Source of the DNA: Bacteroidota bacterium
Lineage (GTDB): Bacteria; Bacteroidota; Bacteroidia; Flavobacteriales_D; Crocinitomicaceae
Direction of reading: 5' to 3'
Length of the DNA stretch: 64,000 nt
Assembly (NCBI GenBank): GCA_024280295.1
Contig: JAJRQK010000029.1
Coordinates: 124,001-188,000 of the forward strand
The notes under the pieces were generated by a model. It was not told where the DNA came from, made no database searches, and was given only the letters and a program-made list of their open reading frames with translations. The translations under genes and the position numbers were made by a program. Of this stretch, positions 1 to 64,000 are shown in pieces. The number at the start of each line of letters is the position of its first letter. Position 1 is the stretch's first letter.

Positions 1-991
1 AAGCATAATACGAATCTTCTAGATTAACAACAGCGTCTTCTTGTAGTGCATTTCCATTTTCACTTTTAGTTAAAACTTCAGCCTCTATGTACATTCCCGG
101 GGTAAATAAACTAGTCTCATTTTTGTCTTCAAGGTGACAATGAATATTTGTTAGTCTAGTTTCTTTATCAATTACTTTATTAATTAAATGAACTTTGGCT
201 GCATAAACCGTGTTATTGTTTTGCAATTTGAAATTAACCGTTTGTCCTATACTTATTTTGGGTAAATCTTGTTCGTAGATATTCAATTCTATATGGATAT
301 GCTCCAGATTAATTATTTTTACAGCGATATTAGAGGGGGTTAAAAACATCCCTCTTGAAATATTTACTTCTGTTATGTATCCATTAATTGGCGAGGTTAC
401 ATTGATAATAGATTTTAAATTAGAATACGACAGATTATTAGAGTTAATGTTCATTAATTTCAATTTCTTTTTAAGCGATTCATAATTTACTAAGGCAATT
501 TTATAGTCTGTTCTAGCTTTCAAAAAAGTCTTTTGAGAAACAACATTATCTTTTGCTAATTCCTTTTGTCTTTCAAAATCTGATTTTAGGTATTCTAACT
601 TATTTTTATACTCTAAAAAGTTTTTTTGAATTTCAATGTATTCAGGATTTTCTAGTGAGAAAATCAATTGACCTTTTCTTACTTTTTGGCCTTCAATTAA
701 AGATAATGCTTTTACATAGCCTCCAAAATAAGCACTTATAGAAGCCTGGTTTTCTGGTGGTATTCCGATTTCGCCATTGGTTTTTATTACCTCTGAAAAT
801 TGTTGTTGATTAATTTCCCCTAGTTGCATATTACTAGATTCAAATTGAGATTTAGTTACAGTTATATAATCAAGATTACTATTTGATTTTGTTTCATCTT
901 TATTTATAGCTGATACATCTGTTTCTTCGCCATTGCAAGAGATTATAGTGCTAACTAGTACGAATGATATAAATTTTAGTATGTTTTTCAT
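1..991 (-). CDS. Efflux RND transporter periplasmic adaptor (MFP/HlyD type), lipoprotein, 3' end cut by window edge
   Basis: This is the membrane-fusion subunit expected to link the inner-membrane RND pump to the outer-membrane channel in a tripartite heavy-metal efflux complex. About 330 codons are visible, open from the ATG at 991 to the window edge. The N-terminus is a lipoprotein signal (MKNILKF..., lipobox ending STIISC), so the protein is probably membrane anchored. It then shows the adaptor pattern: a lipoyl half with FGGYVKAL and EGQKVRKGQLIF, a long coiled-coil region (EYLKSDFERQKELAKDN), the second lipoyl half with SPINGYITEV, and a beta-barrel region (ISIGQTVNFKL). Its ATG overlaps the TGA of the preceding pump gene in an ATGA (988-991), implying translational coupling. 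The family call is firm. The metal is inferred only from the neighbouring pump. Confidence 0.88.
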   Translation of the reverse strand, partial: MKNILKFISFVLVSTIISCNGEETDVSAINKDETKSNSNLDYITVTKSQFESSNMQLGEINQQQFSEVIKTNGEIGIPPENQASISAYFGGYVKALSLIEGQKVRKGQLIFSLENPEYIEIQKNFLEYKNKLEYLKSDFERQKELAKDNVVSQKTFLKARTDYKIALVNYESLKKKLKLMNINSNNLSYSNLKSIINVTSPINGYITEVNISRGMFLTPSNIAVKIINLEHIHIELNIYEQDLPKISIGQTVNFKLQNNNTVYAAKVHLINKVIDKETRLTNIHCHLEDKNETSLFTPGMYIEAEVLTKSENGNALQEDAVVNLEDSYYA

Positions 992-3900
992 TTTATTATG
1001 TAGTTTATTTCTAATGATGTTAAATTATATGAGTAGATGCTTTTTAAATAACTTGTTTTTAAAGCCATTGCATTGTCGAGTAAATAAGCGTAATGTAAAA
1101 AATCTATATTGCCGGCTTTATATGACTGATTTGCATTAATAATTGTTTCATTAGCTAATTCTTTTCCAAATAAATCATAGGTGTTAATTTCATTTTTATA
1201 CATTTTCAATTCAGATAAGAATATTTCATATTTACTTGTAAGCTGAATCGTATAGTCATTGTATTGATTCTCCTTCATTAGCATTTCTGTTTTGGATGCT
1301 ATAATTTTTGATTTATCTGACTTATAAAATAATGGTATGGCTATTCCTGCTTGAATTCCCCAATATTTGTTAGGAGAAGCCCCATTATTAACACCTTGAA
1401 ATGCACCTAGAGTTAGATCTGGAAATAATTGTTGTTTGTTTAGTTTTAGAATTTGTTCTGACTTTTCAATTTCAAGCAACTTGTATTTTATTACAGGATT
1501 TGAAACAGAGTCTAAAGGAATTATATTGATTAGACTCAATTCATTGAATAAAACAGTATAAAATGTGTCTGCTTGAATTAAAGTATTAAACCGAATTAAT
1601 GCTTGATTTAACTTAGCTTCACTATGCTCTAATAATAGCTTAACTTCTTTTTGTTTGGTTATTGCTGTAAGTTTCTCCAAGTTATTACTTTCCCCTAACT
1701 TATATTTCTTAATTGCGCCCAAGGCAAATTTTTGATATACACTATCTAAATAAGTGTAATTTTCAATTAAGGAATTCCAATAGACTATAGAATAATAATA
1801 TTTAGAAACTTCTTTTTTTAATAGTATTTCATTAATCAAATAGGATTGCTCCGAGAGGTTAGTATTAGTCTTCAATATATTTTTTTTTGCGCCATAAATT
1901 GTGGGAAATTTTAATGATTGATTTACGCCCCAAATATTTAAAGGGATATTATTGGGAGCAAGATTGTTTTGATCAAAATTATAATACACCTCTGTTTTAT
2001 CTAAATCAAATGCTGTCCCCTCCAACTGCTTATTAATTTTTATTTGATTTGATGATGCTTTTAAAGATTTGTTATTTGTAATTGTTAGTTCAATTGCTTT
2101 TCTTAACGAAATATGATTTTGAGCAAAAATCATATTGCTAGACAATAAAAGAAGTACTAGAGATGGTCCTATTTTTTTTCCTAATTTGAATCTTGGATTC
2201 TTTATTTTCTTATCAAATATTGAGTATAAAATAGGTAAAACGACTAACGTTAGTAGGGTTGCAGTGATTAAGCCTCCAATGACTACAGTTGCTAGAGGTT
2301 TTTGAACTTCAGCACCTGCACTGGTTGAAATGGCCATTGGTAAGAATCCTAATGCTGCTGCTGAAGATGTTAATAAGACAGGTCTTAATCTTTTTTTTGT
2401 TCCTACTATAATTCTTCTATTTATATCTTTTAGACCATGTTCTTTCAATTCTTTAAACTCTTCAATTAATACTATTCCATTCAATACTGCAATCCCAAAT
2501 AATGCAATAAATCCAACACCTGCAGAAATACTAAAGGGCAAATCTCGCATATATAAAAACAATACCCCTCCTACTGCCGATAAAGGAATTGCACTATAAA
2601 TCATTAGTGCTTCTTTTATGGAATTAAAAGCAAAATAGAGTAAGAAAAATATCAATACTAAAGCAATAGGTACTGCAATGGTTAACCTTTCTTTAGCTGA
2701 ACGCAGGTTCTCAAACTGTCCTCCATATTGAACAGAATAACCCACTGGTAATCTAATTTGTGTTTGAATAATATCTTGTACATCCTTTACTACAGATTCT
2801 AAATCACGATTCCTAACATTAACGCCTATTACTATTCTACGCTTTGTGTCATCTCTAGATATTTTAGCAGGGCCTTTGGTGTAGTTAATTTCTGCAAACT
2901 CGCTAAAAGGAAGTTTACTACCATTGGGCAACAAAACAGAAGTTGTTTTTAAACTTTCTAAGTTTTTTCTGTTTTTAGAATCAAATCTTACAACTAAATC
3001 AAATTTTTGCTCTCCTTCAAAAACATTCCCAGCAATTTTACCTGCAAATCCCATTGTTAAGATATTGTTTAAGTCTTCAATATTTAAGCCGTATTTTGCA
3101 ATTTTAGCCCTACTATATTTTACAGACATTTGAGGAAGTCCAGCTACTTTTTCTACAATAATATCAGATGCTCCTTCTACATTTTGAATTGCTTTTTCAA
3201 TTTCTAATGCTTTTTTGTACAATATATCTAGGTCTTCCCCAAAAACCTTTATTGCTAAATCGGATCTAACACCTGTTATTAACTCATTAAATCTCATCTC
3301 TATTGGTTGTGTGAATTCGTAATCAATACCAGGTATTTCAAGTAAAGCTTCTTTAAATTTATCGATTAACTCATCTTTTGTTTCAGCTGTTGTCCAAGAA
3401 TGTTTTGGCTTTAACTTTACTATTACATCACTTTCTTCCATTGACATAGGATCTGTTGGTACTTCTGCAGCACCTATTCTAGACACAACTTGTTCTACTT
3501 CTGGAAATTGGATAAGAATTTTTTCAATTTCTGTTGTGGTTTCAATTGTTTTGGTTAAAGATGTACCTGTTTTCAGTACGGGTTGAATTACTAAATCACC
3601 CTCATCTAAAACAGGAACAAATTCTCCTCCCATAGTTGAAAAAAGTATTCCTATTCCAATTAATAACGCAACAGCACCGCTAAGAATCAACACTTTTTTT
3701 CTTAACGCCCAAATAATAATTGGTTGATACGATTTTTCCAAAAAGGTTACAAATCTTGTTGATAAATTTCTTTTGCTTGAAGTTGGTTTTAAAAACAAAG
3801 ATGAAACAACAGGAACATAAGTAAAGCACATTAACATAGCTCCCATTAAAGCAAAACAAAACACCAAAGCCATTGGTATAAACATTTTACCCTCAACCCC

Positions 3901-5313
3901 TGAAAGTGAAAGAATTGGAATGAAAACGATTAAAATAATTATTTGCCCAAATATAGCCGAACGCATCATTTTTGTTGAACCAAGAAATGTTATTTGGTCG
4001 ATATATTCTGCACGTTCTTCTTTTGGTAATTTATTAATTACAAGTGTCTCAGCTGTTATTTTAAAAGCTATAAATTCAACAATAATAACAGCACCATCTA
4101 TAATTATTCCAAAATCAATTGCACCCAAACTCATTAAGTTGGCATCAACCCCAAAAATATGCATCAATGAAAGTGCAAACAACATACAAAGTGGAATTAC
4201 AGAGGCGACAACAAGTCCCGATCTTAAACTTCCTAGCAGAAGTATTACAACGAATAGAACAATTAAAAAACCTAATATTAAATTCTCAGCAATTGTAAAT
4301 GTTGTTTTCCCTATCAATTCACTTCTTTCTAAAAAAGCATTAATTCTAACTCCTTTAGGTAAGGATCCTTGAATTTCATCGACTCTTGTTTTTACAGCTT
4401 CGATCACTTTTTTAGGATCAGCTCCTTTTAACATCATTACTTGACCAAGAACTTTTTCTCCTTGTCCATTTGCTGTTATTGCTCCAAATCTATTAGCGGC
4501 ACCATAACCTACTTTAGCAATGTTCTTTATAAAAACAGGTACATCATTTCTGCTGTCAACGACAATGTTTTCAATATCTTCTATCGAACCTACTAATCCT
4601 TCTCCTCTAATAAAAAAACTTTCGTTTCCTTTTTCAATATAGCCTCCACCTGAAATACTATTGTTTTTTTCTAAGGCATCAAAAACTTGAGTGATAGAAA
4701 TATTCATAGCTCTTAATCTTGAAGGATCTACAGAAACTTCATACTGTTTTAAAAAACCACCCCAAGTATTAACTTCAACTACTCCAGGAATACCAGATAA
4801 TTGACGTTTCACTATCCAATCTTGAATTGTTCTCAAATCTGTAATAGAATATTCATCTTTATATTCAGGATCAACATCAATAATATATTGATAAATTTCT
4901 CCAAGACCAGTAGTAACAGGTCCCATGAAAGGACTCCCAAAACCTGTTGGAATTTTTTCTTCTGCACTTTTAATTTTTTCAGCAATTAGCTGCCTTGGTA
5001 AAAAAGTTCCTATCTCATCATCAAAAACAATGGTTACTACTGATAATCCAAATTTTGAAACAGAGCGAATTTCTTGAACATTTGGCAAGTTTGCCATTTC
5101 TAACTCAACAGGGGCAGTTAAAAATTTTTCAACATCTTGGGTTGCTAAATTTCTTGAAGTAGTAATAACCTGAACCTGATTATTAGTAACGTCTGGAACA
5201 GCTCCAATAGGAATATTCATTAATGAATAAACTCCGAAGCCAACAACAATTGAAGTTAATAGTAATACAATTAACTTGTTCTGTATACTAAATTTAATTA
5301 TCTTATCTATCAT
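988..5313 (-). CDS. CzcA/CusA-type heavy-metal RND pump fused to a TolC-type outer-membrane factor
   Basis: The protein has 1441 residues, against about 1040 for a normal CzcA. Residues 1-1033 are a complete HME-RND pump, a proton-driven exporter of divalent metal ions. The TM4 motif DFGIIIDGAVIIVEF carries D400, D406 and E413, matching the CzcA proton-relay residues, and QPIEMRFNELITGVR resembles CzcA (Co/Zn/Cd) rather than CusA. Residues 1065-1441 are an outer-membrane efflux protein (LRKAIELTITNNKSL at its start). The join, residues 1034-1064, looks like an internal signal peptide: basic DKKIKNPRFKLGKKIG, hydrophobic PSLVLLLLSSN, then MIFA before Q1065. Such fusions occur in Bacteroidota. 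Cleavage at this site is inference. The gene follows the kinase by 53 bp and overlaps the adaptor gene by 4 bp. Confidence 0.93.
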   Translation of the reverse strand: MIDKIIKFSIQNKLIVLLLTSIVVGFGVYSLMNIPIGAVPDVTNNQVQVITTSRNLATQDVEKFLTAPVELEMANLPNVQEIRSVSKFGLSVVTIVFDDEIGTFLPRQLIAEKIKSAEEKIPTGFGSPFMGPVTTGLGEIYQYIIDVDPEYKDEYSITDLRTIQDWIVKRQLSGIPGVVEVNTWGGFLKQYEVSVDPSRLRAMNISITQVFDALEKNNSISGGGYIEKGNESFFIRGEGLVGSIEDIENIVVDSRNDVPVFIKNIAKVGYGAANRFGAITANGQGEKVLGQVMMLKGADPKKVIEAVKTRVDEIQGSLPKGVRINAFLERSELIGKTTFTIAENLILGFLIVLFVVILLLGSLRSGLVVASVIPLCMLFALSLMHIFGVDANLMSLGAIDFGIIIDGAVIIVEFIAFKITAETLVINKLPKEERAEYIDQITFLGSTKMMRSAIFGQIIILIVFIPILSLSGVEGKMFIPMALVFCFALMGAMLMCFTYVPVVSSLFLKPTSSKRNLSTRFVTFLEKSYQPIIIWALRKKVLILSGAVALLIGIGILFSTMGGEFVPVLDEGDLVIQPVLKTGTSLTKTIETTTEIEKILIQFPEVEQVVSRIGAAEVPTDPMSMEESDVIVKLKPKHSWTTAETKDELIDKFKEALLEIPGIDYEFTQPIEMRFNELITGVRSDLAIKVFGEDLDILYKKALEIEKAIQNVEGASDIIVEKVAGLPQMSVKYSRAKIAKYGLNIEDLNNILTMGFAGKIAGNVFEGEQKFDLVVRFDSKNRKNLESLKTTSVLLPNGSKLPFSEFAEINYTKGPAKISRDDTKRRIVIGVNVRNRDLESVVKDVQDIIQTQIRLPVGYSVQYGGQFENLRSAKERLTIAVPIALVLIFFLLYFAFNSIKEALMIYSAIPLSAVGGVLFLYMRDLPFSISAGVGFIALFGIAVLNGIVLIEEFKELKEHGLKDINRRIIVGTKKRLRPVLLTSSAAALGFLPMAISTSAGAEVQKPLATVVIGGLITATLLTLVVLPILYSIFDKKIKNPRFKLGKKIGPSLVLLLLSSNMIFAQNHISLRKAIELTITNNKSLKASSNQIKINKQLEGTAFDLDKTEVYYNFDQNNLAPNNIPLNIWGVNQSLKFPTIYGAKKNILKTNTNLSEQSYLINEILLKKEVSKYYYSIVYWNSLIENYTYLDSVYQKFALGAIKKYKLGESNNLEKLTAITKQKEVKLLLEHSEAKLNQALIRFNTLIQADTFYTVLFNELSLINIIPLDSVSNPVIKYKLLEIEKSEQILKLNKQQLFPDLTLGAFQGVNNGASPNKYWGIQAGIAIPLFYKSDKSKIIASKTEMLMKENQYNDYTIQLTSKYEIFLSELKMYKNEINTYDLFGKELANETIINANQSYKAGNIDFLHYAYLLDNAMALKTSYLKSIYSYNLTSLEINYIIK

Positions 5314-5366
5314 TTATCAAAGTTTTAACTTGCAACAAATGTAGTTCCGATAACCCTATAACCTCC

Positions 5367-6764
5367 TTAAGTAACTCTTAAGATTTCCTTAAAATTGATA
5401 TACACATCAGTTCCTTTTCCGTATTTACTTGCGATGAGTATGTCTGATTCAATAGCTTTAGCCGACTTTTTTGCAATCGACAAACCTAAACCACTTCCTT
5501 TTATATGCTTATGTTTTAAATAGTCGGATCTAAAAAAAGGATTAAATATTAATTCTAAGTCTTCTTTCTTTATGCCGATACCAAAATCTGATACTTTACA
5601 TATTACATCATTTTCTTTTAAGAATAATTCGATTTTTATTTCTGAATTATTCTTAGAATATTTTATGGCATTATCTATTACATTTTCTATAATTAAGTTA
5701 GTGTAAAAACTATTCACATTAACAGTGTGATCACAATGACTAGTGTCGAACTCAATTTTTAATTTCTTTTCAACGAGATTAACGTTTTTCCTTACTAAGA
5801 TGTCGTTAATTAGTGTTATTAAAGAAGTTGATGTATTTGAATTTAAATCTGTATCAATATCAAAACGTGCAATTTCAAGTAACTGATCAATAGTTTTTGA
5901 CATACGATCAATTTCAATAAGACTATATTGTATTTTATTTTCATATTCTTCTTGTGATCTTTGCTTTCTTATAAGAATTTCTAGCGTACCCCTTAAGACA
6001 GACAATGGAGTTCGTAATTCATGAGACGCATCAGAAGTAAATTGCTTTTCACGATCAATGGCATTTTCAACTCTATCTAACAAGCTATTAATTGAACTAG
6101 AAAGGTCAAATAAAATATCCTTATTTTGGGGTAACTCCACACGTTCATTTAAATTGTTTTTTGTAATTTGATTAGTGGTATTTATAACCGATACAACAGG
6201 CATAATGCTCTTACCTGCTAAAAAGGATGAAATAAAAAATAATGCAATCAAGATTATAGGAAATAAAATTAATAACGTGAGTTGTAAATTTTTCAATACC
6301 ATTAAAGTTGAATCAAGAGACATTGCCGCAAGAATATAAGCTTTAATATTTCCGTTTATTTTAATTGGGATTTGTATTTGGCGTATAACACGGTTGTTCA
6401 ATTTAGCGTTAAAGTGGCCCTCATATATTTCGTTACTTTTAAATGGAAGTTGGTTTTCTTTTAGATTAGGTGATTTATCCATTAATTGTCCTGATGCATC
6501 AGTAATTTGGATGAATACTGGATTCACCTGCACTTCTCTATGTTCATTTTCTTCCCACTCATCTTTATTTGAAAAATGGACATTTGTATCAGTTATTTCG
6601 ATCTCAGTTATGTGCTTATTGGCTTCAAATGACAAATCAACATCCAAATTTTGATAAACTGTTTGCTGAACAATAAAATAAACAGTCGTAAATACTACCG
6701 CTATGATAATTGCTGTAGCGAGCATAAAACGAGTCGCAATTCTTTTTTTATAGCTTAAACTCAT
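5367..6764 (-). CDS. Two-component sensor histidine kinase (CusS/CzcS-like)
   Basis: This is the membrane sensor of a two-component system placed directly before a metal-efflux pump, so it probably senses metal in the periplasm. It has 465 residues: TM1 near residues 13-33, a periplasmic domain of about 120 residues, TM2 (LLILFPIILIALFFISSFL), a HAMP region, a HisKA domain with the phosphoacceptor H248 in DASHELRTPLS, an N box (NVIDNAIKYSKN), a G1 box (VSDFGIGIKKED), an F box (FNPFFRSD) and a G2 box (GSGLGLSIAKK). All catalytic boxes are present, so the kinase looks functional. Its ATG overlaps the response-regulator stop in an ATGA at 6761-6764. The regulator gene upstream is frameshifted, so the pair may no longer work. 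Confidence 0.93.
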   Translation of the reverse strand: MSLSYKKRIATRFMLATAIIIAVVFTTVYFIVQQTVYQNLDVDLSFEANKHITEIEITDTNVHFSNKDEWEENEHREVQVNPVFIQITDASGQLMDKSPNLKENQLPFKSNEIYEGHFNAKLNNRVIRQIQIPIKINGNIKAYILAAMSLDSTLMVLKNLQLTLLILFPIILIALFFISSFLAGKSIMPVVSVINTTNQITKNNLNERVELPQNKDILFDLSSSINSLLDRVENAIDREKQFTSDASHELRTPLSVLRGTLEILIRKQRSQEEYENKIQYSLIEIDRMSKTIDQLLEIARFDIDTDLNSNTSTSLITLINDILVRKNVNLVEKKLKIEFDTSHCDHTVNVNSFYTNLIIENVIDNAIKYSKNNSEIKIELFLKENDVICKVSDFGIGIKKEDLELIFNPFFRSDYLKHKHIKGSGLGLSIAKKSAKAIESDILIASKYGKGTDVYINFKEILRVT

Positions 6765-7431
6765 AATTCTTTTGCGATGTACCCAACTCCTCTTATAGTT
6801 TGTATATAATTTTCGTCACCTGTTAATTTCAATTTTTTCCTAAGTGCATTTATATAAACATCGATTACTCCAGTATTGTAATCAAAATGAATGTCCCATA
6901 CATTTTCAATTATTCTAGTTCTTTTACACACTTTCCCTTTGTTTCTAATTAGCATTTCAAGTAAAAAAAATTCTTTTGAGTTAAGGGAATGTCAATATTA
7001 TTTTTTGTTACCTGATGAGTATTGATATTAAGTTTTATCGGTCCTAATGTAAGTTCCCCTACCAATTCTTCTGTTTTCGGTCGCAATTGCACTCTTATTC
7101 TTTCTAGTAATTCTTCAAAATGAAATGGTTTTTTGATGTAATCATTTGCACCAACTTGTAATCCGAAAATGGTTTCTTTTACTGTATCTTTTGCCGTAAG
7201 AAAAATTACAGGCGTTTTTTTAAATTTCTTTCTAAACTCAATACATATTTCTACACCACTTTTTTCTGGAAGCATCCAATCCAAAATAAGAATATCATAT
7301 TTACCCGAAAGAGCCATTACAAGTCCTTTGTCTCCTTCATAGGCAACATCAACGACAAAAGACTCTTCCTCTAATCCTTGTTTTAAAAAAATAGCTATAC
7401 CTATTTCATCCTCAACAACTAAGATTCTCAT
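6761..7431 (-). pseudogene. OmpR/PhoB-family response regulator, interrupted by a one-base frameshift
   Basis: A full OmpR-type regulator is present in two frames. The first frame (7431 down to 6949) encodes a receiver domain with acidic pocket residues (VVEDE), phosphoacceptor D51 in LILDWMLP, LTA and the conserved K101 in KKPF, followed by the start of the winged helix (DIPLTQKNFFYLKC, then stop). The second frame (to 6761) encodes the rest of the helix-turn-helix: IRNKGKVCKRTRIIENVW through QTIRGVGYIAKEL. The break lies at an 8-U run in the mRNA (plus-strand A8 at 6963-6970). Adding one G before GAA restores KEFFLLEML, the family consensus, so a deletion or an assembly error is the simplest reading. 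A -1 slip on the U run would also join the frames. Usual length is about 224 aa. Confidence 0.85.
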
Positions 7432-7507
7432 AGAACAAAGATTAATTTTTTTTAAAGAATAAAGTGATTTTATTTCTTAAATTCTACTTAAAATTTTAAT
7501 GTTTTTT

Positions 7508-7551
7508 ATTGAAATCAAATATTTTGAATATTCAAAATATTTGATTTCAAT
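7508..7551. repeat. 44-bp perfect palindrome in the divergent gap upstream of the metal-efflux operon
   Basis: The arms are 22 bp each with no spacer. The left half begins ATTGAAATCAAATATT and the right half is its exact reverse complement, ending at 7551. It lies 76 bp upstream of the regulator start and between genes transcribed away from each other, and neither side is followed by a T-run, so it is not a standard terminator. It could be a regulator binding site or a cruciform-forming element. Confidence 0.85.
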
Positions 7552-7923
7552 TGAGGATTCAATGAACTACTATTCTACAAGCATTATTATAATGGGGAGA
7601 TGAATTGTATGCATATAGAGGAGAGTAAGCCTTAACAATTAGTGTGACAAAATATGACTTCCCTAGATTCATAGTAAACCAAATCTTAACCAGTGATCAG
7701 TAATTATATACCAGTTATCACTTAGCATCTTTACTTTATTTTTTTTTAATTTTCTGTAGCTATATTTATTTCAATAAGATTAACGCTTTATTAGAGCATG
7801 CAATGTGCTTAAGGTGTTTTTAGAATCTGAAACGTTAACAAATTTGATCGACCTATGTTTATGTATTGTATGATCTCATTAAAATGGCAGCTAGCTTAAA
7901 ACTAATCAATTCAAAATTTAACT
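7552..7923. other. Non-coding gap upstream of the T9SS cargo gene
   Basis: This AT-rich stretch holds no supportable reading frame on either strand. It should contain the promoter of the plus-strand cargo gene, but I find no exact TANNTTTG element in it. Confidence 0.5.
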
Positions 7924-9083
7924 ATGATACCTACCAAGATTAAAATTTGGTTGTGTTTTGTTTTGTCAATTACAACGATGAATGCACAAGTAATTAAAAC
8001 TAACAATAGTGGATCTCAAGTTGATAATGCGATGATTACAAGGTCTGTAACGTTCAATGCTGCAGATTTTTCTGGTTCAACGATTGTAACTGATGTAAAT
8101 ATTTTAATAAATTGGGGCATAGCTCAAACTGCTTGCCCAGCTCCTTCTGGGGCATTCGCATTTTCAGAGGAGACTGCATTTATTTTAGTAGACCCTTCTG
8201 GTGTAATTAGAGTTCCACTTGTTGTAGATGCATACGACGCTACTGGATTAGGATTTGCTGCAGGTCCTACCTATTCAGGATTCAACTCGGTTGTTGTAAG
8301 TGTAACATTTGATCATCAAGCTTCTGTTATTGCTGGTGTAGGGGATCCGGTTAGTGGGACATTTATTCCTGATTATGTAAGTCCTACAGGTTTTATATTA
8401 AACACTTTTAATGGGATCAATGCAGTTGGTACTTGGACACTTGAAATTTACGACGGAAATCCAGGTTTCCCATTGTGTTTTGATAGTTATTCATTAATTC
8501 TAAATTCTCAAATAGGATTACCCGCAGAGTTGATTCAGTTTATGCATCCTGTGAGCGTCAAGGAATTACAAAAGTCAATTGGCAAACTGCATCAGAATTT
8601 GATAACGATTACTTTTTACTAGAGAAAGCAGATTCACTTTTAAACTTCAAATCTATTGGTGAAATTGATGGGGCAGGGAATTCCACAAGTCTTGAGAGTT
8701 ATTCATTTTTAGATGGTAGTTTAAATGAGGCAACGGCATATTATCGTTTAACACAAGTGGATTATTCAGGTAAAAAGAAAAGTTCAACTGTTATATCTTG
8801 TGAGAGTTGTTCTCGTGAAAATTATTTTGAGATTGAATCGATTGATTTTGATCATGTTGCTAATGAAATGATTCTCAATTACAGGGCGAGAAATGAATCA
8901 GTTATTCAAATTATGTTGGTTGATATAATGGGTAGGGAGATAAGCAATAGTAATTATACATTATCTAACAATGGTACGAGTATTCGTGTACCAATTGAGA
9001 ACCTTAGTCGCGGGACATTAACTTTTGTAAAAATTCTTTCTAAAAATAATTTGATCAACTTCAAAGTCTCAATTGTTAATTGA
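7924..9083 (+). pseudogene. Secreted P-domain-like protein with T9SS C-terminal region, one-base frameshift
   Basis: Two frames together form one typical Bacteroidota cargo protein. The first, from 7924, has a signal peptide (MIPTKIKIWLCFVLS ... MNAQ) and a domain resembling the proprotein-convertase P domain (GTWTLEIYDGNPG, CFDSYSLIL), ending with the familiar LPAELIQF link. The second continues immediately as SCERQGITKVNWQTASEF, then LLEKADSLLNFKSIGEIDG and ATAYYRLTQVDYSG, a module usually found before T9SS sorting domains, and a degenerate sorting domain (IMLVDIMGREIS ... LINFKVSIVN). The break is at about 8541-8546, where one extra A in TTTATGCA would restore FNASCERQ. No peptidase or other enzyme domain is visible. 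Loss of one base may be real decay or a sequencing error. Confidence 0.8.
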
Positions 9084-9102
9084 CATTTTGAAGTTGATCA
9101 AA
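9050..9102. terminator. Strong hairpin between convergent cargo gene and ssrA, probably a bidirectional terminator
   Basis: The arms 9050-9065 and 9087-9102 pair perfectly over 16 bp (TTGATCAACTTCAAA and its complement) around a 21-nt loop that contains the cargo-gene stop codon. On the minus strand the hairpin is followed by AUUAUUUUUAG, so it can end tmRNA transcripts. On the plus strand the U-run is missing. Confidence 0.6.
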
Positions 9103-9134
9103 ATTTGGACTTAAATAAATCTTGAATTAATGAT

Positions 9135-9177
9135 TTCAGTAAGTGCCTGTAAATTAATACAATTAACACTTACTGAA
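9135..9177. repeat. 11-bp inverted repeat next to the ssrA 3' end
   Basis: TTCAGTAAGTG (9135-9145) and CACTTACTGAA (9167-9177) are exact reverse complements separated by 21 nt, ending 10 bp before the mature tmRNA 3' end. It may help 3' processing or transcription termination, or mark a recombination site. The sequence does not decide between these. Confidence 0.6.
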
Positions 9178-9187
9178 TATGATTAAG

Positions 9188-9587
9188 TGGAGTCGGAGGG
9201 TTTCGAACCCTCGTCCAAACGACGAATCACTAAGCTTTCTACATGTTTATTCTTTGATTAATTGTCGATATAATCTCGGACAAAGACACCCAATAACTAT
9301 ACTTAGCTTCTTAATTTCGCGAAGAATTAGAAGCATCATCAACGCTAGCCTGAAATTAATGGTCCTTCTTGATCCCAGCTTAACTGGCGGAAGCGAAGGA
9401 GAAGGAACTTGTCTGTGTACTATTATTCCACTAGATTAAGCTTAATTTGACTGAGTCAAATTAGGCAGCAAGTCTGTATGACGTGTTGTCAATTATAGTT
9501 TGTGACTAATGATTAACGAGCCTCACCACATTGCTCGACATGCTTACACTTAACAACTGCTATCGCTGTCAAATCCAATACGACCCC
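9188..9587 (-). ncRNA. ssrA: tmRNA (ssrA)
   Basis: tmRNA rescues stalled ribosomes by acting as tRNA-Ala and then as a short mRNA for a degradation tag. The 5' end GGGGTCG at 9587 pairs over 7 bp (one G-U) with CGACTCC at the 3' end, followed by discriminator A at 9188. CCA is not encoded. The T arm GAGGGTTCGAAACCCTC-like segment is present in the form GGGTTCGAAACCCTC, and the GGATTTGACAGCG segment is the D-arm-like part. The tag frame ends DNTSYRLAA then TAA at 9461-9463, just before a stem AATTTGAC/GTCAAATT that fits helix 5. The resume codon is not certain: nine codons back is GAC (9488-9490). Length of 400 nt is normal for Bacteroidota. Confidence 0.95.
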
Positions 9588-9633
9588 AAAGAACTAATCT
9601 CCATTAAGTTTAACCTAAACTAGAGATTCACCA

Positions 9634-9641
9634 CAAAGGTA
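9634..9641 (-). promoter_or_regulatory. -7 element of the ssrA promoter
   Basis: TACCTTTG on the minus strand fits the Bacteroidota sigma-A -7 consensus TANNTTTG. It lies 46 nt before the mature 5' end, leaving a leader of roughly 40 nt to be trimmed. No clear TTG is seen at the -33 position. Confidence 0.6.
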
Positions 9642-9730
9642 GCAATAATCAAGCCTTTAAACCTAAGTCAGATACAAAATATTAATAGAATACTTGAATA
9701 TTAGCTAAAAATTCAATAAGTTATTCGTTA

Positions 9731-10186
9731 CTAGACTTCAGCTTCTTGTGTTGCCTTCATTGATTTTCGGTAAGTAAAAGAATTATAGATGCTTCTTTTC
9801 GCAAACCGAACCTGTTTGTCTGAGTTAATCAATTTTCTAAAGAGCGCTGGTGTGACTCCAAAATACTCATAAACAGAACCGTCTGTAAATGAAATCTCCA
9901 AGCGTAATCCCTTATGCTTATAGTTCTCAATACCACATTCCATGATTGTTTTGGTGTACTCTTTAAGGTTCACCGCTTTTGTTTCTGGAGCAATACTTAC
10001 TAAGAAATGATATCCATCCACAACTGTCTGCCCCATGATTTCCGCTTCAGCCTTTTTTTCATCTCCATCCTGGAATTTATCTGGATGCCATTCTTTCACA
10101 AGTGATCTATATGTCTTCTTCAATTCTTTAAGATCGAGTTCACCAGTTACTTGGAATATTTTTTTGTATTCATTGATTCGTTTCAT
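9731..10186 (-). CDS. J-domain plus KTSC-domain protein
   Basis: The 151-residue protein starts with a compact J domain, the part of Hsp40 co-chaperones that stimulates DnaK: residues 7-60 with the HPD tripeptide at 34-36 (KEWHPDKF). Residues 88-145 match the KTSC domain, a small domain of uncertain role named for a conserved KTSC segment (SVYEYFGVTPALFRKL, then SIYNSFTYRK here). There is no Gly/Phe linker or zinc-finger domain, so it is not a full DnaJ. It stands alone, with its own -7 element at 10232-10239 and an inverted repeat just upstream. A specialised DnaK partner is likely. A client cannot be named. Confidence 0.85.
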   Translation of the reverse strand: MKRINEYKKIFQVTGELDLKELKKTYRSLVKEWHPDKFQDGDEKKAEAEIMGQTVVDGYHFLVSIAPETKAVNLKEYTKTIMECGIENYKHKGLRLEISFTDGSVYEYFGVTPALFRKLINSDKQVRFAKRSIYNSFTYRKSMKATQEAEV

Positions 10187-10231
10187 GCCAATCTTGTATA
10201 AAGAAAATGATTATCCATTTTTAAAGGCTGC

Positions 10232-10239
10232 AAAGCTAT
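10232..10239 (-). promoter_or_regulatory. -7 element of the J-domain gene
   Basis: TAGCTTTG on the minus strand matches TANNTTTG and is followed by CA, giving a start site near 10225 and a leader of about 40 nt before the ATG at 10186. Confidence 0.55.
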
Positions 10240-10243
10240 GTAA

Positions 10244-10276
10244 TTACTTTCAATATAAAATCATTTTGAAAGTAAT
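10244..10276. repeat. 11-bp inverted repeat overlapping the J-domain promoter
   Basis: ATTACTTTCAA (10244-10254) and TTGAAAGTAAT (10266-10276) are perfect complements with an 11-nt loop. The pair begins 5 bp upstream of the -7 element, where the -33 region should be, so it could be an operator. Confidence 0.6.
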
Positions 10277-10643
10277 AAGTACAACTTACAAGCCACATTA
10301 TTTGGGCGATTATAATTTCACCGTTGGGATTATTGAAATTAATGCAAGACTAAAGTTTTTGACACCTCCGAATCTTGCATGTGCACAGATTGAATTAAGT
10401 AGGAATGAGTACAGCTATCTTCATATTTTCTATTGACTCACAAGGAGAATATTGGTCAGTAAAATAAGATGAAAATAGCGTAGTAATCAATAAATTACTT
10501 TGTGGTATTTACGTTTTATTTGTTCGGAATAGCACTGGTGTATATCATCAACGATTCACTAAACGATGGAATATATAGCCAATATCTAAAATTTACAAGC
10601 CCGAACTCCAACACTTCTTCAAGTTTTAGCCTTAGAACCAATT
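10277..10643. other. Non-coding gap
   Basis: No supportable gene, repeat or RNA was found between the J-domain promoter region and the 3' end of the small membrane protein gene. Short open frames here have no recognisable domain. Confidence 0.5.
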
Positions 10644-10904
10644 TCATTCATCCACCTCCTCAAAATCGATGTCCTCGACATCATTCGAGCGATCTTTTTT
10701 ACTCAAAATTTTTGTCTTACCCAAATTCTTTTTAGTTTGTTCACGTGCATTTTTAAGATTCTCCCGATCCACTTTATCAGTCTCTTGATCGGCCATATTT
10801 CGCTTGGCATTCATCATTTGCCCAAGGAAACGCACGAGTACAAAAACTCCTACCACCATTGCAATCATTTTGAAAGCTCCAACTATACTTGCTTCGGCTA
10901 CCAT
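10644..10904 (-). CDS. Small membrane protein coupled to carB (DUF4834-like)
   Basis: This 86-residue protein has one membrane segment at residues 9-29 (GAFKMIAMVVGVFVLVRFLG) and then a highly charged cytoplasmic tail with many K, D and E (NLKNAREQTKKNLGKTK, DIDFEEVDE). The layout resembles the DUF4834 family of Bacteroidota, but that match is only by general appearance. Its ATG shares one base with the carB stop (TAATG at 10902-10906), so ribosomes finishing carB can restart here. No enzymatic motif is visible and no function can be given. Confidence 0.7.
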   Translation of the reverse strand: MVAEASIVGAFKMIAMVVGVFVLVRFLGQMMNAKRNMADQETDKVDRENLKNAREQTKKNLGKTKILSKKDRSNDVEDIDFEEVDE

Positions 10905-13720
10905 TATTTCGATAAGTGCATGTTACGTTCCGAATAAATTTTTCGGAAGAATGGGTCGCGAAGATCTTTGATGAATCGAATTGCCTCTCCCGTAGATTTC
11001 ATCTCTGGTCCGAGTTCTTTTTTCACGTCAGGAAATTTCTCGTATGAGAACACAGGAATTTTCACTGCGTATCCGGATTTTTTTGGTTGAAAATTAAAAT
11101 CTGTAACTTTCATTTCACCGAGCATTACTTTTGTCGCATAGTTCACGTAAGGTTCATCGTAAGCCTTCGCTATAAATGGAACTGTCCGTGAAGCTCTTGG
11201 ATTGGCCTCAATAACATAAACAATATCATCTTTGATAGCAAACTGAATATTCATCAACCCTACAGTTTTTAATTCAACTGCGATCTTGGTTGTAATATCG
11301 ATGATTTGTTGCATTACGAAGTCTCCTAAGTTGTATGGAGGAAGTAGCGCAAAAGAATCTCCTGAATGAATTCCTGCTGGCTCTATGTGCTGCATTACTC
11401 CAATAATGTAAACATTTTCACCATCGCAAATTGCATCAGCTTCAGCTTCAATTGCTCCACCTAGGAAATGATCGAGAAGAATTTGGTTGTCACCCATTTC
11501 CCGCAAAATATCAACAACATGGTGTTCTAATTCATCATTATTAATGACAATCTTCATTTTTTGTCCTCCCAAAACATAGGAAGGACGAACTAATAAAGGA
11601 AAACCTAGATCCTCAGCTAATTCTAACGCCTGTTCAGCATTTTCAACTATTCCATACTTCGGAAAAGGAATATCATTATCCTCTAGCACTTTCGAAAACC
11701 GTCCTCGATCTTCTGCTAAATCAAGTGCTTCATAGCTCGTTCCGAAAATTTTGATTCCATAGCGCTCTAGTTTCTCAGCTAATTTCAGTGCCGTTTGTCC
11801 ACCAAGTTGTACAATAACACCATCTGGCTTTTCATGTTTAATAATATCATAAATGTGTTCCCAGAATACTGGCTCAAAATACAATTTGTCTGCGGTATCA
11901 AAATCAGTTGAAACAGTTTCAGGATTACAATTAATCATAATAGTTTCATACCCACATTCTTTTGCTGCAAGAATCCCATGTACACAACTGTAATCAAATT
12001 CAATTCCCTGTCCAATTCTATTTGGACCAGAGCCAAGTACTACGACTTTCTTCTTGTCTGAGACTATACTCTCATTCTCATATTCAAAGGTCGAATAGTA
12101 ATAAGGAGTTTGTGCTTCAAATTCGGCGGCACATGTATCTACGAGCTTATAGACACGGTTTATGTTAAACTCTTCCCGTTTTGTATGAACTTCAGACTCT
12201 AAACATCTCAATAAATGAGCAATCTGTCGATCTGCATATCCTTTTTGCTTTGCTTCGAACATCAATTCCTTTGGAAGAGATTTTAGTTCATAAGTACCGA
12301 TTTGATTCTCAAGTTTTATTAAATCTTCGATCTGCTTTAAGAACCAAATGTCAATTTTGGTCTTCTCAACAATCGTTTTAAACGGAATCCCCATTTTAAT
12401 TGCATCATAGATATGAAACAATCGATTCCAACTTGGATGCTTTAGGCTATGAAGAATCTCGTTTTGATTAGTGACTTCACGCCCATCAGCGCCCAACCCA
12501 TTTCTGTTGATTTCAAGAGATTGACACGCTTTCTGCAAAGCTTCTTGAAAGGATCGTCCAATAGCCATTACCTCACCTACGGACTTCATTTGAAGGCCAA
12601 GTTCACGATTAGTACCTGAGAATTTATCAAAGTTCCAGCGTGGAATTTTTACAATCACATAATCAAGCGTCGGCTCAAATAATGCAGAAGTAGTTTTTGT
12701 TATCTGATTTGTCAATTCATCCAGATGATAACCAATAGCAAGTTTTGCAGCAATTTTTGCAATCGGATACCCCGTTGCTTTGGATGCTAGAGCTGAAGAC
12801 CTAGAAACACGAGGATTAATTTCAATCGCAATTATATCTTCTTTTTCATCTGGTGAGACTGCAAACTGAACATTGCACCCTCCAGCGAAATTACCAATAG
12901 AGCGCATCATTTTTATTGCCATATCTCGCATCTTCTGAAAAGTTGTATCAGAGAGAGTCATTGCAGGAGCAACGGTAATTGAATCTCCTGTATGCACACC
13001 CATTGGATCAAAATTCTCGATTGAACAAATAATCACAACATTATCATTTGCATCACGCAATAACTCAAGTTCGAATTCTTTCCATCCGAGTAGTGCTTTA
13101 TCAATCATCACTTCATGGATAGGTGACTTTTTCAATCCATTTTCAAGATGATTGTCAAATTCTGCTGGATCGTGGACAATTGCTGCCCCTGCTCCTCCAA
13201 GCGTAAATGAGGACCTGACACAAAGAGGAAAACCAAATTCTTGTGCAATTTCTTTTCCTTCTAAAAAGGATTTTGCAGACTTTTGTGGAGCCATCGGAAT
13301 ATCAATTTCCGCCATTAAGTTTTTAAATGCTTCTCGATTCTCGGTAATCTCAATCGCATTAATGTCAACGCCGATGATGTCAACGTTGAATTCCTCCCAG
13401 ATTCCCATCTCATCACATTTGATGGCAAGATTCAATGCTGTTTGTCCACCCATTGTTGGAAGTATGGCATCAATATCATGTTTTTCAAGAATTTCTACGA
13501 TACTCTCAGTTTCCAACGGCAATAGATACACATTGTCTGCAACGACCTTGTCGGTCATAATTGTTGCGGGATTGGAATTAATGAGGGTAACTTCGATTCC
13601 TTCTTCTCGAAGTGATCTTGATGCTTGTGATCCAGCATAATCAAATTCACATGCTTGACCGATAACAATTGGTCCACTGCCGATAATCAGTACAGACTTA
13701 ATAGTGTTGTCTTTTGGCAT
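10904..13720 (-). CDS. carB: Carbamoyl-phosphate synthase large subunit, short form
   Basis: CarB makes carbamoyl phosphate from bicarbonate, ATP and ammonia channelled from CarA, feeding pyrimidine and arginine synthesis. The start MPKDNTIKSVLIIGSGP is typical, with the paired phosphate-binding repeats (IGSGPIVIGQACEFDYAG and LGSGPNRIGQGIEFDYSC) of the two synthetase halves. Both ATP-grasp domains are complete (EINPRVSRSSALASKATG in the first, EANPRASRTVPFIAKAYD in the second). At 938 residues it is about 130 shorter than E. coli CarB because the C-terminal MGS-like allosteric domain (UMP/ornithine) is absent, as is usual in this phylum. carA is not adjacent. A TAAATTTG -7 element lies at 13774-13781. 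Confidence 0.97.
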   Translation of the reverse strand: MPKDNTIKSVLIIGSGPIVIGQACEFDYAGSQASRSLREEGIEVTLINSNPATIMTDKVVADNVYLLPLETESIVEILEKHDIDAILPTMGGQTALNLAIKCDEMGIWEEFNVDIIGVDINAIEITENREAFKNLMAEIDIPMAPQKSAKSFLEGKEIAQEFGFPLCVRSSFTLGGAGAAIVHDPAEFDNHLENGLKKSPIHEVMIDKALLGWKEFELELLRDANDNVVIICSIENFDPMGVHTGDSITVAPAMTLSDTTFQKMRDMAIKMMRSIGNFAGGCNVQFAVSPDEKEDIIAIEINPRVSRSSALASKATGYPIAKIAAKLAIGYHLDELTNQITKTTSALFEPTLDYVIVKIPRWNFDKFSGTNRELGLQMKSVGEVMAIGRSFQEALQKACQSLEINRNGLGADGREVTNQNEILHSLKHPSWNRLFHIYDAIKMGIPFKTIVEKTKIDIWFLKQIEDLIKLENQIGTYELKSLPKELMFEAKQKGYADRQIAHLLRCLESEVHTKREEFNINRVYKLVDTCAAEFEAQTPYYYSTFEYENESIVSDKKKVVVLGSGPNRIGQGIEFDYSCVHGILAAKECGYETIMINCNPETVSTDFDTADKLYFEPVFWEHIYDIIKHEKPDGVIVQLGGQTALKLAEKLERYGIKIFGTSYEALDLAEDRGRFSKVLEDNDIPFPKYGIVENAEQALELAEDLGFPLLVRPSYVLGGQKMKIVINNDELEHHVVDILREMGDNQILLDHFLGGAIEAEADAICDGENVYIIGVMQHIEPAGIHSGDSFALLPPYNLGDFVMQQIIDITTKIAVELKTVGLMNIQFAIKDDIVYVIEANPRASRTVPFIAKAYDEPYVNYATKVMLGEMKVTDFNFQPKKSGYAVKIPVFSYEKFPDVKKELGPEMKSTGEAIRFIKDLRDPFFRKIYSERNMHLSK

Positions 13721-13773
13721 TTTCTGCGCTTTTCAAGGTTCAATTTCCATCAATGGTGATGACAAATCGAAGG

Positions 13774-13781
13774 CAAATTTA
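13774..13781 (-). promoter_or_regulatory. -7 element of the carB promoter
   Basis: TAAATTTG on the minus strand, 54 nt before the carB ATG, fits TANNTTTG. The -33 position reads TTTTAG, a weak match to TTTG. Confidence 0.55.
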
Positions 13782-13925
13782 TACAAAAAAGTGATTGATA
13801 CTAAAACGTTTTTTAAGATGTTTTGAACAATGCCCGTGGATAAGTGAATAATCTTCATTCCACTCCATGATCGAACGGAAATGAAACTTCATAAAGTTGA
13901 GTCTCACGATTCGATATTTCAGCAA

Positions 13926-15098
13926 TTAAATCGAATCAATATAAGGCAACGAATTCAATTCATTTGGACATAAATACACATGATTAGTTTGAAAATCTAG
14001 TATTACATTGTAACGTTTTAATAACTCATTTCCAAGAATATGCGTCTTAAACTGTGCAGGGTTTGCTACGCTCAATAATTGTGTTGGAATATCAGATAAC
14101 ATAGATTTACCAAGGATTAGTTTTTCTAAATTTATGATTTTTGTATAGAATATTTTCCCCGCCCCATTAGTTAATGAAGTCACTTTAATAATAGGACAAT
14201 TATTGGGAAAATTTTGTTCTACCATTAAAACACTATCCAATAGTATAGCCCTTTGGTAGCCAGTATCAAAAAGAAAACGGTTTTTAAATTTTTCGCCATT
14301 GACCATTAATTTACCTTGAATGCAAAAAAGCGTATTTATATATTCGATTTTTCGGCAAGTGTAATCACTTAATTTTTTCTTTAGTGATGAATGAATAACA
14401 ATTATCATTTCATCGTAGTTGATTTCTATAATTCGACCGTCAAACAAATCCCAACCAAAATGCCCGTCTGTTTCTTGTCCATTATTTGATACTGGATGTA
14501 TTACAAGGTCATTCCAAAAAGTATTCCCGATTTTCAACGAACTCATAAAGGGTAAAGGGACATAATTTCTTGTTGTATAAGTTTCGGGTAAGTTCTTCAA
14601 TAGAGTTGTTCTTTCTATTATTGCTTCATGCGTGAGTACTATTGACGTTGCTCCTGTATCAAAGTAAAGAGATACTGTATCCGAGTCATTAAGCAAAGCT
14701 TTCACCCTTATATTGTTTCCTGATGTAAGCGTAAATGGTATTGTATCATGTGTTGCCGGGTTTAGCTTTGCGTGCTTGGTGATTTTGGGATTCGCAATGA
14801 TTTGAGTTCTGCAAGTATCTTTATTATTCAGTAAAACAATAAAATCATACTTTTCTCCAGGTTTTATCTTTATACTAAATGATTCTATATCTGTAGAAAA
14901 CGTAACTAAAGTAGGTTTAGAAATTTTATCAAGTGTATAAATATCAAGTGTTACAGATGGATCCAACCACCAATCATTTTTCTCACCATTTTTTCCTTCT
15001 TTGAAATAAGTTTTGTCAGAAATTGCCTTTATGATTGGCAAAACTTCTTGAGCAAACATAATTTGACAGGGAAAAATCAACATAAATAAAACCCTCAT
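13926..15098 (-). CDS. Exported retropepsin-like aspartic protease with two DTG motifs
   Basis: I place the start at 15098, eleven codons into the longest frame, because it begins a clean signal peptide (MRVLFMLIFPCQIMFA before Q). The mature protein carries two aspartic-protease signatures: SLYFDTGATSIVL (D147) and RFLFDTGYQRAIL (D278), each followed by a hydrophobic-hydrophobic-Gly stretch (HFGWDLFDG, ILGNELLKRY). This is the layout of single-chain proteases with two retropepsin-like halves, in which each half gives one catalytic Asp. It is therefore probably an active periplasmic or outer-membrane-facing endopeptidase. The first 100 mature residues form no domain I recognise. Substrate unknown. 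The gene stands alone. Confidence 0.8.
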   Translation of the reverse strand: MRVLFMLIFPCQIMFAQEVLPIIKAISDKTYFKEGKNGEKNDWWLDPSVTLDIYTLDKISKPTLVTFSTDIESFSIKIKPGEKYDFIVLLNNKDTCRTQIIANPKITKHAKLNPATHDTIPFTLTSGNNIRVKALLNDSDTVSLYFDTGATSIVLTHEAIIERTTLLKNLPETYTTRNYVPLPFMSSLKIGNTFWNDLVIHPVSNNGQETDGHFGWDLFDGRIIEINYDEMIIVIHSSLKKKLSDYTCRKIEYINTLFCIQGKLMVNGEKFKNRFLFDTGYQRAILLDSVLMVEQNFPNNCPIIKVTSLTNGAGKIFYTKIINLEKLILGKSMLSDIPTQLLSVANPAQFKTHILGNELLKRYNVILDFQTNHVYLCPNELNSLPYIDSI

Positions 15099-15288
15099 AT
15101 CCGATGAATTAATCACAATTAGTGGCAATCTCCATAACTCGAAACTCTTTTAAACAAAGAAGCAAAGTGAGATCTTAAATTCGAAAACTCTTACTTATTT
15201 AAGTATATGTATCCATAAAAAATCAAACACTTTACTTTTCTAATTCACTGAGTGCGATTAACTAAAGTAAAGTGAAGAGAATTTATCA

Positions 15289-15936
15289 TCAAATGACATC
15301 AAATACAACTAATAATGCATAAATCATTCCGGGAAGGAAAAATAAGATCGTTAGTAAAAGAGCAATTAAAACCTTCATCCAGTCAATATTTGTATAAATC
15401 GCGACTCCTAATGGTGGAATTAAGATTGCAAAAATCACTGCAAGGATGAATATGGTATCTGATCCACTACCTTGTCGGTTTTCTTTCTTTTTCTTTTGTT
15501 CTTTCTTTTTTGAAGAAGAAGATTTCTTAGTAGCAGATGAAGACGGTTCTGAAGTTTCGCTATCAACCTCTCTCTGATTATTAACATTAGATTGATCTGA
15601 TTGATCGACGGAACTAGATGATATTTCGTTTTCTTCCATGCTTCCATTATCAATACGATCTGTGCTTCTTCTTGCCTCAGTTCTATTTGTCGTAACTGAT
15701 GCAATATTTCCCGAATTACGCACAGTTGATGTCGTTTCATTCGACTGAACATGGTAGTCCTTTGTGGCAATCTCATCTTTGGATGATTTCAAGTTCGATT
15801 TCTTATTAATATGAAACCCTTTCGTGTATTTACGCTTTGAAATTGATCGATTGTTAACAACATTGTTCGATGTAGAGCAAGATCCTAAAACTAAGGATAG
15901 GATAATGGATAGATTTAAAATGGCTAGTTTTTTCAT
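15289..15936 (-). CDS. Lipoprotein with Ser/Lys-rich linker and YqaE/Pmp3-type membrane tail
   Basis: The N-terminus is a lipoprotein signal (MKKLAILNLSIILSLVLGSC, lipidated Cys at 20). Residues 25-150 are low-complexity, rich in Ser, Asn, Glu and Lys (SATKKSSSSKKKEQKKKKEN). The last 55 residues match the YqaE/Pmp3 proteolipid family: two membrane helices with the signature AILIPPLGVAIYT and FFLPGMIYALLVV. Stand-alone Pmp3 proteins are about 52 residues and help keep membrane potential under stress in eukaryotes. Here the domain is attached to a lipid-anchored tether, so the protein may be held at both ends in the inner membrane. Function unproven. Confidence 0.85.
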   Translation of the reverse strand: MKKLAILNLSIILSLVLGSCSTSNNVVNNRSISKRKYTKGFHINKKSNLKSSKDEIATKDYHVQSNETTSTVRNSGNIASVTTNRTEARRSTDRIDNGSMEENEISSSSVDQSDQSNVNNQREVDSETSEPSSSATKKSSSSKKKEQKKKKENRQGSGSDTIFILAVIFAILIPPLGVAIYTNIDWMKVLIALLLTILFFLPGMIYALLVVFDVI

Positions 15937-16101
15937 GCATGTTTTTTTTGTTCATTGTAAAGCTAGGGAAATTAGTTAATAAAGGAAATGTTTTTAGTGA
16001 CTTGTTTTAAACATTCTTAGTTGATAAATCCCCAAATAATTCGTTATTCAAACATTTCTAGAGTGCAATTTATTCCTTAGTTTAGCCATCCAATACATTT
16101 C

Positions 16102-16848
16102 ATGAGAATTTTATCAATCATTATTCCTGTTTACAACGAACAATCGACTATTTATGAAATAATCGAAAAAGTAAACGACGTTAGTTTACCCAACGGAATT
16201 AAGAAAGACATTGTAGTTGTAGATGACTATAGTTCAGATAACTCGCTCCAAAGAGTGAAAGATTACAACCGTGAGAACCCTGGGGTAATTACAATCATTG
16301 AGCATGAAATTAATCGTGGGAAAGGTGCAGGAATTAGAAGCGCACTTGATGCCTGTATTGGTGAGTACATCATCATTCAAGATGCAGATTTGGAACTAGA
16401 GCCAAATGAATTCAATATTCTTTTAGAACCGATCCTAGATGGAAGTGCAAATATTGTTTTTGGATCTCGATTTTTAAATAAGAAGAATGATCAAGGCTCA
16501 TTTCTTAGCAGAACAGCAAACAAATTCCTCACTGGCCTGTCTAACTTAGCCTTTCGAACCAAACTTACAGATATGGAGACTTGCTACAAACTCGTTCCGT
16601 CATCCTATTTTAAACACATGATTCTCAAAGAAGATCGATTTGGGTTTGAACCAGAAATCACGGCTAAGTTAGCGAAAATACCTAGTTCTAATTTCAAAGA
16701 AGTTTCAATTACATATAATCCTCGAACGACGAATGCTGGTAAAAAAATTGGATGGAAAGATGGAGTTCGCGCAACCTATTGCATCGTGAAATATGGATGG
16801 TTTAGTTCTCGAAAGAAATCCTTTTCTAAGCCCGTAGACACTTTGTGA
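16102..16848 (+). CDS. Family 2 glycosyltransferase, polyprenyl-phosphate sugar synthase type
   Basis: The 248-residue protein has the GT-A fold of dolichyl-phosphate mannose/glucose synthases, which charge a polyprenyl phosphate with a sugar. Visible motifs are SIIIPVYNEQSTI at the start, the nucleotide-binding VVVDDYSSDN, NRGKGAGIRSALD, the metal-binding QDADLELEP and the acceptor segment FGFEPEITAKLAK. There is no C-terminal membrane segment, so it acts at the cytoplasmic face. The following gene starts with GTG inside its stop (GTGA at 16845-16848), suggesting it supplies lipid-linked sugar to that membrane transferase. Confidence 0.9.
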   Translation: MRILSIIIPVYNEQSTIYEIIEKVNDVSLPNGIKKDIVVVDDYSSDNSLQRVKDYNRENPGVITIIEHEINRGKGAGIRSALDACIGEYIIIQDADLELEPNEFNILLEPILDGSANIVFGSRFLNKKNDQGSFLSRTANKFLTGLSNLAFRTKLTDMETCYKLVPSSYFKHMILKEDRFGFEPEITAKLAKIPSSNFKEVSITYNPRTTNAGKKIGWKDGVRATYCIVKYGWFSSRKKSFSKPVDTL

Positions 16849-18605
16849 AACAACTTAAATTCATCTTTCCTGAACTGATAGTTGGATTGATCTTATTCAT
16901 TCTAACAGTGACTACCTTTTGGGGAACTGAAAATTATGAATACCGTATTATTCACTCTGATGGTCGTGGCTATTATGCTTTCTTACCTGCTGTTTTTATT
17001 CAAAAAGATCTTAGTTTTAAATCAACTCACGCTGCCGAGATCGATAGTTATGAATTAAGTATTGATCCGCACTACCTCGTTGTAAATAAAAAAGGGCAAT
17101 CATTCAATAAATGCTATCCTGGTGTGGCAACATTGCAACTTCCCTTCTTTATAGCGGCCACTTTGATAGATTCGGGAGAATCAAATGTAACTGGTTATTC
17201 GCTAACCTTTCTGAAACTTTTCCACATAGGCGCTCTGTTCTTTGGTGTACTAGGCTTCTTATTTCTAAGACGATACCTTGGGTTGGTTTTAGTTGACAAA
17301 CGACTTGCTCTTATCACTACAATTCTGATCTTCTTTGGAACAACAATGTTCTACCAAACTGTATTTCGCCCAAGTAACTCTCATCATTACTCTTTCTTCT
17401 TATTCGCTGCCTTTGCTTACTACATTCAGATGTTTTTTCGTTCGAAAAAACTTAAGCATGCTATTTTCATAGGCCTCATTCTTGGATTAATAGTGATGGT
17501 TCGTCCGCTAAACATATTAGTTGTCTTATCAATACCATTCATATTGGGAGACTTAAAGAATGTGAAACTTTTCTTCGAGCAACTACTTCAATTAAGGAAT
17601 AAACAGTTGATATTGGCTTTTCTCACATTCCTAATTTCAATCAGTCCGATTTTCTTACTTAATTACGCTGAGACTGGCAACTGGATGAATTGGTCTTATG
17701 AAGGAGAAGGCTTTAACTTTGGGTTTACTCACTATCTTGATGTTCTCTTTAGTTTCCGAATTGGATTATTTGTACACGTACCTCTTGTTCTTATTTCTGC
17801 AATAGGAATTCTAATAATGCTCAATAAAGTCTTACAGACTGCACTTTTTTGGCTGGGATATTTCCTCATTATTACCTTCTTCATTTCTTCTTGGTGGAGT
17901 TGGGATTTTGGAGGCTTTTATGGTAATCGTGTCTATATAGAACACCTAGTGTTTTTCGCACTTCCACTAGCTTATTTTATTAAATCCATTCGATTGAAAT
18001 GGGTTGCATACTCTATTGTAACGGTATGTACATTATTTATATGGATGAGAGCTTACCAACTTGTAAAAGGTATCATTCCTAATAGAATGACGGCAGTTAC
18101 ATTTTTCAAATCAATTGGAGTTTTTGGTGATGAACATGTAGGAGATTTTGCATTTAATCGTGATTGTGAGCCGTTTGGTGTGGGACCTCGAAAAATTTTG
18201 CTTCACCCCAACGGAAATACTCCTATGCGCTTTGATGAAACAAGAGAGTTTGGGCTGGATGTAAGTTTCTCCTTGCCCATAGAGGCAAAGTTAAATCGTT
18301 ATTTATTTCACCTTGAAATAAAAAAAACACTCGATAATAACAGTGACTATAAGAGTGTATTTGTCGTTTTTGATGCTTATGACACCCTCACAAACTACCG
18401 TGAATATCAGGCTAGACCAATGTATGAATACTTCAAGGAGGGAGAAGGTGAAACAATAACGCAAATAATAGAGCAAGAGTACTTCATTAATCCACGGACA
18501 AACATAAATAAAATTAACATCTATATTTGGAATTCAGAATTTAAAAATTTTACAATTGAAGACTATAAAATAGAAGCAAAAGAGTATCTCCCCTTTGACA
18601 AATAG
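16845..18605 (+). CDS. Multi-pass membrane glycosyltransferase-like protein (GT-C type)
   Basis: The 586-residue protein begins with GTG overlapping the preceding GT2 stop by 4 bp. It has about ten hydrophobic segments over residues 8-410 and a soluble C-terminal domain of about 170 residues. The first outer loop reads IHSDGRGYYAFLPAVFI, an acidic loop motif in the position where GT-C enzymes of the PMT/GT39 group carry their catalytic Asp. The hydrophobic layout and pairing with a polyprenyl-phosphate sugar synthase support a membrane transferase that uses a lipid-linked sugar on the outer face. The acceptor cannot be predicted. The exact GT family is not certain. Confidence 0.7.
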   Translation: MKQLKFIFPELIVGLILFILTVTTFWGTENYEYRIIHSDGRGYYAFLPAVFIQKDLSFKSTHAAEIDSYELSIDPHYLVVNKKGQSFNKCYPGVATLQLPFFIAATLIDSGESNVTGYSLTFLKLFHIGALFFGVLGFLFLRRYLGLVLVDKRLALITTILIFFGTTMFYQTVFRPSNSHHYSFFLFAAFAYYIQMFFRSKKLKHAIFIGLILGLIVMVRPLNILVVLSIPFILGDLKNVKLFFEQLLQLRNKQLILAFLTFLISISPIFLLNYAETGNWMNWSYEGEGFNFGFTHYLDVLFSFRIGLFVHVPLVLISAIGILIMLNKVLQTALFWLGYFLIITFFISSWWSWDFGGFYGNRVYIEHLVFFALPLAYFIKSIRLKWVAYSIVTVCTLFIWMRAYQLVKGIIPNRMTAVTFFKSIGVFGDEHVGDFAFNRDCEPFGVGPRKILLHPNGNTPMRFDETREFGLDVSFSLPIEAKLNRYLFHLEIKKTLDNNSDYKSVFVVFDAYDTLTNYREYQARPMYEYFKEGEGETITQIIEQEYFINPRTNINKINIYIWNSEFKNFTIEDYKIEAKEYLPFDK

Positions 18606-18660
18606 TTGATGGCAACGTTGATTTTCATCTCATTTCCATTATTTTCGCATCAGATCGATT

Positions 18661-19164
18661 ATGAGTACTATGCAAGAAATATTATCCAGTCGGGAAATTC
18701 AACAAAAAATTGAGAGGATAGCCCATCAACTTATTGAGAACACTTTTGAAGAAAAACAAATATTCATTGGTGGAATTCATGGGAATGGGAGTATTCTTGC
18801 AAACTTATTGGTACAAATTATTCAAGCGAACTCTGAAACCAGAGTCACTATTTTTAAAATCAAGATCAACAAAGACAATCCTTGGGATGAATCGATTGAA
18901 ATTACAGCAACACCTCAAGAATTAACAGATTCCTATATATTCTTGGTAGATGATGTTATAAACTCTGGTAAAACATTGCAATTTGCGTTGGTTGAAATGC
19001 TGAAATTTCCAACAAAAGCAATAAAAACAGTAACCTTAGTTGACCGAAAGCACCGACGCTTCCCTATTAAAGCAAATTTTGTTGGCCTCAGTCTTTCTAC
19101 AACATTGCAGGATCGTGTAGAGGTGGATTTAACACCAGGTTCTGAAAAAGCTTATTTAGTATGA
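18661..19164 (+). CDS. PyrR-like type I phosphoribosyltransferase
   Basis: The 167-residue protein has the type I PRTase fold: a flexible-loop region, the PRPP-binding motif IFLVDDVINSGKT at about residues 97-109, and a hood segment with DRKHRRFPIKANFVGLSL, all resembling PyrR (uracil phosphoribosyltransferase/pyrimidine attenuator). In Bacteroidota such proteins are often labelled simply phosphoribosyltransferase. The RNA-binding role known for Bacillus PyrR cannot be assumed here. Its stop overlaps the murQ start in an ATGA at 19161-19164, so both proteins are probably made together. The start at 18661 is used. An internal ATG three codons later is also possible. Confidence 0.8.
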   Translation: MSTMQEILSSREIQQKIERIAHQLIENTFEEKQIFIGGIHGNGSILANLLVQIIQANSETRVTIFKIKINKDNPWDESIEITATPQELTDSYIFLVDDVINSGKTLQFALVEMLKFPTKAIKTVTLVDRKHRRFPIKANFVGLSLSTTLQDRVEVDLTPGSEKAYLV

Positions 19165-19970
19165 TTGACAAGCAAACTGAATCCACTTCAAATTACGACA
19201 ATCTTGAAGAAATGTCGACACTAGAACTTTTGAAAGGAATTAATTCGGAAGATCAAACCGTTGCACTAGCTGTTGAGAGCATTATTCCTCAGATTAATTC
19301 TTTTATAGATAATTGCTACGAAAGGATGAGTAAAGGAGGACGCTTATTTTATATAGGAGCTGGGACAAGTGGTAGATTAGGAATCGTTGACGCTAGTGAA
19401 TGCCCTCCTACTTTTGGGGTTGATCATGGAGTTGTCGTTGGTTTAATGGCCGGAGGAGATTCAGCCATGAGAAAGGCTGTTGAATTTGCCGAAGATGACA
19501 CAAATCAAGGTTGGACTGATCTTCAGAAATTTGAGATTACAAAAAACGATACACTTATCGGAATTGCAGCATCTGGAACAACTCCTTATGTTATTGGAGC
19601 AATGGAATCAGCAAATGAAAATGGAGTATTAACCGGCTCGATCTCTTGTAATCCAGGATCACCCGTTGAATTGACAGCACAATACCCTATGACTCCAGTT
19701 GTTGGATCTGAATTTGTGACTGGCAGCACACGAATGAAGTCTGGAACAGCTCAGAAATTGATACTGAATATGATCAGTACAACATTGATGATCAAATTAG
19801 GACATGTCAAAGGCAATCGAATGGTAGATATGCAACTGAGCAATAACAAATTGGTAGATCGAGGAATAAAAATGATCCAAGAGGCATTGGCTGTTAGTTA
19901 TGATGAAGCTGCAGAATTACTTAAAAAACATGAAAGCGTAAGAAAAGCAACCGATAACTATAACAAATAA
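19161..19970 (+). CDS. murQ: N-acetylmuramic acid 6-phosphate etherase
   Basis: MurQ removes D-lactate from MurNAc-6-phosphate, giving GlcNAc-6-phosphate during peptidoglycan recycling. The 269-residue protein is a SIS-domain enzyme with the family motifs LFYIGAGTSGRLGIVDASEC, GLMAGGDSAMRKAVEFAEDD, GIAASGTTPYVIGA and the phosphosugar loop EFVTGSTRMKSGTAQK. It is slightly shorter than E. coli MurQ (298), mostly at the C-terminus. It overlaps the phosphoribosyltransferase gene by 4 bp and is followed after 8 bp by a small membrane protein. No kinase for MurNAc is nearby in the window. Confidence 0.95.
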   Translation: MIDKQTESTSNYDNLEEMSTLELLKGINSEDQTVALAVESIIPQINSFIDNCYERMSKGGRLFYIGAGTSGRLGIVDASECPPTFGVDHGVVVGLMAGGDSAMRKAVEFAEDDTNQGWTDLQKFEITKNDTLIGIAASGTTPYVIGAMESANENGVLTGSISCNPGSPVELTAQYPMTPVVGSEFVTGSTRMKSGTAQKLILNMISTTLMIKLGHVKGNRMVDMQLSNNKLVDRGIKMIQEALAVSYDEAAELLKKHESVRKATDNYNK

Positions 19971-19978
19971 TTAAAACA

Positions 19979-20290
19979 ATGTCAGAAGAAATACTAGACC
20001 AAGGACACAAACATGTTCAATCATCAATTTCAGGAACAGTTAATTTACCAAACTCTGGAGGTATTTTAGCAATGGGAATATTATCAATTCTTTTTGCAGG
20101 AGGAATTGGAATTATTCTAGGTATAATCTCCTTAAGTATATCAGGTAAAGCAGAACGATTATATCGAGAGAATCCAGATAAATACCGCTTAGGATCCTAT
20201 AAGAATATGAAAGCAGGAAAAGTCTGCTCAATTATTGGAATGTCACTTGCAGTACTAGTCATCTTGATAGTTGTTGTTGCAAATGTTTAA
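19979..20290 (+). CDS. Small two-helix membrane protein (CCC-motif/DUF4190-like)
   Basis: The 103-residue protein has two hydrophobic segments, about residues 29-50 (ILAMGILSILFAGGIGIILGII) and 80-102 (VCSIIGMSLAVLVILIVVV), joined by a polar loop with RENPDKYRLGSYKNMKAGK. This pattern occurs in Bacteroidota proteins annotated as CCC-motif membrane proteins. The role is unknown. It lies 8 bp after murQ and is probably the last gene of that operon. Confidence 0.75.
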   Translation: MSEEILDQGHKHVQSSISGTVNLPNSGGILAMGILSILFAGGIGIILGIISLSISGKAERLYRENPDKYRLGSYKNMKAGKVCSIIGMSLAVLVILIVVVANV

Positions 20291-20332
20291 TAACTGAATT
20301 CCCACAATCATAGTTGAGAATACAACTTTAAC

Positions 20333-20362
20333 AAAAAATAGGGAACTATTTTAGTTCCCTAT
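20333..20362 (-). terminator. Terminator of clpC
   Basis: On the minus strand an 11-bp perfect stem (ATAGGGAACTA/TAGTTCCCTAT, 3-nt loop) is followed by a run of six T. It lies 52 bp after the clpC stop. Confidence 0.85.
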
Positions 20363-20414
20363 ACTGCAAGTAGTGATTCTCACTATTTTAGTTTATACTA
20401 TTACTAACAAAGAA

Positions 20415-22952
20415 TTAATCCTTCTTCGTTTCTGCCTTTTTACTTTTCCCTTTCTCGATATCTACAAGTAATTCACTAGCCCCTTTTTCAATATCAATAT
20501 TAATTGTATCTCCTTCTTTCAAATTTGATTTCACAATTTCCTCAGCCAATGGATCTTCCACATACTTCTGAATTGCACGTTTCAATGGACGAGCACCAAA
20601 TTTTTCGTCATACCCCTTATCTACAATGAAATCTTTAGCCGCGGCAGTCACAGAAATCTCATAACCAAGATCTCTGATTCTCCCGTACAATTTCTCCATT
20701 TCAATATCGATAATCTTATGAATATCTTCACGAGTGAGTGATTTAAACATGATAATATCATCAACACGATTCAAAAACTCTGGAGAAAACGCTTTACGCA
20801 ATGCATTTTGCACAACTGCTTTCGCATGATCATCCTTCTGATCAGTCTGCGATTTTGTCCCGAAACCAACTCCAGATCCAAAATCAGCCAATTGACGAGC
20901 CCCGATATTTGATGTCATAATCAAAATCGTATTCTTGAAATCAATCTTTCGACCAAGTCCATCTGTCATGTGACCATCATCTAGCGCTTGAAGTAACAAA
21001 TTAAATACATCTGGATGGGCTTTTTCAATTTCATCTAGCAAAACAATTGAATATGGCTTTTGTCGAATTTTCTCTGTAAGTTGTCCACCCTCTTCGTATC
21101 CAACGTATCCCGGAGGCGCTCCTACCAATCGTGAAATTGAAAACTTCTCCATGTATTCAGACATATCAATTCGAATCAGTGAATCTTCAGAATCGAATAA
21201 ATATTTTGCAAGAACTTTTGCTAATTGTGTTTTTCCAACTCCAGTTGGTCCGAGGAAGAAAAATGACCCGATTGGCTTGTTAGGATCTTTAAGTCCTGCA
21301 CGATTACGCTGAATAGCCTTAACAACCTTTCGAACCGCCTCACTTTGACCAATAACTTTCGATTCAATTTCTTCGGCCATTACTGCTAATCGGCCAATCT
21401 CAGATTCAGAGATACGAGTTACCGGAACTCCTGACATCATTGATACAACTTCAGCAACGTGCTCTTCAGTAACCAAAACACGATTACTTTTAGACTCTTC
21501 TTCCCATTTTGCTTTTGCAGTTTCTAGTTCTTCTTGTAATTTGCGTTCACTATCTCGTAACTCTGCAGCTTTTTCGTACTGCTGAGAACGAATTACTTCA
21601 TTCTTTTGATCTTTTAGATCTTCGATTTTCTTCTCAATGTCTAAAATTTCTTGAGGAACATTAATATTTGTGAGATGCACACGTGATCCAACTTCATCCA
21701 GAGCATCAATTGCTTTATCAGGAAGATGCCGATCCGTGATATAGCGTTCAGTTAATCTGACACAAGCTTCAATTGCTTCGTTCGAATAGCTAACAGAGTG
21801 ATGATCTTCATAACGTTCCTTAATATTATTCAAAATTTTAATCGTCTCAACCTGAGAGGTAGGTTCAATGATCACTTTTTGAAATCTTCGTGCTAATGCT
21901 CCATCTTTTTCAATATGTTGGCGGTACTCATCAAAAGTTGTAGCACCAATCGCTTGCATTTCACCGCGAGCTAACGCAGGCTTTAACATATTTGAAGCAT
22001 CCAATGATCCAGAAGCTCCACCAGCACCGATTATAGTATGAATTTCATCAATAAAGAGAATTACATCCGGATTTTTCTCGATTTCTTGCATCACAGCTTT
22101 CATCCGCTCCTCAAACTGACCCCGATATTTTGTGCCTGCTACCAAAGAAGCCAAGTCCAACGATACTATTCTCTTATCAAAAAGAACGCGAGATACTTTA
22201 CGCTGAGTTATCAATAAAGCTAATCCTTCAGCGATGGCACTCTTACCAACTCCAGGTTCACCAATCAAAATTGGATTATTTTTCTTTCTCCTTGAAAGAA
22301 TTTGACTTACTCGTTCGATTTCCTTTTCTCGACCAACAATAGGATCAAGTCGGCCCGCTTCAGCCATTTTCGTTAAATCTCTTCCAAAGTTATCCAATAC
22401 AGGAGTTTTCGATTTAGGATCACTCTTTCGACTTGCCGAATATGGTTCTTCACCTCCAGTAGCACCATCTTCTTCAGTTCCTCCAGGAAATTCAGCCCTT
22501 GGAATAATTACATCATCTCTCATAGACTCTAATTCGTCTTTTACGTTTTCATAAATCACACCATATTTGTTTAAAATACTGCATGCTACATTATCTTCAT
22601 TCTTCAGAATCGAAAGTAATAAATGTTCCGTTCCGATCATTTTGCTTTTGTACAATTTAGCTTCAAGATACGTCAACTTCAATACACGCTCGGCCTGTTT
22701 CACTAATGGTATATTTGATAAGTTTTTACCACCAACCGAAAGGTTACTCGACAAATTTCGTTCAATTTCATTGCGGATCATTTTTAAATCCAACTGAAAT
22801 TCATGCAAAACAGTTACTGCCTTCCCATCACCTTCTCTTATTAACCCTAGGAGAAGATGCTCCACACCGATAAAATCATTTCCTAATCGAAGGGCTTCCT
22901 CACGACTAAAACTAATGACATCTTTTACTCTTTGCGAAAATTTTGCTTCCAT
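20415..22952 (-). CDS. clpC: Clp protease ATPase subunit ClpC
   Basis: ClpC is the Hsp100 unfoldase that feeds substrates to ClpP. The 845-residue protein has two Clp N repeats (residues 1-140), AAA module 1 with GEPGVGKSA and [16 protein letters not shown], a short middle region with a UVR-type segment ([18 protein letters not shown], about residues 450-480), and AAA module 2 with GPTGVGKT and [15 protein letters not shown], ending in a ClpB D2-small domain. The short middle region and the UVR segment separate it from ClpB, which is also in this window. It is transcribed alone, with a TATATTTG -7 element at 23012-23019 and a good terminator. Confidence 0.97.
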
Positions 22953-23011
22953 ATTAATTTAACTCTATTAAGTAAATAGACGAAGTAAAAATGAACATTT
23001 TACATCACTTA

Positions 23012-23019
23012 CAAATATA
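23012..23019 (-). promoter_or_regulatory. -7 element of the clpC promoter
   Basis: TATATTTG on the minus strand fits TANNTTTG and lies 60 nt before the clpC ATG. No CIRCE-like or other stress-regulator repeat is seen beside it. Confidence 0.5.
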
Positions 23020-23181
23020 TAACGAATAAAATTGTTAATAAGTCACCTAAATAATCTATTTTCCACAGATTTTTGTTAGTAATTCAATAAAAATAACTCA
23101 GCGGTTTGTCGCTTCAAATAACTAATTTCGAATCTTGCAAATAACAGGCACAAATCGTGCTAAATATAAAATTGTGACAAG

Positions 23182-25764
23182 ATGGCAGACGGAGAAAGAA
23201 TAATCCAAATTAACATCGAGGATGAAATGAAATCAGCCTACATCGATTATTCGATGTCGGTAATTGTGTCAAGAGCACTTCCTGACGTGAGAGATGGATT
23301 TAAACCTGTACACCGACGTGTATTATATGGCATGCAGGATCTTGGTGTATATTCAAACCGAGCACATAAGAAGTCGGCTAGAATTGTTGGGGAGGTACTA
23401 GGTAAGTATCATCCACATGGTGATAGTTCAGTATATGACACCATGGTTCGTATGGCTCAACCATGGTCGCTTCGATATCCTTTAGTGGATGGACAAGGTA
23501 ACTTTGGGTCAATTGATGGTGATAGCCCTGCAGCAATGCGTTACACTGAAGCACGACTTCGCAAAATAGCAGAAGAAATGCTTTCTGATCTCGATAAAGA
23601 GACCGTTGATTTTGCTCCAAATTTCGATGATAGTTTAGAAGAACCAACTGTTCTTCCTTCAAAAATACCTAACCTCCTTGCAAATGGAGCGAGTGGAATT
23701 GCAGTCGGAATGGCTACCAACATGGCTCCTCATAACCTGTCAGAAGTTGTTGATGGCTGTATTGCTCTTGTAGATAATCCTGATATTGAAATCGAAGAGT
23801 TATTAAAATTTGTAAAAGCACCTGATTTTCCAACAGGAGGTATCATCTATGGATATGAAGGAGTTCGCGATGCGCTTCTAACTGGTCGCGGTCGTATTGT
23901 TATGCGTGGTAAGGCCGAAATTGAAGAAACGAAAAGTGGTCGTGAGGTCATCATTGTTACTGAGATTCCTTACCAAGTGAACAAGTCGGACATGATTAAG
24001 AAAACTGCAGATCTTGTTAACGACAAGAAAATTGATGGTATTTCTGATCTTCGTGATGAATCTGATAGAAATGGAATGCGTATCGTTTATGAACTGAAGC
24101 GTGATGCAATCCCTAACGTTGTTCTTAACAAACTATACAAATACACTGCATTGCAGAGTTCATTCTCAGTAAACAACATCTGTTTAGTTAATGGCCGCCC
24201 ACAGATGCTAAATCTGAAACAACTCATCACTTACTTTATTGAGTTCCGTCATGAAGTTATCGTTCGTAGAACAAAATATGAGCTGCGAAAAGCGGAAGAA
24301 AGAGCGCATATACTTGAAGGATTAATCATTGCTTCAGATAATATTGATGAAGTAATTAAGTTAATTCGAGGATCGAAAAGTCCGGATGAGGCCAGAGTGA
24401 AATTAATGGAACGCTTCGAACTCTCAGACATTCAATCAAGAGCAATCGTCGAAATGAGATTACGTCATTTGACAGGACTTGAGCAAGAGAAATTACGTGC
24501 AGAATTTGACGAGTTAATGATATTGATCACAGATTTGAAAGATATTCTTGCGAATGAATCACGTAGAAGAGACATTATTAAAGAAGAACTTGCGCACGTT
24601 AAAGAGAAATATGGCGATGAACGGCGTTCAGTTATTGAGTACTCAGCAAGCGAAATGCGAATTGAGGATTTAATTCCAGATGAAGAGGTAATTGTAACAA
24701 TTTCTCACGCTGGATATATTAAGCGTACAAGTCTTGCAGAATACAAAGTTCAGAATCGCGGTGGGATGGGATCTAAAGGATCAACTACCCGTGATAAAGA
24801 TTTCTTAGAAGAATTGTTTGTTGCAACTAACCATAATTACTTATTAATCTTCACCGAGAAAGGGAAATGTTTCTGGATGCGTGTCTTTGAAATTCCAGAA
24901 GGGAGTAAAATAAGTAAGGGACGAGCTATTCAGAACTTATTAAACATTGGTCAAGATGATAAAATCAAGGCTTATGTTAGAGTACAAGATTTGACGGATA
25001 AAGAATATGTTGAGAATAATTACATCGTGATGGCTACCAAGCAAGGTGTAATCAAAAAAACATCATTGGAGGCATATTCTCGTCCACGCACGAATGGAAT
25101 TAATGCTATTACTATTCGTGAGAATGATGAACTATTAGAGGCTAAGTTGACAAACGGAACTAATGAAATAGTTCTTGCAACTACAGCGGGTCGAGCAATT
25201 CGATTCAACGAAGAGAAAGTTCGTTCAATGGGTAGAAATGCTGCAGGTGTTAGAGGGGTAAGACTTTCTGGTCCGGAAGACGAAGTGATCGGAATGATTT
25301 GTGTTGAGGATATTTACTCTACTATTATGGTTGTTTCGGAAAAAGGATACGGTAAACGCACGTATTTGAACGACCCAGAAGATCATCAACCTGTCTATCG
25401 AATTACTAATCGTGGAGGAAAAGGAGTCAAAACCTTAAATGTGACCGAGAAAACAGGTAAGCTACTTGCGATTAAGAACGTAACAAACGAGCAAGATTTG
25501 ATGATCATCACTAAGTCGGGAATTACAATTCGTATGCATGTAGATTCAATTCGTACAATGGGTAGAGCTGCACAGGGTGTTAAACTTATCAACCTAAAAT
25601 CGAAAGCGGAAATTGCTGCAGTAGCTCGCGTGCCAAGAAGCGAAGACGAGGATGAGGAAACAATTGACGGAGTTGAAGGAACAGATGAAAATAAAAATAG
25701 TACAGACGAAAGCGACACTGGAACAGAGAGTGGCACGGATGTTGACATTGATTCTGTGGAATAA
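23182..25764 (+). CDS. gyrA: DNA gyrase subunit A
   Basis: GyrA is the breakage-reunion subunit of gyrase, which introduces negative supercoils. The 860-residue protein has the catalytic tyrosine Y121 in [10 protein letters not shown] and a quinolone region [11 protein letters not shown] with S82 and D86, equivalent to E. coli S83 and D87, both in the drug-sensitive state. The six-bladed C-terminal domain begins with a GyrA box-like [10 protein letters not shown], which marks it as GyrA rather than ParC. The last 40 residues are strongly acidic ([18 protein letters not shown]), a feature common in GyrA C-terminal tails. The next gene starts 36 bp downstream. Confidence 0.97.
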
Positions 25765-25799
25765 TCCGTAAATTGCATCTAAATAAGAAAAGAGAGAGA

Positions 25800-27089
25800 A
25801 TGAATAAGTTAGTTAAAAATATAGGACTTGTTGGAGGACTTTTTATCCTATCAACAAGCACCTTTGGACAGAAAAAGAACATCACAAGTGCGGCAGTTGA
25901 AAATCAACGCGCTGGACGAGCTATGGCTACAGGTGATATGGAAACTGCAAAGAACTCCTATCTATCCGCATTAGGATTTATTGACCTCGCAATTGCACAC
26001 GAAGACACAAAAAACAATCAAAAGGCACTTTGGTTAAAAGGAGAAATCTATTCAACAATTGTTGTTCTCGGAGAACAGACTAAAGATCAAGAAATGCTTG
26101 ATGCTGTCAATGGTTCTGAAGCGGGGATCTTGGAGGCACTTGAAGCACTTAAAAAAGGGTATCCAAAGGGGAAAAAATTCCAAGAGGATATTGAAAACAC
26201 AGTGAATAGAAACCGTGCTGTGATGAGTACAATGGCAGGAATGTTCTACACGAATAAAGAATATGTCGAAGCAGCCAAATTTTATTCAACACAGGCAGCA
26301 TTCTCAGAGTGCATAGAAGAGATGGATACAAATGCAATTTTTAATGCAGCACTTTCCTATGATCTTTCTGAACAATATGAATCTGCAGCTGTACTTTATG
26401 TAAAACTGGCTGATGCTGGTTACAAGGGTACGAAATGTATTGTATATGCGTCCTCAGCATATCGTAAAATTGATCAGATAGATAAAGCCAAAGCAATTGT
26501 TGCTAAGGCGAGAGAAACAAATCCAACAGACAAAGACTTACTTCTTGAAGTTGTAAATACAAGTATTGAAGCTGGAGATGCAGCAGGTGCCGAAAAAGCG
26601 TTATCGGATGCAATCGCGTTAGATCCTAATAACAAGCAATTGCACTATACAATTGGGACTATTATGATTGATCTGGGATCAAAGGCTTACAAATCGCAAT
26701 CTGATGAAGGATTATCAGCAGAGGAAATCGCAAGACATAAAGCAACTGGAGATTCTTATTACGCTAAAGCCGAAGAATCATTGCAAAAGGCATTAGAAAT
26801 TGACCCCAACTATGTAGATGCACAATACCAACTTGGCGCACACCTTGTAGAATGGGCTGGAGCGATTAACACAGAGGCAAGTAAGACTGACCCGGATGAT
26901 CGTACGACATATGAAGCTTTAAAGGCGAAAAGTAAAGAAACTTACCAAAGAGCACTTACACCACTTGAAAAATATATCTCAAATTTCCCAGAAGATAAAT
27001 CAGTACTAACGATCTTGTTCCAAATTGAACGCAGTCTCGGTAATTCTGAAAAAGCACTTGAATATAAAAAACGTGCAGACGCACTATAA
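25800..27089 (+). CDS. Exported tetratricopeptide-repeat protein
   Basis: The start is placed at ATG 25800. A longer frame would need a TTG at 25773. From 25800 the protein begins with a signal peptide (MNKLVKNIGLVGGLFILSTSTFG before QKKN). The 429 residues hold several TPR-like helical pairs, clearest at EKALSDAIALDPNNKQLHYT and AEESLQKALEIDPNYVDAQY, plus earlier ones from residue 30. It is a periplasmic scaffold or assembly protein by type. The partner is unknown. It directly follows gyrA with no terminator between and ends in a good terminator, so the two genes are probably cotranscribed. Confidence 0.85.
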   Translation: MNKLVKNIGLVGGLFILSTSTFGQKKNITSAAVENQRAGRAMATGDMETAKNSYLSALGFIDLAIAHEDTKNNQKALWLKGEIYSTIVVLGEQTKDQEMLDAVNGSEAGILEALEALKKGYPKGKKFQEDIENTVNRNRAVMSTMAGMFYTNKEYVEAAKFYSTQAAFSECIEEMDTNAIFNAALSYDLSEQYESAAVLYVKLADAGYKGTKCIVYASSAYRKIDQIDKAKAIVAKARETNPTDKDLLLEVVNTSIEAGDAAGAEKALSDAIALDPNNKQLHYTIGTIMIDLGSKAYKSQSDEGLSAEEIARHKATGDSYYAKAEESLQKALEIDPNYVDAQYQLGAHLVEWAGAINTEASKTDPDDRTTYEALKAKSKETYQRALTPLEKYISNFPEDKSVLTILFQIERSLGNSEKALEYKKRADAL

Positions 27090-27110
27090 AGGTTTAGAAC
27101 ACAATTTTTT

Positions 27111-27142
27111 AAAGCATCTATTCTTTGAGTGGGTGCTTTTTT
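27111..27142 (+). terminator. Terminator after the TPR gene
   Basis: AAGCATCTA pairs with TGGGTGCTT (two G-U pairs) around a 9-nt loop and is followed by six T. Confidence 0.75.
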
Positions 27143-27178
27143 ATTGAAACAATAGTACCTTTACCTCAAAGTAATTAA

Positions 27179-27988
27179 ATGTCTGATCCTTTCCATATCA
27201 TAGAACCCACAGTAAAAAAGGTCCCATTGATTCTCAGTGTCCCTCATTGCGGAACTGAATTCCCCCCTGAAATTATCAACGACTACGTTTCTCAATTGAT
27301 TTCAGCTCCAGACGACACTGACTGGTTTGTCCATGACCTTTATGATTTTGCTTCTGAGTTGGGAATTACAATCATCCATGCAAAATATAGTCGCTGGGTG
27401 ATTGACTTAAATCGTGATCCTAAAAGTGTGCCATTATATGATGATGGAAGAATAATTACTGGGCTTACAACCACAACTGATTTCTTAGGGAAGAACATTT
27501 ACAACTCAGAGGATAAAATTCCAAATCAGCAGGAGGTTGAGCGAAGACTAAAGGAATATTATTGGCCATATTACGCTAAGATTCAATCACTTTTAAATGA
27601 GCGTAAATTAGAATTTGGAAAGTCATTGCTTTGGGACGCCCACTCTATACGTCATTTAGTACCCACAATTCGAAAAGAAGTGTTTCCAGATATGATTCTT
27701 GGCAATAACGATGGGAAAACAGCGCATCCAATTCTCATTGAAAATACATTGAGTAATTTAAAGTCAGGGAATTATGGAGTGAATCATAATACTCCATTCA
27801 AAGGCGGGCATATTACACGGTATTTTGGTAAACCGGAAGACAATCAGCATGCACTTCAACTAGAGATGAATAAAATTCTCTATATGGATGATTCTGAAAC
27901 AAAATTCCATGAAGGTAGAGCAAATCAAATGAGGGTTATCCTCAAAAAAACTTTTAGCACATTAATCGATCAATTAGATCAATTTTAA
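27179..27988 (+). CDS. hutG: N-formylglutamate amidohydrolase
   Basis: This metal-dependent hydrolase splits N-formylglutamate into glutamate and formate, the last step of the formylglutamate branch of histidine degradation. The 269-residue protein shows the family motifs ILSVPHCGTEFP, DTDWFVHDLYDF, SRWVIDLNRDP, LLWDAHSIRH and GGHITRYFGKP. One base separates it from the hutF homologue that makes its substrate, which strongly supports the assignment. A near-consensus -7 element (TACCTTTA) lies at 27156-27163. Confidence 0.92.
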   Translation: MSDPFHIIEPTVKKVPLILSVPHCGTEFPPEIINDYVSQLISAPDDTDWFVHDLYDFASELGITIIHAKYSRWVIDLNRDPKSVPLYDDGRIITGLTTTTDFLGKNIYNSEDKIPNQQEVERRLKEYYWPYYAKIQSLLNERKLEFGKSLLWDAHSIRHLVPTIRKEVFPDMILGNNDGKTAHPILIENTLSNLKSGNYGVNHNTPFKGGHITRYFGKPEDNQHALQLEMNKILYMDDSETKFHEGRANQMRVILKKTFSTLIDQLDQF

Positions 27989-27989
27989 T

Positions 27990-29363
27990 ATGGGACAGTT
28001 TTTCTTTGACAAAATTTTACAAAATGATGGTTGGAAAACAAATATTCTAATTGCAACAGATTCCAATGGAGTCATTACATCTATTACTGAGAGTAACAAA
28101 ATTAATAATGCCCAACACATTAAAGGATTAGCAATTCCAGGATTTCAAAATGCCCATTCTCATGCTTTTCAATATGCTATGGCTGGTTTGGCGGAGGTTC
28201 ATAATATTACTCATACTTCTGACGATTTCTGGTCGTGGCGTGATGCGATGTACAAACTTGCATTGAGCGTAAATCCAGATCAGATGGAAAACATCGCAGC
28301 AATGCTCTATGCTGAAATGCTACGGCATGGATATACAAATGTTGCCGAATTTCACTATATCCACCACGATAAAAATGGAGATCATTACGACAATCTAGCC
28401 GAAATGGGTAGTCGAATGATTGCTGGAGCGGAAAAGGCTGGAATAGGAATTACACTCGTTCCGATCTTCTATCAAAAAGGTGGATTTGGGAAAGATGCAA
28501 CAGACGGACAAAGACGTTTTCTATCTGCTGACATTGATTGCTATCTGAAATTGTTAGAGTCAAGTGAAATAGCATGCAGAACTTATCAACATGCAAATAT
28601 CGGATTAGGGATTCACTCAATGCGTGGTGTTGAACCAACTTTAATCGCTGAAATTGCCAAATCAGGACCTCAAGACATTCCATTTCACATTCATATTTCT
28701 GAACAATTAAAGGAAATTGATGATTCAATCGCATATCTAGGCAAGCGACCTGTAGAATGGTTATTAAATTCTATTGACCTGAATGATCGCTTTCATCTCG
28801 TTCATGCAACTCATCTAACCAAAGAAGAGACTAAAGGGATTGCTTCAAATGGTGCTAATGTTGTTATTTGCCCAAGTACTGAAGGTAATCTAGGAGATGG
28901 ACTATTTCCACTTCGCGATTTTCAATTAGCAAATGGTAAATGGAGTATTGGTACAGATAGTCATGTTGGACTTAATCCTTTAGAAGAACTCCGATTGCTA
29001 GATTATGGCCAGCGATTAATTACACATAAAAGAAATACATTCACTTCCGAATCTACAGGAAATAGCGGCGAGTTCGCAATTAACATGGCGACCCAATCTG
29101 GACGAAAAGCGATGAATAATTTCAATCCACATTATTTCGCAATTGGTCAGACATTAAATGTGTCAATCATTGAATCCAATTCTCCTTTACTTGCTACCTG
29201 TTCTGATAACAACCTCGCATCTACAATTATCTATTCGGCAGATCCTTCACAACAAAATGGAACTATCTCGAATGGTGTTTACATGGAGAAGGGGAAATGT
29301 GCTCAATACGATAAAATAACTTCGGATTTTATTTCTACGCTGAATGAATTGAAAAATCGCTAA
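27990..29363 (+). CDS. hutF: Formimidoylglutamate deiminase
   Basis: HutF removes ammonia from N-formimidoyl-L-glutamate to give N-formylglutamate. The 457-residue protein is an amidohydrolase-superfamily TIM barrel with metal ligands in QNAHSHAFQYAM, HIHISEQLKEID, LVHATHLTKEE and GTDSHVGLNPLEELR, plus the usual N- and C-terminal beta-sandwich pieces. The neighbours on both sides (formylglutamate hydrolase and HutD) fix the function among the many related deaminases such as guanine deaminase. hutH, hutU and hutI are not in the window, so histidine-to-formimidoylglutamate steps must be encoded elsewhere or be absent. Confidence 0.94.
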   Translation: MGQFFFDKILQNDGWKTNILIATDSNGVITSITESNKINNAQHIKGLAIPGFQNAHSHAFQYAMAGLAEVHNITHTSDDFWSWRDAMYKLALSVNPDQMENIAAMLYAEMLRHGYTNVAEFHYIHHDKNGDHYDNLAEMGSRMIAGAEKAGIGITLVPIFYQKGGFGKDATDGQRRFLSADIDCYLKLLESSEIACRTYQHANIGLGIHSMRGVEPTLIAEIAKSGPQDIPFHIHISEQLKEIDDSIAYLGKRPVEWLLNSIDLNDRFHLVHATHLTKEETKGIASNGANVVICPSTEGNLGDGLFPLRDFQLANGKWSIGTDSHVGLNPLEELRLLDYGQRLITHKRNTFTSESTGNSGEFAINMATQSGRKAMNNFNPHYFAIGQTLNVSIIESNSPLLATCSDNNLASTIIYSADPSQQNGTISNGVYMEKGKCAQYDKITSDFISTLNELKNR

Positions 29364-29364
29364 T

Positions 29365-29907
29365 ATGGATATCATTCGCTTCAAAGATACTAAAATCACC
29401 AAGTGGTCAGGCGGAGAAACATTCGAAATTTTAATTTATCCTTTACATTCGCAGTTTAATTCAGCAGACTATAACTTAAGAATTAGCGTGGCTACAGTTA
29501 ATCTTGAACAAACAACATTCACTTCACTTCCAGGTGTAAATAGAATATTGACAGTTCTCGAAGGAAGCTTAACCTTGGTCCATGAAGGACATCATAGTTC
29601 GAAATTGGCACCCTATGAACAAGATCGATTTCAAGGAGATTGGAAAACCAATAGCACTGGTATAGTTCGAGACTTCAATGTCATGTGGAAAATTGGAGAA
29701 GCGAGTGTAGAACACTTGTCTTTAGCTAAAGGTCAATCACAATCGATTAGAATAGACAAGAGGTTTTGCGTAATTTTCTTAGCTAATGGACAGGTAAGGT
29801 TTGACGACAAGGAGATTGAGAAAAATGACGCCATTTATTTTGAGGATGAAGTAACAATCCAAGCAAACATACACTCAGAATTGATCATTGTTACGTATCA
29901 AAATTAA
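29365..29907 (+). CDS. hutD: HutD-family protein
   Basis: The 180-residue protein matches the HutD family, a bicupin protein found in hut operons: it begins RFKDTKITKWSGGETFEILI and continues LRISVATVNLEQTTFTSLPG and VNRILTVLEGSLTLVHEG. In Pseudomonas HutD has been proposed to limit hut expression or bind a pathway intermediate, but its biochemical role is not settled. It starts 1 bp after hutF, completing a three-gene transcription unit with single-base gaps. Confidence 0.88.
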   Translation: MDIIRFKDTKITKWSGGETFEILIYPLHSQFNSADYNLRISVATVNLEQTTFTSLPGVNRILTVLEGSLTLVHEGHHSSKLAPYEQDRFQGDWKTNSTGIVRDFNVMWKIGEASVEHLSLAKGQSQSIRIDKRFCVIFLANGQVRFDDKEIEKNDAIYFEDEVTIQANIHSELIIVTYQN

Positions 29908-29966
29908 AAAAGAATATTTATTCCAACTTGGAATAAATGCTCATCCTTTACTTGAAAACCTGAGAG

Positions 29967-30083
29967 CTAATTCTTCACCAGCCTCACCATCTTACCATTC
30001 ACTTGAATCAGATAAATTCCACGTTCAACTTCATCCAAATATAGAAGGAAGTGCCCTTTATTTATATCAAGGACTCTAAAGTA
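29967..30083 (-). pseudogene. Fossil of a T9SS C-terminal sorting domain
   Basis: Read on the minus strand, 38 codons from 30083 to the TAG at 29967-29969 encode YFRVLDINKGHFLLYLDE followed by VERGIYLIQVNGKMVRLVKN, a clear type A T9SS sorting-domain ending (compare FADGTYIVLVHT in the complete cargo gene at 44938). An in-frame TGA lies directly upstream at 30084-30086 and no start codon or signal peptide is available, so this is the last piece of a lost cargo gene. Confidence 0.7.
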
Positions 30084-30200
30084 TCAATAATGCTTTAATT
30101 CGTAACATGCACATGACCAAAATCACAGAATGAGACCTAACTAATTTTTCTAAAAGCCAATTATAACCTTTTCTAAATGCGAATTCTGAATTAAATTCCC

Positions 30201-30208
30201 TATTTTTG
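30201..30208 (+). promoter_or_regulatory. -7 element of the rpsA promoter
   Basis: TATTTTTG fits TANNTTTG. It continues as CACTCCC, the same 7 bases that follow the tRNA-Glu promoter at 48990. The -33 position has CTTTTCT rather than TTTG. Distance to the rpsA ATG is 115 nt, giving a long leader. Confidence 0.65.
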
Positions 30209-30211
30209 CAC

Positions 30212-30232
30212 TCCCTAAAAGAGTTTTAGGGG
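30212..30232 (+). promoter_or_regulatory. Hairpin at the 5' end of the rpsA leader
   Basis: CCCTAAAA (30213-30220) pairs with TTTTAGGG (30224-30231) around GAG, within a few bases of the expected transcription start. It may protect the 5' end or take part in S1 autoregulation. There is no U-run, so it is not a terminator. Confidence 0.5.
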
Positions 30233-30323
30233 AATTCGTGCCGCAAGATTCAATTTTAAAAGCGGTTTATATTTATAATCTTTCAGAGAATGGGTCATCT
30301 GAAATACAATTAGTTAAGCCAAT

Positions 30324-32108
30324 ATGGCATCAGAAAAAAGAACGCAGGGAACTGCAGAGTTTGATTGGGACGCATTAGCAATGGATGGCTACACAGCTAT
30401 CGAGCGCTCTGAGCTTTCGGACACGTACGCTGGTACACTTAATTCAGTAGCAGAACGTGAAGTTATCGAGGGAACAGTAGTTTCATTGAACAAAAAAGAA
30501 GTAGTGGTAAACATCGGATCTAAATCTGAGGGAGTTATCGCAGCAAGTGAATTTCGTTACAATCTTGAATTAGCGGTTGGAGATACAGTTCCAATTTTCG
30601 TTGAAACACAGGAAGATAAAAACGGGCAGCTTGTAGTTTCGCACAAAATTGCTCGTGTACACAGTGCATGGAACAAAGTGAACGAAGTACTTAAAACAGG
30701 TGAAATCATCACCGGATTTGTTAAGTGCAGAACTAAAGGTGGATTGATTGTTGACGTTTTTGGTCTCGAAGCATTCTTGCCAGGTTCGCAAATTGATGTT
30801 AAACCAATTCGTGATTACGATATCTACGTTGGAAAAAACATGGAATTCAAAGTTGTTAAAATCAACCAAGAATTTAAAAATGTTGTTGTTTCTCACAAAG
30901 CGCTTATCGAAGCTGAATTGGAAGAGCAGAAAAAACAAATTATCTCTGGACTTGAAAAAGGTCAAGTACTTGAAGGTACGGTTAAGAATATCACTTCTTA
31001 CGGAGTATTCATCGATTTGGGTGGTGTAGATGGTTTGATCCATATTACTGACCTTTCTTGGGGACGAGTAAATCACCCAGAGGAAATCGTAGAGTTAGAT
31101 CAAAAATTAAATGTTGTAATCCTTGACTTCGATGATGAGAAGAAAAGAATTGCACTTGGATTGAAACAATTGCAACCACATCCATGGGATGCATTGGATA
31201 CCGAAATGAATGTTGGTGACAAAGTAACTGGTAAAGTTGTTGTCATGGCCGATTACGGTGCATTCGTTGAAATCGCAGCTGGAGTTGAAGGATTGATTCA
31301 CGTTTCAGAAATGAGCTGGTCTCAACACTTGCGTTCAGCACAAGATTTCTTGAAAGTTGGAGATTCTGTTGAAGCAGCTATTTTAACACTAGATCGTGAA
31401 GATCGTAAGATGTCACTTGGAATCAAGCAATTGATGCCAGATCCATGGGATGCTATCGAAGGAAAGTATGCTGTTGGTACACGTCACGATTCTAAGGTTC
31501 GTAACTTCACTAACTTCGGAGTTTTCGTTGAGTTAGAAGAAGGAGTTGATGGATTGATCCACATCTCTGATCTTTCATGGCAAAAGAAAATCAAGCATCC
31601 ATCGGAATTCTGCAAAGTAGATGACCAAATGGAAGTTACTGTTCTAGAAATCGATCGTGAAAACCGTCGTATTTCTCTAGGTCATAAACAACTTGAGGAA
31701 AACCCATGGGAAGTATTTGAAACAACTTTCACTGAAGGATCTAAGCACCAAGGGACAATTGTTGACAACAAAGACAAGTCTGGAATTGTCGCATTGCCTT
31801 ACGGTTTAGAAGGAATCTGTCCTGCACGTCATATGCGTAAAGAAGATGGAACAAACGCGAAATTAGAGGAAACGTTAGAATTCGAAGTTATTGAATTCAA
31901 CAAAGATGCTCGTAAGATCGTAGTTTCACATACGCAAACGTTCGAAGAAGTTGAAGACAAACCAGCAAGAGGTAAGTCAACAAAATCTGCTTCTAAAGGA
32001 AACACTTCTACGGCAGTGAAAAACGTGAACAAAAACACAGAAAAATCGACACTTGGAGATTTGGATGCGTTAGCAGCGTTGAAAGAGAAAATGGAAGGAG
32101 GTAAATAA
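30324..32108 (+). CDS. rpsA: 30S ribosomal protein S1
   Basis: S1 binds mRNA on the 30S subunit and helps load structured messages. The 594-residue protein contains repeated S1/OB domains, the central ones being clear from VLEGTVKNITSYGVFIDLGG, VTGKVVVMADYGAFVEIAAG and HDSKVRNFTNFGVFVELEEG, each followed by a GLIH(I/V)S/T motif (DGLIHITDLSWG, EGLIHVSEMSWS, DGLIHISDLSWQ). The more divergent N-terminal domain carries the ribosome-binding function in the family. The tail is low-complexity (ARGKSTKSASKGNTS). Length is normal for the phylum. Confidence 0.97.
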   Translation: MASEKRTQGTAEFDWDALAMDGYTAIERSELSDTYAGTLNSVAEREVIEGTVVSLNKKEVVVNIGSKSEGVIAASEFRYNLELAVGDTVPIFVETQEDKNGQLVVSHKIARVHSAWNKVNEVLKTGEIITGFVKCRTKGGLIVDVFGLEAFLPGSQIDVKPIRDYDIYVGKNMEFKVVKINQEFKNVVVSHKALIEAELEEQKKQIISGLEKGQVLEGTVKNITSYGVFIDLGGVDGLIHITDLSWGRVNHPEEIVELDQKLNVVILDFDDEKKRIALGLKQLQPHPWDALDTEMNVGDKVTGKVVVMADYGAFVEIAAGVEGLIHVSEMSWSQHLRSAQDFLKVGDSVEAAILTLDREDRKMSLGIKQLMPDPWDAIEGKYAVGTRHDSKVRNFTNFGVFVELEEGVDGLIHISDLSWQKKIKHPSEFCKVDDQMEVTVLEIDRENRRISLGHKQLEENPWEVFETTFTEGSKHQGTIVDNKDKSGIVALPYGLEGICPARHMRKEDGTNAKLEETLEFEVIEFNKDARKIVVSHTQTFEEVEDKPARGKSTKSASKGNTSTAVKNVNKNTEKSTLGDLDALAALKEKMEGGK

Positions 32109-32130
32109 TTCACTCCACTATTGATATCAT

Positions 32131-32165
32131 AATCCCTCGTTCTTTATTGAGCGAGGGATTTTTTT
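32131..32165 (+). terminator. Terminator of rpsA
   Basis: AATCCCTCG pairs with CGAGGGATT over 9 bp around a 12-nt loop, followed by a run of T. Confidence 0.88.
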
Positions 32166-32604
32166 CTTGAATACTAATTGATAGTATCATACTAAATCAG
32201 AGAATGAAAATTAGTGTTATCAGTTAGTGACTCTGCATTGCAACTATTTTCGGTATACTCTTCAAATGTTCTAGCTAGGTGACACCCATTAAGACCACCA
32301 GAGAATCGAAGAGTATATGTGAACTTTGAAAAAAACAATTCCTGCTTAAATTCAAGACAGTTCTTGCTCAACATAAATATTTGTATGATACAACCCTAAG
32401 CATAGGGGGGGGTATCTCTCACAACTTAACAATACAAACTAAATGACTGACATGTAGTAGAGTGGAGGCTTTCGAACTTTAGCTATATCGAAAAAAAGAA
32501 GGGTATTCATTTTGAGGGATCATTGAATCATTTCGATCCTAATAAAGAACACTGAAAACATTTTTTATTTCGTTCTGTTTTGCCTAACTTGCGAGATAGT
32601 TAAA
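32166..32604. other. Non-coding gap between rpsA and the PorE-like gene
   Basis: No gene can be supported. A run of eight G occurs at 32405-32412. A minus-strand open frame of 60 codons has no recognisable domain or signal peptide. The stretch should hold the promoter of the PorE-like gene. Confidence 0.5.
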
Positions 32605-34908
32605 ATGCTATCAATTATGGTTTTAAGTAAAAATAGAGTAGTACTAATATTAGGAATGTTTATTTTTCCTTTTATATCATTCTCTCAAAGTCTTGATAAC
32701 ACAAACCCGGATAATCCTAATACGGAGGAAGAACAAGCGTTAGAAATGGCGGTAGTACTCATCCTCGACGGTTATCTTTATGATGCAAATAAAGTCGTTG
32801 ACAAACTGCTTGAGATGAACTCTGAAAATGTTTATTACAATTACTTAAAAGGATTTAATACACTTTATAGCGCTAAAGATCATCGATTAGCGATTGAATA
32901 CTTCATGAAAACTATCGATCCTGTTCAAGGTAAACTAAACTTACTTTCAAGTGAGTCGAACGTAACGAATGATGTGTATTTTCATACCGCCGCAGCTTAT
33001 CAATTTTTAGAAGATATTCCAAATGCAGAGAAGTATTACACAACCTTTCTAAGATTATCAACTAAAAGATCTATTTTATACAAGCAAGCCGAACTTCGAA
33101 TGAAGCAATGTAAAATAGCAAGTTCAATATTAGCCAGTCCAAATGCTGCGAATGTAGAATTAATTGAAGGTCCTGTAAATTCTAAATTGGCTGAATACAG
33201 TCCGATCGTTTCAGCGAATGGTCAAGAATTATATTTCACTTCTCGCCGTCAGTGGGATAATGCTGATCAGGCAAAATTTATGTATCCGATTGATAATTCA
33301 TTTCCTGAAGATGTTTATGTTAGCGTTAAGGATGTAAGAGGAAATTGGCTTGATCCAAAACGTTTAGATTTATGTTCAGCAACAAATAATGAAGCAAGTG
33401 TTTCACTTACCTCGAATATGAATAAACTATATGTTTATAGCGATATTGAAGGGAACGGGAATCTTTTTTCGAGTGAGTACACAAAGGATGAGTTTAGTAC
33501 AATAAAAGGTATTGATTACAACAAGTTGAATTCTAATTCTTGGGAACCTCACTACGTTAGTTCTGAAGATTCTACATTAATTATATTTTCATCTGATCGC
33601 AAAGGAGGATTAGGCGGTAGAGATCTTTGGTCTATGCGACAATCTGAAGATGGGACATGGTCAAAACCAATTAATCTTGGATCTGGGATAAATTCAGCAG
33701 AAGATGAGGATGCCCCATTTCTTTCTTTAGATGGTGAATACTTGTACTATGCATCTAATGGTGATCGCAGTATGGGTGGATTTGATATTATGCGAGCTAA
33801 CATTGATGATCTAGGTCAAGCGAGTGGAACCGAAAATATGGGCTACCCAATCAACTCAGGCGGTGATGATATATTTTTCTCCGTTACAAGTGATGGGACC
33901 GATGCTTATTTTTCTTCTCATAGAAAATCAGGTTTGGGGGATAATGACATTTATCACCTTAATAATAGCAGTGCTAATAAAGAATCAAATGTGATTGCAC
34001 TATCGGGTATGGTCATTGACCTTACGGATGACGCTGAAGAAATCGATTTGGAAGTTTCTCTTGTCAACAAAAAAACAAACGAAGCATTTGATATTCTGGT
34101 AAAGCGTCAATCTTTTTACCAAGTACTCGAAGATTGTCAGACGTACGTTTATACAATGACAAATAAATTAACAGGTGACGAACTGTACACAGAGGAAATC
34201 ACTACTAACTGTGATAAAAAAGCTTCACACTTAGAAAGAATCTATTACAATGGTCAGTATTGGTTAGAGGGAGTTCTATCGGATATTGACAGTAAAAATG
34301 TGATAAATAACGCAACTATCAAAATGCTTAATAAGACAACTGGCGGAGAGATTTGCATTATGAATTCTGCGTCAGGGGGTAAGTTTGTATCACCAAAATT
34401 GGGTGACTTTAAACCTGGTGACATGATGGATGTATCATTTGTAATAAGTGCTCCGGGCTATGATTCTAAAACTGTTGACTTTAGTAAACGTCTTGGAAGA
34501 GATGGTTTGATAGTAGTGAATTATAATTTAGCAAAAACTCCTGTTATCGCAAGTATAGATGCTGAACTTGAGAAGTATATTATTTACTTTAACTATGATA
34601 AGTCAGTGATTCGTGCATCAGAGAAAGAGATTATGAATAGCGTGATCAAGTTATTGAATGAGAATCCTGAATTAAGTATTGAATTATTGTCATATACGGA
34701 TGAACGAGGTTCTAACGACTACAATCAACGATTGTCGGAGCGAAGAGCTAAGTCTTCATTAAGATACATTCAGAAATTAATTTCAAATCCAAAACGAGTA
34801 ACAGCAAAAGGGATGGGGAAAACAAATCCAGCCGTTGTTTGTCGTGAATGCACGGATGAGCAATATCAACTGAACAGGCGAACAACCTTCAAGGTTGTGA
34901 AGAAATAA
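32605..34908 (+). CDS. PorE-like TPR/PD40/OmpA-domain envelope protein, probable T9SS component
   Basis: The 767-residue protein has a signal peptide (FIFPFISFSQ near residue 28), a TPR-like region (about 45-175: YYNYLKGFNTLYSAKDH, AAAYQFLEDIPNAEKYY), a WD40/PD40 beta-propeller (about 190-460: VSANGQELYFTSRR, SEDSTLIIFSSDRKGG, LSLDGEYLYYASNGD, VTSDGTDAYFSSHRKSG), a carboxypeptidase-regulatory-like beta domain (about 475-640) and a C-terminal OmpA domain (653-767: LSYTDERGSNDYNQRLSERR) that binds peptidoglycan. This order is that of PorE in Porphyromonas gingivalis, which anchors the T9SS to peptidoglycan. Bacteroidota carry several paralogues with this layout, so a PorE role is inferred, not shown. 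A start at 32617 (MVLSKN) is also possible. Confidence 0.85.
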   Translation: MLSIMVLSKNRVVLILGMFIFPFISFSQSLDNTNPDNPNTEEEQALEMAVVLILDGYLYDANKVVDKLLEMNSENVYYNYLKGFNTLYSAKDHRLAIEYFMKTIDPVQGKLNLLSSESNVTNDVYFHTAAAYQFLEDIPNAEKYYTTFLRLSTKRSILYKQAELRMKQCKIASSILASPNAANVELIEGPVNSKLAEYSPIVSANGQELYFTSRRQWDNADQAKFMYPIDNSFPEDVYVSVKDVRGNWLDPKRLDLCSATNNEASVSLTSNMNKLYVYSDIEGNGNLFSSEYTKDEFSTIKGIDYNKLNSNSWEPHYVSSEDSTLIIFSSDRKGGLGGRDLWSMRQSEDGTWSKPINLGSGINSAEDEDAPFLSLDGEYLYYASNGDRSMGGFDIMRANIDDLGQASGTENMGYPINSGGDDIFFSVTSDGTDAYFSSHRKSGLGDNDIYHLNNSSANKESNVIALSGMVIDLTDDAEEIDLEVSLVNKKTNEAFDILVKRQSFYQVLEDCQTYVYTMTNKLTGDELYTEEITTNCDKKASHLERIYYNGQYWLEGVLSDIDSKNVINNATIKMLNKTTGGEICIMNSASGGKFVSPKLGDFKPGDMMDVSFVISAPGYDSKTVDFSKRLGRDGLIVVNYNLAKTPVIASIDAELEKYIIYFNYDKSVIRASEKEIMNSVIKLLNENPELSIELLSYTDERGSNDYNQRLSERRAKSSLRYIQKLISNPKRVTAKGMGKTNPAVVCRECTDEQYQLNRRTTFKVVKK

Positions 34909-34928
34909 CATTCAAGTTGAGATTCGGA

Positions 34929-34958
34929 AATGCCTAAAGAAATTTAGGCATTTTTTTT
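34929..34958 (+). terminator. Terminator of the PorE-like gene
   Basis: AATGCCTAAA pairs with TTTAGGCATT over 10 bp around a GAAA loop, followed by a run of T. Confidence 0.9.
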
Positions 34959-35492
34959 ATGCAAATATGTTTTTATGATACATGAACGAAGTGGTTAAAT
35001 CTAATTTCAATACTAAATCTCTAATTAAATTCAGTCTATTTTTGGTCTACTTGTAAAATGCCATGTCCCATCACAACTAGCTGTTTTTTTTAAAAGAAAT
35101 TTATGTAAACACACTTTAACTCACTACCTAGTTATTTATAGCGCATCCAACTTTAGTGAAAAGAATATCATGTTCTCAGATAAAAGCACATGATATGTGG
35201 AAGATCGGATTTTGAAGAAACCCAAATTACCATTAGAAATGCAAAAAAAACTCTGCTGTGTACTTTTCACAGGATCAAAGCGAAATATCAAGAATCCTAT
35301 TTGGACTAATTTTGCTATAAGCCTAACCGAATACACTTTGGAAACAGGGTATTTGACAGACTAACACTAGCAATCACTATATCCTGTTGGTATAATATGG
35401 AGGAATCCAGTCTAGTTTATTAAAAAAAAGTTCAATTCCGTATAAGATAATTTGGCAACAGCATTAATTCGAAACGGGTTCGTAATCGATTA
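34959..35492. other. Non-coding gap
   Basis: 534 bp between two converging genes with no supportable gene, RNA or strong repeat. A 66-codon minus-strand frame (35136-35336) has no domain and no signal. Confidence 0.5.
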
Positions 35493-36008
35493 TTACATCA
35501 CAAATGCTCTAATTTCAATTTTATGAACCTTCTGAGGTGTATTTGCAGTAACAGTTACTGTTTTACGAATTTCGTTTTTCTGTCCTTCTTTAGGTTTAAA
35601 TGTCACCTTGATAACATCTGTTTTACCTGGAGGAATTGGCTTTTCTGGTTTTTGCGGAGTGGTGCATCCACAACTTGCGGCAACATCTTCAATGATTAGA
35701 GGCATATTCCCTGTATTTGTGATTACAAACTCAGTAGTGCTTTCACTATCTGATTCCACATTGCCAAAATCATGGAGTATTTCATTGAATTCTAATGATG
35801 CAAGTGTTGCTTCGTACTTTGCAATCCTTTTCGCCTCCTCAGCTTCAAATTCTTTTAAATCTTTTGCTAATTCAGCATCCGATTTATTACTAGAAGATAC
35901 GGTTGATACAATATCTCCATCGATTGCTTTAATTCCATTGTCAGAAGAAGATTCGCAGGAAATAGTTAACGCTGCTATAATTGAAAATGGGAGGATTAAA
36001 TTTTTCAT
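35493..36008 (-). CDS. DUF1573 lipoprotein
   Basis: The 171-residue protein starts with a lipoprotein signal (MKNLILPFSIIAALTISC, Cys 18) and ends with a DUF1573 domain (residues 72-170), an immunoglobulin-like beta fold common in Bacteroidota envelopes. Its hallmarks are FNEILHDFGNVESDSEST, FVITNTGNMPLIIEDV and SCGCTTPQ, with the paired cysteines of the motif. A helical linker rich in Glu and Lys lies between. The function of DUF1573 proteins is not established. It has its own -7 element at 36029-36036, which sits in the short gap to the ctp gene. Confidence 0.88.
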   Translation of the reverse strand: MKNLILPFSIIAALTISCESSSDNGIKAIDGDIVSTVSSSNKSDAELAKDLKEFEAEEAKRIAKYEATLASLEFNEILHDFGNVESDSESTTEFVITNTGNMPLIIEDVAASCGCTTPQKPEKPIPPGKTDVIKVTFKPKEGQKNEIRKTVTVTANTPQKVHKIEIRAFVM

Positions 36009-36028
36009 TTATTGAATAGATTTTGTTT

Positions 36029-36036
36029 CAAAAGTA
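36029..36036 (-). promoter_or_regulatory. -7 element of the DUF1573 gene
   Basis: TACTTTTG on the minus strand fits TANNTTTG. A TTG lies 23 bp further upstream inside the end of the ctp gene. The ATG is 21 nt downstream. Confidence 0.5.
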
Positions 36037-36050
36037 AGAAAATCTTAGGA

Positions 36051-37649
36051 TTAATTTTGCAATTTTAATGCTTCATCGTATTTATCAGACTCAATTAATT
36101 CAATTGCTTTTTGTAAGATTTCATTTGTATTATTATACACTTGATAAAATTCACTGTATCCCCATAAATCTTGCGCAAACATCGCTTTTAATCGAAGTTT
36201 TATCAGCTCTAAGCTTGTTAAATAGTCCTCTTCTACAAAATCAAGTTTCTCATCCTCTTGAGTAGCGTGTTTTAATAATTTTTCAAGAATTTTTTCTGAA
36301 ATCTCAAAATCAGAATTAAACGCGTCGAAATTAGGATATTTTTCCAGTAAATTATCTCGATTATCATCTACGTAAGTCAATGAAAATGAATTGAAAATAC
36401 CTGCTCTGTTCAAATCAAAATAGTAGTCGCTTGTTTCAGATGTGTCTAGTGATACAAAATAGTCTGGCATGATTCCGCCACCACCATAAACGGTTCGCTT
36501 TTTAATAAGTGTTTCAAATTTTAGTGAATCTGGGAGCTGAATTGAATCCATGCTCATAAATTCTCCGTTCTCAAACCTGTTGGTGAGGTCATTGCGGTAA
36601 TCCTCTAAATCATCGTAAGATTTCTGGATGAATCTTCCGCTAGGAGTGAAGTAGCGCGCAATTGTTAGTCTTATTTGTGATCCATCTGTGAGATCAATTG
36701 GACGTTGAACGAGACCTTTACCATACGTTCGCCTTCCAACAATTAATCCTCTATCCCAATCTTGAATTGCCCCAGATAAAATTTCACTTGCGGATGCTGA
36801 GTACTCATTTGTAAGCATAACTAGCCGTCCTTCTTCCCATAAGCCTTTTTTTCCAGCTCTAAGATCTAGTCTAGGTTGAGCCCGACCTTCTGAATACACG
36901 ATCAATTTATTGTCTGACAGAAATTCATCTGCAAGATATTTTGCGGCATAAAGTAAGCCTCCACCATTGCCTTGTAAATCGAAAATCAGATTTTCCATCC
37001 CCTGTGATTTCAAATCGCGTAATGCATCTTGAACTTCTTTTTTAGAAGAGCGTGAAAAACTATTCAATTTAATATATCCTGTTGTCGGAGTAACCAGGTA
37101 AGCAGCATCCACTGAATTAAGTGGGATCAAATCACGTGTGATGACAAAGTCAATAGGACGTTTCATTCGTTTTCGCTGAACTTCCACCATAACTTTTGTT
37201 CCTCGATCGCCAAGCAAACGTTTTTTAACGCCACTGTTTTTTAGTCCAATTCCAGCGACATTCTCATCACCAATTCGAATTATTTTATCTCCCGCTTGAA
37301 GCCCTAGTTTGTCTGAAGGTCCACCTGGAATTGTTGCAACAACCATTAGTGTGTCTCGTAGGATTTGAAATCGAATGCCAATTCCGACAAAGTTCCCATT
37401 GATCTGTTGATTCGCATCCGTAACATCATCTGCTGAAATAAATGTAGAATGAGGATCGAGTTTTTCAAGCATGGCAACAATTGCCGCATCCGTTAATTTT
37501 TGAGCTTCAACATCATCAACATAAAGCTGGTTAATGTAGGTCAGAACTTCATCAAACTTCTGAGTTGTTGCAATTTTAGCTGAATCAATCTGGCCAAAAG
37601 AGAGGGTGCTAAGTCCTATGAAAGAAGCAATGGAAAATAATTTTATCAT
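36051..37649 (-). CDS. C-terminal processing peptidase, family S41
   Basis: This periplasmic serine protease recognises and trims C-termini of exported proteins. The 532-residue protein has a signal peptide (MIKLFSIASFIGLSTLSFG before Q), an N-terminal helical part, a PDZ domain (IPGGPSDKLGLQAGDKIIRI), and the S41 core with the catalytic Ser in NEYSASASEILSGA and the catalytic Lys in GRRTYGKGLVQ, plus the LNSFSRSSKKEVQDAL and DLQGNGGGLL segments. The C-terminal 130 residues are helical, as in the CtpA group. It is separated from the DUF1573 gene by 42 bp. Confidence 0.94.
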   Translation of the reverse strand: MIKLFSIASFIGLSTLSFGQIDSAKIATTQKFDEVLTYINQLYVDDVEAQKLTDAAIVAMLEKLDPHSTFISADDVTDANQQINGNFVGIGIRFQILRDTLMVVATIPGGPSDKLGLQAGDKIIRIGDENVAGIGLKNSGVKKRLLGDRGTKVMVEVQRKRMKRPIDFVITRDLIPLNSVDAAYLVTPTTGYIKLNSFSRSSKKEVQDALRDLKSQGMENLIFDLQGNGGGLLYAAKYLADEFLSDNKLIVYSEGRAQPRLDLRAGKKGLWEEGRLVMLTNEYSASASEILSGAIQDWDRGLIVGRRTYGKGLVQRPIDLTDGSQIRLTIARYFTPSGRFIQKSYDDLEDYRNDLTNRFENGEFMSMDSIQLPDSLKFETLIKKRTVYGGGGIMPDYFVSLDTSETSDYYFDLNRAGIFNSFSLTYVDDNRDNLLEKYPNFDAFNSDFEISEKILEKLLKHATQEDEKLDFVEEDYLTSLELIKLRLKAMFAQDLWGYSEFYQVYNNTNEILQKAIELIESDKYDEALKLQN

Positions 37650-37857
37650 ATTATTGGTTTACTAGACTCCTAACAAGATCAAAATCATGTTAGTTACTAA
37701 AGAACGTTAATAATCCTGAAAGTATCATGTTATTGATCGTAATTATTGTTAATAATTGTCCAAATCAGTCAATAAACATTGATTTGTGGAAGGATTGTTT
37801 ATTAAGTGATAAATGAACGGCATATTTTTTGTTCCTTGCTTGGGACAACCAACGTGT

Positions 37858-38757
37858 ATGAAAAAGTTTATCGGATCATTAGTACTTATTATGTTTTGCG
37901 GAACGCTTTTGGCGCAAAATAGGAAGATTGATAAATTGGAAGTCAATTTTGCGCAAGGACATTACAAGAGAACGTATAGATTAGCAAATCGCTTACTTGA
38001 TAAGCCAGAGTATGATTTTTCCATGCTTCCCACTTTTTATAAGAGTATTAGCATGTTTGAACTTTGTCAAAATAAGCACTGGATGCTGCGACGTGAAAAG
38101 CCACTTGAGGAGGCAGAGAAATTATTTCTTGAGGTGAAATACTCAGTGAATGGCGATAAAATATTCAATGCACACATGTATGAAATTTCGTGGCTTAAAA
38201 ATGATTTGATTTCATGGGCTTCTGATTTAAAGCGCATGGGATATCAAGAATCTTTTGAGGATGTGACTGGAATCATTAGTCGAATTTTTGATGGTGTACC
38301 ATCTATCGATGCTGGTAACAATGCGGACGAGGTTGCTGCAGTTCTAATTAAATCGAACAGTTCAAGTATCACAAACGGTTCACGAGAAGGAATAATCTCC
38401 TCAGCGAAACAACATATTGGAACTCCTTATGTCTGGGCAGGATCGAGTCCTGAAGGATTTGATTGCTCAGGATTCACATTATATGTTATGAAAGCTCATG
38501 GTGAGTCTATTCCTCGAAGAGCAGCTGATCAATACGAAAGTTCAAAAAAGCTGAAAGCTAAAAATGTTCAGAAAGGAGATTTGGTATTTTTTAATAATGG
38601 ATCTGGAATCTCTCATGTAGGAATCGTTATTTCTGAAACGGGGGATCCTCTAAAGATGATTCATTCGAGTTCGAGCAAGGGAATCACAATTACGAATGTT
38701 GAAGAGTCTAAGTACTGGACACAGCGATTACACGGTTATGGCACGTATGTTAATTAG
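37858..38757 (+). CDS. Exported NlpC/P60 cysteine peptidase
   Basis: The start is placed at 37858 because a signal peptide begins there (MKKFIGSLVLIMFCGTLLA before Q). The longer frame from 37813 has no signal. The 299-residue protein has a helical N-terminal half and a C-terminal NlpC/P60 domain: catalytic C203 in GFDCSGFTLYV, H253 in ISHVGIVI and the third polar residue H269 in MIHSSSSKG, with GTPYVWAGSSPEG before the Cys. Such enzymes cleave peptide bonds in peptidoglycan stems. It converges with and overlaps the next gene by 8 bp. Confidence 0.92.
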   Translation: MKKFIGSLVLIMFCGTLLAQNRKIDKLEVNFAQGHYKRTYRLANRLLDKPEYDFSMLPTFYKSISMFELCQNKHWMLRREKPLEEAEKLFLEVKYSVNGDKIFNAHMYEISWLKNDLISWASDLKRMGYQESFEDVTGIISRIFDGVPSIDAGNNADEVAAVLIKSNSSSITNGSREGIISSAKQHIGTPYVWAGSSPEGFDCSGFTLYVMKAHGESIPRRAADQYESSKKLKAKNVQKGDLVFFNNGSGISHVGIVISETGDPLKMIHSSSSKGITITNVEESKYWTQRLHGYGTYVN

Positions 38758-39262
38758 GCTTTGTTTGTGATTTAGGAGCAACTAATACCCCAATGGATGA
38801 AATACTTAGAAATATCCATCCTAAAGTATATAGAAGTGGTGTGACTTCAACGATTAGTATAATTGAAAGATAGAGTAGGGTTCCCATTAAAAATAGCGTT
38901 ACAATCTTTCCCGTCTTTGATTTTTCATCTATCTGCGCGATAAGTGAATGCCCAATTAGCAAAATGATCAGAATGAGTATAATTGATCCCATTGTTGATA
39001 AAAGTGGACTGATAAACCAACTTGTACCTGCGAATAATATCGAAACAATTGCCAATCCGATTATTCTTGAGTTCATTTTTTGAGATTTCCCAATGGATAT
39101 CGAAACAGATAGGAAACAAACAAACAAGATTAGTGCCAAAAGTGCATTCATTCCAGTGGATATTTCTACGGAATCTTGGCAATAGAGATCGTAACTCCAA
39201 CAGAATAGAAACACAAGAGATGTAAGAGCGAGAATCCCGCTAATTATCTGAATCTTTTTCAT
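38750..39262 (-). CDS. Multi-pass membrane protein of unknown function
   Basis: The 170-residue protein has five or six predicted membrane segments (for example ISGILALTSLVFLFCWSY, NALLALILFVCFLSVSISI, IIGLAIVSILFAGTSWFI, MGSIILILIILLIGHSLI, GWIFLSISSIGVLVA) and short loops with no catalytic motif. I do not recognise the family. Its last 8 bp overlap the end of the convergent NlpC/P60 gene. Confidence 0.7.
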   Translation of the reverse strand: MKKIQIISGILALTSLVFLFCWSYDLYCQDSVEISTGMNALLALILFVCFLSVSISIGKSQKMNSRIIGLAIVSILFAGTSWFISPLLSTMGSIILILIILLIGHSLIAQIDEKSKTGKIVTLFLMGTLLYLSIILIVEVTPLLYTLGWIFLSISSIGVLVAPKSQTKPN

Positions 39263-39316
39263 AAACTCCGAAAGTAATCATATCAAGTGAAAATTGCAAG
39301 GTCTACTATAAAGACG

Positions 39317-39358
39317 AAAAGTCAGCCGAATTGGTTCATCTAATTTCATACGGCTGAC
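39317..39358 (-). terminator. Terminator of clpB
   Basis: On the minus strand GTCAGCCG and CGGCTGAC form an 8-bp outer stem, extended inside by imperfect pairs, followed by TTTT. It starts 12 bp after the clpB stop. Confidence 0.65.
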
Positions 39359-39369
39359 AGAGTTTTATA

Positions 39370-41991
39370 TTAGCCAACTCCTATCTCTTCCTCTTCATTG
39401 ATTGGTTTTCTGAAAACAATCTTTCCATCGAAAATATCCATGACAATTTTATTGTCGGTATCAATAGTTCCAGATAATATTGCCTTTGATAATTCATTCA
39501 TTACTGTTTTCTGAATTACTCGCTTTACCGGTCTTGCTCCAAAGAATGGGTCATAACCAGCTTCAGCTATCCAGTCGAAGGCTTCTTCCTTAATCACGAG
39601 ATCAATGTCTTGGTCTATCAGTTTTTTCTTCAAGCCAACCAATTGTATTTCCACAATTGACCGAATGTTTGATCTAGTAAGCGGGTGGAAAAGGATCGTT
39701 TCATCAATTCGATTCAAGAATTCTGGTCTGATCGTTTGTTTCAGCATCTCTATTAACTCAACACGAGCTAATTCTGATGCTTTATCAATCTCTCCTTCGC
39801 TAATTCCATCAAACTTCTCATTGATGATATCCGATCCCAGATTTGAGGTCATTATGATAATCGTATTTTTAAAATTCACAGTTCGACCTTTATTATCAGT
39901 TAATCGTCCGTCATCTAATACTTGAAGTAATACATTAAATACATCAGGATGTGCCTTTTCTATTTCGTCTAGCAAGAGAATAGAGTAGGGCTTTCTCCGA
40001 ACTGCTTCGGTTAATTGTCCACCTTCTTCATATCCAATATATCCAGGAGGTGCTCCGACTAATCGACTAACTGAGTGCTTTTCTTGGTATTCACTCATGT
40101 CAATTCGTGTAAGCGCATTCTCATCATTAAAGAGATACTCTGCTAGTGTTTTTGCGAGTTCTGTTTTTCCAACACCAGTTGTGCCAAGGAAAATAAACGA
40201 CCCTATTGGACGTTTTTCATCTTGCAATCCTGCACGAGACCTTCGAATCGCATCGGCCAACGCTGTAATAGCCTCTTCTTGTCCAACTACGCGTTTCGAA
40301 AGTTCATCTTCAAGTCGAAGTAATTTTGTACGCTCACTCTCAAGCATTTTTGATACTGGAATTCCTGTCCACTTAGAAACTACATCTGCAATTTCTTCGG
40401 CATCAACTTCCTCCTTTATCATTTTAGATTCTGACTGATTATTTGTGAGCGTATCTTTTGCCGCTTCCAATTGAACTTCGCCTTCCTTGATCTTTCCATA
40501 TCGAATTTCTGCTACCTTACCATAATTTCCCGATCGTTCGGCTTGATCAGCCTCAAGGTTCAACTGTTCAATTTTTTCCTTGAGTCGTTGTACTTCATCG
40601 ATAATATTACGTTCGGATTGCCATTTGGCATGTAACGCATCTCTTTCTTCTGTGAGATTCGCTAACTCTTTCTTGATTCCAGTTAATTTCTTCTTATCGT
40701 TCTCTCTTTTAATAGCTTCACGTTCAATCTCTAATTGCATGATTTTTCGTTCAATCTCATCTAATTCTTCTGGTTTTGAGTTGATTTCCATTCGGAGTTT
40801 AGAAGCAGCTTCATCTATCAAGTCGATTGCTTTATCGGGAAGATGTCGTTCTGTGATGTAACGTTGTGAAAGTTCCACGGCACTGATAATCGCAGAATCT
40901 TTGATCAAAACTTTATGATGATTCTCGTACTTCTCTTTAATGCCTCTTAAAATTGAGATCGAATCTTCCGTTGTGGGTTCATCAACAAGAACAGTTTGGA
41001 ACCTACGTACCAATGCTTTATCTTTTTCAAAGTGTTTTTGGTATTCATCCAACGTTGTTGCACCTACAGCTCGAAGTTCTCCACGAGCCAATGCAGGTTT
41101 TAGAATGTTTGCCGCATCCATTGCTCCTTGTCCGCCACCAGCTCCAACAATTGTGTGAATTTCATCGATAAAGAGAATGATCTCTCCATCTGCTTTTGTG
41201 ACTTCTTTCACAACGGATTTCAGTCTTTCTTCAAATTCTCCTTTAAACTTAGCTCCAGCAATTAGAGCAGCCATATCTAATGAATAGACAATCTTGCTTT
41301 TAAGGTTTTCAGGCACATCACCCTCCACAATTCGATGGGCAATTCCTTCTACGATAGCTGTTTTACCAACACCAGGATCACCGATTAGAATTGGATTATT
41401 CTTAGTACGTCTTGTAAGTATTTGAAGTACGCGTCTAATTTCTTCATCTCGACCGATTACTGGATCTAATTTCCCTGATTCTGCTAGTTCATTTAAGTTA
41501 ATGGCGAACTTCTCAAGGGATTTATATGTTCCTTCTTGACTGTTTGAAGTCACAGATTCTCCATTTCTCAAATTCATAATGCTTTTTTTAAGTTTTGATT
41601 TAGTAATTCCGTTGTCCTTAAGTACTTGTCCTGTTGCTTCTTTTGAGGATAGAAATGCATAGAAAAGTAATTCAAGTGAAAGGTATTCATCGTTAAAATT
41701 CTTTAATTCTGAAAGGCCATTGGTCAATATTGTGTTCATGTAATTTGACATGTATTGCTGGCCACCAGTTACTTTTGGGTATGACTCAATAATTCTATCG
41801 ACAGCAGCTTGAAGTACATCTGTATTTACTTCAAGTTCTTTTAAAAGGTAAGGAATGACATCTTGATCCTTCAAGAAGATCGCCTTGAGAATGTGACCCG
41901 GCTCAATCGTCTGGTGCGACAATTCACTCGCGATTAATTGTCCTTCTTGAAGAATTTCTTGAGTCTTATGTGTTAATTTATTTATGTCCAT
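39370..41991 (-). CDS. clpB: ATP-dependent chaperone ClpB
   Basis: ClpB is the Hsp100 disaggregase that works with DnaK to rescue aggregated proteins. The 873-residue protein has two Clp N repeats, AAA module 1 ([26 protein letters not shown]), the long coiled-coil M domain typical of ClpB (about residues 405-530, with [20 protein letters not shown]) and AAA module 2 ([25 protein letters not shown]), then the D2-small domain. The second Walker A reads GTTGVGKT where most ClpB have GPTGVGKT, a mild substitution. It is transcribed alone. Confidence 0.97.
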
Positions 41992-42218
41992 TTGCTGATC
42001 TATTTATTGCTTGTTACCTGTCAAGAGTCAGTCCAAAGTGTATTGATGAAGTTAAATCGGAAATTTTGACATGTTTAGTGGACTTCAGCCGACATAATGT
42101 CTTGTTTAATTGTGTTTTATAGAGTTATTAACAGTGGAATGGTAGGTTTTCAACATTTTTTGTAACAAATCAGAAATATGTCCGTAATAGATAACGCAAA
42201 CAACAAACAAACAACACA

Positions 42219-43130
42219 ATGAAATTATTAATCACAACAGTTGGAATTTTACTCGTTGTATCCAGTTTTGCTGGAACAAGGGTGAAGCTAACAAAAAATG
42301 ACTATGTTGACCAATGGAAAGCGGAAGCCATGTCACAGATGGAAGAGTATGGAATTCCTGCAAGTATTACCCTTGCACAAGGCATTCTTGAGAGCGCTTC
42401 TGGGAATTCTCATTTAGCTGTAAAGGGAAATAATCATTTTGGCATCAAATGTCACGGATGGACTGGAAAGAAAATTTACATGGATGATGACAGTGCAGGT
42501 GAATGTTTTCGTGTGTATAAGTCTGCTAAAGATTCATATACTGATCACAGTCTATTCTTGAATAAGTATGATCGCTATGCCTTTTTGTTTACATATAATG
42601 TGACAGATTACAAAGCATGGGCGAAAGGATTAAAACAAGCTGGTTATGCTACTAATCCTAAATATCCACAATTATTAATTGACCTAATTGAAGATCTGGG
42701 TCTAGACCAATACGATGCTGGGTTAATTCCAGATATCGAGGCTAAACCAGAACTAATTGCGTCAAGTATAACTAGTTCAAATACTCACAAAGTTCAAATT
42801 CATAAGAACAAAGTGAAATTTATTTTAGCCAAGAAAGGAGATACATTTTACAAGATTTCGAAGGAGTTTGATTTGACACTTAGTCAGTTGTATCGCTACA
42901 ATGATTTTGGAGGTGAGAAGGATTATCTGGAACCAGGAGATAAGATTTATCTTCAGCCAAAGAGAAAAAGAAAATTATTTAAACGCAATGAAATTGTTGC
43001 AACTGAAAGTTTGTCCGTCAACGAATTAGCTCAATTGCACGGTGTAAATGCTAAAACAATTGTTCATTTAAATGATTTCACTACTGTTAGCGATACTGTT
43101 AATAAGGGTGATATAGTTACCCTTCGATAG
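42219..43130 (+). CDS. Exported GH73 glucosaminidase with two LysM domains
   Basis: The 303-residue protein has a signal peptide (MKLLITTVGILLVVSSFA), a GH73 mannosyl-glycoprotein endo-beta-N-acetylglucosaminidase domain (residues 25-170) with the proposed catalytic E58 in AQGILESASGNSHLA and the family segments NNHFGIKCHGW, CFRVYKSAKDSYTDHS and YATNPKYPQLLIDLI, then two LysM domains that bind peptidoglycan (about 208-250: AKKGDTFYKISKEFDLT, and 260-303: SLSVNELAQLHGVNAKT). It should cut GlcNAc-MurNAc glycan strands during growth or separation. It is followed by a terminator. Confidence 0.93.
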   Translation: MKLLITTVGILLVVSSFAGTRVKLTKNDYVDQWKAEAMSQMEEYGIPASITLAQGILESASGNSHLAVKGNNHFGIKCHGWTGKKIYMDDDSAGECFRVYKSAKDSYTDHSLFLNKYDRYAFLFTYNVTDYKAWAKGLKQAGYATNPKYPQLLIDLIEDLGLDQYDAGLIPDIEAKPELIASSITSSNTHKVQIHKNKVKFILAKKGDTFYKISKEFDLTLSQLYRYNDFGGEKDYLEPGDKIYLQPKRKRKLFKRNEIVATESLSVNELAQLHGVNAKTIVHLNDFTTVSDTVNKGDIVTLR

Positions 43131-43168
43131 AGCATTAGCTCTGAAGGTTTTAGTTTGTTGTTGTTTGT

Positions 43169-43199
43169 AAGAGCCTTGGGAAACCAAGGCTCTTCTTGT
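43169..43199 (+). terminator. Terminator of the glucosaminidase gene
   Basis: AAGAGCCTTGG pairs with CCAAGGCTCTT over 11 bp around a GAAA tetraloop, followed by the T-rich CTTGT. Confidence 0.82.
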
Positions 43200-43347
43200 A
43201 TTGCTATGTACATTATTGTTTCTGTAAAAGCGCTCTATTGTCTACTGCTTATCGCTAAAGTATTGATGAATATAATTTTCATCATTGTTCAATGGTTTGA
43301 TTCTTATTACTAATTTAGGACTAATTTCATGCTCTAAAAGTCAAATT

Positions 43348-44874
43348 ATGAAGCCATCAACGGAACTCTTTAAGTTGATTAAATCGCTTACAAAATCAGA
43401 AAAGCGATTTTTTAAGTTATCATCCTCTCTTCAAGCTGGAGAAAAGAATTACATCAAAATATTTGATTTTATTGAACGTCAACCATATTATGACGAAACG
43501 GAATTAAAAAATGAGTTTGATCAAGAAACTTTCGTGAAGCACTTACCTTCTGAGAAAAATCATCTCTATAAGTTGATATTGAAAAGTCTGCGCGCATATT
43601 ACAGTGAGCAATCTATTAGTAGTACAATGAAGCAAGAGATCAAGAATGTTGAGATTCTCTATAATAAAGCACTCTATAAAGAATGTGAGAAGTTTGTAGT
43701 TCGAGCGAAGTCAACTGCTAAAAAGTACGAAAAGTTTTATTATTGGTTTGAATTGATTAATTGGGAAAAGCGCTTATTAGATTCTGCCTATGAAGCTGGT
43801 GAATTTTCAACTGATTTGGATATTTTGGTTGAGGAAGAAGAAATGGTGATTTCTAAACTTCGAAATTTGGCAGAGTACACAATGATTTACTCGAAAATTA
43901 ACCTCGTTTTTAGATCTGGCGGTTTTTCACGAAATGAAGTAGAAAGAAGTGTGGTTGCAGATATTGCCGACTATCACTTGATTAAAGGGAAGAATACTGC
44001 ATTGTCATCTAAGGCTGCCTCTATTTGTTACTATATAAAAGGACTGTGTGCGGCGACAAACCGAAATTACGCTGACAGTTTTCAGTTTTTTAATCGTACA
44101 CGTGAAATTTTGGATAACAATCCACCTATTAAACATGATTCAGGGCAGCGCTATATAATGGCGCTCTTTCATTTGCTTAGGTGTCATATAGACAGTCATC
44201 AATTTGAGCAGGCTAAGGATCTTATTTCTGATATTCGGGCATTATCGGGCAAGAAAGGGTTTAATTCTGTTGATATAGATGTGCGTATTTTCGGTAATAC
44301 CTCCATTCAAGAACTTGACCTTCTTCATACGATGGGAGATTTTGAAAAAAGTGTTGAATTGATTCCAAATATTGAAAAAAATCAAAAAGAATATGGCGAA
44401 AAAATCAGTAAGGAAGTTGAATTATTACTGACTTATAATAAAGCATATTGCTATTTTGGAACTGGTGATTACAAGATGGCATTACAATATCTAAACGATG
44501 TTCTCAATGATAATGAAACGAATTTGCGCCAAGACATCTACAGCTTTTCTCGTTTGTTTAATTTGGTAATTCACTATGAATTAGGTAACTATGATTTCCT
44601 GGAGTATGTGATTAAGTCTACCAATCGATATTTAAGCAAGCAGTCAAGAGATTACCAGATTGAGAACACATGTATTAAGTATATTCGTAAATTGGCAAAA
44701 ACGGATTCTGATGTCAACCGTCTCGAAATTTTCGAGAAAATGGATGTTGAAATTGCTGAATTATTAACCTTAGAGGATGAACAAGCTGTTTTGGAATATT
44801 TTAATATTTCTGCTTGGATTAAAAGTAAAATAGATAAAGTTTTATTTTCTGAAGCTATTGAGAGAATGGTATAG
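43348..44874 (+). CDS. Large cytoplasmic TPR-like helical protein of unknown function
   Basis: The start is placed at 43348 (MKPSTELFKLIKSLTKSEKR). The longer frame from 43285 adds 21 unlikely residues. The 508-residue protein is almost entirely helical, without a signal peptide or membrane segment. TPR-like pairs are visible (AASICYYIKGLCAATNRNYA, LLTYNKAYCYFGTGDYKMAL with QYLNDVLNDN). The conserved-looking N-terminus LTKSEKRFFKL with a following helix-turn segment is found in Bacteroidota proteins of unknown role. No catalytic motif is seen. It ends 63 bp before the next gene. Confidence 0.75.
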   Translation: MKPSTELFKLIKSLTKSEKRFFKLSSSLQAGEKNYIKIFDFIERQPYYDETELKNEFDQETFVKHLPSEKNHLYKLILKSLRAYYSEQSISSTMKQEIKNVEILYNKALYKECEKFVVRAKSTAKKYEKFYYWFELINWEKRLLDSAYEAGEFSTDLDILVEEEEMVISKLRNLAEYTMIYSKINLVFRSGGFSRNEVERSVVADIADYHLIKGKNTALSSKAASICYYIKGLCAATNRNYADSFQFFNRTREILDNNPPIKHDSGQRYIMALFHLLRCHIDSHQFEQAKDLISDIRALSGKKGFNSVDIDVRIFGNTSIQELDLLHTMGDFEKSVELIPNIEKNQKEYGEKISKEVELLLTYNKAYCYFGTGDYKMALQYLNDVLNDNETNLRQDIYSFSRLFNLVIHYELGNYDFLEYVIKSTNRYLSKQSRDYQIENTCIKYIRKLAKTDSDVNRLEIFEKMDVEIAELLTLEDEQAVLEYFNISAWIKSKIDKVLFSEAIERMV

Positions 44875-44937
44875 CCTGGATGAAAAGAATGTTTGTGGAT
44901 CTCATTGAATGGTTGTACCTTGCAGAAAACAAAACCC

Positions 44938-46635
44938 ATGAAAAAAAATCTACTAGCCTTGATAGTTCTTGCGTTTACTGTAACTGGTTTTTCTCAAACA
45001 CTAGTTGAAGTGAATAGTCAAATTGTGAATGATATCATGCCTTCTTCTAGTGTCTTAATGAAATCAGCAACTTGCGGACCAGATACAGTTGAGTACACTT
45101 TAGCAAAATCAACAGGATTTGCAACGATTAATATTAATAGTGCAACTTCCGCGCAAGCGATTTCGCAATATTATGATGCGCCACAACCTATAACAATCAG
45201 CGGCGCAGAATTTTATGCCTACAAAATTGACCTAACAGGTGGAGTAACAATCGATGTTGGATTGAAGATATTTGCCGCTGGTCTTGATTCAATGCCTACT
45301 GGAGTAGCTCTTGCTTCAACAATTGTATCTGTTGACACTTCGTTTGGTGGTGGATTGCTTTCTGTCCTCAGAAAAGAAGGCTCATTTATACCAGTCACAA
45401 TGACAGTTCCTTACGTTGTTGTGATCGAAAATATCAGTCCAAATTCAATAGGATTGGTCTTTAATGATTACAATGTCGCTGACGGAGCAAGTGAATGGTT
45501 AGCTGGAGTTGATCTATTTGGAACCTACACAAGATCTTACAATGTCGTTGTTGGTGGTGTTCCGTTTGATGCTGATCTATTAATTTATCCTTTTGTAACG
45601 TATAATTTAGCTGCAGATTTCGCTATTAGTAATGCATGCATGTCTACGGGGCCTTCTATCACCTTTACAGATAATTCGTCTTCAATATTGGGTAATAGAA
45701 TGTATAACCAAACAACTTATGCCGGAACTCCTGAATTATCTTATACATGGGATTATGGAGATGGGTCAATGACAGAAAATTTCGTGAATCCATTTCATGT
45801 ATACCCTAACACGCTTGGACCTTTTAATGTGTTGCTAACTGATACAATCTTCGGCTGGACTTCTATGTGTACAACTGATACGACTATAACTATCGGAGGT
45901 GGAACAATAACCTCTTTGTTTAGTCAGTCAAGTACAGGATTGTCAGCAAGTTTTACGGATTTATCAACATCGTCAGGAACAATTGCGACATATCTATGGG
46001 ATCTTGGTGACGGTAATACATCTACAATGCAGAATCCATCTCACACCTATGCTATGAATGGTACATACACTGTTTGTTTGACAGTAGTAAATAATTGTGG
46101 GGTAACTGATTCTACGTGTCAATCTATCACTGTTAATGGTTGTACGGCTCCAGTGGCAGGATTTACCATTAGTGGAACTGACCCTGACTATACATTTACA
46201 AATACATCCACATCAACTGGTTCTTCTACTTATTTATGGGATTTTGGAGATGGAAGTAATTCAGTGCAAATGAATCCTACTCATACTTATGCAACTAATG
46301 GAAATTTTGTTGTCGTATTAACCGTATCTGATTCCTGTGATACGAATTCATTTAGTCTATCGATAGCAGTTTTTTCAGTTGGACAGGATGAATTGAGTAC
46401 AATTGATATTAGTGTTTATCCTAACCCAACAAAGGATCTTTTATCAATCAATTCTCCAAGTGTAATTAATAGAATTCAAATAATTGATTTACTCGGGAAA
46501 GTTTTCTATTCTTCGGATGTAAATGATTTCGCTACAGAAATAAATACTTCTTATCTAGCTGATGGGACTTATATTGTTCTAGTTCATACTCCCAATGGAG
46601 TAATCAGTAAATCTAGATTTGTCGTACTTAGATAA
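44938..46635 (+). CDS. Secreted PKD-repeat protein with T9SS type A sorting domain
   Basis: The start is placed at 44938, where a signal peptide begins (MKKNLLALIVLAFTVTGFS before Q). The 565-residue protein has an N-terminal beta-rich region of about 210 residues, then three PKD-type repeats recognised by YTWDYGDGSMTENFVNPFHV, YLWDLGDGNTSTMQNPSHTY and YLWDFGDGSNSVQMNPTHTY, and a C-terminal T9SS type A sorting domain starting ISVYPNPTKDLLSINSP and ending ADGTYIVLVHT ... KSRFVVLR. It is therefore exported by the Sec pathway, then across the outer membrane by T9SS and probably displayed on the surface. PKD repeats suggest adhesion or glycan binding. No enzyme domain is present. Confidence 0.93.
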   Translation: MKKNLLALIVLAFTVTGFSQTLVEVNSQIVNDIMPSSSVLMKSATCGPDTVEYTLAKSTGFATININSATSAQAISQYYDAPQPITISGAEFYAYKIDLTGGVTIDVGLKIFAAGLDSMPTGVALASTIVSVDTSFGGGLLSVLRKEGSFIPVTMTVPYVVVIENISPNSIGLVFNDYNVADGASEWLAGVDLFGTYTRSYNVVVGGVPFDADLLIYPFVTYNLAADFAISNACMSTGPSITFTDNSSSILGNRMYNQTTYAGTPELSYTWDYGDGSMTENFVNPFHVYPNTLGPFNVLLTDTIFGWTSMCTTDTTITIGGGTITSLFSQSSTGLSASFTDLSTSSGTIATYLWDLGDGNTSTMQNPSHTYAMNGTYTVCLTVVNNCGVTDSTCQSITVNGCTAPVAGFTISGTDPDYTFTNTSTSTGSSTYLWDFGDGSNSVQMNPTHTYATNGNFVVVLTVSDSCDTNSFSLSIAVFSVGQDELSTIDISVYPNPTKDLLSINSPSVINRIQIIDLLGKVFYSSDVNDFATEINTSYLADGTYIVLVHTPNGVISKSRFVVLR

Positions 46636-46654
46636 TTGATTTTAATAAATATTT

Positions 46655-46684
46655 AAGGGACCCATTTAATGGGTCCCTTTTTTT
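46655..46684 (+). terminator. Terminator of the PKD-repeat gene
   Basis: AAGGGACCCAT pairs with ATGGGTCCCTT over 11 bp around a TTA loop, followed by a run of T. Confidence 0.92.
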
Positions 46685-46746
46685 ATGATCTTATACGATA
46701 GTAAAAGAAAGAAGCTTAGAAGGCATCAGCATTGCTATGATATTTC

Positions 46747-46754
46747 TATTTTTG
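46747..46754 (+). promoter_or_regulatory. -7 element of the proS promoter
   Basis: TATTTTTG fits TANNTTTG and lies 26 nt before the proS ATG. No TTG at the right -33 distance. Confidence 0.5.
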
Positions 46755-46780
46755 ACTTCATAATTATTTAAGAATCCTTA

Positions 46781-48256
46781 ATGGCACAGAAATTTACAAC
46801 AAGAGCGCAAGATTATTCCAAATGGTACAATGAAATCGTTAGTAGAGCAGATCTTGCTGAGAATTCAGATGTCAAAGGATGTATGATTATCAAGCCCTAT
46901 GGTTTTGCTATTTGGGAAATGATGAAAGATGAACTTGATAAGCAATTTAAAGCTACAGGTCATTCTAACGCATATTTCCCATTACTTATCCCGAAATCTT
47001 ATTTGAGTAAGGAAGCAAGTCATGTAGAAGGGTTTGCTAAGGAGTGTGCAGTTGTGACGCATTACAGGTTAAAGAATGCCGATGATGGAAGTGGAGTGAT
47101 TGTTGATCCCGATGCTAAATTGGAAGAAGAATTAGTCATCCGACCAACTTCAGAAACAATCATCTGGAGTTCTTACCGAAAATGGATTCAATCGTATAGA
47201 GATTTACCGATTCTAATTAACCAGTGGGCTAATGTTGTTCGTTGGGAAATGAGGACACGAATATTTCTTAGGACTACTGAGTTTTTATGGCAAGAAGGGC
47301 ATACTGCACATGCAACTAGATCTGAGGCAATTGAAGAGACAGAAAAAATATTAAATGTTTACTCAAGATTTGCAGAAGGACACATGGCAATGCCTGTAAT
47401 TTGCGGATTGAAGACAGAAAGCGAGCGGTTTGCTGGTGCAGATGAAACCTATTGTATTGAAGCAATGATGCAAGATGGTAAGGCATTACAAGCGGGTACG
47501 TCTCACTTCTTGGGACAGAATTTTGCGAAAGCATTTGACGTTAAGTTTGCTGATAAAGATGGGAAACTAGGACATGTTTGGGCAACATCTTGGGGGGTGT
47601 CAACCCGATTGATGGGTGCTTTAATTATGACTCATTCTGATGATGATGGTCTAGTCTTGCCTCCAAAATTGGCTCCTATTCAAGTGGTTGCTGTTCCAAT
47701 TTATAAGACGCCTGAAGGACTCGCTGAAATTTCGGTGAAAATGAATGAGTTGGGAGAACGACTAAAGGCTAAAGGGATCTCATTCAAATATGATGATGAT
47801 GATAATCGCCGTCCTGGTTGGAAATTTGCAGAATACGAAGCGAAAGGAGTCCCGATTAGGTTAGCAATGGGACCAAGAGATTTGGAGAATGGCAAAATTG
47901 AAGTAACACGACGAGATGAAAAAATAAAAGAAATTCATACTCTCGATGGAGTAGAGACATTTATTGAACAGCTGCTTGAAGATATTCAAGTAAATCTACT
48001 GGATAGAGCAATGAAATTTCGAGAAAACCGAACGCAAGAGATTGATTCTTACGATGATTTTAAAATTAAAATTGAATCAGAAGGAGGTTTTTTCCTTGCT
48101 CACTGGGATGGTACGAAAGAAACAGAAGAACAAATTAAACAAGAAACAAAAGCTACAATACGATGTATGCCTCTAGATGTTGAAAAAGAAGAGGGGATAT
48201 GCATGGTTACCGGTAATAAATCCTCTGGGCGTGTAGTTTTCGCAAAATCATATTAA
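46781..48256 (+). CDS. proS: Prolyl-tRNA synthetase, eukaryote/archaeal-like form
   Basis: ProRS charges tRNA-Pro. The 491-residue class II enzyme has motif 1 and 2 segments (GYFP-like [30 protein letters not shown]) and motif 3 ([20 protein letters not shown]), then the anticodon-binding domain ([12 protein letters not shown]) and the C-terminal zinc-domain-like tail ending in Tyr, typical of the eukaryote-like type. The large editing insertion of the bacterial E. coli type is absent. The short form is normal in Bacteroidota. One base separates it from the next gene. Confidence 0.96.
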
Positions 48257-48257
48257 T

Positions 48258-48947
48258 ATGGCAGTTAAAGACGAAACGAGACAAGGAATACTTGATTTAA
48301 TCACAGGCAAAGCTTCTCTGAAACAAGATATTGCTGATTATTCGCAAGAAATTATGGCACTTTTCGCCGATACTATGCGAGATGAATTAGCCAAACTGGA
48401 AATCGATATCAAGGATAACCGCGTGCGAATGCGAATTGAGGATAAGGGCAAATTTGAATTCAGAGCCTATATTGGAAGTGATGTACTTATATTTCAGCTT
48501 CATAGAAACGTATTTCGTCTTCCTGATGAAAACCCAATGTGGAAAACGCCTTATTTGAGCAATGATGAAGCATGTGGCTACTTTGGTATTATCAATATAT
48601 ATAACTTTTTGGCGGAATCCTTTGAGCAAAATCGATCAAATGATCCTGGTTACTTAATTGGACGGGTTTTTATGAATAAAGATCGACACTTTATGGTTGA
48701 AGGGAAGGGACGGTTAGGATTTCTCTTTAGAGACTTACCTACTAGTGAAATTACAGAAGACATTGTTCGACGTATTTTGCAGATTTCTATTGCTTATGCA
48801 ATTGAATTCGATTTGATCACTCCTCCATATGAAATGGTTCAAGAAGTCTCAGTTATGCAGATACAACACATCAGTTCTAATTTGCACGTAGCAACGGGTA
48901 AACGACTGGGTTTTAGGTTCAGTTCAGAAAATGAAGATGTTTTTTGA
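48258..48947 (+). CDS. Protein of unknown function coupled to proS
   Basis: The 229-residue protein has no signal peptide or membrane helix. It is mixed alpha/beta, with AYIGSDVLIFQLHRNVFRLP, ACGYFGIINIYNFLAESFEQ and DPGYLIGRVFMNKDRHFMVE as the most regular segments. I do not recognise a domain. It starts 1 bp after the proS stop, so its expression follows that of proS. That arrangement suggests a cytoplasmic housekeeping role, which is inference only. Confidence 0.7.
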   Translation: MAVKDETRQGILDLITGKASLKQDIADYSQEIMALFADTMRDELAKLEIDIKDNRVRMRIEDKGKFEFRAYIGSDVLIFQLHRNVFRLPDENPMWKTPYLSNDEACGYFGIINIYNFLAESFEQNRSNDPGYLIGRVFMNKDRHFMVEGKGRLGFLFRDLPTSEITEDIVRRILQISIAYAIEFDLITPPYEMVQEVSVMQIQHISSNLHVATGKRLGFRFSSENEDVF

Positions 48948-48966
48948 AAAAAAACCACTTTGTTGA

Positions 48967-48997
48967 TTGAAGATTCCAGAAATTCAACATATATTTG
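48967..48997 (+). promoter_or_regulatory. Promoter of the tRNA-Glu/rpsT unit
   Basis: TTG at 48967-48969, a 20-bp spacer and TATATTTG at 48990-48997 match the Bacteroidota -33/-7 promoter. The -7 element continues CACTCCC, as at rpsA. The first tRNA begins 40 nt downstream. Confidence 0.72.
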
Positions 48998-49037
48998 CAC
49001 TCCCAAATTAATACGCGGGAATTGAAATAAATTTAAC

Positions 49038-49109
49038 GGCCCATTCGTCTAGTGGTTAGGACATCAGGTTTTCATCCTGGAAACAGGAGTTCGATTCTCC
49101 TATGGGCTA
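49038..49109 (+). tRNA. tRNA-Glu (TTC), copy 1
   Basis: 72 nt. Acceptor GGCCCAT pairs with ATGGGCT (first pair G-U), D arm TCTAGTGGTTAGGA, anticodon stem CAGG/CCTG with loop TTTTCAT giving anticodon TTC, T arm GGAGTTCGATTCTCC, discriminator A. CCA is not encoded. Confidence 0.97.
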
Positions 49110-49120
49110 CTAGGTTAAAT

Positions 49121-49192
49121 GGCCCATTCGTCTAGTGGTTAGGACATCAGGTTTTCATCCTGGAAACAGGAGTTCGATTCTCCTATGGGCTA
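49121..49192 (+). tRNA. tRNA-Glu (TTC), copy 2
   Basis: Identical over all 72 nt to copy 1, from which it is separated by 11 nt. Both precede rpsT on one probable transcript. Confidence 0.97.
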
Positions 49193-49230
49193 CATTAAAT
49201 GAACAAAAAAGGAATAAAATAAATAAGAAT

Positions 49231-49482
49231 ATGGCGAATCATAAGTCAGCATTGAAAAGAGTACGATCAAGTAACGTTAAGAGAGTACGTAACAAGTATC
49301 AGCACAAAACAACGCGTAATGCGATTGCTAAACTGCGCGCATCTACAGATAAAAAAGAAGTTGAAAAAATGCTTCCAGCTGTATTTGCTATGATCGACAA
49401 ATTGGCTAAAACAAATATTATCCACGATAACAAAGCTGGAAACCTTAAATCTGGTTTGCAAAAGTTGTCGAACGGACTATAA
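49231..49482 (+). CDS. rpsT: 30S ribosomal protein S20
   Basis: S20 is a small, basic, all-helical protein that binds 16S rRNA early in 30S assembly. The start at 49231 gives the standard N-terminus MANHKSALKRVRSSNVKR and 83 residues, the usual length. A longer frame would run back into the second tRNA gene and is rejected. It lies 38 bp after that tRNA with no promoter or terminator between, so it is probably read from the tRNA promoter at 48967-48997. A strong terminator follows. Confidence 0.96.
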   Translation: MANHKSALKRVRSSNVKRVRNKYQHKTTRNAIAKLRASTDKKEVEKMLPAVFAMIDKLAKTNIIHDNKAGNLKSGLQKLSNGL

Positions 49483-49508
49483 ATAGCCATTAGAGATATT
49501 TAACTATT

Positions 49509-49535
49509 AAGGGAAGCGGAGGCTTCCCTTTTTTT
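49509..49535 (+). terminator. Terminator of rpsT
   Basis: AAGGGAAGC pairs with GCTTCCCTT over 9 bp around a GGAG loop, followed by a T-run. Confidence 0.92.
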
Positions 49536-49564
49536 ATAACTTTATCTTTCAGTCTAATTTACTC

Positions 49565-51289
49565 ATGACTTTTAAACAATCGATGCTCTTGCTTTTTGTC
49601 TTGCTCGGATTCTCTTCCTTTGGGCAGATGACTGTTGAGTATGATACGCTGAGATTGGGAAAGAACATTCTTGGTATAACAGATTCACTCGATTACAATT
49701 CCGGAGATATTCCAACTACCTTTGATGGTGGAAGATCGATTCTTAGCGAAAAGGGTCTCTCGCTGGTTCAATTCTCTAAAGATTATAGACGTTTCCGTTT
49801 TCAGCCCAATAAATCTTGGAGGAAAATGCAATTTTCTGCCTTGCCGTACATCGGATTTGCCTATACTTTTGGAGGAAATGGCACGCAATTCTTGAGTGCC
49901 AATTATGTCCAAGCTTTCAATGATAGTTTACTTTTTAACATGCAATACCAACGAATAGCAGGAGTTGGTTTCATACGAAACTCTTCGTTTACGTCGAATA
50001 ATTTGCGCTTTCAAGTTGAATGGAAAACGAACTATTATTCCATGCAGTTGAGGGGAGCATATATTAGTGATACTCTTCAGCATTCTGGTGGATTAGATTC
50101 ACTCGATGTTGCTCTTGGTTTAGAGTTTGCTTCAGTCAAAAAGCAAGATGCAGCTAGTAAATCACAGTTGGGTCTAGTAGAACTGACGAATTATTTCAAT
50201 TTCAATCCGAAGTCAGCTATTACTATTGGCTTGGTGACAAAACATACTTATGAAATTAGTGAACGTCGTTATCACGAAAGTGGAGTGCTTACAGCTATTT
50301 ATATGCCTATTTACATAGATCCTATTTTGACTTCTGATCGATTTACTCATGCGAGCATATCCAATGAATCTGGTCTCTTCTTCTCTAAGTATGATGCTTA
50401 CATTGATGGAAGATTGTCACATAAGTATTGGCGAGTTGGTAACTTAGGGAATACCTATGACACAACGGAAATTGATCTTAATTCTTCTATGAGATGGAAG
50501 AAAAATGGTTTTAATTTCTCGAATAAATTTCATTTTAACATCCTCGGTGGATACAATGCAATTGCTAATAATTTCGGAGTAGAGTATGATGTATCGAAGT
50601 GGAGATTTGGTGGAACACTAGATTTTGAAAACTTGGCACCAACAGTAATCAAACGCTCCTACTTTTCAAATGCTTTCACTTACAATCAATCGGAAATAAA
50701 GCTTCAGCAGATGTTACATGTAAATACGTCGCTGACTTATAAAGTGAATAATGATTCTACCATCATTAAGGCTTCTGCAAGTTTTCTTCAATTAAATAAT
50801 ACATATCTATTTAATGATTCAACTTGGTATCGAAGTGATTTATCTATTTCGGCAGTGCAACTTCAACTAAAGGCAAAGATGAGTTTCGGGAAGTTTCATG
50901 TACAACCAAAATTTATTTACACTGCTCAAACTCAAAACTACATTCCAAGCATTCAAGGTTATCTCCGATTCTATAGGAAGTCAACAGTGTTTAAGGCGAA
51001 AAAATTAGTATTGGTTCTTGGGGTAGATGCATCATTTATATCTTCGTTCAACCATAGAATCTACACACCAGCGATGGATGCATTCACATGGTATAAAACT
51101 CCAGGTGTAACGAACTCCATGGTGAATTTACACGCGTTTACAGCAATAGAAATTAGTACATTCCGTTTCTATATTCGGTTTGATAATATTGGGGCTTTCT
51201 GGAATAACCCAATTAATGAAGAGGTTGCTAATTATCCATTATCTGGATCTCGATTGCGTGTTGGAATTACATGGGATTTCTTTAACTAA
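49565..51289 (+). CDS. Putative outer-membrane beta-barrel protein (Porin_10 type)
   Basis: The 574-residue protein has a signal peptide (MTFKQSMLLLFVLLGFSSFG before Q) and then alternating beta-strand patterns to the end, finishing SRLRVGITWDFFN with the terminal aromatic typical of outer-membrane barrels. The opening TLRLGKNILGITDSLDYN and the segment LQHSGGLDSLDVALGLEFA resemble the Bacteroidota putative porin family (Porin_10). It should form an outer-membrane pore. The substrate is unknown. It is separate from rpsT by a terminator. Confidence 0.82.
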   Translation: MTFKQSMLLLFVLLGFSSFGQMTVEYDTLRLGKNILGITDSLDYNSGDIPTTFDGGRSILSEKGLSLVQFSKDYRRFRFQPNKSWRKMQFSALPYIGFAYTFGGNGTQFLSANYVQAFNDSLLFNMQYQRIAGVGFIRNSSFTSNNLRFQVEWKTNYYSMQLRGAYISDTLQHSGGLDSLDVALGLEFASVKKQDAASKSQLGLVELTNYFNFNPKSAITIGLVTKHTYEISERRYHESGVLTAIYMPIYIDPILTSDRFTHASISNESGLFFSKYDAYIDGRLSHKYWRVGNLGNTYDTTEIDLNSSMRWKKNGFNFSNKFHFNILGGYNAIANNFGVEYDVSKWRFGGTLDFENLAPTVIKRSYFSNAFTYNQSEIKLQQMLHVNTSLTYKVNNDSTIIKASASFLQLNNTYLFNDSTWYRSDLSISAVQLQLKAKMSFGKFHVQPKFIYTAQTQNYIPSIQGYLRFYRKSTVFKAKKLVLVLGVDASFISSFNHRIYTPAMDAFTWYKTPGVTNSMVNLHAFTAIEISTFRFYIRFDNIGAFWNNPINEEVANYPLSGSRLRVGITWDFFN

Positions 51290-51315
51290 GTGGAATCTAA
51301 ATTTATTTAAAAAGG

Positions 51316-51346
51316 GAGAGCAGTAAAGATTAATCTCACTGCTCTC
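51316..51346 (+). repeat. Inverted repeat after the porin gene
   Basis: GAGAGCAGT pairs with ACTGCTCTC over 9 bp with a 13-nt loop that contains GATTAATC. No T-run follows, so termination here would be weak. It begins 26 bp after the porin stop. Confidence 0.55.
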
Positions 51347-51532
51347 ATACCTAACCTACCTTTTACAACTAAACCTATTACAATTTAAGGATCAATTAAG
51401 CAGTTTCCTAATCTTATCGGATTCAATGAACAAATTGAAGTTCTCACTGAATTTTCGACTTATTTGGACTTGTATTTGATTTTTTGGATTAAGCGAAGTC
51501 ATGTTTCAGTATATTTAGCAAAAAAATGAAAA

Positions 51533-52279
51533 ATGAAATTACTCGAAGATAAAGTTGTTCTTATTACTGGTGCCTCACGAGGAATTGGTAAATCTATCGC
51601 TGAAGCTTGCGTAAAACAAGGAGCAAAGGTTGCATTCACTTATTTATCCTCTGATGAGAAGGCGAAGGCACTTGAAGCTGCTCTTGCATCAGAAGGTGGT
51701 GTTGCAAAAGGATTTAAATCAGATGCGTCAAAGTTTGATCAAGCACAATCACTTGTTGATTCAGTAATTGAAGAATTTGGGCAGGTTGATGTTTTGGTGA
51801 ATAATGCAGGGATAACTAGGGACAACCTGTTGATGAGGATGACTGAGGAAGCTTGGGATGAAGTAATGAATACGAATTTAAAGTCTGTCTTCAATTTAAC
51901 AAAGGCAGTGATGCGACCAATGTTGAAAGCTCGTAAAGGTTCAATTATTAATATGTCATCTGTGGTTGGTGTTAGTGGTAATGCGGGACAGGCAAATTAT
52001 GCGGCTTCAAAAGCAGGATTGATTGGTTTTACTAAGTCGATTGCGCAAGAACTTGGATCACGAAGCATTCGATGTAATGCTATCGCACCAGGGTTTATCG
52101 AGACTGAAATGACAGCAACACTAGATCAAAAGGTAGTAGACGAATGGAGAGCAGCTATTCCCTTGAAACGAGGAGGCTCAACGCAAGATGTTGCTGATTT
52201 AACAGTTTTCTTAGCTTCAGATATGTCGACTTACATTACTGGACAGACCATTAATGTTTGTGGTGGGATGTTAATGTAG
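51533..52279 (+). CDS. fabG: 3-oxoacyl-[acyl-carrier-protein] reductase
   Basis: FabG reduces 3-oxoacyl-ACP with NADPH in fatty-acid synthesis. The 248-residue short-chain dehydrogenase has the cofactor motif TGASRGIGKSI, NNAG at residues 90-93, the catalytic triad S143, Y156 and K160 (SSVVGVSGNAGQANYAASKAG), and the FabG-type ending QTINVCGGMLM. It stands alone with a terminator. A partial -7 match (TATATTTA, 51510-51517) lies 15 bp before the ATG. Confidence 0.93.
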   Translation: MKLLEDKVVLITGASRGIGKSIAEACVKQGAKVAFTYLSSDEKAKALEAALASEGGVAKGFKSDASKFDQAQSLVDSVIEEFGQVDVLVNNAGITRDNLLMRMTEEAWDEVMNTNLKSVFNLTKAVMRPMLKARKGSIINMSSVVGVSGNAGQANYAASKAGLIGFTKSIAQELGSRSIRCNAIAPGFIETEMTATLDQKVVDEWRAAIPLKRGGSTQDVADLTVFLASDMSTYITGQTINVCGGMLM

Positions 52280-52299
52280 ATTAATGGATTTTCTAAATG

Positions 52300-52329
52300 G
52301 TCATTGAGTGAGAATTCAATGGCTTTTTT
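52300..52329 (+). terminator. Terminator of fabG
   Basis: GTCATTGA pairs with TCAATGGC over 8 bp (one G-U) with an 8-nt loop, followed by six T that run to the end of the convergent ABC gene. Confidence 0.75.
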
Positions 52330-55300
52330 ATGCTTTCTTTTTCCGATTGAATAGATGCTGTGTTCCTTCAATTATTCTTCTCAACCAATCGAAGTAGAGC
52401 ATAATATATGTAAAGATTGAAATCACCCAAATAACAATAAGATTACTCCAATAGGTATCAACTCTTTGACCAAACATATATTTCTGTGGAGCATAAAAGT
52501 GGGAGTGAAGAAAACTGACCTCCTTAGGTAAATTATAAATAGACTCATCATTTTGATAAATTTCATCATTATCAATGATTAGTTTATGCTCCTCCATTTT
52601 ATTTGTAACTAGATTCATTAAGCTTTCATTAGAATATCTCTTCTGAATTTGAGCGTAATTCTTAAGCCCAATTGAGTCAATAACATGCTGAATTTGAGCA
52701 TTGTTATCGTTAATGGTCTTGTTGAACTGAACTGTAATTGTATCTAAGAAAGCATTCACTTTACTAAAACGACTCATAGAATATAAGCTGCCATTTTGAA
52801 TGGAATCAATGCAATCGATGCAATTTAAATTTCCCCAGTAGTTATCTTCTTTAGTAATTTCATTCACTAGAATGTTTTCGGCATGTTGAACAACTTTAGA
52901 CTCATCCCCCTTGGATCGAGTAATGATATCCATTTGTTTTCTGATTTCAGGAACCCAAAAATCTTTTTTCCACTTCGCTTGACTTTGTTCCATCTTCTGC
53001 ACGAAATAATGCTTTTCTAACTGATTATTACTTGCTTGCTCAACCGCTAAGGCTTCATACGCCCATCGCGAAACCATAATGTTTCCAATCCATGGAACTT
53101 TAGTCGCATTTGATACAGATGGGTGAAGTTTGTCAAATTGAACGATTACACCACTAAACAAAAGCTGTGGAATAATCAAGAGAGGAACTATAATATAAAT
53201 TACTTTTGCAGAATTAAATGCACTAGAAATGTTCAATCCAACTAAATTAGACAAGAATGAGGTTGAAAATAGGATCAACCAATATTCAAGGTACATTCCT
53301 TTTATTTCAAGAATAAAATTCCCAATTGTAACAAAAAATAGTGTCTGTATTCCTGAAATAGCAAAGAGTATGGCAAGTTTCGATAATAGATAACTACCTC
53401 TGGATAAATTTAGAAATCGCTCACGAGCGAGAATCTTTTTGTCTTTATTGATTTCTTCCGCAGCTACTGTGAGTCCTAAGAAAATCCCGACAATTATTGT
53501 CATAAAGATGTACTGAGGTATATTCTCATTATGGTAAAAACTATATTCTTGTTCACTCCCAATTATATTGAAGTACTTAATAAAGAATGCCAAAATCATA
53601 GCAAGTAGAGGAGCTACAAGTCCATTTACTGCCAAATATTGAGTATTAGAGACCTTGCTGAGGAAATCACGAATAAGATACGTTTTGAATTGTTGAAATT
53701 TCCCTGGTAATTCTGTATCCACTTCTGGAGCAACACTTTCAATTGATACTTCTCTTGGATCTTCATAATCTTGATACAATTTATGCCAATCCTCTGGACT
53801 CTTTTTTCGAGTTGCTGTTTCTATACCATATTCATCAACAACCTTAGCATCAATTATGTTGAATATTTGTTCAGGATTGACATTACCGCAAAGACTACAC
53901 TCTCTTTCTTGTGCATTTCCTTGGTAAGAGTATGTTTTGAAATGAACGAGAGCATTTAGTGGTATTCCGTCGTAAATTAAATGTCCGCCAACATCCATGA
54001 TCAACAAACGATCAAAGAGTTTGAAAATATTAGAAGATGGCTGATGTATTACCACGAAAACAAGTGTTCCTCTCAACGATAATTCTTTGAGCAAGTCCAT
54101 AATGTTTTCAGAGTCTCGACTGGAAAGACCAGAGGTTGGTTCATCTACGAATAGAATCTGTGGTTCGCGAATTAATTCTAGGGCAATATTTAATCGTTTA
54201 CGTTGGCCTCCAGAGATTACTTTTTCTAGTGGTGATCCAACTCTTAATGTACGAATTTCGTATAACCCAAGTGTGTTCAATAAACTCACAACCTTATGCG
54301 TCAATTGATGCTGGGAAAGTCCACCCATACTCAATTTTGCTGCAAAGTAGAGATTCTGGAATACTGTTAATTCTTCAATTAGGAGGTCACTTTGTGCAAC
54401 ATTACCAATCATTCCCTCAAGTTGTCCAGAGTCTTCATGGAGGCTAATCGAATTGATCTTCACAGAGCCAAATGTAGGTTTGACCTTTCCATTCATGATG
54501 TTCATCAAGGTTGTCTTTCCTGTCCCCGATCCTCCCATGATACCGATCATCGTTCCGCCATTGGTTGCGAAATTCAACTTCCGAATAGCAAGATTTCCAG
54601 CACCGAATTTGTGAATTACATTCGTAACTTCGAAAGATAGGTTCTCACCCTTATTTATGTCTGAAGCACGTGAAACTAAATCACTATAATATATCTGAGA
54701 ACTTTTTGCCGTACGAATTGTTGAGCCATTGCTAAATAGATGTGTCTTACTAGAAGAAACAATTTGACCGTTGATTAAGAGTTCATCCTTACCATAATAC
54801 TTGAAGAGTAGCGCTTTTACACTCTTAATATTGACGATGTGAATTGGAGCGTCAAGTCCATCAACTTCCGAATGTTTAGAAATACTTAGATGATCTACTG
54901 GTTCCTTGGTGTAGTATAGATGATTTTCACCATCAATTAATTTCTTGCCGTCAGATTCAATAAACAGGTGTAAATCTTCGTATTCCTCTTTACTGATATT
55001 AAAAGCATCAGCAGCTGTTTTAACAAAATCAAGTTCTTTTTCAGTTCGAAGATGATCAGAACTGATAAATTCGAAAATGCGGACAAGCACAATGACTTTT
55101 TGTCTCTGTGTAAGTTCTTCATTAATTTGAGAACAGATGCGAAGTACTTTAACAGCCTGAAGAGAAGTTCGTTTTCGGCCACCTTTTTTTGTGTAAAGTT
55201 TACCACGCGTTTGATTCAGGAAATCTTCAAATATGTTGAGATAACGTTTGACATCAGAAGAGCTCAATTCAGATTTTAGAAATCCCTCGATGATATTTCG

Positions 55301-55420
55301 CCCTTTGGTACTTTGTATTATTGGTACTGTAGGACCGTCATGGTCATCTTCTGGTACTTCATCAACCTTCGCAATAATTGCAAAGAGCTGCATTAGCGCA
55401 CGAAGAATGCGTTCACTCAT
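52328..55420 (-). CDS. TerB-like/FHA-like ABCG-type transporter (ATPase and permease in one chain)
   Basis: The 1030-residue protein joins four parts. Residues 1-170 are helical and resemble TerB-like domains (KVIVLVRIFEFISSDHLRTE). Residues 190-270 look FHA-like (DELLINGQIVSSSKTHLFSN). Residues 275-500 are an ABC ATPase with Walker A GGSGTGKTT (K302), signature SGGQRKR (403-409) and Walker B FVDEPTSG (D426, E427). The C-terminal half is an ABC2/ABCG permease with about six membrane segments and a long external loop. Cys pairs occur at C508/C511 (ECSLCGN, cytoplasmic) and C867/C870 (NCIDC, predicted external loop). Family known, substrate unknown. It is the last gene of a three-gene minus-strand operon. 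Confidence 0.87.
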   Translation of the reverse strand: MSERILRALMQLFAIIAKVDEVPEDDHDGPTVPIIQSTKGRNIIEGFLKSELSSSDVKRYLNIFEDFLNQTRGKLYTKKGGRKRTSLQAVKVLRICSQINEELTQRQKVIVLVRIFEFISSDHLRTEKELDFVKTAADAFNISKEEYEDLHLFIESDGKKLIDGENHLYYTKEPVDHLSISKHSEVDGLDAPIHIVNIKSVKALLFKYYGKDELLINGQIVSSSKTHLFSNGSTIRTAKSSQIYYSDLVSRASDINKGENLSFEVTNVIHKFGAGNLAIRKLNFATNGGTMIGIMGGSGTGKTTLMNIMNGKVKPTFGSVKINSISLHEDSGQLEGMIGNVAQSDLLIEELTVFQNLYFAAKLSMGGLSQHQLTHKVVSLLNTLGLYEIRTLRVGSPLEKVISGGQRKRLNIALELIREPQILFVDEPTSGLSSRDSENIMDLLKELSLRGTLVFVVIHQPSSNIFKLFDRLLIMDVGGHLIYDGIPLNALVHFKTYSYQGNAQERECSLCGNVNPEQIFNIIDAKVVDEYGIETATRKKSPEDWHKLYQDYEDPREVSIESVAPEVDTELPGKFQQFKTYLIRDFLSKVSNTQYLAVNGLVAPLLAMILAFFIKYFNIIGSEQEYSFYHNENIPQYIFMTIIVGIFLGLTVAAEEINKDKKILARERFLNLSRGSYLLSKLAILFAISGIQTLFFVTIGNFILEIKGMYLEYWLILFSTSFLSNLVGLNISSAFNSAKVIYIIVPLLIIPQLLFSGVIVQFDKLHPSVSNATKVPWIGNIMVSRWAYEALAVEQASNNQLEKHYFVQKMEQSQAKWKKDFWVPEIRKQMDIITRSKGDESKVVQHAENILVNEITKEDNYWGNLNCIDCIDSIQNGSLYSMSRFSKVNAFLDTITVQFNKTINDNNAQIQHVIDSIGLKNYAQIQKRYSNESLMNLVTNKMEEHKLIIDNDEIYQNDESIYNLPKEVSFLHSHFYAPQKYMFGQRVDTYWSNLIVIWVISIFTYIMLYFDWLRRIIEGTQHLFNRKKKA

Positions 55421-55440
55421 TTAATGAAACTTGAAGTAAT

Positions 55441-55863
55441 CTATTTCTGAAAGCCGATCATCATTACTACGCAACCTGTAACTTTCAAATCACGATCCAA
55501 CTCCGCCTCAATAGTGACAGGTAAAGATTCGTGAATTTTAAAATCCCAAAATGGGGCATTTCTGTAGTTCTTATTTGAGAAAAGTATGTGGCCTTCAGGA
55601 TCTTTGATCGTGAAAATCACATAGTCATCTTTCGAACCAGCAGATGCGGCAAGTCGATAAGTTGTGCCACCGTAGAACGTTGTTTCAAATTCGGCCTTCT
55701 CGCGGTCTAAAAACACAGTGTAAACCTGTCCATCCGATACGAAGTCAACTGGAGCGTCTTTTCTTAAAAGTGCTTCACATTCTTTGACAATTTCTTCACA
55801 GTTTTGCTGAGTTATTCCTGGAAAAGATAGAAAAGAGAGTATTATAATTAGAGAAAATTTCAT
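55441..55863 (-). CDS. Small exported protein, unknown function
   Basis: The 140-residue protein has a signal peptide (MKFSLIIILSFLSFPGITQQ) and a mostly beta mature part with two Cys near the start (NCEEIVKECEALL) and one near the end (VTGCVVMMIGFQK). TTYRLAASAGSKDDYVIFTI and FWDFKIHESLPVTIEAELD suggest a small beta-sandwich. No family recognised. It lies 5 bp after the upstream lipoprotein gene and 20 bp before the ABC transporter gene, so it probably works with that transporter. Confidence 0.78.
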   Translation of the reverse strand: MKFSLIIILSFLSFPGITQQNCEEIVKECEALLRKDAPVDFVSDGQVYTVFLDREKAEFETTFYGGTTYRLAASAGSKDDYVIFTIKDPEGHILFSNKNYRNAPFWDFKIHESLPVTIEAELDRDLKVTGCVVMMIGFQK

Positions 55864-55868
55864 TTCAA

Positions 55869-56765
55869 TTAAGCTTTAATAATGTTAGAGCGAATCTCGT
55901 TAATTTTTATTCTGATCAATTCCAAAATTTCAGCACTAACTTTCACGTCGAGGGTATGATGAAGTGTAGTGATATGATTTTCTTTATCAGTATCAGGAGC
56001 TGAATAGTTGTAATCTAAAATAACATCATCAAACAATACACGGAGTCCATCCAAGTCAGAAATCAAATCATCATTGCTGCCTCCTTTATTGTATGCTTCA
56101 AGAATTCCTATAATTGAATTTAGTGATTGTTTTTGTTCGCCAATTCGATTTAACATTTTCTCAGAAGGTTTCTGAGATTGCAAGGCACAAGCAAAATATA
56201 AAGATTCTATCCAACCACCTGCTAATACTAGAGCAGATGTTGGTTTTCTATTTGATTTTTTCAAGAAGTTATCCGCTTCCCTAAACGCATCGCTCATAAT
56301 TTGGACCATTGAATCTTGGTCGCTGTTATTTTGCTCAAATCGTTTCAAAAGATTAGCGTTGAATGCGCCGTCTAGTCCAAGTTGAGCAGTTAATTTTTCT
56401 ACGGCACCCAAATAACTCATTGTTACACCTTTCTGATCATATAGTGTTGAATAACCAAGATCAGTTCCGTAAATTCCAAGGTTCAATGCTTGTTGGTATT
56501 CAGAAACGTACTCAGTAACTCGAGAATCTTCGTTTAAAAGTGACTCATCAAACTCTAGATTGAGTTCTTTAATTAAGTAAGCTGTTTGAATGGGTGATGG
56601 AATGCTAAACAATTTACCATCAAAGACAGTGTTTAGAGAACTATTCGGATCAAATACTTCTGCGTCGATTTCATTTTTCGACTCCTCTGGCTCTGTAGTA
56701 CACGAAGAAGAAACTCCGATTAAAACAGTTGCAAATATCAATGATTTATATTGGTTACCTTTCAT
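55869..56765 (-). CDS. Lipoprotein, unknown function
   Basis: The start is placed at 56765 (MKGNQYKSLIFATVLIGVSSSC, lipidated Cys 22). The longer frame from 56816 would begin upstream of the promoter -7 element at 56804-56811, so it cannot be translated from that transcript. The 298-residue protein is mainly helical (LKRFEQNNSDQDSMVQIMSD, RIGEQKQSLNSIIGILEAYN) with no recognisable domain. First gene of the operon that continues to the small exported protein and the ABCG-type transporter. Confidence 0.78.
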   Translation of the reverse strand: MKGNQYKSLIFATVLIGVSSSCTTEPEESKNEIDAEVFDPNSSLNTVFDGKLFSIPSPIQTAYLIKELNLEFDESLLNEDSRVTEYVSEYQQALNLGIYGTDLGYSTLYDQKGVTMSYLGAVEKLTAQLGLDGAFNANLLKRFEQNNSDQDSMVQIMSDAFREADNFLKKSNRKPTSALVLAGGWIESLYFACALQSQKPSEKMLNRIGEQKQSLNSIIGILEAYNKGGSNDDLISDLDGLRVLFDDVILDYNYSAPDTDKENHITTLHHTLDVKVSAEILELIRIKINEIRSNIIKA

Positions 56766-56803
56766 TCTTTCGTTGAGTACGGTTTGTAGAGTTGTAAAAA
56801 TAA

Positions 56804-56811
56804 CAAAAATA
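56804..56811 (-). promoter_or_regulatory. -7 element of the lipoprotein/ABC operon
   Basis: TATTTTTG on the minus strand fits TANNTTTG. Its place, inside the longest open frame of the lipoprotein gene, decides the start codon at 56765. Confidence 0.55.
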
Positions 56812-56929
56812 CTCACAATCCAACATTGATGTAGGCTAAAGTTAGTGGTTCAGAGAGGTGTGATTGAATATTCTCAATTCTATCAGATGATTAGAAGAGA
56901 TAGAGATGAATGATATTCCTGTGAAATGT

Positions 56930-56937
56930 TATTTTTG
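56930..56937 (+). promoter_or_regulatory. -7 element of the hemB promoter
   Basis: TATTTTTG fits TANNTTTG, 17 nt before the hemB ATG, giving a very short leader. No TTG at -33. Confidence 0.5.
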
Positions 56938-56954
56938 TTTTAAGTAAGAAAATT

Positions 56955-57920
56955 ATGAATAGACGACCTCGGAGAAATAGAAAATCAAGCGCAATTCGCT
57001 CCATGGTGGAGGAAACTAAGTTAGGTACAGAAAATTTAATATACCCTCTATTTATTGAGGATGGTAAAGGTGTGAAGACAGAAATAAAATCGCTTCCAAA
57101 TAACTTTCGATGGTCACTTGATACTTTATTGATTGAGATGGATGAGTGCGTGAATTTAGGTCTTGATAAATTTGTCCTCTTTCCAGCTGTTTCTGAAAGT
57201 TTAAAGGATTCTGTGGCTTCTTACAGTTATGCCTCTGATAATTTTTACCTTGATGCCATTCACCAAATAAAAGATCGTTTTCCCAACATAGAGTTAATGA
57301 GCGATGTTGCTTTAGATCCCTATTCATCTGATGGGCATGATGGGCTTGTTAAGGGCGGGGAAATACTAAACGATGAAACACTTCCAATTCTAGCAAAGAT
57401 GTCGATTGCTCAAGCTCAAGCCGGAATTGACATCATTGGGCCCAGTGATATGATGGACGGGCGCGTTGGTTTTATTCGTGAATCACTTGATGCTGCAAAT
57501 TATAAGGATGTGAGCATAATGTCTTATTGCGCGAAGTATGCAAGTGCTTTTTATGGACCATTTAGAGATGCATTGGATTCAGCACCAAAGGCTGGAGATA
57601 AGAAATCGTATCAGATGAATCCAGCGAATAAGCGTGAAGCCTTAATTGAAGCTGAGTTAGATGTTCAAGAAGGTGCCGATATGTTGATGGTTAAGCCCGC
57701 AACGTTTTATTTGGATGTGATTCAGATGTTGAGAGAAAATTTCGATTTGCCAATTACTGCTTACAATGTAAGTGGTGAGTGTGCGATGGTTTATGCTGCC
57801 AGTGCTAATGGCTGGTTAGATTATGAGTCCGCAATGTTTGAAATGCTTCTTAGTATTCGTAGAGCTGGAGCGGATGGTATTTTGACTTATTTTGCCAAAG
57901 ATTTTGCTCGATTAACGTAA
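56955..57920 (+). CDS. hemB: Delta-aminolevulinic acid dehydratase (porphobilinogen synthase)
   Basis: HemB condenses two 5-aminolevulinate molecules to porphobilinogen in tetrapyrrole synthesis. The 321-residue protein has both active-site lysines, K194 in YCAKYASAFYGPFRDA and K247 in MLMVKPATFYLDV, the latter forming the Schiff base. At the metal site it reads DVALDPYSSDGHDG (117-130), with Ala, Asp and Asp where zinc enzymes have three Cys, so it belongs to the zinc-independent, aspartate-rich (Mg/K-responsive) class. Unusually, the first His of the HGH triplet is Asp here. The gene stands alone with its own -7 element. Confidence 0.96.
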   Translation: MNRRPRRNRKSSAIRSMVEETKLGTENLIYPLFIEDGKGVKTEIKSLPNNFRWSLDTLLIEMDECVNLGLDKFVLFPAVSESLKDSVASYSYASDNFYLDAIHQIKDRFPNIELMSDVALDPYSSDGHDGLVKGGEILNDETLPILAKMSIAQAQAGIDIIGPSDMMDGRVGFIRESLDAANYKDVSIMSYCAKYASAFYGPFRDALDSAPKAGDKKSYQMNPANKREALIEAELDVQEGADMLMVKPATFYLDVIQMLRENFDLPITAYNVSGECAMVYAASANGWLDYESAMFEMLLSIRRAGADGILTYFAKDFARLT

Positions 57921-57969
57921 AAAAGGCATCGAATTTGCAAGATACGTCATTTCTCAATATATTAGATTT

Positions 57970-58923
57970 GTGCAAGAATATAATTTACATCCTGAAAAGC
58001 CTGATTTAATTGAACATCAGCCCAAAAGTAGCCTTTCGGTTACGGTATTCTCATTAGTGATTTTTGTGATGACTTTTTTGCTGTTTTTTGAAGATCAATT
58101 ACAATTTATTTTTCAATTAATGATTGTTCTTGTCGTTCACGAACTTGGACATTTTTTGATGATGAAGAAGTTTAAATATAAGAATGTTAGAATGCTATTT
58201 ATCCCGCTTATGGGAGCTTTCGTTCAAGGTAAAAAGCAAAATTATTCTGAGAAGCAAAATTTTTGGGTCTTAATTGCCGGACCTTTTCCTGGGATATTTA
58301 TTGGACTTGGATTGATATGGTATGCTGGGATTGATCCCAAACATGGATTGTGGATTTCTGAACTGGCAGCACTTTTTTTACTGCTTAACATTATCAATTT
58401 GCTCCCACTTGATCCATTAGATGGGGGTCAGATGTTTAAGTTGTTTGCTTCGAAACGTAAAGAAATTTTCTTAATGATATTTGCGCTTACATCATCGTTG
58501 ATTCTCATTGGAGCTGGCGCGTATGTTTCTCGATTCAATAGTATGGGTTATGTCGTTATTGCTTTTGGATTTATGATGGGACTACGTGTACGATCTTTGC
58601 AAAAGCAATATGCTATGCATCGTGAACTAAAAGGCGAAAATGTCAATTATTCGATTTCATATAAATTATTGAGTAATGAAGACTTTTCAAAAATTAAAGA
58701 AATTGTACTTGATCATACTCCAGCATTGCGCAAATATATTGAGAAGGTGGGGTCTGATATTTCTAATCCAATTCTAGCGAGTCAAGTAAATAATGTTTTA
58801 GAAACTCCTATTGATCGCGATGCAACATTTCTTTTTAAGTCATTGATTGTAATAATTTGGGTGTTTTCGTTCTTCTCGCCAATTATACTTTCCTTGTATT
58901 TTGGTGTTAAATGGCTCGGGTAA
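57970..58923 (+). CDS. M50-family membrane metalloprotease (site-2 protease type)
   Basis: The protein starts with GTG at 57970 and has 317 residues. The zinc motif HELGH is at 57-61 inside a membrane segment (LMIVLVVHELGHFLMM), and the third ligand motif LDPLDGGQMFK follows in a later segment, as in the M50/S2P family. There is no PDZ domain, so it is a minimal form of the intramembrane protease that cleaves anti-sigma factors or other membrane proteins. Substrate unknown. Its stop shares one base with the Smr gene start (TAATG). Confidence 0.87.
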   Translation: MQEYNLHPEKPDLIEHQPKSSLSVTVFSLVIFVMTFLLFFEDQLQFIFQLMIVLVVHELGHFLMMKKFKYKNVRMLFIPLMGAFVQGKKQNYSEKQNFWVLIAGPFPGIFIGLGLIWYAGIDPKHGLWISELAALFLLLNIINLLPLDPLDGGQMFKLFASKRKEIFLMIFALTSSLILIGAGAYVSRFNSMGYVVIAFGFMMGLRVRSLQKQYAMHRELKGENVNYSISYKLLSNEDFSKIKEIVLDHTPALRKYIEKVGSDISNPILASQVNNVLETPIDRDATFLFKSLIVIIWVFSFFSPIILSLYFGVKWLG

Positions 58924-59477
58924 TGCAATTTAAAGCCGGTCAGAAAATCGTTTTCCTTAATGAAGTTGGTGGTGGTATAGTTAAGCAAGAACTTAATCAA
59001 GGGCGAATTATTGTAGAGGATGAGGATGGATTTGAACACAATTGTTTTCCAAATGAAATTGCTCCTATTCATGGAGATGATTACAAGATTAGCTCTGATG
59101 AAATTGTAGCACTGAATGATGATGAGACGTATGCTACGATTCGCCATCAAGTTAAGAAAGGTAATTTAACAGGTAAGCGCAAACCTATTGATGTATGGGA
59201 AATTGACTTACATATTGAATCGATCACTGATTCTCACCGAGGAATGTCGAATGCAGATATTCTATTGAAGCAAATGAGGGAACTTCGTACGTTCTATCAA
59301 CGCGCCCGATCTAAGAGGATTCGTAAACTTGTCATTATTCATGGTGTTGGGCAGGGTGTGCTGCGAGAAGAGGTTCGTGCTTTTTTAGACCGTCAAGAAG
59401 GATTGGATTATTTTGATGCAGATTTCCGTGAATATGGAAAAGGTGCTACAGCAGTTGAAATTAGGTTTAATACTTAA
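58923..59477 (+). CDS. Smr-domain protein (MutS2 C-terminal type)
   Basis: The start is placed at 58923 (MQFKAGQKIVFLNEVGGG), which overlaps the M50 stop by one base. An ATG at 58911 would add four residues. The 184-residue protein has an N-terminal SH3-like/Tudor-like part (residues 1-50) and a C-terminal Smr domain with DLHIESITDSHRGMSN and KLVIIHGVGQGVLREEVR (the DLH and HGxGxG motifs), ending GKGATAVEIRF. Smr domains are nucleases or nucleic-acid binding modules. Role here unknown. Its stop overlaps the convergent glycosyltransferase stop by 4 bp. Confidence 0.9.
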   Translation: MQFKAGQKIVFLNEVGGGIVKQELNQGRIIVEDEDGFEHNCFPNEIAPIHGDDYKISSDEIVALNDDETYATIRHQVKKGNLTGKRKPIDVWEIDLHIESITDSHRGMSNADILLKQMRELRTFYQRARSKRIRKLVIIHGVGQGVLREEVRAFLDRQEGLDYFDADFREYGKGATAVEIRFNT

Positions 59478-60892
59478 GTTTTCCGCTTGTAGAAACTTAG
59501 AATGAAAGGTTCGAATTTTGTTATCTCTTTTTCCAAAATGAAATCACAAAGAATCAGTTCAATCATTTTATTATCTGGATCGACATATTGCGCCCCTGTA
59601 TTCACAAAAACAATCCTGTCCATACTTAATATTTTGGAACTGTTTTCTTCAGCAAGGTAAGATCGAGGGAAGATTCTGTCTTTTTCTAACCGTGAAACTG
59701 TATGTGTGTAATCGCTAAATATCTGCTTGTCGTAGTGGTAAGCAAAAGTCATAAAATACCAGTCTGGGCATAAAATGATTGCTGTGCTATCATTCGTTGA
59801 TGCGATTGTAGTTTGAACTAGTTTATCATCTCCACGGGTGTTTCCTGCTTTAAAATTACTAGTGAATGCCATAAGTATAACCAACCCAAAGCCAACAATC
59901 CATTTCAATTTAGTTCGAACGAAGATCTTATCTAGGGTCATGGCAATAAGTAAGTAGTATGCAATTGATATATAGACTAAATATCGATCATGGAACATCG
60001 GAATTTTAGCTGAAATGATGAACATTAGTAGGTATGGAACTAAAAACCAAATGATGATTACTTTAGCTTGAGGTTTAATTGAATTGCGACGAACGAAAAA
60101 TAGAATAACGCCAACAGATAAAATGACTAGGAAGAGAACAGTGTTTACCGGCTGATTACTAAACTTCCATAGGTTGGTATAGAGTGCTTCAATACCTGGT
60201 GATTCAAGGAATGTCCCTCCCGTTGACGCAGCAGCGAATCTTTTCAATATCAGAGCAGTATAAGGTAGGTAAAGTACACCTGTGATTGCCCATGATGCAA
60301 AAAGTGGTTTCCAAGCAGTTACCCTGTATTGGCGAATTAGAATGAAACTTAAAAATTGGATAAATAAAACAAAAAAACCGAAGAAATGAGTGTAAATAAG
60401 TAGAACATTCAATAGAGCTAAGACGAAAACTTTTCGCTTTCGAAGATCTATTGTTATCTGTAAAAAGACAATCATCGAGTAAACCGTCAATAAAACAAAA
60501 AGTGCGTAAGGTCGACATTCATGCGCGAAGTAGATATGATAGCTTGCAAATGTAAAGATCAGTGATGCAATTATTCCAGTGTACTTTGATGCGTATTTAT
60601 TCCCAAGTTGAAAGATTCCAACAGCAGTGATTGAACTAAAGAGAAGTGGCAATAAGCGGACTGAAAAAGGACTCGTTCCAAACAGTTGAACCCAATACTT
60701 CATCAACAGAGTGAAGAATGGAGGATTGTTCTCTGTCTCAAACATAGCGAAGAGTGTATCGTAATCAGCTTGAGCGTAGAATATGGTAAATGGTTCATCT
60801 CCACCAATTGGTGTGCCTTCAATAAAAATTAGTTTGACAATAATATTTAGAAGAAAAATCCCAGCAGGCAGTATGAATTTTTGTGCATTCAC
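59474..60892 (-). CDS. GT39/PMT-type membrane glycosyltransferase
   Basis: The 472-residue protein has 11 or so membrane segments and the acidic motif GGDEPFTIFYAQADYD in the first outer loop, where PMT/ArnT-type enzymes hold the catalytic Asp-Glu pair. RLLPLLFSSITAVGIFQLG and CRPYALFVLLTVYS are typical of the family. Such enzymes transfer a sugar from a polyprenyl carrier to protein, lipid A or a glycolipid on the outer face. Its ATG lies in the stop of the following upstream gene (ATGA at 60889-60892). It forms an operon with the next two glycosyltransferases. Confidence 0.85.
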   Translation of the reverse strand: MNAQKFILPAGIFLLNIIVKLIFIEGTPIGGDEPFTIFYAQADYDTLFAMFETENNPPFFTLLMKYWVQLFGTSPFSVRLLPLLFSSITAVGIFQLGNKYASKYTGIIASLIFTFASYHIYFAHECRPYALFVLLTVYSMIVFLQITIDLRKRKVFVLALLNVLLIYTHFFGFFVLFIQFLSFILIRQYRVTAWKPLFASWAITGVLYLPYTALILKRFAAASTGGTFLESPGIEALYTNLWKFSNQPVNTVLFLVILSVGVILFFVRRNSIKPQAKVIIIWFLVPYLLMFIISAKIPMFHDRYLVYISIAYYLLIAMTLDKIFVRTKLKWIVGFGLVILMAFTSNFKAGNTRGDDKLVQTTIASTNDSTAIILCPDWYFMTFAYHYDKQIFSDYTHTVSRLEKDRIFPRSYLAEENSSKILSMDRIVFVNTGAQYVDPDNKMIELILCDFILEKEITKFEPFILSFYKRKT

Positions 60893-62523
60893 TTAGGATC
60901 TCTTTGGTAAAACCTAAATCCGCCTTCGATTTTAATTAGTTTGATGTCAGGGAATCTCTCAAGCCCAAGATTTGTGATTTTAGTAATCATGTAGACTCGC
61001 TTGTTAATTGGTCCTTTCACTAACCAATTCTGATCACGACTTTCAATCGAGCCTGAAGTTGTTTGTGCATAAAAATAGGGTGCGTAACTCTTGTAGAATG
61101 TTTCAATATAGCAGTCTTCATTTGCAATCTCTTCATAAAAGTTAATCACAGGACCTTGTGTCATCGAATCAACTTTTGGCATTACAGTAAGTAGGATCAC
61201 TAGAAGGGATAATCCAGTGCCAGAAGCTGCTGACAATAACATTTTATCGAATTGTCCTTTTCTGAAATGAATGAATCCTATGATGATGAAAACTAATAAA
61301 ATAACACCTCCCAAACTATCGATATATGTCCAAGGAGTGGTGTTTTCTATCGATGCAACCGCAAAAGGATCATTCATTTTACTAATTAACCAATCCTTTT
61401 GTTTCAATAGTAGAGGAAATGTGATCATAACAGCACTCATTATTAATCCAATGCTAATGAATAGGATCGATACGTATTTTTTAAGTTCAAATGTTCCCTT
61501 TGAAGCTCGGTAGATACTTAATGCTGCTAAAAATGACAATGGAGCGTATGTCATTGATGAATAATGAATTATTTTGGTTGTCGTAATACTGAAAAGAATC
61601 AAAACAACCCAAAAAAGACAGAGCATCCACGTTTTCATGTCTAGAATTGTTGGTGGTCGTTTTCTAAATAGGTAGGGAAGTGCAAAAATGGACATTGGAA
61701 AACAGCCAAGGCCTACAACAATGAAGTGGTAGTAAAACGGTTGTTCATGTCCCGCTACAGGAGTTCTAAACAGTTCAATTTGATATTCGATGAACTTAAT
61801 AATGATGTCAAATCCATTTTGATAGACTTCGAGTGAAAGCCAAAACCCAATTATTAGAAACATACCTCCAATGAATGCGAGAACTGATAGTAACGACGGG
61901 AAGACTTTAAAGCGTTTTACAACAATATATACCGCAAAGGTCAAGCCTAGAAGAAGAAATCCAACAGGACCTTTTGTGATCACGCTTAATCCAGAGAATA
62001 ATCCAGCATACAACGCTAGTCTCCAGATAGACTGACCATCTTTTGCCAATACACGGATCATAAAATAAATCGAAAGAAAGATGAAGTAGTTAAAAACAGG
62101 ATCTATGATTCCAGATTTGAAATAAAGATGCGGTAGCAAGGATGCAAAAAAAACGATTGACCAAATCAACCCAAATTTTGCCGAAAAGTGGCGTTTCCCA
62201 ATAAAATAGAAAGTGAATAAATAGATGAGTCCGAAGATGGCATTTGGGAACCGTGCCGCGAAATCACCTACACCAAAAATCTTCATTGATGCAACTTGCA
62301 GCCAAAAGAAGAACGGTGGTTTTTCCCAGAACGGGAGATAATTAATCTGGACACGCAGGTAATCACCACTCTCAATCATCTCACGAGCAGATTCCGCAAA
62401 ATTGATTTCATCCCAGTCAAAAAGATGAATGTGCCCAATTCCAATTACAAAGAATGCAGACAAAAAAACAAGAAAAGCATAGGTGTATTTCCTTTGGGAA
62501 GCTATGCGATCAAGGATTGACAT
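60889..62523 (-). CDS. ArnT-like GT39 membrane glycosyltransferase
   Basis: The 544-residue protein shows the classical PMT/ArnT start HLFDWDEINFAESAREM and NYLPFWEKPPFFFWLQ, with about 12 membrane segments and a soluble periplasmic C-terminal part of about 100 residues. The Asp-Glu of WDE is the expected catalytic pair. The sugar and the acceptor cannot be told from sequence. ArnT itself adds aminoarabinose to lipid A, but relatives have other targets. It lies between the GT2 gene (37 bp) and the second GT39 gene (4-bp overlap). Confidence 0.9.
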   Translation of the reverse strand: MSILDRIASQRKYTYAFLVFLSAFFVIGIGHIHLFDWDEINFAESAREMIESGDYLRVQINYLPFWEKPPFFFWLQVASMKIFGVGDFAARFPNAIFGLIYLFTFYFIGKRHFSAKFGLIWSIVFFASLLPHLYFKSGIIDPVFNYFIFLSIYFMIRVLAKDGQSIWRLALYAGLFSGLSVITKGPVGFLLLGLTFAVYIVVKRFKVFPSLLSVLAFIGGMFLIIGFWLSLEVYQNGFDIIIKFIEYQIELFRTPVAGHEQPFYYHFIVVGLGCFPMSIFALPYLFRKRPPTILDMKTWMLCLFWVVLILFSITTTKIIHYSSMTYAPLSFLAALSIYRASKGTFELKKYVSILFISIGLIMSAVMITFPLLLKQKDWLISKMNDPFAVASIENTTPWTYIDSLGGVILLVFIIIGFIHFRKGQFDKMLLSAASGTGLSLLVILLTVMPKVDSMTQGPVINFYEEIANEDCYIETFYKSYAPYFYAQTTSGSIESRDQNWLVKGPINKRVYMITKITNLGLERFPDIKLIKIEGGFRFYQRDPK

Positions 62524-62560
62524 GGATAAATCTAATGTTTCGTGAAAGCTAAGTTAGCAA

Positions 62561-63304
62561 CTACGAGTGAAACTTCTTAGATTTTGCAATTCCGATTTTA
62601 TTAAAGAAGTACATCCAAGATACTCCGAGGACTCCTAATCCATAAGTTGTACTTCGACTTATGTTTATTGAAGATGCATCGTCGAAGTATTTAGTTGGAC
62701 AAGTAATCTCCGCAATTTCAAACCCTTTGTAGAAGATTTGAGCTAGCATTTGATTGTCAAAAATGAAATCGTCAGAATTGATATTATAGTTTACAGATTC
62801 CAAAACTTCCTTCGAAAACATTCTGTAGCCAGTATGGTATTCCGAAAGCTTTTGATTCATCAATATGTTTTGAGATAAAGTTAAAAAGCGATTTGCGATA
62901 TATTTATAGAGTGGCATTCCACCTTTTCTTGCCCCTTTCCCAAGTATTCTTGATCCGATGACGCATGGATATACATCGTTTGCGATTAAATGCGCCATGC
63001 TCTCAATTAATTTCGGAGTATATTGATAATCGGGATGAAGCATAACAACAATGTCTGCTTCTAATTCAAGTGCTTTGTTGTAACATGTTTTCTGGTTTCC
63101 ACCATATCCTTGATTCTTTTCATGCCGGATTACATGCTGAATTCCAATTTTTCGGGCAAGATCAGAAGTCTCATCGCTACTTTTATCATCCACTAAAACT
63201 ACCTCATCAACGATGTCGAATGGAATTTCGTTATACGTCTTTTCAAGTGTTTTAGCCGCGTTGTACGCAGGTAGTATTACAACTAGTTTTTTCCCCTTAA
63301 TCAT
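62561..63304 (-). CDS. Family 2 glycosyltransferase, polyprenyl-phosphate sugar synthase type
   Basis: The 247-residue GT-A enzyme has LVVILPAYNAAKTL, the nucleotide-binding VVLVDDKSSDETSDL, NQGYGGNQKTCYNKALEL, the metal-binding segment VMLHPDYQYTPKLI and a C-terminal hydrophobic segment (LGVLGVSWMYFF). In place of the usual DxD it has HPDYQY with a single Asp. Its place at the head of an operon with two GT39 genes suggests that it makes the lipid-linked sugar donor for them. A TATTTTTG -7 element is at 63328-63335. Confidence 0.9.
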   Translation of the reverse strand: MIKGKKLVVILPAYNAAKTLEKTYNEIPFDIVDEVVLVDDKSSDETSDLARKIGIQHVIRHEKNQGYGGNQKTCYNKALELEADIVVMLHPDYQYTPKLIESMAHLIANDVYPCVIGSRILGKGARKGGMPLYKYIANRFLTLSQNILMNQKLSEYHTGYRMFSKEVLESVNYNINSDDFIFDNQMLAQIFYKGFEIAEITCPTKYFDDASSINISRSTTYGLGVLGVSWMYFFNKIGIAKSKKFHS

Positions 63305-63327
63305 ATTGGTTCTTCAAAATTGTTGTG

Positions 63328-63335
63328 CAAAAATA
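63328..63335 (-). promoter_or_regulatory. -7 element of the glycosyltransferase operon
   Basis: TATTTTTG on the minus strand, followed by CAC, fits TANNTTTG and lies 23 nt before the GT2 ATG. Confidence 0.5.
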
Positions 63336-63397
63336 AAACAATCATTCGCAATAGGAACGTTTCATCTCAACTTCTAGTATTGAGTCATCCAATTTCT

Positions 63398-63880
63398 TTA
63401 AAGATCTTGTCGGAAAGTGTGAATATCGTTATGATTTTCCTCAATCTTATCTTTCACTCTTTTGATTGACATTGTCAGTATAAGTAGATCAGGGGTTGCA
63501 TTTTTTGTCAACCAATCGATGCTAGCTCGTTCATCCTCGACTGCATCCGCTATGTGATAGAGAATTTCAAAATCATGGACTTGCAACCAACGAAGTGCGC
63601 TCTCATTTCCTTCAGCAGCATTAATCATTGCTAATAAATGTGGGTATCCATTGTCTTGAAGCCAGTTTCTCGCTTCATCTTTTAGGTAGATAGCATAAGT
63701 AGCCATGAACAGTTCTTTGTAGCCGTTTTCTTTCAGCCACAGCATAATTTCATCGTTTCCTTCGATTGCTTTACTCCAAGCAATAATAACTTTCGCTGAA
63801 TAGTCGATTTGTTTCATCGAAACCTTGGATATTTCGTCCGCAACTATTTCGCGTTTTTTCTTTTTGAACCAACTAAACAT
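63398..63880 (-). CDS. Protein of five exact-period 25-residue helical repeats, unknown function
   Basis: The start is placed at 63880 (MFSWFKKKKRE). The 160-residue protein is cytoplasmic by sequence, with a basic N-terminus. From residue 23 to 147 it consists of five repeats of exactly 25 residues; the last four begin with W at 48, 73, 98 and 123 (WLKENGYKELFMA, WLQDNGYPHLLAM, WLQVHDFEILYHI, WLTKNATPDLLIL). The pattern suggests two short helices per repeat stacking into a small solenoid for protein binding. I do not recognise the family. Its ATG lies 8 bp inside the end of the SpmA/B-like gene, so the two are translated together. Confidence 0.8.
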   Translation of the reverse strand: MFSWFKKKKREIVADEISKVSMKQIDYSAKVIIAWSKAIEGNDEIMLWLKENGYKELFMATYAIYLKDEARNWLQDNGYPHLLAMINAAEGNESALRWLQVHDFEILYHIADAVEDERASIDWLTKNATPDLLILTMSIKRVKDKIEENHNDIHTFRQDL

Positions 63881-64000
63881 TGCTGTAGAATAAATAGGAG
63901 ATAATAATGGCGGCAATTACTCCTGCTAAATCAGCGAGTAATCCAACTCCAGCAGCATAGCGCGTATTTTTTATTCCAACAGAACCAAAGTAAACCGCAA
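63873..64000 (-). CDS. Nucleoside-recognition/spore-maturation (SpmA/SpmB)-type membrane protein, 5' part outside window
   Basis: Only the last 41 codons are in the window, in an open frame ending with TAG at 63873. They read AVYFGSVGIKNTRYAAGV, then LLADLAGVIAAIIISYLF and YSNV, which matches the conserved C-terminus of SpmB-type proteins (YFGSVGI, ADLAG followed by a membrane helix). In Bacteroidota SpmA and SpmB halves are often fused in one chain with no link to spores. The function is unknown, probably transport or envelope related. The end overlaps the next gene by 8 bp. Confidence 0.75.
   Translation of the reverse strand, partial: AVYFGSVGIKNTRYAAGVGLLADLAGVIAAIIISYLFYSNV

Follow-up and report, generated by a model that had tools for sequence, protein, structure and literature searches.

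The SiaABC switch drives biofilm signalling in other bacteria. In Pseudomonas aeruginosa, the SiaABCD system comprises a PP2C phosphatase, a SiaB-type kinase and SiaC, which bears an Asn-Thr phosphosite, and the known SiaC effector, SiaD, is a diguanylate cyclase of the GGDEF family (PMC8457831, PMC7647112, PMC12834913). A different precedent for phosphorylation-linked transport is Rv1747 of Mycobacterium tuberculosis, an ABCG-type ATPase-permease linked to threonine phosphorylation (kinase PknF), with two FHA domains in front, one of which was shown to bind a phosphothreonine motif (PMC5549992). No paper on a combination of TerB, FHA and ABC transporter, or of DUF1987 and an ABC transporter, was found in a literature search, and no SiaC-ABC transporter link is described in the titles and abstract openings of the literature naming both terms.

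The window analyzed here (the whole 64-kb stretch of DNA) contains a minus-strand operon of three genes, denoted P1, P2 and T in the order of transcription, with gaps of 5 bp between P1 and P2 and 20 bp between P2 and T (Table 1). The balance of evidence leans toward T being an inner-membrane ABCG-type exporter under the control of a phosphorylation switch of the SiaABC type, so that T would be the output of the switch. This reading rests on the conservation of the operon, the modelled domain folds, gene linkage to and genomic co-occurrence with SiaB and SiaC, the near absence of GGDEF proteins, and the effector position that T occupies in one clade. The earlier note had described the locus as two exported proteins with a TerB-like/FHA-like/ABCG transporter; its sequence claims hold, with one start codon corrected.

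Table 1. Features of the operon, with positions numbered within the window
Feature	Positions	Strand	Basis
P1: mostly helical predicted lipoprotein, lipobox-like Cys22, motif GGWxE	55869..56765	-	alignments, model pLDDT 86.6
P2: small predicted exported protein, 140 aa, conserved Cys22 and Cys131	55441..55863	-	alignment
T: ABCG-type half-transporter, 1030 aa, regulatory-looking N-terminal region	52328..55420	-	ORF, Pfam
T residues 1-156: TerB-like helical domain (fold level)	54953..55420	-	sub-threshold Pfam TerB, model, 2h5n match
T residues about 160-256: FHA-like beta domain, degenerate phosphothreonine motifs	54653..54943	-	Foldseek, fold search, motif counts
T residues 262-500: ABC ATPase; Walker A 296, SGGQ 403, Walker B 423, H-loop 458	53921..54637	-	Pfam, motifs
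T inner CxxC, residues 508-511, cytosolic linker between ATPase and membrane domain	53888..53899	-	137/140 loci
T residues 576-1010: ABC2-type membrane domain	52391..53695	-	PF01061 at 576-792, hydrophobic segments to 1010
T residues 795-990: extensive predicted outer loop whose length and sequence vary	52451..53038	-	hydrophobicity, alignments
T outer CxxC, residues 867-870, predicted outer loop	52811..52822	-	CxxC in this loop: 38/140 loci

T combines, in a single chain, an ATPase carrying Walker A, Walker B and signature motifs with an ABC2-type membrane domain behind it (Pfam ABC_tran, 2e-26; ABC2_membrane, 9e-20). This layout is shared with the eukaryotic ABCG half-transporters and PDR pumps, which are among the best PDB sequence matches of T. 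Unlike these, T is bacterial, has a long outer loop, an N-terminal domain region and exported partners, and scores far below the cut-off of the pigment precursor permease subfamily model TIGR00955 (233.9 bits versus 736.35, despite an E value of 4e-69). The TerB-like and FHA-like domains that the earlier note placed before the ATPase are both supported at the fold level by a predicted structure of residues 1-268 (pLDDT 85.8). The TerB likeness is a fold-level match only: the model of residues 1-156 superimposes on 2h5n with a Z score of 8.8 (rmsd 3.7, 115 aligned residues), and the Pfam TerB match to residues 82-150 (E = 2.4e-4, 21.8 bits) falls below the gathering score of 24.4. Within this domain, L9 and N100 are invariant and F13 and C96 nearly invariant across 145 aligned rows. 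The predicted model likewise supports an FHA beta-sandwich fold, given that FHA chains fill both fold-search lists: the top Foldseek matches are FHA domains, with probabilities up to 1.0 and a best E value of 0.02 (none at E ≤ 0.001), and dozens of FHA chains matched residues about 145-255 with Z scores of about 6-7. Pfam yielded no FHA sequence match in T, and the canonical FHA motifs are mostly lost, with GR retained in 5/145 and SxxH in 13/145 T proteins. T resembles Rv1747 in its ABCG-type ATPase-permease, the FHA fold in front and the link to threonine phosphorylation, and differs from it in carrying one degenerate FHA-like domain together with a TerB-like domain, in being linked to the SiaB/SiaC switch instead of a Hanks kinase, and in having the partners P1 and P2 (PMC5549992).

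As the earlier note had it, T in the window carries one Cys pair on each side of the membrane, 508/511 inside and 867/870 in the predicted outer loop between the hydrophobic segments 741-759 and 992-1010. Conservation separates the two pairs. The inner CxxC is nearly invariant (137/140 loci), whereas a CxxC in the outer loop is found in 38/140 loci only, and the outer pair was therefore rejected as a family-wide sensor; the proposal of redox or metal sensing on the outer side is not supported. Eukaryotic ABCG proteins have a linker Cys; a PDB search with T residues 471-620 gave no ABCG match, and the inner CxxC of T is accordingly not equated with that Cys.

The predicted lipoprotein and small Cys-containing exported protein ahead of T both have conserved cysteines. 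The most likely start of P1 is the ATG at 56765 (MKGNQYKS...), which replaces a start near 56811 because many homologues begin at the same alignment column. Cys22 of P1 is invariant in a 42-row alignment and present in at least 90% of a 60-row alignment, and a strict lipobox pattern fits 81/118 P1 proteins. Both Cys22 and Cys131 of P2 are present in 57/57 homologues, and its start, judged by eye, is signal-peptide-like. Neither protein has a convincing match in Pfam, NCBIfam or the PDB, the weak matches from profile searches with P2 being taken as chance; the P1 model gave a best Foldseek E value of 1.1 and a best VIA-align Z score of 7.3 in a mixture of imelysin/EfeO-like, designed helical and unrelated proteins.

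The P1-P2-T arrangement is conserved far beyond chance: in 112/140 nonredundant loci (145 rows minus four duplicates and one with a T shorter than 950 aa), P1 and P2 are both found no more than 3 kb from T. Neither partner is found within 3 kb of T in 23/140 loci, some of which are cut by contig ends. The earlier note would have been refuted by transporter homologues regularly devoid of the exported partners as well as of the two Cys pairs. No such pattern emerged: the inner pair is retained in 21 of the 23 partnerless loci, the exceptions being two loci (L094 and L095) in which the sole T neighbour scored is a PP2C. Where P1 is missing from the 3 kb around T, P1 homologues were found elsewhere in the genome in 12/12 genomes tested (11 with partnerless loci plus L219). 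Conversely, six loci in other genomes carry P1-P2 pairs without a nearby T.

The link to phosphorylation is one of genomic association. SiaB or SiaC lies within 3 kb of T in 52/140 loci (not within 3 kb in 88/140), and the identities of SiaC, DUF6272 (the SiaB-type kinase) and the SpoIIE-PP2C were confirmed by Pfam. The full order PP2C-SiaB-SiaC-T-P1-P2 occurs in 7/145 rows, a tally in which the duplicated loci and the truncated T are still counted, and in two of these rows SiaB or SiaC is doubled; the same order is also seen in L234 and L235. SiaC directly precedes T in 11 rows, which form one group with full local support in a FastTree tree rooted on L094/L095, and in 24 more rows a SiaC-SiaB pair converges on P1-P2-T, with SiaC-T gaps mostly below 150 bases. 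This convergent layout is also that of the cultured Marinifilum flexuosum DSM 21950 (L194). A PP2C protein with PAS, GAF and SpoIIE regions was seen in operon-form loci (L087 and L234); at the convergent loci, profiles usually find no PP2C beside SiaC-SiaB. The Asn-Thr of the phosphosite is kept in 50/51 T-adjacent SiaC proteins, and an ad hoc SiaB motif pattern, to which no weight is given, fitted 25/50. Compared with P. aeruginosa SiaABCD, the operon-type loci share the PP2C, the SiaB-type kinase, the SiaC Asn-Thr and an effector-position gene right behind siaC; they differ in that this position holds an ABCG transporter, accompanied by P1 and P2, instead of a diguanylate cyclase, and in that the Bacteroidota SiaBC genes are often split from the T operon. 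The window's genome is such a case: an intact SiaB-SiaC pair lies on another contig (L134, 7515-8482), with no PP2C seen beside it at that locus. The N-T-S site of its SiaC aligns with the solved Pseudomonas SiaC (6kko/7e6g), and DUF6272, a predicted kinase, adjoins SiaC here as in relatives. A phosphorylation link on the inner side, as the earlier note envisaged, is supported through the genomic association of T with SiaB, SiaC and PP2C, and not through a canonical phosphothreonine-reading FHA domain.

T and SiaC co-occur across genomes. Among 396 genomes of the class Bacteroidia, 180 carry both, 10 T only, 14 SiaC only and 192 neither, in raw counts uncorrected for ancestry in which PF09345 also captures a second SiaC type without SiaB (L135, L143). 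Tallied by hand by genus (n = 199), the counts are 82, 8, 6 and 103, respectively. In a sample of the phylum (n = 148), full-length T is present in four genomes, all with SiaC, and SiaC in eight; in four without T, SiaB-SiaC is followed in L230 and L232 by a GGDEF protein, in L231 by a histidine kinase and in L233 by a methyltransferase-like gene. In at least six relatives (G005, G006, G010, G035, G039, G098), SiaB and SiaC sit side by side although no full T is present, and DUF6272 alone, present in 91/99 relatives, does not track T. GGDEF proteins were detected in 8/396 class genomes and 4/194 SiaC genomes. None was found in the window's genome or in the 14 SiaC-only class genomes, so in the latter the partners of SiaC must be different ones.

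Cyclases and kinases next to SiaC share the motif K[IV/M]T[RK]I[GS]D[SG]TQ, which resembles published SiaD residues (PMC8457831). Residues 85-102 of the window T weakly resemble the SiaC-binding helix motif K[IV]xRI[GS]DxxQ. However, the best site in the window T scores only in the top 4.9% of 1,002 background proteins, the family median corresponds to 20%, and the 85-102 site ranks first in 31/143 T proteins, which is not significant over the family; no claim is therefore made for a SiaC-binding motif in T. Searching the PDB with the L232 cyclase stalk gave nothing useful.

In the mechanism we favor, T would work as a homodimer of half-transporters. An envelope signal would tip the balance between phosphatase (PP2C) and kinase (SiaB), SiaC would then be dephosphorylated at its conserved Thr, and free SiaC would engage T directly, most likely at the TerB/FHA-like N-terminal region, turning transport on or off. 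P1, as a lipoprotein, and P2, as a small secreted protein, may act outside with T, whether by accepting the substrate, by passing it on or by gating the pump. Lipids or glycolipids of the envelope, or cargo resembling lipoproteins, are the probable substrates.

Several observations count against T as the switch output and are accommodated by a clearly less probable reading, in which T, P1 and P2 form an envelope exporter of the ordinary ABCG type and SiaB-SiaC shares its programme or neighbourhood while acting on another, unseen target. SiaB-SiaC is distant from T in the window's genome, SiaC is absent from 10/190 T genomes and T from 14/194 SiaC genomes, SiaB-SiaC pairs persist in T-less relatives and P1-P2 pairs away from T, the motif in T is unproven, and the gene after SiaC in L233 is no known effector. 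Against this reading, T holds the effector position behind SiaC in the PP2C-SiaB-SiaC-T order and carries regulatory-looking domains before its ATPase.

Information could also flow in reverse, with T, P1 and P2 forming an envelope sensor that feeds SiaB/SiaC and the output lying elsewhere, by analogy with Bce-type sensing transporters. The convergent loci, in which T adjoins SiaC-SiaB, usually with no PP2C picked up by the profile, so that T could supply the input, and the predicted location of P1 and P2 outside the inner membrane are consistent with this flow, which we nonetheless regard as improbable: the operon form already has the PAS/GAF/SpoIIE PP2C as a likely sensor, which leaves T as the output. 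Least probable is a reading in line with the earlier note, in which the FHA domain would be a phosphothreonine reader and the Cys pairs on both sides would act as redox or metal sensors. The modeled FHA fold, the inner CxxC and the Rv1747 precedent of FHA-ABCG control by a phosphothreonine protein (PMC5549992) speak for it, but the loss of the canonical FHA motifs and the sparse outer CxxC speak against it. Of the export or stress-response system in the earlier note, the evidence supports a conserved unit of ABCG-type exporter and exported partners, with a phosphorylation link on the inner side, but not the outer sensor.

With T as the switch output, SiaABC in Bacteroidia may, more tentatively, have been rewired such that direct binding of dephosphorylated SiaC gates an ABC exporter. 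The output of this phospho-switch would then be transport across the inner membrane, rather than transcription or a second messenger, and the pathway would continue outside through a dedicated lipoprotein and exported protein. Within the class, SiaC is widespread (194/396 genomes), whereas GGDEF proteins, the family to which the known effector SiaD belongs, are almost missing. T-P1-P2 offers a specific and testable answer for most SiaC genomes, 180/194 of which carry T. If this answer is true, membrane transport would join the outputs of partner switches, and P1 and P2 would gain a functional context.

In the window, a lipoprotein (P1), a small exported protein (P2) and T, a 1030-aa ABCG-type ATPase-permease, form the three-gene operon that an earlier note had correctly described, with intergenic gaps of 5 and 20 bp (see the table). 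T contains ABC_tran and ABC2_membrane domains (Pfam) with all of the Walker A, signature, Walker B and H-loop motifs, and has hydrophobic segments near residues 596, 636, 682, 741 and 992, the last two of which enclose a predicted long outer loop. The operon is flanked by genes that, judging from their sequences, we take to be HemB-like (upstream) and FabG-like (downstream), homologues of which occur near T in 29 and 23 compared loci, respectively.

Coordinates of the operon and its neighbors in the window
Feature	Positions	Strand
P1, lipoprotein	55869-56765	minus
P2, exported protein	55441-55863	minus
T	52328-55420	minus
Gene divergent from the operon, upstream	56955-57920	
Gene convergent with the operon, downstream	51533-52279	

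The N-terminal region of T had been called TerB-like and FHA-like; the Pfam match to TerB was below threshold, and no Pfam match to FHA was found in T. In a structure prediction of residues 1-268, built on 70 sequences (mean pLDDT, 85.8), residues 1-156 resemble 2h5n (PG1108; Z, 8.8; rmsd, 3.7 Å; 115 aligned), and residues ~145-255 resemble dozens of FHA chains (Z ~6-7; rmsd mostly 2-4 Å; ~70-90 aligned). FHA domains also head the Foldseek list for this model, with probabilities up to 1.0 and a best E value of 0.02, none reaching 0.001. Thus, both domain calls stand at the fold level. The canonical FHA motifs are mostly lost (GR in 5/145, SxxH in 13/145). L9 and N100 are present in 145/145 and C96 in 142.

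Conservation was assessed from the flanks of T (≥950 aa) in 140 non-redundant fetched loci; some ABC match was present in 99/99 genomes of relatives, a real T in part of them. Both P1 and P2 lie within 3 kb of T in 112/140 loci, confirming the three-gene neighborhood, one of them in 5 and neither in 23, several of these 28 loci ending at contig ends. The inner CxxC is kept in 137/140 loci and the outer in 38/140, so that only the inner motif proved conserved; Cys22 and Cys131 of P2 are present in 57/57. The interpretation previously proposed is right in outline, whereas its sensor details, phosphosensing by the FHA-like domain and an outer redox or metal sensor, are not supported. All 12 tested genomes where T lacks an adjoining P1 have P1 homologues elsewhere, between 3 and 9 in each; in the window's genome, P1 is single-copy. 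Among seven further P1 copies from five other genomes, one adjoins another T, and six, from four genomes (L269, L270, L272, L273, L274 and L275), precede P2, with T missing from the flanking 1.5 kb in both directions; therefore, P1-P2 is a gene pair in its own right. In locus L103 (G016:C20), T persists only as fragments with internal stops, in a genome where SiaC is present.

Some T loci directly follow genes for SpoIIE/PP2C, DUF6272 (SiaB-like) and SiaC, as named by Pfam. The 145 T rows comprise P1-P2-T alone (79), P1-P2-T with convergent SiaC-SiaB (24), convergent SiaC-SiaB and T with P1/P2 not nearby (9), PP2C-SiaB-SiaC-T-P1-P2 (5, plus two with doubled SiaB or SiaC), T with none of these genes nearby (8), and variants. 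SiaB or SiaC lies within 3 kb of T in 52/140 loci, and the convergent form extends to Bacteroidales and Marinilabiliales records. In a FastTree phylogeny of T, rooted on L094/L095 and with long branches flagged, full local support unites all 11 rows in which SiaC immediately precedes T; the window's T falls in a group with P1-P2-T only. Upstream of T in loci with convergent SiaC-SiaB are a small, presumably STAS-like gene (L187, L196 and L209) and a presumably HPt-like gene (L196 and L209), hinting at further phospho-switch inputs. Genes that we assume to be CheB- and CheR-like lie near the PP2C-SiaB-SiaC-T-P1-P2 operon in L234, L235 and L093.

Across 396 Bacteroidia genomes (completeness filter, 90%), T was found in 190 and SiaC in 194, the latter count being blurred by a second SiaC type without adjoining SiaB (L135 and L143) that PF09345 includes; 180 genomes have both, 10 only T, 14 only SiaC and 192 neither (Fisher P = 4e-81, kinship ignored). 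By genus (n = 199; counted manually from these rows, in agreement with T in 90 and SiaC in 88), the corresponding numbers are 82, 8, 6 and 103. Among 148 genomes sampled across the phylum, full-length T occurs in 4, all with SiaC, which occurs in 8; two more T matches are weak and partial. Counting against the T-Sia link are the adjacent SiaB-SiaC pairs kept in at least six near relatives without full T (G005, G006, G010, G035, G039 and G098, three of them <90% complete) and the presence of DUF6272 as such in 91/99 relatives.

The window's genome carries its SiaB-SiaC pair on another contig (C25), between single genes that are presumably methyltransferase-like and CoaE-like. In 15 compared loci, the region downstream of T holds homologous methyltransferase-like and ZIP-like genes, which suggests that the Sia genes and the T operon were once together and later split. 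The Asn-Thr of the SiaC site is kept in 50/51 T-linked SiaC proteins and in SiaC of the window's genome. That genome also encodes the second SiaC type (L135, 7193-7591; G000:C39), near what we take to be a BadF/N-acetylglucosamine-kinase-like and a lipoprotein-like gene; similar surroundings recur in L138, L140, L143 and L146.

In Pseudomonas aeruginosa, the cyclase SiaD is described as activated by SiaC, with Thr68 phosphorylation hindering binding (PMC8457831), and, according to a 2025 paper, SiaABCD senses membrane perturbation (PMC12834913). GGDEF domains occur in 8/396 Bacteroidia genomes and in 4/194 with SiaC, all four also carrying T; none was found in the window's genome. The 14 SiaC-only genomes have none either, and therefore SiaC must have further partners. 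In the four genomes of the phylum sample that have SiaC but not T, the gene after SiaB-SiaC encodes a GGDEF protein in L230 and L232, a HisKA histidine kinase in L231 and a methyltransferase-like protein in L233; three more loci of this type, from genomes outside the T search, show cyclase-like or kinase-like genes. Thus, in its operon-type loci, T occupies the position of other SiaC effectors. The one sequence feature of T that might have indicated a SiaC site failed its control.

A different ABCG transporter in L097, L098 and L102, closer to the Rv1747 type, lacks the TerB-like part and has N termini that look FHA-like; its neighbors are presumably FHA-, PP2C- or kinase-like. Our guess is that T would move an envelope lipid or glycolipid, in analogy to other ABCG pumps and to Rv1747, the cargo of which is described as likewise unproven (PMC5549992). 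The T-P1-P2 operon is best read as an output arm of a Bacteroidota SiaABC switch.
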